From positions 1 through 30,829 of the IMG/VR virus record IMGVR_UViG_3300047548_000474: 30,829 nt of DNA; one strand, written 5' to 3'. Both the position numbers and the translations under genes were made by a program. The notes beneath the pieces were generated by a model. The model was not told the DNA's origin, did not search any database, and worked only from the letters and a program-made list of their open reading frames with translations. This document shows, in pieces, positions 1 to 30,829 of the stretch. Source of the stretch: a virus. Position 1 is the first letter of the stretch. Each line of letters opens with the position of its first letter.

Positions 1-1
1 C

Positions 2-91
2 GACCGGGCCACGCTGGGCTACCGGGCCACGCTGGGCAACGATGCCACGCTGGGCGACAGGGCCACGCTGGGCGACCGGGCAACGTTTGGA
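2..91 (+). repeat. Five tandem 18-bp units encoding the xxATLG hexapeptides
   Basis: Units start at 2, 20, 38, 56 and 74. The core GCCACGCTGGGC is identical in the first four units; the fifth is diverged. The period is exactly six codons, so copy number can change without loss of frame. The array may continue to the left of the window. Confidence 0.9.
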
Positions 92-385
92 TATCAGTTA
101 ACGTCCGAAGGCGTCAAAGTCCGAGCGCTAATGACGGTGGCAAACGTTGACGGTTCAGGGCGTCGTATCCACATCTACATCCACGCCGATGGCATCTTGA
201 TTCGCGCCGGGTGCTTTAAGGGTGATTTGGATGAGTTTTGCCAAAAAGCCACCAAAGAAGGCAAAACTAGATATGCCAGAGTTATCCGGGCAGCGGCGGA
301 AGCCCTGCGAGATGACGCCGACGAAAAAGGCGACATGGGCGGATGGGACGAAGAAATTCAATCAACGGAAGGGAAATCACCATGA
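2..385 (+). CDS. Hexapeptide-repeat (left-handed beta-helix-like) phage protein, 5' end outside the window
   Basis: The frame is already open at base 2 and joins the ATG at 131, so the gene enters from the left and that ATG is probably internal. The visible protein starts with five six-residue repeats of the form xxATLG (DRATLG, YRATLG, NDATLG, DRATLG, DRATFG), the pattern of left-handed beta-helix (LbH) proteins. A globular region of about 95 residues follows, including IHIYIHADGILIRAGCF and a charged helical end. Phage proteins combining ATLG repeats with a C-terminal domain containing an 'IRIGC'-like strand are known to me only as uncharacterised proteins. The stop overlaps the ssb start as ATGA, so the two are probably co-translated. 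Function is unknown; the repeats suggest a rigid, possibly trimeric rod. The coding call is solid, the fold call moderate. Confidence 0.75.
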   Translation, partial: DRATLGYRATLGNDATLGDRATLGDRATFGYQLTSEGVKVRALMTVANVDGSGRRIHIYIHADGILIRAGCFKGDLDEFCQKATKEGKTRYARVIRAAAEALRDDADEKGDMGGWDEEIQSTEGKSP

Positions 386-927
386 AAGCAATTGGATTAA
401 TGAGGCTCGGGCGCGACCCGGAAATGCGCCATTTGAACGACGGCACACCGGTCATGAACTTGGCGCTTGCCGTCAACTACGGTAAAAGGGGACAGGATGG
501 CAACCGGCCAACCCAGTGGATTGAAGCCGCGATGTTTGGTGACAGAGCCGAAAAATTGGCGCAGTACATGGTAAAGGGATCAGCACACTGTTTCACACTG
601 TCGGATGTACGCATCGATGTGTACGACAAACGCGACGGCAGCGGCCAGGGCTACAAGCTGGCCGCCCGGGTGGACGATGTGGAACTGGGCCCACGCAGTG
701 AAAGCGCAGCACCGGCGCGCCAGCAGCAACCCCAGGCCCAAAGCGGCAACCGCAGCAGCGCACCACGTCAGGCTCCACAGAACCCGGTGCCACGCACACC
801 AGCACCGGCCACTGGCGGTGGCAGTGGGTTTGACGACATGGACGACGACATACCTTTTGTCTCATGCGATTGGGCGTTGGAAATCGAAACCAGCAAGGCC
901 AAGCGAATGCGACGCTACGACTTCTGA
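382..927 (+). CDS. ssb: Single-stranded DNA-binding protein with a C-terminal extension
   Basis: A 181-residue SSB. The start is the ATG at 382, which overlaps the previous stop (ATGA) and has a GGAAGGG ribosome site a few bases upstream; the longer in-frame ORF from 343 adds nothing family-like. Residues 1 to about 105 form the OB fold (NDGTPVMNLALAVNYG, QWIEAAMFGDRAEKLAQY). A Gln/Ala/Pro/Arg-rich linker follows, then an acidic segment ending DDDIPF at 154-159. In cellular SSBs that motif is the extreme C-terminus and docks repair and replication proteins. Here 22 residues follow it (from VSCDWALEIE to RYDF), basic near the end. The protein should coat single-stranded DNA during phage replication and recombination; whether the buried motif still binds partners is open. 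Confidence 0.95.
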   Translation: MKAIGLMRLGRDPEMRHLNDGTPVMNLALAVNYGKRGQDGNRPTQWIEAAMFGDRAEKLAQYMVKGSAHCFTLSDVRIDVYDKRDGSGQGYKLAARVDDVELGPRSESAAPARQQQPQAQSGNRSSAPRQAPQNPVPRTPAPATGGGSGFDDMDDDIPFVSCDWALEIETSKAKRMRRYDF

Positions 928-938
928 CTTTGAATCAA

Positions 939-1814
939 ATGAGTGACCATCACAATCAAAGCAACCTTTCTATGCATGATCACTTCAAGATTGATTCGCC
1001 AACCTGCATCAGCTTTTCAGGTGGCCGCACATCTGGGTACATGCTTTGGCGCGTGCTTCAGGCAAACAACGGCCTGCCAAGCGATGCCATCATCTGCTTC
1101 GCCAACACCGGCAAAGAAGACGAGGCAACGCTGAAGTTTGTCCAGCGCTGCTCTGACGAGTGGAAGATTCCGATCCACTGGATTGAGTACCGGCAAGCCG
1201 AAGAGCCCAAGGGCCGTTCCACGTTGGTGAACTTCGACACAGCCAGCCGCGACGGCGAACCGTTTGAAGCGCTGATTCGATCACGGAATTACCTGCCCAA
1301 CCCGGTTGCACGCTTCTGCACCGTGGAAATGAAGGTGCGTGCCATCCACCGCTACCTATTCAGCAAGGGATGGACCGAGTGGGACTCGATGCTTGGGATA
1401 CGAGCCGACGAGCCCATCCGCCTCGCCAAGATCGCAAACAACGACTACGGAAAGCACGAAACAAAGTGCGCTCCACTTGGTCGAATTGGGGTCACAAAGG
1501 AGGACGTTGGCGCTTTCTGGCGCTCAATGCCGTTTGACCTTGGATTGCCCAACAACAACGGCGTGACGATGCATGGCAACTGCGATCTTTGTTACCTCAA
1601 GGGGCGGGCGCAGATTCTGAGCCTCATTCAAGAGAAGCCAGTGCGTGCAGTCTGGTGGGCAAAGATGGAGGACATGGCCCTGGCCAGCCAGCCCAGCGGC
1701 GCGCGCTTCAGGATTGATCGGCCCAGCTACGCAGAAATGCTGAAGTTCTCACAAGAGCAGCGGGACATGTTTCAACATGACACAGAGAGCATTGAGTGCT
1801 TCTGTGGCGACTGA
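939..1814 (+). CDS. PAPS-reductase-family (adenine nucleotide alpha hydrolase fold) protein
   Basis: About 291 residues from the ATG at 939, 11 bases after the ssb stop. No strong ribosome site is visible, and the in-frame ATG at 972 is an alternative. The PP-loop SGGRTSG lies at residues 27-33, the second nucleotide motif FANTGKE near 54-60, and the family signature RFCTVEMK near 125-132. Cysteines C127, C215/C218 (CDLC) and C287/C289 (CFC at the end) could bind an iron-sulfur cluster or metal. The family includes PAPS/APS reductases, ATP sulfurylase CysD and the phosphorothioation protein DndC. Phage members are usually annotated as PAPS reductase without assay. No partner genes for sulfate assimilation or DNA phosphorothioation are visible here. 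Likely role: adenylation- or sulfur-linked chemistry on an unknown substrate. The family call is confident, the reaction is not. Confidence 0.85.
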   Translation: MSDHHNQSNLSMHDHFKIDSPTCISFSGGRTSGYMLWRVLQANNGLPSDAIICFANTGKEDEATLKFVQRCSDEWKIPIHWIEYRQAEEPKGRSTLVNFDTASRDGEPFEALIRSRNYLPNPVARFCTVEMKVRAIHRYLFSKGWTEWDSMLGIRADEPIRLAKIANNDYGKHETKCAPLGRIGVTKEDVGAFWRSMPFDLGLPNNNGVTMHGNCDLCYLKGRAQILSLIQEKPVRAVWWAKMEDMALASQPSGARFRIDRPSYAEMLKFSQEQRDMFQHDTESIECFCGD

Positions 1815-1832
1815 CCCAGACTCACCCAACCC

Positions 1833-1857
1833 AAGCCCGCCTCGCGCGGGCTTTTTT
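1833..1857 (+). terminator. Rho-independent terminator after the PAPS-reductase-like gene
   Basis: A perfect 8-bp stem AAGCCCGC/GCGGGCTT with loop CTCGC, followed by a run of T to 1857. It begins 18 bases after the stop codon at 1814 and should end or reduce transcription of the ssb unit. Confidence 0.9.
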
Positions 1858-1874
1858 ACGACTGAAGCCCCACC

Positions 1875-2186
1875 ATGTTCACCAAACTCGCCCCCTACTA
1901 CATCACCAATCTACCTAAAACGGATGAATTAAACAGCCTGCTCAGCGCAGCTGAATTTGCCACCACCGAATTAACCCAACAAAAATCAATTGGATTCACC
2001 CCACCCCGGAGCACTCTCAGCATGGCCGGGTATGGCGCTGTCGCGGTGCAAACATCGCTCAGCTCACAGACGCTGGGACGTACGACGTTCTTGGCTGGGC
2101 GGACTTCCCCGGCGCGTGGCTGCAAAAGATCGACCCGATCAGCAGCGATATGTTTAAAATCGCAACTTTGGATCAAGATACAATGA
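1875..2186 (+). pseudogene. RdgC-like N-terminal fragment, probably broken
   Basis: The ORF of 103 codons starts MFTKLAPYYIT and continues through ELTQQKSIGFTPPR (residues about 32-45). This matches the start of RdgC recombination-associated proteins, which typically begin MFKNL...YR and carry a T-Q-x-K-S-x-G-W/F-x-x-P-R segment around residue 35-45. After PPR the likeness stops, and the remaining ~58 residues are Ser/Arg/Thr-rich and look like an out-of-frame reading. Full RdgC is about 300 residues, so at most the first sixth is present. From about 2010 the coding-looking frame is a different one, which runs to 2200. Interpretation: the 5' end of an rdgC-like gene joined out of frame to another gene, or a frameshift. 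RdgC binds double-stranded DNA and modulates RecA; this fragment should not do so. A genuine small protein cannot be excluded. Confidence 0.5.
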
Positions 2187-2200
2187 GGGATACAGCATGA
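1955..2200 (+). pseudogene. Open frame without a normal start, 3' part of a broken gene overlapping the rdgC-like fragment
   Basis: This frame has no stop from 1955 to 2200 and reads like real protein in its second half (AQLTDAGTYDVLGWADF, then WLQKIDPISSDMFKIATLD). It has no ATG before 2150 and no convincing alternative start. Its TGA at 2198-2200 overlaps the next ATG as ATGA, the arrangement seen between functional neighbouring genes here. That suggests this frame was, or still is, translated as the C-terminal part of a protein whose upstream part is now in the frame beginning at 1875. I do not recognise the family. Confidence 0.4.
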
Positions 2201-2811
2201 CCAACAAACTAAGCCAAGCGGCACAGGCCGCACTTGATGCACTTGTGCAAATAGACCGCGTGGCACCTGGCCCGATGGGGCGCAACGCAATGCGAGTGCT
2301 TCGTGAAGCTATTGAGCAGGCGCGGACGATGGAGCCGGTTGCATGCATGGTGCAAACCGATACAGGCCTGATGCTGTGGCCAATCGAAGATTACAAAGAG
2401 GCTGAGAATTACTGTGAAGAAGATGAATTTCCAGAATACCTATACACCCGCCCAACGCCAGCAAAGCCCGCACAACCACTCACAGCAGAGCAAGTGTTTA
2501 AAGCCATTGAGCACGGCGATACCGAGCATCGTGCATGGTTGCGGGCTGCGCTTTATGCGTTGTGGGATGGGTTGCCAGTGCCGGCACAGTACGACCAACA
2601 AGCACTTGAGCTTTGTACCAAGTGCGGCTGGAAAGCGCTTATCCCAGGTGATGGGTGTTTAAATTGTGAGCGCGTTGCACAGCCAGCGAAGCCGCTGACT
2701 GAGGAGCAGATCATGCAGATACCCGAGTATTGGACGGCAGATGGAATGGGTGGGTTGATTTTGTTCGCCCGCGCAGTCGAAGCCGCACACGGAATTAAGG
2801 GGCAAGCATGA
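2197..2811 (+). CDS. Phage protein with central zinc-ribbon motif
   Basis: A 204-residue protein starting at ATG 2197, with GAGGGA 6-11 bases upstream and a 4-base overlap with the preceding open frame. The N-terminal ~45 residues are helical (LSQAAQAALDALVQI), followed by a segment CMVQTDTGLMLWPIEDYKEA. Cysteines C140, C143, C154 and C157 form a CxxC-x10-CxxC pattern that probably binds zinc. The last ~38 residues (KPLTEEQIMQIPEYW ... ARAVEAAHGI) resemble the C-terminus of the next gene product. Phage early regions often carry such modular 'LTxEQI...AHGI' proteins, all uncharacterised. No function can be assigned. Confidence 0.75.
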   Translation: MTNKLSQAAQAALDALVQIDRVAPGPMGRNAMRVLREAIEQARTMEPVACMVQTDTGLMLWPIEDYKEAENYCEEDEFPEYLYTRPTPAKPAQPLTAEQVFKAIEHGDTEHRAWLRAALYALWDGLPVPAQYDQQALELCTKCGWKALIPGDGCLNCERVAQPAKPLTEEQIMQIPEYWTADGMGGLILFARAVEAAHGIKGQA

Positions 2812-3086
2812 GCACAACAAATAGCGAACCAATCGGGTATCTCGCGCACCGCGATGGAAAACCATCATGGGATGATGATTGCGTCTGCAAAGACCCTGTT
2901 TATCCGGTTGACGGTGATGATGATCGTGTATCGGTTGCAATTTACACCAAACCGCAAATGACACCATTGACCGATGATCAAATCAAATCAATTTGGAGCG
3001 AGTCGCACAACGACAAAACCAATCGTTTTGGGTATCTCGTATTGGCCAGGATGATTGAATCAGCTCACGGAATAGGCCATGCTTAG
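2808..3086 (+). CDS. Small phage protein sharing its C-terminal domain with the preceding protein
   Basis: A 92-residue acidic protein whose ATG overlaps the previous stop (ATGA). The first half (EPIGYLAHRDGKPSWDDD) is a short beta-rich, Asp-rich segment. The second half, from about residue 51 (MTPLTDDQIKSIW to LARMIESAHGIGHA), parallels the end of its upstream neighbour, which has PLTEEQI and FARAVEAAHGIKG at the same spacing. The pair therefore looks like local duplication and shuffling of a C-terminal helical module. It overlaps ninB by 8 bases. Function is unknown. Confidence 0.7.
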   Translation: MSTTNSEPIGYLAHRDGKPSWDDDCVCKDPVYPVDGDDDRVSVAIYTKPQMTPLTDDQIKSIWSESHNDKTNRFGYLVLARMIESAHGIGHA

Positions 3087-3468
3087 GGTTTTTGTCCTTC
3101 GCGGAGAGCCGCAGGCACAAAGCCTGTGGGCTTTCCTGAAACAAAACTGGAAGGAATTGGCCGATCAGGGCAAGCCGTTATCCGTGACGGTGACGGAGCA
3201 CAAAAGCAAGCGCAGCGGTGAGCAAAATCGCCGGTATTGGTCAATGATGAATGAGATTGCAGACCAAGCCTATATTGGCGGCCAAAAATTCAGCTCAGAC
3301 GCATGGCACGAGTATGCGAAGCGCAAATTTATCGGCTGCGAAGATCTGCCAGGCGGCGGGCAAATTGGCATCAGCACCACAGCTCTATCGGTGGCTGAGT
3401 TCGCCGATTACATGACAAAGGTTGAGGCCTATGCAGCCACTGAACTTGGCGTGGAGATCGGGTTTTGA
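3079..3468 (+). CDS. ninB: NinB-family recombination protein
   Basis: A 129-residue protein; lambda NinB (Orf) is about 146 residues. The family hallmark is clear at residues 39-54 (TEHKSKRSGEQNRRYW), followed by EIADQAYIGGQKFSSDAWHEYAKRKFIG and a C-terminal amphipathic helix (AEFADYMTKVEAYAATELGV). NinB/Orf proteins bind single-stranded DNA and act as recombination mediators that can replace RecFOR, which fits a role with the SSB encoded upstream. Its stop at 3466-3468 lies only seven bases before the structured RNA at 3475, so a terminating ribosome could touch that fold. Confidence 0.9.
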   Translation: MLRVFVLRGEPQAQSLWAFLKQNWKELADQGKPLSVTVTEHKSKRSGEQNRRYWSMMNEIADQAYIGGQKFSSDAWHEYAKRKFIGCEDLPGGGQIGISTTALSVAEFADYMTKVEAYAATELGVEIGF

Positions 3469-3474
3469 TATAGA

Positions 3475-3585
3475 ATAGCGGCAGGTTTTGGAATGGCCTG
3501 TACGAAAGGCACTGATTCCAAAGCCGAAAGGCCCGCCGCCTATGTTGTCGTGTTCGTACCACGGCTTCATAGGCGGCTTCTTTTT
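3475..3585 (+). ncRNA. Structured intergenic RNA with alternative (attenuator-like) folds
   Basis: The 129-base gap between ninB and the next gene is densely self-complementary. (1) TTTTGGAAT (3486-3494) pairs with ATTCCAAAG (3515-3523); inside it GCCT (3496-3499) pairs with AGGC (3507-3510). (2) GCC-GAAA-GGC (3523-3532) is a GNRA-capped hairpin. (3) GCCGCCTATG (3535-3544) pairs perfectly with CATAGGCGGC (3568-3577), with a smaller CGTG/CACG helix in the loop, then TTCTTTTT. (4) ATAGCGGC (3475-3482) can instead pair with GCCGCCTAT (3535-3543, one bulged C), closing a three-way junction and excluding helix 3. Two mutually exclusive partners for one segment is typical of riboswitches and attenuators. 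I recognise no known class. All pairing was done by eye. Confidence 0.55.
3535..3585 (+). terminator. Terminator-like hairpin at the end of the structured RNA
   Basis: A perfect 10-bp inverted repeat GCCGCCTATG/CATAGGCGGC with a 23-base loop that contains a CGTG/CACG helix, followed by TTCTTTTT. The loop is longer than in a standard terminator, so its strength is uncertain. The T tract runs straight into the ribosome site (GGAG, 3586-3589) of the next gene, so termination or hairpin formation would also affect that gene's translation. Confidence 0.5.
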
Positions 3586-3597
3586 GGAGTATGAAAA

Positions 3598-3852
3598 ATG
3601 CAAGTTGTACCTTTTAAAAAAATCAAACAAACACCAGAAAAAGAACTGCCATACAGAAACGGCACGGTGTACGAAAAATACAACCCCGTCGAATTGAAGC
3701 CATATGAAGGCAGGCCAGGTGCAAATGACCACCTGAAGTACGGGTCCTTGGTCAACGGAGTAAAGATCCCATACAGGCGGCCTGGATTGTTTTGTGTTGG
3801 CGTTGCGCCCACTGCATCTCTTGCCGGTTCGGCCAGACGCTTCCCAATTTGA
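3598..3852 (+). CDS. Small basic phage protein downstream of the structured RNA
   Basis: An 84-residue protein. Of two nearby ATGs, 3598 is preferred: GGAG at 3586-3589 gives normal spacing and the frame is long, whereas the ATG at 3591 opens only an eight-codon peptide (MKNASCTF). The N-terminus is Lys-rich (PFKKIKQTPEKELPYRNG). The centre, ELKPYEGRPGANDHLKYGSL followed by GVKIPYR, resembles a short motif of uncharacterised Burkholderiales phage proteins (PY.GRPGAxD...PS...PYR). The Ala/Gly-rich end may be unstructured. As the first gene after the RNA element it is the most direct candidate for control by it. Function is unknown. Confidence 0.65.
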   Translation: MQVVPFKKIKQTPEKELPYRNGTVYEKYNPVELKPYEGRPGANDHLKYGSLVNGVKIPYRRPGLFCVGVAPTASLAGSARRFPI

Positions 3853-3859
3853 GTACAAA

Positions 3860-4330
3860 ATGCGCAAGCAAAGCAAATACAAACCCAAAAACGTAGTTCT
3901 TGACACCATGGGGCATGTCAAATCAGGCTTCCGCCAGGTGAGTGGCACTGGTGATGCAGTCATGATCTTGCGCATCAAAAATCATGGCGCATTGACCGCG
4001 ATCGCAAAAGGCGAAGGGACTCGCCAAGATGTTGACATCATCATTTCATCCATGAATATCGCAGAAGCTCTGGTAAGGATGGGGATTGGCAATCCGCATA
4101 AAGCAGACATGCGAGAGGCTCAGGACGCCATATTGGCCATGGCCAGGCGTGGAATTGAAAAAGATGACCGGTTTGTGTTTACCGGGCCGGAGCTGAAAGC
4201 CGTGAACTATGCCATGGAAATACACGAGGCCCAGCTAGATGCAATCAATGTCGCGCAACTTGAAAAAGCCGTCGACATGGTGAAAAAAATCATCATGGGC
4301 GGTGGAACGAGAAAGATCAACTCGAACTAA
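3860..4330 (+). CDS. Conserved phage protein of unknown function
   Basis: A 156-residue protein from the ATG at 3860, giving MRKQSKYKPKNVVLDTMG. The in-frame ORF from 3794 overlaps the preceding gene and adds non-family residues, so the shorter start is preferred. The body is mostly helical (KNHGALTAIAKGEGTRQDVDII, MNIAEALVRMGIG, REAQDAILAMARRGIEKDDRFVFTG split over helices) and ends with a basic tail. I know this layout (basic start, 'IKNHxA', 'ExxxAQDAI', 'FxxTGxE') from uncharacterised early-region proteins of beta-proteobacterial phages, where it usually closes the early operon. Its last 14 bases overlap the end of the endolysin gene on the other strand. Confidence 0.75.
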   Translation: MRKQSKYKPKNVVLDTMGHVKSGFRQVSGTGDAVMILRIKNHGALTAIAKGEGTRQDVDIIISSMNIAEALVRMGIGNPHKADMREAQDAILAMARRGIEKDDRFVFTGPELKAVNYAMEIHEAQLDAINVAQLEKAVDMVKKIIMGGGTRKINSN

Positions 4331-4784
4331 ACAAAGCCGCCTCAGCAGCGCGGCGACGTTGCAGGCCTCTATAGACGACTCCACCGGCTGTGTCTGGCTT
4401 GAGTATCAACGAGGCTGCATCATCCCACCTTTGCTCGTTGATCGCCCTGCGCAGTCGAGACACCTTGAAGGCACCTATTCCACAATTCCAGGCCCAGGAT
4501 GTGACAGCTGCAAGCTTGTTGGGATGCTGTAGCAATATTGGTGCAAGAGATGCGCACCGTAGCCCGTATTGCTTGATGCCTTGCTCAAAATCGCGCATGG
4601 CTTGGTCTTTGGTTATTGGTGGGGTTGTCCCGCATATCCCGCCGTAAGTGATGCCATACCCAATCGTCCACACCGGAGGCTTTGCTAGCTTGTCCAGGTA
4701 CGGATAAACCAACCCACCTCGCAGATCGTGACAGCCCTCATATGGGGCTATCAGCTTTGCGGCTATCTGCGGCCAGTCCATCAT
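4317..4784 (-). CDS. Endolysin, GH24 lysozyme-like
   Basis: A 155-residue muramidase if started at the ATG at 4784-4782, which overlaps the holin stop as ATGA; a longer frame from 4814 exists. Catalytic-type residues are E16 in APYEG, D31 in YPYLD and T40 in WTIGYG, the E...D...T order of T4-like lysozymes, with wider spacing than T4. AVTSWAWNCGIGAF and GLQRRRAAEAAL are typical later motifs. There is no signal peptide or N-terminal hydrophobic segment, so release should depend on the holin encoded just upstream. It cleaves peptidoglycan glycan strands at host lysis and is the last gene of the leftward unit. Confidence 0.93.
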   Translation of the reverse strand: MMDWPQIAAKLIAPYEGCHDLRGGLVYPYLDKLAKPPVWTIGYGITYGGICGTTPPITKDQAMRDFEQGIKQYGLRCASLAPILLQHPNKLAAVTSWAWNCGIGAFKVSRLRRAINEQRWDDAASLILKPDTAGGVVYRGLQRRRAAEAALFSSS

Positions 4785-5266
4785 TTTTTGCGCAACGATC
4801 GGTCGCTGAACCAAAAGCCAACGATTGACCCAACCAAGGCACGGTCAAACTCGCCATAGATCGAGATCATCGCACCAGGCCATGCCAATCCGTTTTGTGT
4901 GGCGACGTAAAAGGTAGCCACCTTGACGGCCGTATAAACCAAGATGGCATGATAGATCGTGAGCAGCGGGCGGATGCTTGCGCTCAACTTTGACACCCAT
5001 CCACCGGCCGATACGGCTTCGCGGCTTTGAGCCTCAATCGATGCACTCAGTGCAGCCAGGTCAGCCAAGTCAGCTGCTGCGGTATTGTCGATCCGCCGCA
5101 TGTCGGCATCGTGCAATAGCCGCTTATCTTGCAACTCCGATTGCTTCTCAAGCATTCGATGCTCATGGTCGCGCTCTTTTTGCTTGTCCTTTAAGTCCAT
5201 GTGATGCTGGAAAAGACGGGAGACGCCGCCAAAAACAATCCCAAGCGCTTCAATCATCTTTGTCAC
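4781..5266 (-). CDS. Holin, three-TM gene-transfer-agent type
   Basis: A 161-residue protein. Residues 20-75 are charged and probably coiled coil (LKDKQKERDHEHRMLEKQSE, then ADMRRIDN). The C-terminal third is membrane-like: PLLTIYHAILVYTAVKVATF, then ALVGSIVGFWFSDRSLRKK at the end. The 'S..RP.LT ... FWF.DR..R' pattern is that of the 'holin of 3TMs' family found in gene-transfer agents and many prophages. Its position directly before the endolysin, with an ATGA overlap, supports a lysis role: timed inner-membrane holes that release endolysin. A separate spanin pair was not recognised. Confidence 0.8.
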   Translation of the reverse strand: MTKMIEALGIVFGGVSRLFQHHMDLKDKQKERDHEHRMLEKQSELQDKRLLHDADMRRIDNTAAADLADLAALSASIEAQSREAVSAGGWVSKLSASIRPLLTIYHAILVYTAVKVATFYVATQNGLAWPGAMISIYGEFDRALVGSIVGFWFSDRSLRKK

Positions 5267-5660
5267 CCAATGTGTTCAATTTTTCAATCTGGAAATAGTG
5301 GGTGATGCGCTCGACAGCATCATCAACTGACGGTTTCCAGAAAAACCACCAGTTGTAATAGCGCAGGTTGTCGGCCTCGTTGCGGATCATCAGCCGCACA
5401 TCACACCGCCAGTCGGCGGCCTGGCATTTGTGCAGCGCCGATACAGCATAGGCCTCGGCCTCATAAGTAAGCCGCCAGGCGGGGAACAGCGCGTAGAGCA
5501 GCGTCCACAGCAACCAGCCATCGCGGGCCTGCTGGGCTTTGTGGCGCAGCTCGTGGGCCTCGAGTGAGGGGCTGGCGTTTTGAGCCAGCAGCACGACACC
5601 AGGGAAGAATGCCAATCCGGTGTTGGACGGCATGAGTTGGGTGCGGATTATTTTGGTCAT
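5250..5660 (-). CDS. Minimal HExxH zinc-peptidase-like protein in the lysis cassette
   Basis: A 136-residue protein overlapping the holin start by 17 bases. HELRH at residues 36-40 is a perfect HExxH zincin motif. About 27 residues later, after a hydrophobic aromatic stretch (GWLLWTLLYALFPAWRL), comes YEAEAYAVS, where E67 or E69 could be the third metal ligand, as in small gluzincins with an ExEAY-like motif. No signal peptide is evident; the aromatic stretch could be buried or membrane-associated. The remainder is Trp/Arg-rich (NLRYYNWWFFWKPSVDDA). A 168-base non-coding gap separates it from the tailspike gene; I see no clear terminator or promoter there. Role unknown: lysis accessory, or processing or assembly of a virion protein. 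Confidence 0.7.
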   Translation of the reverse strand: MTKIIRTQLMPSNTGLAFFPGVVLLAQNASPSLEAHELRHKAQQARDGWLLWTLLYALFPAWRLTYEAEAYAVSALHKCQAADWRCDVRLMIRNEADNLRYYNWWFFWKPSVDDAVERITHYFQIEKLNTLGDKDD

Positions 5661-5828
5661 TGGATGTGGAGCATTTAAGCGGATAGTGTGTCTTGAATGG
5701 CAGCCGGAAGCGCCAACATGGATTAGGTACTACGGTGGTCATCAATCAACGCATGCGCGCCTCACTGGAAGAGTTGTGGGTGGTTAAGGCTATTGGGCTT
5801 GTGGCGGTGTGGGGGGCGAGGGTGGAGG

Positions 5829-7826
5829 TCATGTTTGCGCGCCAACGACGACACCGTCGGTGTCTGAGGTTGGAGTGCCGCCTTTGATGCGAAGATCGCC
5901 GGTTGTATCGACCCATAAGTTGTACGCGCCGAATCGCTGAGGCATTGTGTACGCTCTGATGCCAACACCATATCCGTAGTAATCAGAGTTAAGCGTGCAG
6001 TTATTAATGACGTGATTTTCTTGTCCGCTGGAGAAAAGAAATACAGCCGCTGTTGCCGTAAAGTTTTCGAAACGGCATTGGGTTGAGCTTGTAGCAAGAC
6101 GATCACCAACAAACGACCCGCCACCGACAGAGCAGTTGCTACACGCTTGCCACATGAATCCGCCTGTGCCTGTTTGCACGATTGAGCCCGCTTGCACATT
6201 CTGACAGTCACGCATGAAGGCTGCGTTAGACTGGGCATAAACATGCGCAGCACGGATAAAACCAGAACGCACACTACTAAGCACCCGCTTGTTGCTGCCG
6301 CTAACAATTGCGTCGATTTTTCCGATGCTCAAATGATTGGATGTCAGTGTTATCCATTGAATGTATGAGTTATAGGTTGCATCAGTGATTGAGCAATTTC
6401 TTAGGCGTGCTGAGTCAATTCCAAGGTATTCGCAGCCGAGTTCGCCCGCGTTGTACGTCACGAATGCGGCGCAGCGGTTAAAGCCTTCTGCGCTAAAATG
6501 ACTTATGTTTGCGCGGCGAACATTTCGCAGCAACAGACCATCTTCAATTGCAGCCCCGGGCGCATACGATGGCGACGATTGCGCAGCGTATGACGGTGAC
6601 AAATCCAGCGCGCCAATATCAATGTTGTCTATGTAATCATTTGCAGTAGGTGAAACCATCCCGAAGCAACGGCCTTTGATATAGCCAATGCGCCCATTGA
6701 CGCAGGGGCCAGAACCTGCATTGGCCTCAACGTCCATGTGCGTAAAACCACAGCGAGTGCCAGTCACGCTTTCGACGCTGAAACCGTCAACGCTGACACA
6801 AGACACGCCATTACGATATACGTTGTCAAAGCTGACATTGCCGATATTTATGTTGGTTAGCTTGTAGGTAGCGCCTGTTTCCTGCCCGAAATAAACAACG
6901 TCGCCACGGATGTCCTCGCCACGGACGTCGCCAATATGGATGTTGTTGATGCTTCCTGTGGTTGCATTGGCCTGAATGTAGATTGAATGGTTCTGTTCGT
7001 CAGTGTCGGTGGAAATGTTGCCTTTGGTTGTCATCGACCCGATGCGAACATTTGACCCACCGACAACAATCATGCGGGTTCCGACAGCAGTACCAGCTAA
7101 CTGATGCAACACCGTAGCAAAACCATCTGTTAGAAGTTCCCTGTTCGCAGGGATTGTGAATGACGACAGCCGATATGAAACGGTTTGCGCTGGCGCGTAC
7201 ACCTTTTCCGCAGCCGCAAACGCCGCCACGAACGCCGCCGTATCATCAGTAACACCATCACCAACAGCACCAAAATCCTTAACACTCACCGATTCGCGAA
7301 GTTTATCCTGCGACGTACGCGCAACAGCCCCAGTACCAGACTGGATAAATCCAACCAATGCAGCACCACCGCTTGCAGCCAAAGTAGCTGCTGATGTTTT
7401 CTCTGCGTCGAGTTCTGCGATTGCTGCTTGGACAGTTGTTGCAGATACTCCGCCGACGGCGCTTGATCCAATGCCAGACGCTGTAAGCGTAACCGTGCCA
7501 GTTTGTCCATTTACTGAATTAACGGTGCCAGACACGTTTACATACACTGTGCCAGACCAGCGATAAGAAAAGCCAGTATCCAAAGCCAGATAAATCGAGC
7601 CACTGGCACCGGTTGCCGGAAATGCACTATATGTTGCGTACTCAATGACCGTATCCACATAGCTCGGCAATTGGCCGGTGGGCACCAGTCCGTTTGACCC
7701 CAATGATGCATACCCATCTGCTACGCCACGTTTTGCGAACTCTGCATTAACCAAGATAAATGCATCTCGCAAAGCATCTCCATTGCCCGAATTTGCCGCC
7801 GTCCCAACGTTTACAACATCAGTCAT
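5829..7826 (-). CDS. Tailspike/tail fibre with pectate-lyase-like beta-helix
   Basis: A 665-residue protein from the ATG at 7826, with an AGAGGTG ribosome site. The N-terminus (NVGTAANSGNGDALRDAF, VNAEFAKRG) is the usual virion-attachment head of phage fibres. It is followed by a fibre spacer with SVNGQTGTVTLTASGIG and VQAAIAELDA. At about residues 180-200, SVKDFGAVGDGVTDDTAAF is the hallmark entry into a right-handed parallel beta-helix (pectate-lyase superfamily), which occupies most of the rest with many short strands (INNIHIG, NINIGNVSF, NIDIGALDL). Such trimeric spikes bind and often depolymerise surface polysaccharide. It is the main receptor-binding candidate and sits directly downstream of the tail-tip gene. 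Confidence 0.9.
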   Translation of the reverse strand: MTDVVNVGTAANSGNGDALRDAFILVNAEFAKRGVADGYASLGSNGLVPTGQLPSYVDTVIEYATYSAFPATGASGSIYLALDTGFSYRWSGTVYVNVSGTVNSVNGQTGTVTLTASGIGSSAVGGVSATTVQAAIAELDAEKTSAATLAASGGAALVGFIQSGTGAVARTSQDKLRESVSVKDFGAVGDGVTDDTAAFVAAFAAAEKVYAPAQTVSYRLSSFTIPANRELLTDGFATVLHQLAGTAVGTRMIVVGGSNVRIGSMTTKGNISTDTDEQNHSIYIQANATTGSINNIHIGDVRGEDIRGDVVYFGQETGATYKLTNINIGNVSFDNVYRNGVSCVSVDGFSVESVTGTRCGFTHMDVEANAGSGPCVNGRIGYIKGRCFGMVSPTANDYIDNIDIGALDLSPSYAAQSSPSYAPGAAIEDGLLLRNVRRANISHFSAEGFNRCAAFVTYNAGELGCEYLGIDSARLRNCSITDATYNSYIQWITLTSNHLSIGKIDAIVSGSNKRVLSSVRSGFIRAAHVYAQSNAAFMRDCQNVQAGSIVQTGTGGFMWQACSNCSVGGGSFVGDRLATSSTQCRFENFTATAAVFLFSSGQENHVINNCTLNSDYYGYGVGIRAYTMPQRFGAYNLWVDTTGDLRIKGGTPTSDTDGVVVGAQT

Positions 7827-7843
7827 TTTTCACCTCTTTAAAA

Positions 7844-9874
7844 TTAAACACCACCCGCATACGTGCGGGCGCTAACGTTTCCGACCCTATCCACAGACTC
7901 AACCCAATAATAATGATCATCAACATCATCGTGTGAATATATTGTTTCGTAAGCCGTGCCAGGAAGGCCGAATATTTCGGCTATCTCCGTTGCAGTGGAT
8001 GAATCATTGATTGTATTGACATACACCCTGGATCTGGAAAAATCCAAATCAGTTGGAGTTGTCCATTCAATCCTGTCGTTATGGACACCAACGCCTTGAT
8101 GCGTGACGTTTAGACCCGTTGGCACTCCCGGAGGTGTTTGGTCTGCATTCACTTGGATGTTTACCTCAGACGCCCATGATCCGTAAGTGTCATTCTGGCC
8201 AACTATCCTCACTCTAAAATCATACTCAAAGCCAGAAGAAACTGGCGATGACCAAGATTCCGTGGTAGCCGTAGACGAGTTAGACCAAGCAGAATCAGAT
8301 GATAGCTTGTACTGTATCTCGTAATGCTTTATTTGTGCAAATACCGTGGCAGTCCATGTGGCAAACAAAATCGGAACTGGTTGATCGTCGCTATTTAGTT
8401 GTCCCCCAGTAACAACCAACCCTAGAACAGGAGGCGGCGTGCGGTTGAAATTCGGGATGACGAGATCAGGAACTAAAACTTCATTCGCCGTAGACCATTC
8501 AAAATCAGCTGCAAGATGCGGAACGAGAACCATATCTATCCCTCCGCCTTGGGCAAATGTGTAGCTGGTTATCAGGTAAGTCCCGGAAGCCGATATATCA
8601 GGCAGATTGACCGTAATGGTATCGTATAGCTGCCACTGAAATGCAGCCAGGTTACACCTGACGGTAAGAGGCACGGATGACCTGGCATGCCGCATTGCTA
8701 TCCTTGCAAGCCGCTGAGCAGTAGCCCCGTTTACCGTGCATGGGTAATCGATGTTTTGGACAATCTCGCCATCATCAGACACAACCGCAGCAGATAAGAC
8801 CTGCTCTTGGTAGTCGATGGTCTGCCAGTCCTGGCGCGCCTCCCTGTATGTCCCGCGGGCTGTATTGATTCTCTGCTGGCGGCCTGGGTGGGTTCTTAAA
8901 ACTGGGTCATCCCTTAGATACTCACCGGTCAAAGTCGGCCCAGTTGGTGCGCGATATGCCCCGGCATAGCACCGATACTTCCCACCAACAAAAACAAGTT
9001 TCCCACCCATGGCCGCTTCCATCGTGGCCACCACAGCAGCGGGCCCGGTGGTTGTCTCAAACACCCCATTCAGGGTATATCTCAACACCTTGCCAGTAAC
9101 TGAGTCAACGACGTTTGCAGGGTCTAGGCTGTCAATCACCTCATCACAGATAGAGGCCGCATCGCCAAAACTGTCAAAGTCAATCCAGTCATCTGGAGCG
9201 GCGTATCCATATTCGGACCGGATGTAATCCAGCAAACACAATGCCGGGTTTGCGCTAAATGTCGATGTGAGTGTGCGTGGATCGTAAATCAATCGACCGC
9301 GAACCAGGAAAGCGGGGAAAACCAAACCATGCGGGAATGCGTTGCGGTCGAACTCATACCGCACCACAGCGTAAGCGCAACCAGTCCCAATCTCCGTAGC
9401 TGTCCACTCTCCTGAGCTTGCTGCAATGAGTGTTGCGCTGGCAGTCTGTCCAGATGCTCCGGTGTAGGCCTCAAGATTCAACAGGCCTGAAAACTTTGAT
9501 TCGGTGCTTAGCTCATCACCTACCCAAAAGGTTGAGTCAATGCCATCAATCGGACCCTCGCCGATGTAAACGGCGAGATAGGCATATTTACCATCGTCTG
9601 ATTGCGCAGGGTAAACCAATACACCTCCAGCCTTTACAGTCCCGTAAATGAGCCTGCGAGCCGCTGCGCTTTGGCGTATGGTGGTATTGAGCGCCTGGGT
9701 AGATGTAGTTCCTCCCTTGCCGCTGCTCCCTAGCACTGAGCTTGCAAGCTGGTTTAGCGCAACCGTAGCAACCACCTGGACGGCGGTTTGGATAAATGCA
9801 GCCTCGGCAACAGTCGTTCCGATAACCTCGAACGCAAAATAATCGGCTACATACGCCGCGGCTGCTTCAGGCAT
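7844..9874 (-). CDS. Tail tip / host-specificity protein J-like
   Basis: A 676-residue protein. I start it at the ATG at 9874 (MPEAAAAYVADYF), with GGAG six bases upstream and overlapping the previous stop; the longer frame to 9919 would need a TTG. The N-terminal region has a hydrophobic helix and SSGKGGTTSTQALN, then RQSAAARRLIYGTVKAGGVLVY, which is characteristic of J-type proteins. The middle has TipJ-like LVRGRLIYDP...TSTFSANPALCLLDYI. The C-terminus carries two fibronectin-III-like segments (PPPVLGLVVTGG, TPPGVPTGLNVTHQG). It is shorter than lambda J (1132 residues). It should close the tail tip and connect to the spike encoded next. Confidence 0.9.
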   Translation of the reverse strand: MPEAAAAYVADYFAFEVIGTTVAEAAFIQTAVQVVATVALNQLASSVLGSSGKGGTTSTQALNTTIRQSAAARRLIYGTVKAGGVLVYPAQSDDGKYAYLAVYIGEGPIDGIDSTFWVGDELSTESKFSGLLNLEAYTGASGQTASATLIAASSGEWTATEIGTGCAYAVVRYEFDRNAFPHGLVFPAFLVRGRLIYDPRTLTSTFSANPALCLLDYIRSEYGYAAPDDWIDFDSFGDAASICDEVIDSLDPANVVDSVTGKVLRYTLNGVFETTTGPAAVVATMEAAMGGKLVFVGGKYRCYAGAYRAPTGPTLTGEYLRDDPVLRTHPGRQQRINTARGTYREARQDWQTIDYQEQVLSAAVVSDDGEIVQNIDYPCTVNGATAQRLARIAMRHARSSVPLTVRCNLAAFQWQLYDTITVNLPDISASGTYLITSYTFAQGGGIDMVLVPHLAADFEWSTANEVLVPDLVIPNFNRTPPPVLGLVVTGGQLNSDDQPVPILFATWTATVFAQIKHYEIQYKLSSDSAWSNSSTATTESWSSPVSSGFEYDFRVRIVGQNDTYGSWASEVNIQVNADQTPPGVPTGLNVTHQGVGVHNDRIEWTTPTDLDFSRSRVYVNTINDSSTATEIAEIFGLPGTAYETIYSHDDVDDHYYWVESVDRVGNVSARTYAGGV

Positions 9875-10265
9875 CGCAAACTCCAGGAGTCCAGCACTCG
9901 ATCCATGTTGATCGCTCAAATGGCACCAAACCTTTGCGCCCTGTGGTGTATGCGTGTTTTCCGATCACAACGGCCAATGCTTCATCAAATGGGGCTTTAC
10001 CAGGCACCAAGACAAAATCACCCCGCCTGATTTGACGTGGTTCGATCTTGCGACAAAATGCGCTCAATATCCCACGGTAGCCACCGAGATCGGCAAGGGT
10101 TTCGATGGCTCCGTCTTGATCGTTGTAGATGTTGTATCCAACGCTGTAACCATGCAACGATTTGGCTGCATCAAGGGCAAATTGGCAGCAGTCCACCTCA
10201 CCCCACTTAAATCTACGATTTTCCCATCGGGTGTATAGGTCAAAAATGGCAAGATCTAGATTCAC
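9867..10265 (-). CDS. Tail-tip assembly protein, DUF6950-like (NlpC/P60-type Cys)
   Basis: A 132-residue protein with a GTG start at 10265 that overlaps the previous stop (GTGA). WGEVDCCQFALDAAKSL at residues 22-38 resembles the catalytic-Cys region of NlpC/P60-like proteins; GDFVLVP, ALAVVIGKHAYTTGRKGLV and RSTWIECW follow in the order seen in the phage 'DUF6950' group. In lambda the corresponding slot is K/I, where a peptidase-like protein helps assemble the tail tip. A catalytic His is plausible at GKHAY but unproven. It lies directly upstream of the J-like gene. Confidence 0.75.
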   Translation of the reverse strand: MNLDLAIFDLYTRWENRRFKWGEVDCCQFALDAAKSLHGYSVGYNIYNDQDGAIETLADLGGYRGILSAFCRKIEPRQIRRGDFVLVPGKAPFDEALAVVIGKHAYTTGRKGLVPFERSTWIECWTPGVCDA

Positions 10266-10816
10266 GCCCGCCCCCAGGATAGTGACAGGTTTTCCATGGC
10301 CGCTTGATACTTAAAAAACCCGTCTGTCGGGTGTCTTGATCGGTGGTCTATATCGGTGCATCTGCGCACCCTTGCGCGCTCCCAGTCAACCGCTATGGAC
10401 TCGCAAGACACAAGCACGGCCGTGGTTTTCCCGGCCTGCACATCTTGCGTATCCATTCTTCCTACGGTGATTATTTGGGTTCCGATTACGTTTGCGTATG
10501 TAGCATCTACAAACCCAATCATGACAGTCACCAATCTCCCTTGGACGTCTTGGCCTCTCAGATACTCAGCCCAGTTGCCAGGGATTCCGGAAAGTGAAAG
10601 GGTAAATCCGTAGCTGCGATTTTCCGCCCCCTCCTCCAAAGCGCTTATCTCGCCCATCGCACCAGATCCATAGTACACATTGCCGCCAATGGTGATCTGG
10701 TGTGGCAGGCTGCAAAGCCGCACGGCTCCGTCAGGATAGTCAAGATCGACAGCCATGAACGGCCTGACTATGTGGGCTGTAGATGCCTCAATCAGTGCTG
10801 TATCGGCATCTCTCAT
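10262..10816 (-). CDS. Minor tail protein (tail-tip hub type)
   Basis: A 184-residue protein with an ATGA overlap on its upstream side. It is beta-rich: MAVDLDYPDGAVRLCSLPH, then TIGGNVYYGSGAMGEIS, SYGFTLSLSGIP and a C-terminal WERARVRRCTDIDHRSRHP followed by YQAAMENLSLSWGR. The 'R..R.TD.....P.D..F.Y...M....L.W' end is recurrent in phage minor tail proteins encoded between the tape measure and J genes (DUF2163-like annotations are common). It occupies the lambda L-like position and is probably part of the distal tail or hub complex. I cannot name the family with certainty. Confidence 0.75.
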   Translation of the reverse strand: MRDADTALIEASTAHIVRPFMAVDLDYPDGAVRLCSLPHQITIGGNVYYGSGAMGEISALEEGAENRSYGFTLSLSGIPGNWAEYLRGQDVQGRLVTVMIGFVDATYANVIGTQIITVGRMDTQDVQAGKTTAVLVSCESIAVDWERARVRRCTDIDHRSRHPTDGFFKYQAAMENLSLSWGRA

Positions 10817-11559
10817 ACGCTCACATCCAGTGGGTGAGATTGCACGGCCGCAATGTTGTAGTTGTATTTACCCATGCTTTGGGTCATGGCTCCCTGGGCA
10901 TCATCGACAAGCATAAAAATGCCGGATGGCTGGTGTATGTGCATGGGTGTTGAGATCGTCGGTAGCGCCCGCATTGGAGGCTCTACGGTCAACGTCGTTA
11001 CTCCGCTTGCAGCGGTCATCTCGGTCACTATGTGCAGATGCCTCCAGCCCACCGAGTCATCAAAGCTGATATACCCGCCCACCTCAAGTGGGTAGCGGTT
11101 TGAGTTTACCCACAGTGTCCCGGTTATGGTCGTTGTTGTTGCACTCGTTACCGTGAAAACGGACTCCATGGCAATCTGATTTGCATCTACGGTATGACCT
11201 GTAGAGTCAACCGTGATGGTGTCGGAGTCGATTGACAAAGGTATGACCGTTACCCGCTCCGTGGCATACATGTCGGCAGGGCTGTAACGGCATGCATAAG
11301 CCCCAAAATAAAACCGGCCAGCCATACCCCTGAGCGACGCAAAAAAGGCTCTGAGTGTCTTGGCTGTGTCTGGCCTGGTCGGTGGGAAATTTGCCGTCAG
11401 GTCGAATAATGCGCCAGCCCACTCGATCGTTTGTGACGTGCGAGTGAACGGGCTTATAAATGATCCGGTGTTGGACCGTAGATGTAGCGTAACCTCCGAC
11501 GGCCTGGCAGCCAACGGCCATTTATGTACGGCTATTCCGGAGGTCGTAAAGTCGGTCAA
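10813..11559 (-). CDS. Distal-tail-like minor tail protein, TTG start
   Basis: A 248-residue protein. The first codon appears to be TTG at 11559, directly after the tape-measure stop, with GGGAGAGG overlapping the end of that gene as ribosome site; no ATG occurs until well inside conserved sequence. The N-terminal half (RPSEVTLHLRSNTGSFISPF, WAGALFDLTANFPP, SLRGMAGRFYFGAY) matches a widespread phage minor-tail pattern in which 'LRGxAGxFxxG' is diagnostic. The second half is beta-rich with an Ig-like look (TITVDSTGHTVDAN, TTLTVEPPMRALP). Lying between tape measure and J genes, it probably forms the distal end of the tail tube. Confidence 0.8.
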   Translation of the reverse strand: MTDFTTSGIAVHKWPLAARPSEVTLHLRSNTGSFISPFTRTSQTIEWAGALFDLTANFPPTRPDTAKTLRAFFASLRGMAGRFYFGAYACRYSPADMYATERVTVIPLSIDSDTITVDSTGHTVDANQIAMESVFTVTSATTTTITGTLWVNSNRYPLEVGGYISFDDSVGWRHLHIVTEMTAASGVTTLTVEPPMRALPTISTPMHIHQPSGIFMLVDDAQGAMTQSMGKYNYNIAAVQSHPLDVSV

Positions 11560-13587
11560 TCAACCTCTCCCAACCGACCTGGCGAATGATCCGCCACGGT
11601 TTGCCTGAGCCTGTACGGCTGCAAGGGTTTCGGCTTTGGTCTGACGCATGGCCTGCATTATACGTTCGGTCACGCCTGCGTCAGCGCCGCGAGCGTCTAT
11701 GGTGATATTTTGGTTTATGGATGTGCCGCCCATCCCCTGGCCTTTGGCATGGTCTACAACGGTCTCTTGTGGGTGGAGCATTGCCAGGTATCCGCCCTGC
11801 CCGTCCATGCCGCCAGCCCTAGACCCGTCACCGGTGTATCCGCCTCCAGCAAACGAAAACAATTTGCTGAAGTCAAGGCCACGCACCGCACCCAGGACAG
11901 GTTCCGTTACTTGCTTTCGTACGATCAGCTTTAAAACGTCTTTCGCCAAACTCTTGAGCACATCGCCAAAACTGCTCCCGCTTGTGATTGCATCCTCAAA
12001 CGCAGATTGGAAAGTAAGCCCAAGTTCTTCAGCCAGTGTTTTGGATTCTTTGATCTGCTCGTTGACCTTCTCCATCCCAATCCCCAGCCGGGTAGATGCG
12101 GCCTCGGTAAACTGCTCGGCATTGATCCGGCCATCCTCGAACGCCTTGGCAAGCAATTGCATTTCAGATCGTTGTCTTTCAAGTTGCACGGTTGGCGTGG
12201 CATCGATCATTGCTTTAATCAAATCCTCCTGATCGTTTAGCGCTTTCGTGCGAGCCCTGTTTCCATCGTCAACGCCTTTTCTCAATTCTTTGTCAATCTC
12301 TGAAAGTTCTCGGGTCAAGTCGAGCTCTTTGGCGGCGTTGATAATCGCCTGCTTCTGATTTTCAGTTATGTTTTTAAACCTACCTGACTCAATATCCGCA
12401 ATGGCTTTTTGCTCCGCCGTTAGATTGGCAAACGCCTGCTCTTGTTGCCTCAAATTATCGAGGTACTTTTGAGCATCACTTATTTGGCTTGAGCCTTTAT
12501 TGTCCGGAGTTTTTGCAGCACTAAAGCCTAAAACCTTTTTGGGGTCTTTTTGAAAAGACAGGAAGTAGTCATTGGATGCAGATTTTCCCTCCATAACCTT
12601 TTTCTGGAAAGCATCCAATTCAGCCCGCGCCCTTGCGGCATCCTCTTTCATGGCATCGCTGATTGCGGTAAAGCCTGAAAAATCAAATCGTGAAAGCGCT
12701 GCAAGCTGCGCAGCCATTCCGCCAATTTCGATGCCGGTTTGCTTAAATACAAATGCAACATCAGAGCCAATTATGACTACTGTTTTAAGTACCTCAGTTG
12801 CACTGGACAGTACGATGGAAAGCAAATCGACACTTTCAGCGCTTGATTTTGCATACGTAAACACGTCGCGCAATATCTGCACCATACCGGACATTGCAGG
12901 CGCAGCATCGGCAGCCGTTACGGCTACCATGGTTTGCACTTCGCTAGTAAGTCGCGCAACCGATTTGCTGTAATCGTCCGCCGCCTTGATCTGGTCGCCT
13001 GTCAGGCTTATTTGCCTTTCGCCTTCTTCTGCCAGGTCATTAAGGAGTGGGATTAGGTCGGCACCGCTTTTGCCAAACAACGCAACTGCCACAGCCGTCT
13101 TACTTGCCCCATCCTCAAAATCTGCCATGGCTTTGGCCACTGCATCAATTTGAGCGACAGGAGATAACCGGCGGAAGTCCTCTATCTTTAGCCCTATTGA
13201 CTCCAGCGCTTTACCTGCTCCGCTGCCTTCCTCATCCATTTTGCTGAGCGCAGTTGTGAGCTTTACGCTTGCGCTTGCAACATTTTCTAGGCTCACTCCA
13301 GACAGGTCTGCAGCGAGTTTAAGGCTTGCCACCTCCTGAGCAGAGTCCCCTATCTTGTCTGCAAGGTCCTGGAAGCCAGCAATGCTTTGCAACTGCCGGT
13401 CAAGCACCAATGCAGCGCCCGCAATTGACGTGAGCGATCCAATCGCCGCAACTCTAGCGGCCTCCATACCTGCCTGTAATTTCCTGGAAAATTGCTGCGC
13501 TTGGTATTCTGATTTGCTAAGGCCGCGTGTAAATTCTCCAGCATCAAGCCCAAGGGAAACAACAAGTGAACCTAGATTATTTGCCAT
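11560..13587 (-). CDS. Tail tape measure protein
   Basis: A 675-residue protein whose ATG at 13587 overlaps the GT frame by 11 bases. It begins LGSLVVSLGLDAGEF, a common tape-measure start. It is largely helical, with a hydrophobic middle (VDLLSIVLSSATEVLKTVVI ... GGMAAQLAALS) and a coiled-coil region rich in Glu/Gln/Lys around residues 370-540. It ends with FAGGGYTGDGSRAGG, LAMLHPQETVVDH and INQNITIDARGADAG, the standard C-terminal block of this class. Length sets tail length at roughly 0.15 nm per residue, suggesting a tail near 100 nm. The preceding G/GT chaperones should coat it during assembly. Confidence 0.95.
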   Translation of the reverse strand: MANNLGSLVVSLGLDAGEFTRGLSKSEYQAQQFSRKLQAGMEAARVAAIGSLTSIAGAALVLDRQLQSIAGFQDLADKIGDSAQEVASLKLAADLSGVSLENVASASVKLTTALSKMDEEGSGAGKALESIGLKIEDFRRLSPVAQIDAVAKAMADFEDGASKTAVAVALFGKSGADLIPLLNDLAEEGERQISLTGDQIKAADDYSKSVARLTSEVQTMVAVTAADAAPAMSGMVQILRDVFTYAKSSAESVDLLSIVLSSATEVLKTVVIIGSDVAFVFKQTGIEIGGMAAQLAALSRFDFSGFTAISDAMKEDAARARAELDAFQKKVMEGKSASNDYFLSFQKDPKKVLGFSAAKTPDNKGSSQISDAQKYLDNLRQQEQAFANLTAEQKAIADIESGRFKNITENQKQAIINAAKELDLTRELSEIDKELRKGVDDGNRARTKALNDQEDLIKAMIDATPTVQLERQRSEMQLLAKAFEDGRINAEQFTEAASTRLGIGMEKVNEQIKESKTLAEELGLTFQSAFEDAITSGSSFGDVLKSLAKDVLKLIVRKQVTEPVLGAVRGLDFSKLFSFAGGGYTGDGSRAGGMDGQGGYLAMLHPQETVVDHAKGQGMGGTSINQNITIDARGADAGVTERIMQAMRQTKAETLAAVQAQANRGGSFARSVGRG

Positions 13588-14232
13588 TTTGTTTTTTCTT
13601 TCTTGGGTTGAATCCGTGCATGGCCCTTATTTCGTCAACCGTCATTTCCTTTTGAGGCTCATTGTCCGGCAATGGATCAAAAAGAAAATCTGACAGCTTG
13701 GTGTTTTTCGCGCCGCCCATTGTCTTGGCTATGAGGTGGCTGACTTGAGCCAATAACAACTCAACCCTACGTCCCGGGAAACCTCTCTTAATCGTATATG
13801 CCTGGTAGAGCGCCAAGTCATCAGCGCTCATTCCCCTCAATACGTTTAACGGTAGTCCCAGCTCGAAACTCAGATCAATGAGGTATTCCCGAACTGGGGT
13901 TAAACGTTTCCCGCTTCGTCATCCGTCATCAACCCCCTGACGGACTCCCATGGTAGAGCCGCAAGAATAGCCAAATGATCGTCGTTTTGAACATCGAACA
14001 CAGGCACACCATCTGGGCCGCAAATGGCCTGGGCAAGGCCTACAGCAATGCTCATGCTGCGGTCAAGCTTGCCATCATCATTGAGCCTGCCACGGATTAC
14101 ACCGGCTTGCTCAATATCCGCAACGGTGAGTTTGCGGCGGAACGCATCTCCAATGCCTGGGAGTGTTACCGGCACTGGTTTTGCCTGCGATGCAGCTTGA
14201 GCCGCTGCAATCAGTTTTGATGCATCAAACAT
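13577..14232 (-). CDS. GT-type tail assembly chaperone made by -1 frameshift
   Basis: The frame after the G-like gene is open from the slip site down to 13577 and has no convincing start of its own (first candidates are a TTG at 13840 and an ATG at 13831). Reading G through AAC (13908-13906) and slipping back one base continues into KRLTPVREYLIDLSFELG, then LPLNVLRGMSADDLALYQAY. That gives a fused protein of about 218 residues: 109 from G and 109 from T. The T part has the 'VREYLxDLSxELGxPL...M...L..Y.AY' look of minor tail protein T/DUF4035. In lambda, gpG and gpGT are made in a fixed ratio and chaperone the tape measure. Confidence 0.88.
13900..14232 (-). CDS. Tail assembly chaperone G-like protein
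   Basis: A 110-residue protein. The ATG at 14232 shares a base with the tail-tube stop (TGATG). Sequence: an N-terminal helix (FDASKLIAAAQAASQ), then VPVTLPGIGDAFRRKLTVADIEQAGVIRG, and an acidic end GLMTDDEAGNV. The pattern of a short domain followed by an acidic tail in which the slip site is embedded matches gpG-like chaperones of siphoviruses. It is made alone by normal termination at 13900 and as the N-terminal part of the frameshift product. Confidence 0.85.
   Translation of the reverse strand: MFDASKLIAAAQAASQAKPVPVTLPGIGDAFRRKLTVADIEQAGVIRGRLNDDGKLDRSMSIAVGLAQAICGPDGVPVFDVQNDDHLAILAALPWESVRGLMTDDEAGNV
13906..13912 (-). promoter_or_regulatory. Programmed -1 ribosomal frameshift site GGGAAAC
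   Basis: On the minus strand the G reading frame is GCG GGA AAC GTT TAA, so G GGA AAC is a canonical X XXY YYZ slippery heptamer placed two codons before the G stop. Slipping -1 enters the open T frame. Lambda uses the near-identical GGGAAAG at the same gene junction. Confidence 0.9.
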
Positions 14233-14873
14233 CAGACCTCCAGATCAACGCGGGGTTGGGTGCGGGTCAGAGTAGCGGAGCCAGTCCACACACCTCCAGC
14301 GGAGCCATCCCGGCCAACGGTAACAACGACGCCGATATCAATCATGATGCCTGCTGAACTAGGCAGCGTGGTAACGATAGCGGCCTCCGTCACGTTTGAT
14401 CTGCTGGACTCCAAAGCAGTAACAAAATCAGCCGGTGCATAGTTGTAGTTGAACGTCGCCTGGCCATCATCAGGAGATCCAAAGTCTTTGGTTATGCCGC
14501 AATTGGTCTCTGTCGTTACCTCGGTGGTTGATCCACTGCCGTGGGTTGATCCGGTCATCTGGCAAGTACCCGACAACACACCCTTTGCAGCAAGGCCGCC
14601 GCTGGTGTAGGTGTCTGAGTTGGTGGTGTCTGCGTTGATCAACTCAAAGGTGTCAACAGTCAGCACCTCGATTGCATAGTTTTTGGCATTGAGGTCAGTC
14701 ATGCCAACAACACCGGAGATTTTTACAATGTCGTTAGAAGTCAAACCGTGCGCCACCGAAGTGACTACAGCCGGTGATGCATTGGTGATGCCAGTAATCG
14801 TCAGCCCGGTCCCATAGCTGGTTACGGCCTGGAATGTGGTCCCGTAGAATTTAACCGTTTGTGCCTTGCTCAT
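14232..14873 (-). CDS. Major tail tube protein
   Basis: A 213-residue protein from an ATG with an AAGGA ribosome site. The sequence is beta-rich and Thr/Ser/Gly-rich: GITNASPAVVTSVAHGLTSN, then DIVKISGVVGMTDLNAK, VDTFELINAD and DFGSPDDGQATFNYNY. The first of these resembles small beta modules often inserted in phage structural proteins. The second half (ATFNYNYAPADFVTALES to a beta-sandwich end) fits tail tube proteins of the lambda V/HK97 gp10-neighbour position. Its location between the tail terminator and the G/GT chaperones is the standard place for the tube subunit, which polymerises around the tape measure. Confidence 0.82.
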   Translation of the reverse strand: MSKAQTVKFYGTTFQAVTSYGTGLTITGITNASPAVVTSVAHGLTSNDIVKISGVVGMTDLNAKNYAIEVLTVDTFELINADTTNSDTYTSGGLAAKGVLSGTCQMTGSTHGSGSTTEVTTETNCGITKDFGSPDDGQATFNYNYAPADFVTALESSRSNVTEAAIVTTLPSSAGIMIDIGVVVTVGRDGSAGGVWTGSATLTRTQPRVDLEV

Positions 14874-14882
14874 ATTGAGTCC

Positions 14883-15254
14883 TTAAAGTGTGCTTGACCC
14901 AGCAATGACAAATTGACATATAGCGCGGTGGGTCTTGGTTTCCGCATCATAGTCAAAAACAAGATTATTAGCCAGTACTGCAGGAGCAGAAAACGCACTC
15001 ATTGCGGTTAGCACAGATTGATTGAGGTTCAGCAGCTCATAAAAAGTTGTTGCTACTACATCGATCTGAATGGCTACATCTGGTGAGTCGGCATCACCGC
15101 AGCTTGTTTGCTGCACCTCTCCTCCAGTCGGCGTGTATCGAATAGCTGGCCACACAGGCACGTCAGGAGCCTGCGGAAATGTGAGCGGGTAAACACGATT
15201 TGAAACCAATGGCCCCAGCGCTGTAAAAATCTCTGTGAAATATGCTGCGCTCAA
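14883..15254 (-). CDS. Tail terminator / DUF3168-like protein, TTG start
   Basis: A 123-residue protein starting at TTG 15254, which overlaps the preceding stop (TTGA) and has GCAGGTG a few bases upstream. The sequence SNRVYPLTFPQAPDVPVWPAIRY is the hallmark of DUF3168 tail-completion proteins (a 'VYP...PxxxxxPxIxY' pattern), followed by DVAIQIDVVATTFYELL and a C-terminal strand pair. Proteins in this slot cap the tail tube and mediate head-tail joining (lambda U-like role). Confidence 0.85.
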   Translation of the reverse strand: MSAAYFTEIFTALGPLVSNRVYPLTFPQAPDVPVWPAIRYTPTGGEVQQTSCGDADSPDVAIQIDVVATTFYELLNLNQSVLTAMSAFSAPAVLANNLVFDYDAETKTHRAICQFVIAGSSTL

Positions 15255-15694
15255 AGTGCACCTGCTTTCTTGAGCCTGGCCTCCAGGCGCTTTTTCATGG
15301 CATCCGTTGCCTGTTGAACGTTGTTTGACAATGCCGGGGACAGGAATGGACGCGGAGTCATTTTGACGGTTCCAAACTCCACAAAACGGGCGTAATAAGC
15401 ATCTTTGCCTAGCTTACCAGTTCCACCCTTGGCCTTTTTAACGTCCGATTTTTTCCCAGCCCTGACTGCAACATTGTATTCCTCGGTCAGATTTGTTGAG
15501 CGCTTGCGCTTCATGACAATAGATGCCTTCAAGTTACCGGTATCGACTGGTGCATTATCCCTTGCGGATTTGCGCACAACCCCAGCAGCTGCGGCAGTTG
15601 CTTGCCTTGCTATCTTTCCAGCCATGTCGGAACTTAGCCTGTTCATCGCGGCTTGTAGTTCTTTTAAACCTGATACTGAAAATTTCTCAGCCAT
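15251..15694 (-). CDS. HK97-gp10-like head-tail connector component
   Basis: A 147-residue protein. The ATG at 15694 follows the previous stop by two bases; a TTG at 15700 would add two residues. FSVSGLKELQAAMNRLSSDM is the typical start of the HK97-gp10 family. ARDNAPVDTGNLKASIVMKR, then YYARFVEFGTVKMTPRPFLSPAL, supply its 'AP.dTG.L..Si' and 'EFGT....prPFl.pA' signatures. These proteins lie at the neck between head-closure ring and tail terminator. Confidence 0.93.
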   Translation of the reverse strand: MAEKFSVSGLKELQAAMNRLSSDMAGKIARQATAAAAGVVRKSARDNAPVDTGNLKASIVMKRKRSTNLTEEYNVAVRAGKKSDVKKAKGGTGKLGKDAYYARFVEFGTVKMTPRPFLSPALSNNVQQATDAMKKRLEARLKKAGAL

Positions 15695-15696
15695 GT

Positions 15697-15981
15697 TCAA
15701 AAGTTTCGGCGCTCAGAAACCCGGCGTTCAATCTTTTCGCCCCTGAAGTCAGGCTGCCCGGTTCGCCGGTCAAACTTAGGCTGCTTCTTTCGCTCAATAC
15801 GGTCATAAACATCGGTGAACATCTGCCACAGCTTGTGAATCAGTAGGGCAATGGTGTAAATCAGCGTGACGATCATCACGACTTCTGACACTTGGTATCC
15901 ACCGATATTCGCCAAACTGACTGTAACTGGTGGGCTTAGTTTGGCGGCTGCGGTGGCGAGTGATTCGGAGTGGTTTGACAT
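15697..15981 (-). CDS. Small single-TM protein, holin-like
   Basis: A 94-residue protein from the ATG at 15981; the longer frame upstream overlaps the large structural gene and is not family-like. Residues 16-33 read SPPVTVSLANIGGYQVSE. They are followed by one transmembrane segment at about 34-52 (VVMIVTLIYTIALLIHKLW) and a charged C-terminus rich in Arg/Lys/Glu (IERKKQPKFDRRTGQPDF). The sequence pattern resembles short one-TM holins of Burkholderiales phages ('P..vs...i.G..vs.wv...TliY...qi...lw'). Its position among neck genes, about 10 kb from the endolysin, is unusual, and a second holin-like protein lies beside the endolysin. Alternatives are a pinholin-type lysis regulator or a virion/membrane factor of the appendage cassette. 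Confidence 0.6.
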   Translation of the reverse strand: MSNHSESLATAAAKLSPPVTVSLANIGGYQVSEVVMIVTLIYTIALLIHKLWQMFTDVYDRIERKKQPKFDRRTGQPDFRGEKIERRVSERRNF

Positions 15982-15989
15982 GGTTTGCC

Positions 15990-18900
15990 TCAGGCGCTTA
16001 CAGCAAATGCGTTGCTGGCTGCGGTTTTTGTTGCCAGCAGCTCTGATTCTGCTGGGTTTCCAGTCGATAGTGTAAACGCCCACACGCCAGCCGAAATGCT
16101 CGCAATGTCTGACGGCGTAAGGCTTCCACCGCTGGTGGTAAATGTCCGAACAGCCTTGGCCCTAATATCAACCGAACCGTTAACCTCGTCGTCCGGGCTT
16201 GCTGTTGTCATGCCGTCAACGATCACGGCAGCATCAATACCAGCATTGGTATAAGCGGCCAAAGCGCGGCGCAGCCTCCACGAACCAATCAGGAGCAAAT
16301 CTCGGCCATCAAAGCGCAACGCCTCAGGGTAAAGCATACCCGTTGGGCTTGCTTGCCATGCTGCCAGCACGTCATAAACATCTTCAGCCACACAAAGCGA
16401 GTTACCTATATCGATTCGCAAAGATGGGCCGTCAGGGGTTATAAATGCGTCAGTTAAACCAGGGCCGCGACCATAAATCGCAACCCCGAACCCGTCACGG
16501 TTTTCAACTTGCGACACAGGGAATCCAGCTTCAACGGCGTTTGTGTATTGCAGGTCAACTGGTGCAAACCCTGGTTTGCGGATTCGCACAGTGTTGACTG
16601 AATAAGCCGTGTCGTAGTCGTATGACATGACCGCCGAAGTGGGCGAATTTTCCAGCAGTGTGAGATGCGACTGTCCAGGAGTTGGCACACCGGCAAACAC
16701 CGCCACAGTTGACCCAGCTTGCAACCCTGTTAGCGTAAGTGTTGCCACGTCCAACGGGTAAAGTGCTGCGTTTTGCAGTGCAAGTGTTGTAAGTCCATCA
16801 ATTCGCAATGAATCAACGCGGTTTGTCACGTTTGCAACTGTGCATGTGATTCGCATTTTCAAACCAAAACCTGCAACTGGGTCAATTCCCGTCTCAGCGG
16901 CTAAGTTGCCGTTAGTCATGGTTTTCCATGCGCTGTAACCAGTGCCTTTATCTAGTGCGTATTCGCACAAGTGATTTGCCGTGTTTGCACCGGATACCGC
17001 AAACGAGTTCAGCCCATTCCATCCAAGGATTCTCCAAGGCCATGTCCATTCAATTTGATCGCCAACCGATTGAAAAACCGCCCGTCCAGCGCCGTTAAAC
17101 TTTGGCGTGCCAGCCGTGATCTGATAGGCGTCAGGGTTCGCTGCCGATTTTTCAACCAAAATTAGTGCCGCGCGGGTTGTGGTGTCGCCAGTGAATCCGT
17201 CCCACATAGCATTTCCGTACACAGCCGCATAGCTTGTTGGTACGCCACCAGAGTTAAAACGGTTCCCGTGAACCACTGAATCAAGTTGCTGCGGGCCTAT
17301 GGTTTTTGATGCATCAACTTGGTAGTTGTTGACTGAGGTGAATCGCTTGGTCGTGTTTGTACCGCCATGCAACCCCAACCGTAGAGCCGTTGTCCAGTTG
17401 CGCTGAATCTTTATGATGTCATTATTTCCACCATCATCCCAAATATAGGCCATCACGTTCACCGTTCCGGCATTGAATGGTGCAGCGGATGTGCCGCAGT
17501 TTCTCAGCGTCGCCTTTTGGGTTGTGTTTGAGAACATCAATGCCAAATATGGATGGCAGTTGGCCACACCTGGCCAGTTTTGAATGTCAGTTACATCGAC
17601 AACTTTACACTGTCCAACGGTTTCCACAGCTCGTGATTGAGCCGTTGTCGGCGTGGTTCCTACGTTGTTGTCGGCGTATATCAGTTTGCTGATCTTGCAA
17701 TTGTCAGCCGCCTGAATCAATACCCGCTTTGTAAACGTACAAAGTTCATTGATTGTTACTTGGCCATTGGTGTTGAGGTAGATGGAGCCGCTTAACGCAG
17801 ACGCAGCACCAACTTGACCACCGCGCAGTTTGTTTGCAGTCCAACCGCCATACAAGTTGACAAATATTGCAGCGTAGCCACTCGTTGCAGTGGCAAGAGC
17901 GCGAAGCCAGCTAAGTGTGCCAATAGTGCCGCCGTTGTAGCTCTGCTGAATCACCACTGCGTTACCGTCAAACGTAGTAGTTGCCCCGGTTGACAATCCA
18001 ATGTGGAGATTATCAATATCCATCGCTGTAGCACACTCGCCGAGAATGATTTGGTCGCATGTGTGCAGGTCTCGGATATACACCGAATAAGACTGCACCA
18101 CGTTCCAATACCATGCGCCTGTCACCTTGCTGACATTCATCAAACCAGCATTGGTAAATGTTGATTCGTAGCGGTTGCCAATGCTGCGGGATGGCTCGGC
18201 ATTAACCAACCGATTTAGTGATGTGCAGTTTTGCAGGTTGATTGAGGGGATGCGGACGTTGCAGCCAGTAGCTGGGACGTAACCGCATACCGACGCATCA
18301 GCACCAACACCAAAAGACACCACGCCTAACGTGCTGATAAACACGAAACTAGAACGGGTATCAGTGGACGAATTTGCCGAAGTATGCCTGAGACTTGCAT
18401 TAGGCCAGAACTGGTACACGCCAGAACCTGGTGCGGTCTCAACATCTACGCCAGGGTAATAGGTTGCAGCATCTGCCGTGAAGTGCGGAAGTTGTAGCGT
18501 CTGCCCTGTGGCTCCGTTAGTAGTGCCAACATCAATCCAATCGCCGCGCATCTGCATAGAGCCAAGGCGAGGGTGATTGTGAACACCAATTTCTTGACCT
18601 ACAACAACTATCCACCCCTGCTCTTCGGCTCCGACTGCATTGGCAGATATGCCAGTCAAAGCGCCAGCGGTGAAACCTGGTGCAGTCACGCGCAGCTTTA
18701 GCCATGCGCTCGCAGGCATCAAACCACCAGCAGCGGATACAAGTCCACCCATGCGGGTTTCCATAACGCACAGCAGCACGCCGGATGCTGCACCCCGCGT
18801 GATCGTTGTGCCGGATGCGGGGACTAGGCCAGAGCCGCCAGTGACTTGCACCAGCTTGGTAAATTCAGTGGTGACTGTAAAGTTTCCGCCCAGAGCAGAA

Positions 18901-19067
18901 TCAACGGTCAAATTGTTGATTGGCCCTGTCGCTGCGGTCGCGTTTTGCGTGTATCGGCTATCGCAGTCAATCGTTAGACTGCCGCCGTTGATGTTGTATG
19001 TGTCGCCGCCTGTTTTACCAGTTAAGGCAGTGATCAGCGTCGGTGTGGTAATAGTGAAGGTTGCCAT
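15990..19067 (-). CDS. Large beta-rich structural/appendage protein
   Basis: At 1025 residues this is the largest gene here. The ATG at 19067 has a GGTAAG-type site. The N-terminus (TITTPTLITALTGKTGGDTYNINGGSLTIDCDSR) looks like a beta-solenoid start. The central part is full of short strands typical of a right-handed beta-helix fibre (VRIPSINLQNCTSLNRL, VYIRDLHTCDQIILGE, MDIDNLHIGLS, QVTINELCTF, KISKLIYADNN). Later segments look like beta-sandwich domains (TLTLTGLQAGSTVAVFAG). The C-terminus SLTPSDIASISAGVWAFTLS, then SELLATKTAASNAF, is a frequent end in phage neck or fibre proteins. No enzymatic motif was seen. Its position between head closure and HK97-gp10 genes suggests a neck or head appendage (whisker or spike) rather than the tail-end fibre. 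Confidence 0.7.
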   Translation of the reverse strand: MATFTITTPTLITALTGKTGGDTYNINGGSLTIDCDSRYTQNATAATGPINNLTVDSALGGNFTVTTEFTKLVQVTGGSGLVPASGTTITRGAASGVLLCVMETRMGGLVSAAGGLMPASAWLKLRVTAPGFTAGALTGISANAVGAEEQGWIVVVGQEIGVHNHPRLGSMQMRGDWIDVGTTNGATGQTLQLPHFTADAATYYPGVDVETAPGSGVYQFWPNASLRHTSANSSTDTRSSFVFISTLGVVSFGVGADASVCGYVPATGCNVRIPSINLQNCTSLNRLVNAEPSRSIGNRYESTFTNAGLMNVSKVTGAWYWNVVQSYSVYIRDLHTCDQIILGECATAMDIDNLHIGLSTGATTTFDGNAVVIQQSYNGGTIGTLSWLRALATATSGYAAIFVNLYGGWTANKLRGGQVGAASALSGSIYLNTNGQVTINELCTFTKRVLIQAADNCKISKLIYADNNVGTTPTTAQSRAVETVGQCKVVDVTDIQNWPGVANCHPYLALMFSNTTQKATLRNCGTSAAPFNAGTVNVMAYIWDDGGNNDIIKIQRNWTTALRLGLHGGTNTTKRFTSVNNYQVDASKTIGPQQLDSVVHGNRFNSGGVPTSYAAVYGNAMWDGFTGDTTTRAALILVEKSAANPDAYQITAGTPKFNGAGRAVFQSVGDQIEWTWPWRILGWNGLNSFAVSGANTANHLCEYALDKGTGYSAWKTMTNGNLAAETGIDPVAGFGLKMRITCTVANVTNRVDSLRIDGLTTLALQNAALYPLDVATLTLTGLQAGSTVAVFAGVPTPGQSHLTLLENSPTSAVMSYDYDTAYSVNTVRIRKPGFAPVDLQYTNAVEAGFPVSQVENRDGFGVAIYGRGPGLTDAFITPDGPSLRIDIGNSLCVAEDVYDVLAAWQASPTGMLYPEALRFDGRDLLLIGSWRLRRALAAYTNAGIDAAVIVDGMTTASPDDEVNGSVDIRAKAVRTFTTSGGSLTPSDIASISAGVWAFTLSTGNPAESELLATKTAASNAFAVSA

Positions 19068-19070
19068 GTC

Positions 19071-19283
19071 TTACCACTTTGCAGGTTTTGCAGGGCACTT
19101 AGACGAAACCCATGCTATTTTTCCAGGGAGGTAGCAGCCACACGCACCGCATGCGCCTGCCCCTCGATATGCAGCCCTGTTTATATCCGGGCAAGCCTCG
19201 CACACTGCCCGCCTGTGAGCCTTTACCTCAGGTGACGCCTCGACAATGCCGAGCATCTTTCCAAAAAGCTCTTTTGTGCTCAC
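19071..19283 (-). CDS. Cys-rich 70-residue protein, GTG start
   Basis: The start is GTG at 19283, four bases upstream of the next gene at its other end. After a helix (ELFGKMLGIVEASPEVKAHR) come cysteines in the order CEACPD ... GACGACGCYL ... KCPAKPAKW, six in all, as in small zinc-binding phage proteins ending 'kCP...kW'. Similar short proteins are common beside phage structural genes and remain uncharacterised. It lies inside the appendage cassette, so it may be a metal-stabilised virion component or an assembly factor. Confidence 0.65.
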   Translation of the reverse strand: MSTKELFGKMLGIVEASPEVKAHRRAVCEACPDINRAAYRGAGACGACGCYLPGKIAWVSSKCPAKPAKW

Positions 19284-19297
19284 AGCGGGCCTATGGC

Positions 19298-19999
19298 TTA
19301 GTTACCGTTACCACCAGCCAAAGCCTGAGCCAAAGCTGCACGGAAAGAGCCGGTCACTTCGGTGCAGCTCATAGTTGCCAGGTCGGCCAACTCAGCTTGC
19401 AAAGCTGCGATCTGCGTGCCTTGTGCTGCGTCAACAGCTTGCAATGCTGCGACTTGTGCTTGCAGAGTTGCAACGGCACCAACGCCAGCTTCAGCAGCAG
19501 CGATGCGAGATTGCAGGTCAGCGATCTGGGAAGCTTGCGCAACGTCGGTTGCAGTCAGGTTGCTCAGTGCAGTCTGTGCAGCAGCCAGGGCAGCTTCCAG
19601 TGCAGCGCAATCGCAAGCAGGATCACCACCAGTGCCATTCGCAATCTGGCTTTGAATCTGGCTGATCTGGCCTTCCAGGGCAGCAACTTGGCCTTCCAAC
19701 GTGCTGATAGAACCAGCAGCAGCGGTGGATGCATCTTCCAGAGCAGAAACACGGGTTGTGAGGCCGGTCAGGGTGTTGATCAGGTTCTGAGCAGTCTGGA
19801 AGCCTTCGGTGTTCGGGTCGGCGTCAAGCAGGCTTTGCAGGGTGGCAAGCTTTGCATTGATTTCGGTCAGATCAACGGCAGGCATGCCAGCCAGCACGGC
19901 CAATTGGTCGCGCAGGTCTTTGATCTCGCCACCAACATCGGCTGCAATGTTTTGGACCAGACAAACAAGCAGGTTCTGAATTTCAGTTTTTGCGGACAT
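19298..19999 (-). CDS. Long coiled-coil protein of the appendage cassette
   Basis: A 233-residue protein from the ATG at 19999, Ala/Leu/Gln-rich. It is almost entirely heptad-like: LTTRVSALEDASTAAAG, then ISTLEGQVAALEGQISQIQSQ, and after a Gly-rich break containing DPACDCAAL a second rod (TDVAQASQIADLQSRIAAAE, LQAQVAALQAVDAAQGTQIA). Two helical rods joined by a hinge holding two cysteines suggest a trimeric stalk. A conserved-looking C-terminal patch (CTEVTGSFRAALAQALAGG) ends it. The opposite strand carries a 374-codon open frame that is a shadow of this repeat-rich composition. Probably a fibre shaft or an assembly scaffold. Confidence 0.72.
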   Translation of the reverse strand: MSAKTEIQNLLVCLVQNIAADVGGEIKDLRDQLAVLAGMPAVDLTEINAKLATLQSLLDADPNTEGFQTAQNLINTLTGLTTRVSALEDASTAAAGSISTLEGQVAALEGQISQIQSQIANGTGGDPACDCAALEAALAAAQTALSNLTATDVAQASQIADLQSRIAAAEAGVGAVATLQAQVAALQAVDAAQGTQIAALQAELADLATMSCTEVTGSFRAALAQALAGGNGN

Positions 20000-20022
20000 A
20001 TTTCATCTTTCGAGAATTTGGC

Positions 20023-20220
20023 TTATTCAGCCGGGTTGTCACCAGGATTGGTGATTGTGGTGCATCCACTGCTGGAAACTAAAGACTCTAGCAGTGCAAT
20101 TTGCTGTCTGTGCATTTCAAGTTCAGCCGATACAAGGCAGTGCAGCTTTTCGCCTATTTCGCGGCCAACTTCTGCAAAAATGCACGTCAATTCGGCTTTG
20201 AACTTTTCAACGTCTGTCAT
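20023..20220 (-). CDS. Small helical protein of unknown function
   Basis: A 65-residue protein whose ATG overlaps the previous stop as ATGA. It is one long amphipathic helix (VEKFKAELTCIFAEVGREIG, then EKLHCLVSAELEMHRQQIALLESLV) with a short polar tail GCTTITNPGDNPAE. I do not recognise it. Its coupling to the fibre-like gene upstream and to the coiled-coil gene 24 bases downstream makes it a probable part of the appendage cassette, for example a small chaperone or coiled-coil partner. Confidence 0.55.
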   Translation of the reverse strand: MTDVEKFKAELTCIFAEVGREIGEKLHCLVSAELEMHRQQIALLESLVSSSGCTTITNPGDNPAE

Positions 20221-20570
20221 ATCGTTGTCTCAGTGATGCTTGACAACACGCCGCCCGTGTAGGCGAAAGTCTTGCGTGTGGTAACGCCTGCGCGCAGTTG
20301 GTCAATCTGCACAAGCTGGCCGCTGGTGTAAGTCAGCACCTTTGTTGTGCCGTCGGCGTAGGTGATGCCCGTCAGCTGGCCGGTCGTGTACGTCATCACA
20401 GGCGACTTGAGCGGGTCGTCGGTGTTGTTCAGCCGGTGGGCAATCAGGCCGGTGCTGTCGCTGATGTGCAGGTCAAAGCCCGTGCCGCGCCGCACCGCAT
20501 AAATGGTGTTAGGCGTTAAGGTCGCGGGTAGTGCTGCGACCTCCTTCCGGGCGTATAGGTTGATTGCCAT
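20217..20570 (-). CDS. Fibre-like appendage protein with YD-type repeats
   Basis: A 117-residue protein. The first ~50 residues (EVAALPATLTPNTIYAVRRG, then FDLHISDSTGLIAHRLN) are a small beta domain also found at the start of the neighbouring 189-residue protein. The rest consists of hairpin repeats of the type Y-T/S-G-Q-L-x-x-I (MTYTTGQLTGITYADGT, VLTYTSGQLVQIDQL, TFAYTGGVLSSITET), related in look to YD/RHS-like repeats in phage fibres. Likely a short structural appendage subunit. No enzymatic residues are apparent. Confidence 0.7.
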   Translation of the reverse strand: MAINLYARKEVAALPATLTPNTIYAVRRGTGFDLHISDSTGLIAHRLNNTDDPLKSPVMTYTTGQLTGITYADGTTKVLTYTSGQLVQIDQLRAGVTTRKTFAYTGGVLSSITETTI

Positions 20571-20573
20571 AAA

Positions 20574-21143
20574 TTACCAGGCTGCGTTAGCCCAATTCGC
20601 ACCGACTGCCGCGCCGTTGTACGTCATAGATCCGCCTACATCTTCGCCAATCTTGTCCAGCTGTGTCAAATTCGCGTGAGCGTGGCGCTTTGTAACTGCG
20701 TCGTCAATATCAGCGACTGCGCTTGTTGGTCGCCCGGTGATGCTAGACCATTGCAGAACAACGTCCATGCTCTCGGATTCTGCGGCCTTTACCCAAGATG
20801 TAGTGCCGGGGTTGTAAAGATACGTTGCGCCGCCTGCGGTAACTGTGGTGTCTCCGGTAGCGTTGATTACATAAACCCACTTGGCTGTGGTTAGTGGTAA
20901 CAATGCATCACGCGCTGCAATATCGGCCACGATGGTCAACTGATTGCCACCGCTCATAGCAGATGCAATCATGCTGGCTACGTCAGCCTCCCCAAGTACG
21001 TGCCGTGCCGCAGAGCCTGTAGAGTTGACAATGAACAACTCAACCAAGTTAGGATTACCAGAAACTGGAACAGCGTACACCGCGTTAGCTTCCAGCGTTC
21101 CTGGCAGCGCAGTTACTTTGTAGAAATTTAGGGTAGTTGCCAT
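20574..21143 (-). CDS. Fibre-like appendage protein sharing the 'ALPxTLxxNxxYAV' domain
   Basis: A 189-residue protein with AAGGA before the ATG at 21143. Residues 1-50 (NFYKVTALPGTLEANAVYAV, then NLVELFIVNSTGSAARH) parallel the start of the 117-residue neighbour. A middle domain (IADIAARDALLPLTTAKWVY to TYLYNPGTTSWVKAAES) resembles modules of phage fibre proteins that read 'RDAL......vyV.da....ga..Y.y......W'. The C-terminus includes DVVLQWSSITGRPTSAVADIDDAVTKRHAHAN, which in many phage fibres precedes a trimerisation or receptor-binding end. Interpreted as a virion appendage or fibre subunit. Confidence 0.75.
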   Translation of the reverse strand: MATTLNFYKVTALPGTLEANAVYAVPVSGNPNLVELFIVNSTGSAARHVLGEADVASMIASAMSGGNQLTIVADIAARDALLPLTTAKWVYVINATGDTTVTAGGATYLYNPGTTSWVKAAESESMDVVLQWSSITGRPTSAVADIDDAVTKRHAHANLTQLDKIGEDVGGSMTYNGAAVGANWANAAW

Positions 21144-21152
21144 GATATTTCC

Positions 21153-21374
21153 TTACCAGTCAGGTGTGTTGGCCCACATTGTATGAGCATAAAGTCCGCC
21201 GTCAGTACCAAGAACAAGCTGATTGCCTGCGTCGATACTAAGCGGCGTTGTGTTTGGTGGCCCCATTGGGCCTTGTGGGCCTTGTAGAATGATTTCGACA
21301 AGCTCTGTCTGAGGTGCTGAAATTTCCAGAACCTCGACAACGTGATCGGTAATCTCGATCACTTCGCAGGTCAT
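21153..21374 (-). CDS. Short collagen-like virion-associated protein
   Basis: A 73-residue protein overlapping the previous stop as ATGA. The N-terminal half alternates hydrophobic and acidic residues (VIEITDHVVEVLEIS, ELVEIIL). It then has a very short Gly-x-y block (QGPQGPMGPP) and a segment with SIDAGNQLVLGTDGGLYAH. Such mini-proteins, with 'GPQGPxGP' followed by 'N.L..G.DGGLY', are common in phage fibre loci and probably provide trimerising links. It probably works with the BppU-like protein encoded upstream. The function is inferred only. Confidence 0.65.
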   Translation of the reverse strand: MTCEVIEITDHVVEVLEISAPQTELVEIILQGPQGPMGPPNTTPLSIDAGNQLVLGTDGGLYAHTMWANTPDW

Positions 21375-21691
21375 AGGGTGTTATCCAAGAGAATAGCAAG
21401 CGTAGACGAATCATAGGTCTTAACCCGACCACCTGCATAAGTCACTTGCACATCAAAACGATAAGTACCAATCGGGAGCGTCATCGTTGCAGCGGGTGCG
21501 ACTAAATCAATCCTGCCAGCTAGTGGCGTGATAGTGCAAAATGTAGAAAGGTCAGCCACTAACACACCGCCACCGTCGCGGACTTGCATGGCAACGGTCG
21601 CGCCAGTTAAATCCAATGGAGCCCCAGCCGCATCTTTTATGATGTAGCCGCGCTCCCATGTATCCCCACGTGTGTGCTCTACTTTTGACAT
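21371..21691 (-). CDS. BppU-N-like / Ig-like appendage protein
   Basis: A 106-residue all-beta protein. RGDTWERGYIIKDAAGAPLDLTG and then ATVAMQVRDGGGVLVADLS, followed by AGRIDLVAPAATMTLPIGTYRFDVQV, match a common phage domain ('RGDt......kd..G.p.dLTG...~mqvR ... g.i.l.l.a..t..lp.G.Y.yDv'), similar to the N-terminal domain of baseplate upper protein BppU. It normally anchors appendages to the virion. Here it opens the nine-gene cassette directly after the head-closure gene, so it is the natural candidate for attaching the fibre-like proteins encoded next. Confidence 0.78.
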   Translation of the reverse strand: MSKVEHTRGDTWERGYIIKDAAGAPLDLTGATVAMQVRDGGGVLVADLSTFCTITPLAGRIDLVAPAATMTLPIGTYRFDVQVTYAGGRVKTYDSSTLAILLDNTL

Positions 21692-21710
21692 AATAAACCC
21701 ATTTTAGCCA

Positions 21711-22043
21711 TTATCCGGCCGATGCGCCACGTTTTGCAAGGATGGTTAGATAACCTTTGCGTCCATTTTCGTCTATGCTTGCAATGTCGTACATGTCGCC
21801 GTCAAAAACAATGCGCCACGTTTGATCAACAGCCGCAACCGCTGCGCTATATCGAATCTGAAAACCCGCATCATCTACGCCAAGCGGTAAGCCGCCAGAG
21901 TAAAACTCGCGCCCTTTGCTTGATAGCCTTCTAGCCCACACCGTGTCGATGGTTTCCCATGCTTCGGTAACGTCTCCCATTGCAGATTGCGTTAGCGTTC
22001 TTTTTTGGAGCGTGATACGACGGTCTAGCTTGCCAGCGTCCAT
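21711..22043 (-). CDS. Head-tail adaptor / head closure protein
   Basis: A 110-residue protein from the ATG at 22043, which shares a base with the previous stop (TGATG). A longer frame with GTG at 22082 lies wholly inside the preceding gene. MDAGKLDRRITLQKRTLTQ is the classic start of the phage head-tail joining family (SPP1 gp16-like), followed by DVTEAWETIDTVWARRLSS, QIRYSAAVAAVDQTWRIVFDG and DIASIDENGRKGYLTILAKR. It should close the portal after packaging. Confidence 0.92.
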   Translation of the reverse strand: MDAGKLDRRITLQKRTLTQSAMGDVTEAWETIDTVWARRLSSKGREFYSGGLPLGVDDAGFQIRYSAAVAAVDQTWRIVFDGDMYDIASIDENGRKGYLTILAKRGASAG

Positions 22044-22351
22044 CAAACCCCCATGCCTAAACGGTAAGGATTTAAGAGCCACTTCATAGAATCAGGCAAC
22101 ACTGTTCGTTTGTCTGTTGGCTCACGATTTTCGTACATTGAACCAACCTGCAACAACACCGCCGCAGTGACCGCATCGTTGATCACTAATCCAGTCGTAT
22201 CCGTACCCGCCGTGGTAGCGTATAAAGCACGCCCCAAGTAATTCTGCACCGATATCTCTGCACCGTTCAGGTAAAGCTGAATCAGGCTGTCTTCATCGTG
22301 AAAATCAACCCTCAAGTGTTCTTTGGCCTGATCGAGTGTGATGATGCTCAT
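22043..22351 (-). CDS. Head-tail connector (gp6-like) protein
   Basis: A 102-residue protein with an ATGA overlap on its upstream side. MSIITLDQAKEHLRVDFHDED, then LIQLYLNGAEISVQNYLGR is the hallmark of the HK97 gp6 / phage connector family ('lt.eeaK.hLrvd...dD.li...i.aA...ve.y'). It continues with a hydrophobic helix TAAVLLQVGSMYENRE and ends NPYRLGMGV. It forms the adaptor ring below the portal. Regular neighbours: capsid side upstream, head closure downstream. Confidence 0.93.
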   Translation of the reverse strand: MSIITLDQAKEHLRVDFHDEDSLIQLYLNGAEISVQNYLGRALYATTAGTDTTGLVINDAVTAAVLLQVGSMYENREPTDKRTVLPDSMKWLLNPYRLGMGV

Positions 22352-22542
22352 TTTGCTTTTACCGCAACTTTGACTTCAGGCGCTTTCAATGTAACAGGGG
22401 CTTTCACTTCAACTTTTGCAGCATCGCCGCGAGCCACCAAAAACGCGCCGAGCGTGTCGGATACGTCAACAGGTACACCACTGGGCAGGCGGCCACATTC
22501 GGCCGTCAAGACTGGCTTTTTTGATGTGATGATGATTTTCAT
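22348..22542 (-). CDS. Small basic protein between capsid and connector
   Basis: A 64-residue protein: a short beta region (KIIITSKKPVLTAECGRLPS, GVPVDVSDTLGAFLVARGDA) and a Lys/Val/Pro-rich C-terminus (KVEVKAPVTLKAPEVKVAVK). Small proteins with this 'v..sd..g.~Lv~rGdA' look sit between capsid and connector genes in many HK97-like phages and are uncharacterised. It begins 28 bases after the terminator that follows the capsid gene, so its expression depends on read-through or a nearby promoter that I cannot identify. Confidence 0.65.
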   Translation of the reverse strand: MKIIITSKKPVLTAECGRLPSGVPVDVSDTLGAFLVARGDAAKVEVKAPVTLKAPEVKVAVKAK

Positions 22543-22569
22543 AGTGTGATTGTATGGCTTTTGAGTAAG

Positions 22570-22597
22570 AAAAAAAAGCCCACCGAAGTGGGCCTTT
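22570..22597 (-). terminator. Rho-independent terminator after the capsid gene
   Basis: On the minus strand GCCCAC-TTCG-GTGGGC forms a six-base-pair stem with a stable UUCG tetraloop (22578-22593), extended by flanking pairs and followed by eight T (complement of 22570-22577). It lies 13 bases past the capsid stop and should lower transcription of the connector and tail genes relative to the capsid. Confidence 0.9.
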
Positions 22598-22610
22598 CCG
22601 CTATCTGCTA

Positions 22611-23750
22611 TTACGCAGAGAATGCACCGTACAAGATGCCAACTGGGCGCTCAACACCCAAGCCCAAACGCTCTTCAGCGCGGATGGTAATCAAGTTCTT
22701 AGTGAAGTCGTCATTGACATAGCCCATGTCGATCACAGAACCTTGACGGCTGTACACAACAGCGGACTGACGCAAAGCGCCGATCATGAAGTTAGCAGCA
22801 GGCATGTGGTTTGACAACACGATCTGCACGCCGAATGGGTTCATGTTACCTGGTACGCCAGGCATGCCATACAGATACAGGCCAGTGCCAGCACCTTCGC
22901 GTGTGCGCTCCATTGCGCCCCATGCGGCTGGGTTGACGATCACGGTGTCAGGCGCATTGCCAGTTGCCCACAAAGCGTATTTTGCGCGGTTGATGGCATC
23001 TACCAACAAATCGCCAGCCGTTGGGGTGTAGGCTGTAAAGTTGCCAGTGTCGGTCAGGCCGGACAAGTTTGGTGCAGTGCCGTTGCCATTCAGCAATTGA
23101 GCATCAATGCGCTGGGCCAGGCCGTCACGCAAACGCGTCTCAATGTACGAAACAACAGCGGGTGCATCGGCCAAGAGTTGGTTACTAATCTTAATCCAAT
23201 GGGCCACGGTTGTGATTGGCACGTTGTACTGTTCAAACGTGATAGCGGACTCTGGTTTTGCAGCGGCTTGAGCAACTTCAGCAGCAGAGCTAGTCCACGA
23301 TGCTTCGCGGATAGCGTTCACCATGTTGCCAGACACGCCAATGCTATTCAGCACGGAACGGATTGACATGGGTGCAAAGTTGCCGGGGATGATGCCGGGC
23401 TTCTGCATGGGGGAGGTGTTGGTACTGTCGGTCGTAACGGTGTTTTTCACCTCAAACCGCGCACGCTGCACCGAACCATCCACCAAGCCCTTGTAAGCAG
23501 CCGAAGCAACGAACTCCTGAGCCGCTGTTTTGGTGGATTCGGATTTGGTGCCGGATTCCTGACGTTGTGCCAAGTCTTTCAGCTGGGCGGCCATTGCTTT
23601 ATAGCTTTCGCTCAGCTCGCGCACTTCGCCTTTGACTTCAGTATCAACGCTGGATTTCTCTTTCAGCTGTCCCTCGAATTTCTCGATTGCAGCGGCCAGC
23701 TTGGCTTCGTTGGCTTTCAGGCCGGATTCGATGATGTCTTTCAGTTCCAT
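22611..23750 (-). CDS. Major capsid protein, HK97 fold
   Basis: A 379-residue protein with AAGGA before the ATG at 23750. The first ~75 residues are charged and coiled coil (ELKDIIESGLKANEAKLAAA, SYKAMAAQLKDLAQRQES), the expected scaffolding delta domain removed by the protease. The mature part shows TSPMQKPGIIPGNFAPMSIR, then AVVSYIETRLRDGLAQRIDA, LLNGNGTAPNLSGL, DAINRAKYALWATGNAPDTV and PVGILYGAFSA, the standard HK97-capsid series. It is followed by its own terminator and preceded by the protease gene. Confidence 0.96.
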   Translation of the reverse strand: MELKDIIESGLKANEAKLAAAIEKFEGQLKEKSSVDTEVKGEVRELSESYKAMAAQLKDLAQRQESGTKSESTKTAAQEFVASAAYKGLVDGSVQRARFEVKNTVTTDSTNTSPMQKPGIIPGNFAPMSIRSVLNSIGVSGNMVNAIREASWTSSAAEVAQAAAKPESAITFEQYNVPITTVAHWIKISNQLLADAPAVVSYIETRLRDGLAQRIDAQLLNGNGTAPNLSGLTDTGNFTAYTPTAGDLLVDAINRAKYALWATGNAPDTVIVNPAAWGAMERTREGAGTGLYLYGMPGVPGNMNPFGVQIVLSNHMPAANFMIGALRQSAVVYSRQGSVIDMGYVNDDFTKNLITIRAEERLGLGVERPVGILYGAFSA

Positions 23751-23759
23751 GATGTTTCC

Positions 23760-24407
23760 TTAGGGGAGTTTGTTGAATTTCTGGAATGCGGCGGCGATTT
23801 CTCGCTTGGCCTTTTCTTCAGCTGCAAGCTCCCCTTGCAACATGGACTTGATACGTGCTACCAGTGCACACGCATCAGCCCGGGCAAAACCGCCTGAATC
23901 CCTCAGGGCGGTTTCGATTTCTCGAATTGTTGAGGCCTTTTGAATCGCTGATTTGACGCTTTCAACTTGTGCGCCCATATCAGCAGGCTCTTCAACAACG
24001 CTAATTTCAAAAAGCTGGATTTCCTCCAGCAAACGGCGATTGTCGTCAAGTTGGGAAGACTTGACGGGGATATACCCGATTGACATTCCAGACACAGCAC
24101 CATGCTTCAGACTTGCGTACACGTCACCGGCAAGGCTGTGGCCAGGTGTCAATTCGCCTTCAACCCACAAGCCAACGTCATCCTCAGACATTTTCAACCA
24201 CTTACCGATTACCGGGCCATGATGATTCCAGCGCATCAAGATAGGCCGCTCGCGCCCGGAGATTGTGGACTTGTACGCGCCTGGGTTGATCGTGTCTCCA
24301 TAGCTGTCCACGCCATTGAACTTTGATGCGTACCCGCTGAATTTCATACCGCTGGAACCGTCCAGCTTCAACTCCAAAGCGGATGCGTCAAGGTGTTTCG
24401 TTTGCAT
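23760..24407 (-). CDS. HK97-type prohead maturation protease
   Basis: A 215-residue protein starting at the ATG at 24407 (MQTKHLDAS) with GAGG upstream; an ATG at 24422 would add five residues and overlap the portal gene further. The N-terminus GMKFSGYASKFNGVDSYGD is typical of peptidase family S78/U35. Likely catalytic residues are the His of RWNHHG (62-63), the Ser of AVSGMSIGY (about 106-112) and the Glu in FEISVVEEPA. A helical C-terminus follows. It processes the capsid delta domain. The portal-protease-capsid order is canonical. Confidence 0.93.
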   Translation of the reverse strand: MQTKHLDASALELKLDGSSGMKFSGYASKFNGVDSYGDTINPGAYKSTISGRERPILMRWNHHGPVIGKWLKMSEDDVGLWVEGELTPGHSLAGDVYASLKHGAVSGMSIGYIPVKSSQLDDNRRLLEEIQLFEISVVEEPADMGAQVESVKSAIQKASTIREIETALRDSGGFARADACALVARIKSMLQGELAAEEKAKREIAAAFQKFNKLP

Positions 24408-25617
24408 TTTGGCTAACCTCATTTACGGGCTCTTCGCCCAAGTTTTCAACCGGCATCATAGCGCCTTGCATGAAAAGCTTGTCCCCGCCAGGAAGCGATG
24501 GGAGATGCTCCATTTGTCGGGCCTCGTTCGGCGTGATGATGCCAGACGTTATGCCGATACGGTACGCCTCAGTTCTCGACTTCAGGTCGGCACGCAAAAG
24601 CGCATCAAAATTGAACTCAACTTCCATGCGGGCAGCCTCTGAAGGCGTCAGCAAGTTTGCAAGAATGCTGGCCTCGATCTTTTCAAGCAATGGGCGCAGG
24701 GTCAATTTGTAGAACCCTTGCATGACCTGTTCAATGCCAGAACCCCATACGCTGGTGCCGTTGTTGTCGTTCACCATTACGGATGGGACTCCATACCAGC
24801 GGCAAATCTCGCTGATCTGGAATTTGCGCGACTGAAGAAGCTCAATATCTTGCGGTGAAAGGCTCACCGGGTCAAACTTCATTCCACCTTCAAGAACCAT
24901 CAACCGGTCATCATTCGTTTCAGACAACCCCGCAAAATTTGTACGAATTTCAGTTCGTTGCGATGGTGTCAATATACGGTCAAGCGTAATAACGCCGGAT
25001 GGCTTCGCTCCATTGCGGTAGATTTTTGTTACTGCACTTTCTGCGGCCTGGGCAATGCCCAAACTGTTTCGCTGATAGTCAATAGGCGACATGCCTACCG
25101 TGCCATTCCCCATTAGCTTCAGGTGCCACACGCTATCGGAGGACAAAACAACCAATTGACCGTCAGTCTGATAGTTGTAAACTAGACTACCTCCGTCAAG
25201 CATCACGCACTCGACTTGTGATGACATAAGCGGCATCAGGCTAGTGATTGCCCCACCAAGTCGGCCAATCTTGCAATAAGCGTTACCATGCAAGACCAGG
25301 TTAAGAATGACAGTCTCGAAAAACTCAACTCGCGTCTGATATCGGTTGACTTTCCCACCAAAAAGCAACGAAAGCGGGTGATTTTCGTGGACTTTTCTGC
25401 CTTTTTCGGTCTTTTTATAGACTGTAATCGGCAGGCTTGCCACGGTTTCAGATAGCAGCTTAACGCAGGCCCATACAGCGCTTAATTGCATAGAGCTATC
25501 GAACGTCACTGGTGTGGCAGATTCGACCGTGTACGCGCCTGGCGCACCAGTTTGAACACCACTAGAGCGCCTCAGCCCGCCCATGGCCCACGCGGAAAAG
25601 CTGGAAAAGAGGCTCAT
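24388..25617 (-). CDS. Portal protein, HK97 gp3 type
   Basis: A 409-residue protein overlapping the terminase stop by 4 bases (ATGA). Family features in order: TPVTFDSSMQLSAVWACVKL, SETVASLPITVYKK, LVLHGNAYCKIGR, LKLMGNGTVGMSPIDYQRNS, PSGVITLDRILTPSQ, FQISEICRWYGVPSVM, NNGTSVWGSGIEQVMQGFYK and a Pro/Glu-rich end. It forms the dodecameric DNA entry ring to which the terminase and connector dock. Confidence 0.96.
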   Translation of the reverse strand: MSLFSSFSAWAMGGLRRSSGVQTGAPGAYTVESATPVTFDSSMQLSAVWACVKLLSETVASLPITVYKKTEKGRKVHENHPLSLLFGGKVNRYQTRVEFFETVILNLVLHGNAYCKIGRLGGAITSLMPLMSSQVECVMLDGGSLVYNYQTDGQLVVLSSDSVWHLKLMGNGTVGMSPIDYQRNSLGIAQAAESAVTKIYRNGAKPSGVITLDRILTPSQRTEIRTNFAGLSETNDDRLMVLEGGMKFDPVSLSPQDIELLQSRKFQISEICRWYGVPSVMVNDNNGTSVWGSGIEQVMQGFYKLTLRPLLEKIEASILANLLTPSEAARMEVEFNFDALLRADLKSRTEAYRIGITSGIITPNEARQMEHLPSLPGGDKLFMQGAMMPVENLGEEPVNEVSQNANETP

Positions 25618-27293
25618 CGTGCAGTTGTTACCGGGTTTGAAAGGAACCCGGCAAAGTCGCCAGGCCCATCTGGGTTAAGTGCCATTAGTGTAACTGCATT
25701 AAAAAGTGCAAGCAATGGGTCAATTTTTGCGAATCCAGCGGCCTGTTTTGTGATGATTACGGCGTTTCCACGCGGTTCAACTTTTGCATTGCCAACACAC
25801 CAGGCCATCATGTTTTGGCCACCGTGCCATAAACCGCCCTCTGCCAATTTGCGCTCAGTTGTTCTAATGGCACCTGTCATTTTCCAGCCCTGTGAAATTC
25901 CAATCACATGCTTTTCAGTATCCACACCAGCTTCGGATATTGTCTCGATCAGGCTACCAAGCCCAGCCGGGTCAACGCCTATCTTGTCAAGTAAACCAGC
26001 GTCTGCAATACGTGCACAAATCTCTGCTACCTGATAAACATCATCGCCTATCTGTTTGACAATGGTCAGGTCGCGGTCTTTCGCAAAGTCTTGAAAGCGT
26101 GCGGCCTCAGACTTTCTTCGCTCCAGCACCGAAGGGTGCGCCCATGCATGCGTCCAAGCAAGCCATTCACCAGCGGTTGTACGCCCAACCACGGCAAGCC
26201 CAAGCAAGTCATCCAAGCCACCGCCGTCAATCCCAATGTCCACCACTTCACACGCCTTAAGGATATGGTCAAGCGTAACGCCTGGCCTTGCCTGGGCTTG
26301 CCAAAACTCAGCGCCAGCCCATCCATCGGTTCTGAGATTCAGGCCAATCTCGACGTTGGCATGCTTGGACAGGAACCCACGGAAAGATTCAGAACCTGAC
26401 TCCTTCGCTTTGTGAAACTCACGCTCCAAAAATGCGCCATCAACAGAAAAACCCATGTTAGGGTTTACCATTGCCATATTTTCAAGCAACAGGCAGCTGC
26501 CGTCCTTCACCATTTCGGGCGGGTGCTCAAAAATGACAGGGACAAATCCAGGGTCAACAATCAGGCCGTCTCGCACCTTGCGTGCGTAGTCAAGCTTCTG
26601 CTTAAACACACCGGCTGGCGGTTCGTCTGACTGTGTTGTCAACCATATGACAAAGCCTTCAGGGCGCGATGCGAGCCCTCCCAGCGCCTCGCGGAACATA
26701 TTTTCGGCACTTGGCATCTTGCCAAACAGGTGCAGCTCGTCAACCAGAGTACCAACTGACTTTTTACCGCCTACTGTGTTTTGGTCAGCAGCCAACACCT
26801 TGAGCGTTGCATTGCTTTGCCGGTGCGTGATGGTTTTGATGTGGGTTTGAACTTGGCACAGTGCCTCAAGCTCTTCATCCTTTTGCACCATGTCACGGGC
26901 CGGGGTAAAGGCGTTTGCCGCGACTTCAACCGTTGGAGCAAGTACTGCAAACTCCGCCGATTGCCGCCAGTTTAAAATGAGCGCAGTCATCATAATGCCA
27001 GCGGCTAAACTCGATTTTGAGTTTTTCTTTGGCACACAAATCAGCCACTCAGTTATCAGTCTGCGCCCGCTATCTGGGTCGTATGCCCCGAACACACTGC
27101 GAACTAGATCAAACACCCACGGTGCGCACGACTCACCAAAAGTCGGACTCCCAGGCGCGTCAACGATGCGAAGCTCCTTGAATACCGTCAAAGCTTTTTC
27201 CGCTTCATCTGGAAACAATGGCGGCGGTATAAGGCTCTTACCACCCTTTATTCGATCAGCCCAATCAAGGCATGCTGTAGACCACTCAGGCAT
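25614..27293 (-). CDS. Terminase large subunit (Terminase_1 type)
   Basis: A 559-residue protein beginning MPEWSTACLDWADRI, the usual start of this class. ATPase motifs: Walker A PKKNSKSS (88-95) and Walker B TLVDE (182-186); LTTQSDEPP about 40 residues later fits the coupling motif. The nuclease half begins with VDIGIDGGGLDDLLGLAVVG, with acidic residues in the RNase H-like position, and continues with KIGVDPAGLGSLIE. It drives DNA packaging into the prohead and cuts the concatemer. It overlaps the HNH/AP2 gene by 8 bases, so its translation now depends on the end of that inserted gene. Confidence 0.96.
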   Translation of the reverse strand: MPEWSTACLDWADRIKGGKSLIPPPLFPDEAEKALTVFKELRIVDAPGSPTFGESCAPWVFDLVRSVFGAYDPDSGRRLITEWLICVPKKNSKSSLAAGIMMTALILNWRQSAEFAVLAPTVEVAANAFTPARDMVQKDEELEALCQVQTHIKTITHRQSNATLKVLAADQNTVGGKKSVGTLVDELHLFGKMPSAENMFREALGGLASRPEGFVIWLTTQSDEPPAGVFKQKLDYARKVRDGLIVDPGFVPVIFEHPPEMVKDGSCLLLENMAMVNPNMGFSVDGAFLEREFHKAKESGSESFRGFLSKHANVEIGLNLRTDGWAGAEFWQAQARPGVTLDHILKACEVVDIGIDGGGLDDLLGLAVVGRTTAGEWLAWTHAWAHPSVLERRKSEAARFQDFAKDRDLTIVKQIGDDVYQVAEICARIADAGLLDKIGVDPAGLGSLIETISEAGVDTEKHVIGISQGWKMTGAIRTTERKLAEGGLWHGGQNMMAWCVGNAKVEPRGNAVIITKQAAGFAKIDPLLALFNAVTLMALNPDGPGDFAGFLSNPVTTAR

Positions 27294-27795
27294 CTCTTGG
27301 CACAGGGTTAAATTTATGCAGTTCAGCTTTCTTTTCTAAGTAGGCTTTATGAGCCATCTCTGGGTCAGTGAAGTTTCCCAAGTTGTACCCCTTACCTGCA
27401 TAACGTATCCCAGCCCTCCACTTTCCAGCATGTTCGTCCCATGAAACACCAATGTAACCGCTCTTGTTGTTTGATTGATGCCCGCGGTTTTGTTGGTTGT
27501 CATCCCAACCAGCTTCACGCAGGTTGCAAAAACGGTTGTCAGTTCGTATTCCGTTCCTGTGATCAACGGCAACGGCTGGCCAATTCCCAGTCATATACAG
27601 CCAAGCCAGGCGATGCGACTTGTGACGCTTTTTATTTATAGTCACAACCTCGTAACCGGCAACATCCACAGTTCCAGCGCGGCGGCCAACCACCCCACGC
27701 TTACCGAATCTTACTTTCCACGCAAAAAAACCGGTATCTGGATTGTATTCAAGAATATCACGCAGTCGCGATGCGGTAATATCGGAATTAGCCAT
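27286..27795 (-). CDS. HNH homing-type endonuclease with AP2 domain, between the terminase genes
   Basis: A 169-residue protein with an AGGAG site before the ATG at 27795. The N-terminal region (RLRDILEYNPDTGFFAWK, then VAGYEVVTINKKRHKSHRLAWLYM) leads to the HNH core VDHRNGIRTDNRFCNLR at about residues 77-94. An AP2-like DNA-binding domain follows (SGYIGVSWDEHAGKWRAGIR, LGNFTDPEMAHKAYLEKKAE). This HNH_3+AP2 architecture belongs to mobile free-standing endonucleases in phages. It sits between terS and terL with only 65 bases to terS, which suggests invasion of the packaging operon. It probably cuts related phages lacking the insertion. Confidence 0.93.
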   Translation of the reverse strand: MANSDITASRLRDILEYNPDTGFFAWKVRFGKRGVVGRRAGTVDVAGYEVVTINKKRHKSHRLAWLYMTGNWPAVAVDHRNGIRTDNRFCNLREAGWDDNQQNRGHQSNNKSGYIGVSWDEHAGKWRAGIRYAGKGYNLGNFTDPEMAHKAYLEKKAELHKFNPVPRDA

Positions 27796-27860
27796 GATGA
27801 CTCCTTAATAGTCGGCTTGGTTAGAAAGCCTCGTCGTCTGCCAGGACTTCGGGGCTTTCG

Positions 27861-28241
27861 TCATTTTACACCGTTAACCAGCTTCAGCGGAGGAGGAGCA
27901 GCAGCAAACTTGCCGGATGCGGCTTTCTGCGCTTCGGTTTGCTTCTGATCCTTCTTGCCACCTTCACCAAGCTTCAAGTGCATGAATGGCATCAGTGACT
28001 TGGCGGCATCAGCCCTCAGTTTCACGTCTGCGCATGGGTCGTTCATCAACGCCAGCAAAAAAACCTTTGGGTCTTTGTGAGAAAGTACGTCAACCAGTGG
28101 TGCCGGTATGTCTGCCGGGGCATCGCTTTGAATTTTCGACGTTTCAAAATCAGGAGCAGCGATCTTAAGCGTCACCTTGGGAGATGGCTTGCGGCCAGCA
28201 CCAGGACGATACCCGCCGCGTTTTGATTTTTTTGATTCCAT
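27861..28241 (-). CDS. Terminase small subunit
   Basis: A 126-residue basic protein. RGGYRPGAGRKPSP at residues 8-21 is the N-terminal motif shared by many phage small terminases. The middle (DVLSHKDPKVFLLALMNDP, then DVKLRADAAKSLMPFMHLKL) is the helical oligomerisation region, and the end is Ala/Pro/Lys-rich. It should recognise the packaging site and deliver DNA to the large subunit. The recognition site is probably near or just upstream of this gene. Confidence 0.87.
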   Translation of the reverse strand: MESKKSKRGGYRPGAGRKPSPKVTLKIAAPDFETSKIQSDAPADIPAPLVDVLSHKDPKVFLLALMNDPCADVKLRADAAKSLMPFMHLKLGEGGKKDQKQTEAQKAASGKFAAAPPPLKLVNGVK

Positions 28242-28363
28242 GCTTTGATTGTATTTGATTCCTTAAGGAAGCACACCATCCAGCCGATGATTGACGCTAA
28301 AGGGGGGTTTTTTGTCCAAATGGGAAAGGGTGCGGTTTCCTGTCGACCACATCAATTTGACTT
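28242..28363 (-). other. Intergenic region upstream of terS, candidate packaging (cos) site
   Basis: A 122-base non-coding gap between the HNH nuclease gene and terS. It contains a perfect 12-base palindrome TTCCTTAAGGAA (28259-28270) and a G6T6 tract (28302-28313). In HK97-like phages with an HNH protein next to the terminase, cos lies in this neighbourhood, so this is the best candidate here. No cleavage site can be proven by reading. The palindrome could also be an operator. No convincing promoter was seen. Confidence 0.3.
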
Positions 28364-28690
28364 TCAACCACCCCCCCACCCATTCCATCTTCCAGCCCTG
28401 CTACCAGCCTCACGAGCCGTTTTTTCAGCATGGCAAGGCACACACAGCAGCTGCAGGTTGTGCAGCGCGTTTGTGCCACCTTGCTCCAACGGTGTGACGT
28501 GATCGACCTCACCATGATGCATAGCCAACACACGCTCACATGCTACACACTTGAACCCATCACGCTTAAACACTTCAGCGCGAAGGTTTTGCCAACTTGT
28601 GCCGCGTATGCGTTGCGTTGCACCTGCCTTGGCTTCTAGCGTCTTTAGTTGGCTTCCCTTCAATATCGGGGCAATACTTGTCTTCAACAT
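28364..28690 (-). CDS. HNH endonuclease of the packaging module (HK97 gp74-like)
   Basis: A 108-residue protein from the ATG at 28690 (MLKTSIAP); a GTG at 28696 would add two residues. Zinc-binding cysteines are C48/C51 and C83/C86. The HNH residues are H64 in EVDHVTPLEQGG, N78 in LHNLQ and H87 in CVPCHAEKT. Such proteins encoded beside the terminase in cos-type siphoviruses stimulate cos cleavage together with the terminase. The C-terminus is Gly/Trp-rich. It ends 122 bases before terS. Confidence 0.93.
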   Translation of the reverse strand: MLKTSIAPILKGSQLKTLEAKAGATQRIRGTSWQNLRAEVFKRDGFKCVACERVLAMHHGEVDHVTPLEQGGTNALHNLQLLCVPCHAEKTAREAGSRAGRWNGWGGG

Positions 28691-28720
28691 TCGCACGGCG
28701 ATGGCCTCAAATTTGGATGC

Positions 28721-28903
28721 TCAGAACAATGGCAACGTGTCGCTGTCCTGGTGGATTCTTCTGGATGTTGGGATAACTTGAGTTCCACGCTTCTTCATCG
28801 GCGGAGATATCCCACGCTTCTTTGCGCACACCGGGCCTACTGCCAGTTTGCCTACAAACAGGGCCGCGCCTTTGAGCTCACGATTGCACATACAGCATCT
28901 CAC
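28721..28903 (-). CDS. Small zinc-finger phage protein, GTG start
   Basis: A 60-residue protein. The start is GTG at 28903, with AGAGGA about eight bases upstream inside the end of ninG; an internal ATG follows four codons later but would remove the first two cysteines. CCMCNRELKGAALFVGKLAVGPVCAKK gives a C-C-x-C ... G-P-V-C zinc-binding arrangement seen in small phage proteins encoded near the NinG/terminase junction of beta-proteobacterial phages. The basic tail ends DTLPLF. Function is unknown. Confidence 0.75.
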   Translation of the reverse strand: MRCCMCNRELKGAALFVGKLAVGPVCAKKRGISPPMKKRGTQVIPTSRRIHQDSDTLPLF

Positions 28904-29523
28904 AGCGCCATCCTCTTTTCCAGCCTTCTGGCCTTTTTGCTGAAGATGTCCTTAAGTCGCCTCAGGTATTCGATGCTGTAGCTCACGCACTGGTTTTGCG
29001 TCCTTAGCCAATCAACCTTGGAGCCTCCAATCTTTTCCCTGAGCCTTGGTTCGTAGTCGCTCAGGTTGCCGGATTTCCAGTTGTTGCAGATTGAGCAGCT
29101 CTTGTGGATGTTCCAAAGGTTGAACCGTACCGCACTGGCCGCGCCCACGCTGCGGAAGTGCGATGCGTGCCACTGTCCTGGCCATGATGCTGGCTTGTCG
29201 CAGCTAACGCAACCAAGGTGATAGTCCCTCATCCGCACGTATTTGTTCACGGCCGCCTGCGCCTCCTTCGCCCAATCTGCACGGCTTTTCAGCTTCTCGC
29301 GCCTCACCTTGTCTGACTTTGCCGTTTCCCGGGCCGTTTTGGCCTCTGTGGCGCGTTTTTTCTTTGCGGCAATGGTGATGGCGCAGTTAGGGCTGCAAAC
29401 CGCTTGCATGGGCCTTTGCTGGATGTATAGCTCCCGGCACACCGCGCATTTTTTCTGCTTTGGCTTGCTCGAGCCTTTTCCTGACCTCGTCTTTGAGTCC
29501 GGAGTAGATCCCTGATTTGTCAT
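28900..29523 (-). CDS. ninG: NinG (Rap)-family recombination protein
   Basis: About 207 residues if started at the ATG at 29523; the frame is open further upstream, to 29619 at least. Zinc-ribbon cysteines are C26, C29, C43 and C47 (KKCAVCRELY ... AVCSPNCAI). A Lys/Arg-rich helix follows, then the catalytic-like core GCVSCDKPASWPGQWHASHF, RFNLWNIHKSCSICNNWKSG. Rap/NinG of lambda (204 residues) is a structure-specific nuclease acting on branched recombination intermediates, so length and motifs agree. The first 46 codons overlap the 3' end of the 81-residue upstream gene in another frame. NinB is encoded far away on the opposite strand. Confidence 0.9.
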   Translation of the reverse strand: MTNQGSTPDSKTRSGKGSSKPKQKKCAVCRELYIQQRPMQAVCSPNCAITIAAKKKRATEAKTARETAKSDKVRREKLKSRADWAKEAQAAVNKYVRMRDYHLGCVSCDKPASWPGQWHASHFRSVGAASAVRFNLWNIHKSCSICNNWKSGNLSDYEPRLREKIGGSKVDWLRTQNQCVSYSIEYLRRLKDIFSKKARRLEKRMAL

Positions 29524-29632
29524 TTTCAAGCTCGTCAACCTGGTGGCGGGCGTAGTCAATCCATCCTGGCTGACGGGCAAGGAAGGCGTAATGAGCTGCT
29601 GCGCGGTCAAATTCTTCATTCTGGCTGTCCAT
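29387..29632 (-). CDS. Small phage protein overlapping ninG
   Basis: An 81-residue protein with its ATG at 29632. The N-terminal part (FDRAAAHYAFLARQPGWIDYARHQVDELENDKS split by a turn) followed by YSGLKDEVRKRLEQAKAEK resembles small uncharacterised proteins in beta-proteobacterial phage replication regions ('FLA..PGW..YA...v......~yagL...v..rL'). The final ~20 residues (MRGVPGAIHPAKAHASGLQP) are encoded by the same DNA as the NinG zinc ribbon and look incidental. Either a true 137-base overlap or an extension after a recent frameshift explains this. Confidence 0.7.
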   Translation of the reverse strand: MDSQNEEFDRAAAHYAFLARQPGWIDYARHQVDELENDKSGIYSGLKDEVRKRLEQAKAEKMRGVPGAIHPAKAHASGLQP

Positions 29633-29828
29633 TGCGTATATCCATTTGGCGAAGATGGTCTGCTAATGATGACATTTCATCCCTAGTTCCAGTACCTAAG
29701 ATGTGGTAATCATTTAAAGTATTTCCAAGCATGAATGCATTTCGGTTTATTTCTATGGTGTATTTCAACTTCTGAATATGAAAAAACCCCTGTTTCTTGC
29801 TCCATTCCAGTGCGTAAATTTCATTCAT
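29616..29828 (-). CDS. Small phage protein of unknown function
   Basis: A 70-residue protein whose ATG overlaps the preceding stop (ATGA). The sequence is mixed alpha/beta (MNEIYALEWSKKQGFFHIQK, LKYTIEINRNAFMLGN, YHILGTGTRDEMSSLADHLR). Its codons are more AT-rich than most of the operon. I do not recognise the family. Between the DUF6475-like gene and ninG, it belongs to the replication/recombination part of the leftward operon. Confidence 0.6.
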   Translation of the reverse strand: MNEIYALEWSKKQGFFHIQKLKYTIEINRNAFMLGNTLNDYHILGTGTRDEMSSLADHLRQMDIRNGQPE

Positions 29829-30487
29829 GAAACTACCTTACTTCCATCTGCAATAAGTTTTTTATTTCCAATAATATACTCAATCGAGCTGAATGACATT
29901 GGTGTTTTACCAATCTTTGACCCAACCTTATAAACCACCCTTGCTAAATCAATGTCACCAATAACCGCAGGTTTTGGCGGATTTATTCCGCGTTTAGCAT
30001 AAACCTCATCGGGGCTACGATCTCCACCCAATAGGCGCGGGTAATCAAATGATTCTTTAGCCAAATATGCCTTATAAGACTCACTGAATCTGTGTTGCAA
30101 ATAGGACAGTTCTGCCGATTCTGTCCTGCAAAACTTTGGCCATCCACCCATGTCCTCGATAGCTGCGTGGATAGCGGGGTCGTCAAACACCACGTCGGTG
30201 TAAGCACCAACCCGGCTTGCGGCGTCAAACGCCTTCCCCCATGCCAGCATGGCCTTGTCGGTTTTCGTGCCGGACAACTGCCGAACGATGTCAGCAGGCT
30301 TGGGGGCGAACTGGCCCCGGTCGGCATCCATCGCGTGGGCCGTCAAAGCCTTGGCGACTTGCTCAAAGTCGAATGCTTCACAGGCCTGCCACCAGACCGA
30401 CAACGCAAAGACCGAAACGTCTTGCTTGTAAAACCCCATGGCATCTGTCAGAAGGTTTTTGAACCTGGGTTTGTCGTCGTGTTTCAT
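29825..30487 (-). CDS. DUF6475-like phage replication-region protein
   Basis: A 220-residue protein overlapping the replication gene stop (ATGA). Features: LLTDAMGFYKQDVSVFALSV, WWQACEAFDFEQVAKALTAH, RGQFAPKPADIVRQLSGTKT, AWGKAFDAASRVGAYTDVVF, DDPAIHAAIEDMGGWPKFC. The order 'WWxA...GxFxPKPADIxRxLxG...AWxxVxxAxxxVGxYxxVxFDDPxIHxxIxDMGGW' is the DUF6475 signature of phage proteins encoded just after an O-like initiator. By position it corresponds to lambda P (helicase loader), but a biochemical role is not established. Confidence 0.82.
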   Translation of the reverse strand: MKHDDKPRFKNLLTDAMGFYKQDVSVFALSVWWQACEAFDFEQVAKALTAHAMDADRGQFAPKPADIVRQLSGTKTDKAMLAWGKAFDAASRVGAYTDVVFDDPAIHAAIEDMGGWPKFCRTESAELSYLQHRFSESYKAYLAKESFDYPRLLGGDRSPDEVYAKRGINPPKPAVIGDIDLARVVYKVGSKIGKTPMSFSSIEYIIGNKKLIADGSKVVS

Positions 30488-30829
30488 GCTGAAAATCCTT
30501 CGGCCCTAAGCCATTCGTCTGCCACTGCCTTGTTGCGCTGCTCAAGTTGCTCAAGCTTGTTGGCCGGTCGCCCGTTCACCTGCGGTGTGGCCCAATCCGC
30601 CCGGAACGATTGCCACCCTCGGGTACAACAGGTCTCCAAAGCAGTCTCAAGGTCAACGCCCGCTTTTTGCGCTTCAGCCCTGATGCCGCTCAACGCCGTT
30701 GTCGTCAGCTCTGCACGGCGCTTTTTTCGGATTGCCAAAAAATCAGACCAAACCTGTGGAGAAACATCCGTGGGGCGTGCCAGCGCCTTATGGTGGTTAC
30801 CTGATGGTTCTATGGTGGTTCTATGGTGG
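30484..30829 (-). CDS. O-like phage replication protein, C-terminal part only
   Basis: The frame is open from the right edge to the stop at 30484, so the gene starts outside the window; internal TTG or other codons are not true starts. About 114 residues are visible: a His/Thr/Pro-rich linker, then DVSPQVWSDFLAIRKKRR, LTTTALSGIRAEAQKAGVDL, ETALETCCTRGWQSFRADW and a Gln/Arg-rich end. The 'VWxDFxxxRKxKRAxxTxTALxGIxxEAxKAGxxLxxALxxCCxRGWxxFxAxW' block typically closes phage replication initiators of this type. The linker is encoded by the 11-bp repeats, as in lambda, where the origin iterons lie inside gene O. Confidence 0.85.
   Translation of the reverse strand, partial: HHRTTIEPSGNHHKALARPTDVSPQVWSDFLAIRKKRRAELTTTALSGIRAEAQKAGVDLETALETCCTRGWQSFRADWATPQVNGRPANKLEQLEQRNKAVADEWLRAEGFSA
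30786..30829 (-). repeat. 11-bp tandem repeats inside the replication gene, candidate origin iterons
   Basis: On the minus strand the bases read in 11-base units CCACCATAGAA, CCACCATAGAA, CCATCAGGTAA, CCACCATAAGG, with the array cut by the window edge. The period is not a multiple of three, so the repetition is not a peptide repeat and points to a DNA-level role such as initiator binding. Confidence 0.6.

Follow-up and report, generated by a model that had tools for sequence, protein, structure and literature searches.

A phage RNA element with a conserved kissing-loop helix ahead of antirepressor-type and other genes

Between ninB and a small open reading frame of an uncultivated phage lies a stretch of DNA (positions 3469-3597) with a strong potential for secondary structure, which raises the question of what RNA it encodes and how that RNA could act on the gene behind it. 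We studied this stretch within the complete 30,829 nucleotides of the viral record IMGVR_UViG_3300047548_000474, hereafter the window. A preliminary description had proposed a structured phage RNA of no known class, with an intrinsic-terminator-like hairpin before a gene. This proposal is supported: Rfam gave no match to the element at gathering thresholds and, for 3400-3700, no relevant one at E<=10, two of its relatives (L118 and L119) likewise gave nothing relevant at E<=10, and a literature search of partial coverage returned no description of this kissing-loop RNA. Near its left end, the window also carries an auxiliary metabolic gene for phosphoadenosine phosphosulfate reductase (864-1814; PHROG 424, E 5.6e-47).

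Fold of the element and its relatives

Folding of positions 3483-3589 yielded two hairpins followed by a T tract. The features of the locus are:

3079..3468, + strand, ninB (PHROG 72, E 1.9e-30; Pfam NinB)
3471..3476, + strand, predicted -10 hexamer TAGAAT, with TATAGA (3469-3474) as an overlapping alternative and a predicted start at about 3483
3485..3524, + strand, hairpin 1 by folding, with lower stem 3485-3494/3515-3524 and upper stem 3496-3499/3507-3510
3500..3506, + strand, loop 1, GTACGAA, the kissing partner of loop 2
3523..3534, + strand, linker with a possible GCC-GAAA-GGC mini hairpin (alignment A5)
3535..3577, + strand, hairpin 2 by folding, terminator-type, with stems 3535-3544/3568-3577 and 3547-3552/3560-3565
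3553..3559, + strand, loop 2, TTCGTAC, the exact complement of loop 1
3578..3589, + strand, T tract TTCTTTTT (3578-3585) leading into the Shine-Dalgarno sequence GGAG (3586-3589)
3598..3852, + strand, open reading frame of 84 aa, starting MQVVPF like the Bro-N gene of L004 (start 8574)

The folding energy of 3469-3597 is -52.7 kcal/mol (z -4.74), with none of 200 shuffled sequences equally good, and the shorter segment 3480-3585 has z -6.57. Several parts of the preliminary description were recovered here. The perfect pairing of GCCGCCTATG (3535-3544) with CATAGGCGGC (3568-3577) ahead of TTCTTTTT was confirmed, the TTTTGGAAT/ATTCCAAAG stem and GCC-GAAA-GGC are both present, and the stretch does start right after the ninB stop codon (TGA 3466-3468) and abut GGAG and the ATG at 3598.

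Pattern and covariance-model searches found nine further distinct relatives, all of them, like the window element, from uncultivated viral metagenome contigs; the resulting ten distinct members were aligned (alignment A5). A hairpin-2 pattern returned L004, with a nearly identical element ahead of a Bro-N gene, and a hairpin-1/linker pattern returned L062. A kissing-loop scan of the collected loci revealed a second L004 copy with different stems (4391-4493), located before a Rha-ANT gene. Covariance model R1, built from the window and L004, found L062, L118 and L119-L121. Model R2 recovered the second L004 copy, which lay outside its training set, with E 1.5e-5; it also found L203, L213, L225, L227, L232 and L264, as well as more copies among the pattern matches. 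L004 carries two modules, at 4391-4493 (before Rha-ANT) and 8460-8565 (before Bro-N), and their loop pairs differ.

Other candidates were rejected. L063, L064 and MT838186 proved to be chance matches, and the ATTCCAAAGCNGAAAGGC pattern matched genome contigs 57 times, about the number expected by chance, with hairpin 2 in none of the flanks shown. A blastn search of named phages and plasmids produced no real match to the element, and R2 found no member in 398 Pseudomonadota genomes, a set that held no positive control. A possible divergent member in L381 (5779-5874, minus strand), with 8-nt loops CGTGCAGA/TCTGCACG matching at 8/8 positions and linker GCTTCGGC, was excluded from all counts (E 0.039 with R2, and lacking a convincing -10 hexamer).

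Conservation of the secondary structure is near certain. Across the ten members, 97.5% of alignment cells are paired and 28 of 37 pairs show double-sided changes, including 9/14 pairs of hairpin 1 and 13/16 of hairpin 2. The linker retains the motif AAAGC..AAGGC. No reading frame is open across all members, which speaks against a coding reading of the element.

A conserved helix between the two hairpin loops

The conserved long-range feature of the element is a kissing helix between its two loops. Loop 1 and loop 2 of the window, 7 nt each, are perfect reverse complements, and this 7/7 complementarity holds in 10/10 members with six different loop-pair sequences, making 70/70 cells Watson-Crick. 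Double-sided changes occur at six of the seven positions and account for 18 cells; the pair of L062, for instance, is a compensatory change relative to the window. The covariation score of the loop helix is 0.743, compared to a mean of 0.205 after shuffling and at most 0.162 after sliding. The preliminary description, which took another long-range pairing for the key feature, had overlooked these complementary loops. The loop pairs, with the gene behind each element in brackets, are:

GTACGAA/TTCGTAC: the window (small ORF) and L004 (Bro-N)
GTAGGAA/TTCCTAC: L062 (Rha-like by alignment to Rha proteins, no Pfam match), L225 and L213 (both HNH-AP2)
GATCAAG/CTTGATC: L118, same contig as L204 (Rha-ANT)
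GAATCAG/CTGATTC: L119, same contig as L217 (Rha-ANT)
GTACCAG/CTGGTAC: L203 (Bro-N) and L232 (small ORF)
ATACAAG/CTTGTAT: L004 second copy (Rha-ANT)

Since no search model included the loop-loop pairing, it did not guide the alignment. The second L004 copy is biased in this respect, having first been spotted by the kissing-loop scan; the other nine members were found otherwise. Some members are close kin (the window and L004, L225 and L213, L203 and L232), so that the cells are not independent events and the argument rests on the six different loop pairs. The spacing between the loops stays within 52-55 nt even though the stems differ, and this near-constant distance favors a contact inside one molecule.

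Loop contacts of this kind have precedents in plasmids (see PMC3753616). In ColE1, RNAI and RNAII pair through fully complementary 7-nt hairpin loops, and in the antisense attenuator of pT181 the loop contact is tied to a terminator; in both systems the partners are two RNAs transcribed from opposite strands. The phage element differs from ColE1 and pT181 by carrying both loops in one RNA.

Transcription signals and the genes behind the element

A -10-like hexamer with five or six matches to TATAAT (TAGAAT, TACAAT, TATAAT, TATACT or TATGAT) lies upstream of hairpin 1 in 10/10 members, with its end 6-9 nt from the hairpin. In five of them (L062, L225, L213, L203 and L232) TGN stands immediately 5' of the hexamer, and L203 and L232 also have CTGACA 17 nt upstream. 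At the other end, a conserved G+C-rich hairpin followed by a T tract, the usual description of an intrinsic terminator, is present in 10/10 members and predicts termination there; the T tract is fused to a Shine-Dalgarno sequence (GAGG instead of GGAG in L232) and start codon in all ten. The spacing of the hexamer together with the T tract predicts an RNA of about 105 nt with its start at the base of hairpin 1 and its 3' end at the T tract. A simple promoter and terminator scan listed neither the -10 signal nor the terminator. At about 2830-2860 of L204, and at the equivalent sites of L217 and L212, the inverted repeat CTACCCC-N10-GGGGTAG overlaps the -10 predicted ahead of the element and may be an operator.

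These signals bear on the switch that the preliminary description had proposed, in which ATAGCGGC (3475-3482) would pair with GCCG(C)CTAT of hairpin 2 as an antiterminator, mutually exclusive with the terminator and set by ribosomes terminating on ninB. The pairing itself exists in the window, with a duplex energy of -10.9 kcal/mol that 4% of shuffled upstream segments equal, but it is not conserved: none of the nine homologues has an upstream segment whose pairing with the hairpin-2 arm surpasses that of shuffles (fractions 0.14-0.95). The antiterminator helix is thus absent from nine homologues, a finding that the preliminary description had itself named as speaking against the switch. Forcing the 3475-3482 pairing in the full RNA costs 12.9 kcal/mol (-39.8 versus -52.7). 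Moreover, this arm overlaps the -10-like hexamer (3471-3476) and lies between it and the predicted start, so it is probably outside the transcript of that promoter. The overlap, the energetic cost and the lack of conservation together leave the switch reading unsupported. Its ninB component did not hold either, since the elements of the relatives follow other, unrelated genes, and no element follows ninB in L001 and L002, the two NinB homologue loci of sufficient length (L003 ends too soon). We regard this attenuator as highly implausible. In sum, what the preliminary description observed is partly confirmed, and its interpretation is partly supported.

A plainer explanation is that hairpin 2 simply terminates the upstream operon and happens to lie beside another hairpin, neither of them regulating anything. 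Terminator-like hairpins are indeed common between operons. However, covariation across the ten members extends to hairpin 1 and to the loop-loop helix, every member has the -10-like hexamer 5' of hairpin 1, and L004 possesses a separate terminator-like stem upstream of the promoter-like site, as judged by eye. This explanation is therefore very unlikely.

The module precedes a gene at Shine-Dalgarno distance in all members. A placement before an antirepressor-type gene was found for both L004 copies, L118, L119, L203 and, with its Rha-like gene, L062; the genes behind the window element and those of L225, L213 and L232 are not of this type. Because the downstream gene varies, with HNH-AP2 genes in L225 and L213, antirepressor control is not a general role of the element. 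In the window, the part of the 3598-3852 frame behind its MQVVPF start shares 60/77 identities (78% over 77 aa) with L004 9329-9571, the gene following Bro-N. Judging from these alignments, the Bro-N gene of the window appears to have been lost, leaving an in-frame fusion of its first codons to the following small gene.

The phages of the window and L004 are kin (78% identity in terminase) and carry the element in different positions, after ninB in the window and after a tail-region gene in L004, which suggests that the module moves. L217, L212 and L246 have elements that are identical letter for letter, and the Rha-type genes behind them differ in their N-terminal halves; recombination seems to have taken place close behind the start codon. 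Such joining to different genes, with junctions near the start codon, would also be expected of an element that acts at the DNA level, in recombination or mobility, folding in single-stranded form and taking genes with it. Against this, G-U pairs recur in the stems (one stem pair is U-G in 7/10 members), which points to RNA and not to a DNA structure, and the T tract, -10-like hexamer and Shine-Dalgarno sequence at fixed places also fit an RNA. We give the DNA-level explanation hardly any weight.

Relation to known phage RNAs and proposed mechanism

The element resembles C4, IsrK and sRNA-Xcc1 in place and logic and differs from them in architecture. Like the element, C4 of phages P1 and P7 (RF01695) is a short structured RNA before an antirepressor gene. 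However, C4 forms a closed multistem junction, whereas the element consists of two separate hairpins with mutually complementary loops, the second being terminator-type. C4 was described to bind the ant mRNA around the ribosome binding site (PMC12197685). The RF01695 model gave no match to the element at gathering or at E<=10, while the same library detected C4 in L074, upstream of Bro-N, where its CTTCCAC complements the loop of the next hairpin. sRNA-Xcc1 (RF02221) likewise occurs upstream of Bro-N genes, in L081, L084, L088, L093, L103 and L111; it has another fold and contains short segments complementary to the ribosome binding region of the next gene, which are missing in the element. 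Its model did not match the element, and the same tool detected sRNA-Xcc1 in these Bro-N loci, with matches at:

L084, 1357-1443 and 195-280
L088, 1361-1447
L093, 1375-1458
L103, 1365-1448
L111, 1367-1454

Within these matches lie segments of 6-9 nt that are complementary to the sequence immediately upstream of the following start codon, for example CTTGTGTTT/AAACACAAG in L111 and CTTTCAG/CTGAAAG in L084; the segments given for sRNA-Xcc1 and C4 are the best per locus, picked without shuffle comparison. This complementarity suggests that sRNA-Xcc1 may act as C4 does, as an antisense to the mRNA of antirepressors.

By analogy, the nearest described logic is that of IsrK from Salmonella Gifsy-1, which combines a promoter, a short terminated RNA, a read-through antirepressor mRNA and RNA-RNA pairing (PMC4825925). 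The layout of the element would fit such a short RNA and read-through mRNA from one promoter. IsrK differs in pairing with orf45 over a longer stretch and switching orf45 translation, and kissing of two hairpin loops is not described for it (PMC4825925).

These likenesses invite a trans-acting model of the IsrK or C4 type, in which a loop of the short RNA would pair with the read-through mRNA or with the transcript of another phage and alter termination or translation. The layout is the same as that of IsrK, whose short RNA acts in trans on a read-through mRNA of the same promoter (PMC4825925), and C4 and sRNA-Xcc1 also lie ahead of Bro-N with segments complementary to the following sequence. 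The loops have diversified, L004 having two modules with different loop pairs, and their complementarity permits pairing in trans, although it fits cis equally. On the other hand, both partner loops would be present in every transcript, a conserved distance apart, and the cis contact should therefore win. Conserved complementarity to the ribosome binding site was not seen either: when hairpin 1 was modeled as a Shine-Dalgarno antisense, own duplexes were no better than cross duplexes (mean -14.2 versus -15.1 kcal/mol), and the one conserved antisense pair of the element is the internal one between loop 1 and loop 2. We consider trans regulation of this type a possible but less likely reading.

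We favor, with a probability of roughly 0.6, the reading of the element as a mobile module of promoter, self-kissing RNA and terminator that yields a short RNA while attenuating the downstream gene. The loop match that is kept despite letter changes, and the site upstream of phage switch genes, make a control device probable. We infer that the promoter is used, that transcription terminates, that the loops meet in cis and not in trans, and that the gene is affected. Transcription would begin from a sigma-70-type promoter at the base of hairpin 1. In the transcript, hairpins 1 and 2 would form and their fully complementary 7-nt loops would kiss, most probably intramolecularly. Most transcripts would then end at hairpin 2 and the T tract, as compact RNAs of about 105 nt. 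The Shine-Dalgarno sequence and the following gene, which in most relatives is an antirepressor-type Bro-N or Rha/ANT gene, would be carried solely by the read-through RNA. The loop contact could tune the efficiency of the terminator, the stability of the short RNA, or both; it may promote termination, delay the breakdown of the short RNA, or be opened by a factor. More tentatively, the element may represent a novel class of phage RNA switches whose terminator is governed by the kiss of its loop with a hairpin further upstream in the same transcript; diversified loops would give each copy its own specificity and possibly constitute a trans RNA immunity code over antirepressors between co-resident phages.

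Antirepressors help temperate phages to exit lysogeny, and to our knowledge few small-RNA controls of them have been described, namely C4, IsrK and sar. The element would be a further, structurally different RNA at this site of control, portable between genes. Its covarying 7-bp loop-loop helix, tied to a terminator-type hairpin, may offer a compact model for loop-loop control of termination, and it adds an RNA family that is missing from the RNA catalogue (Rfam).
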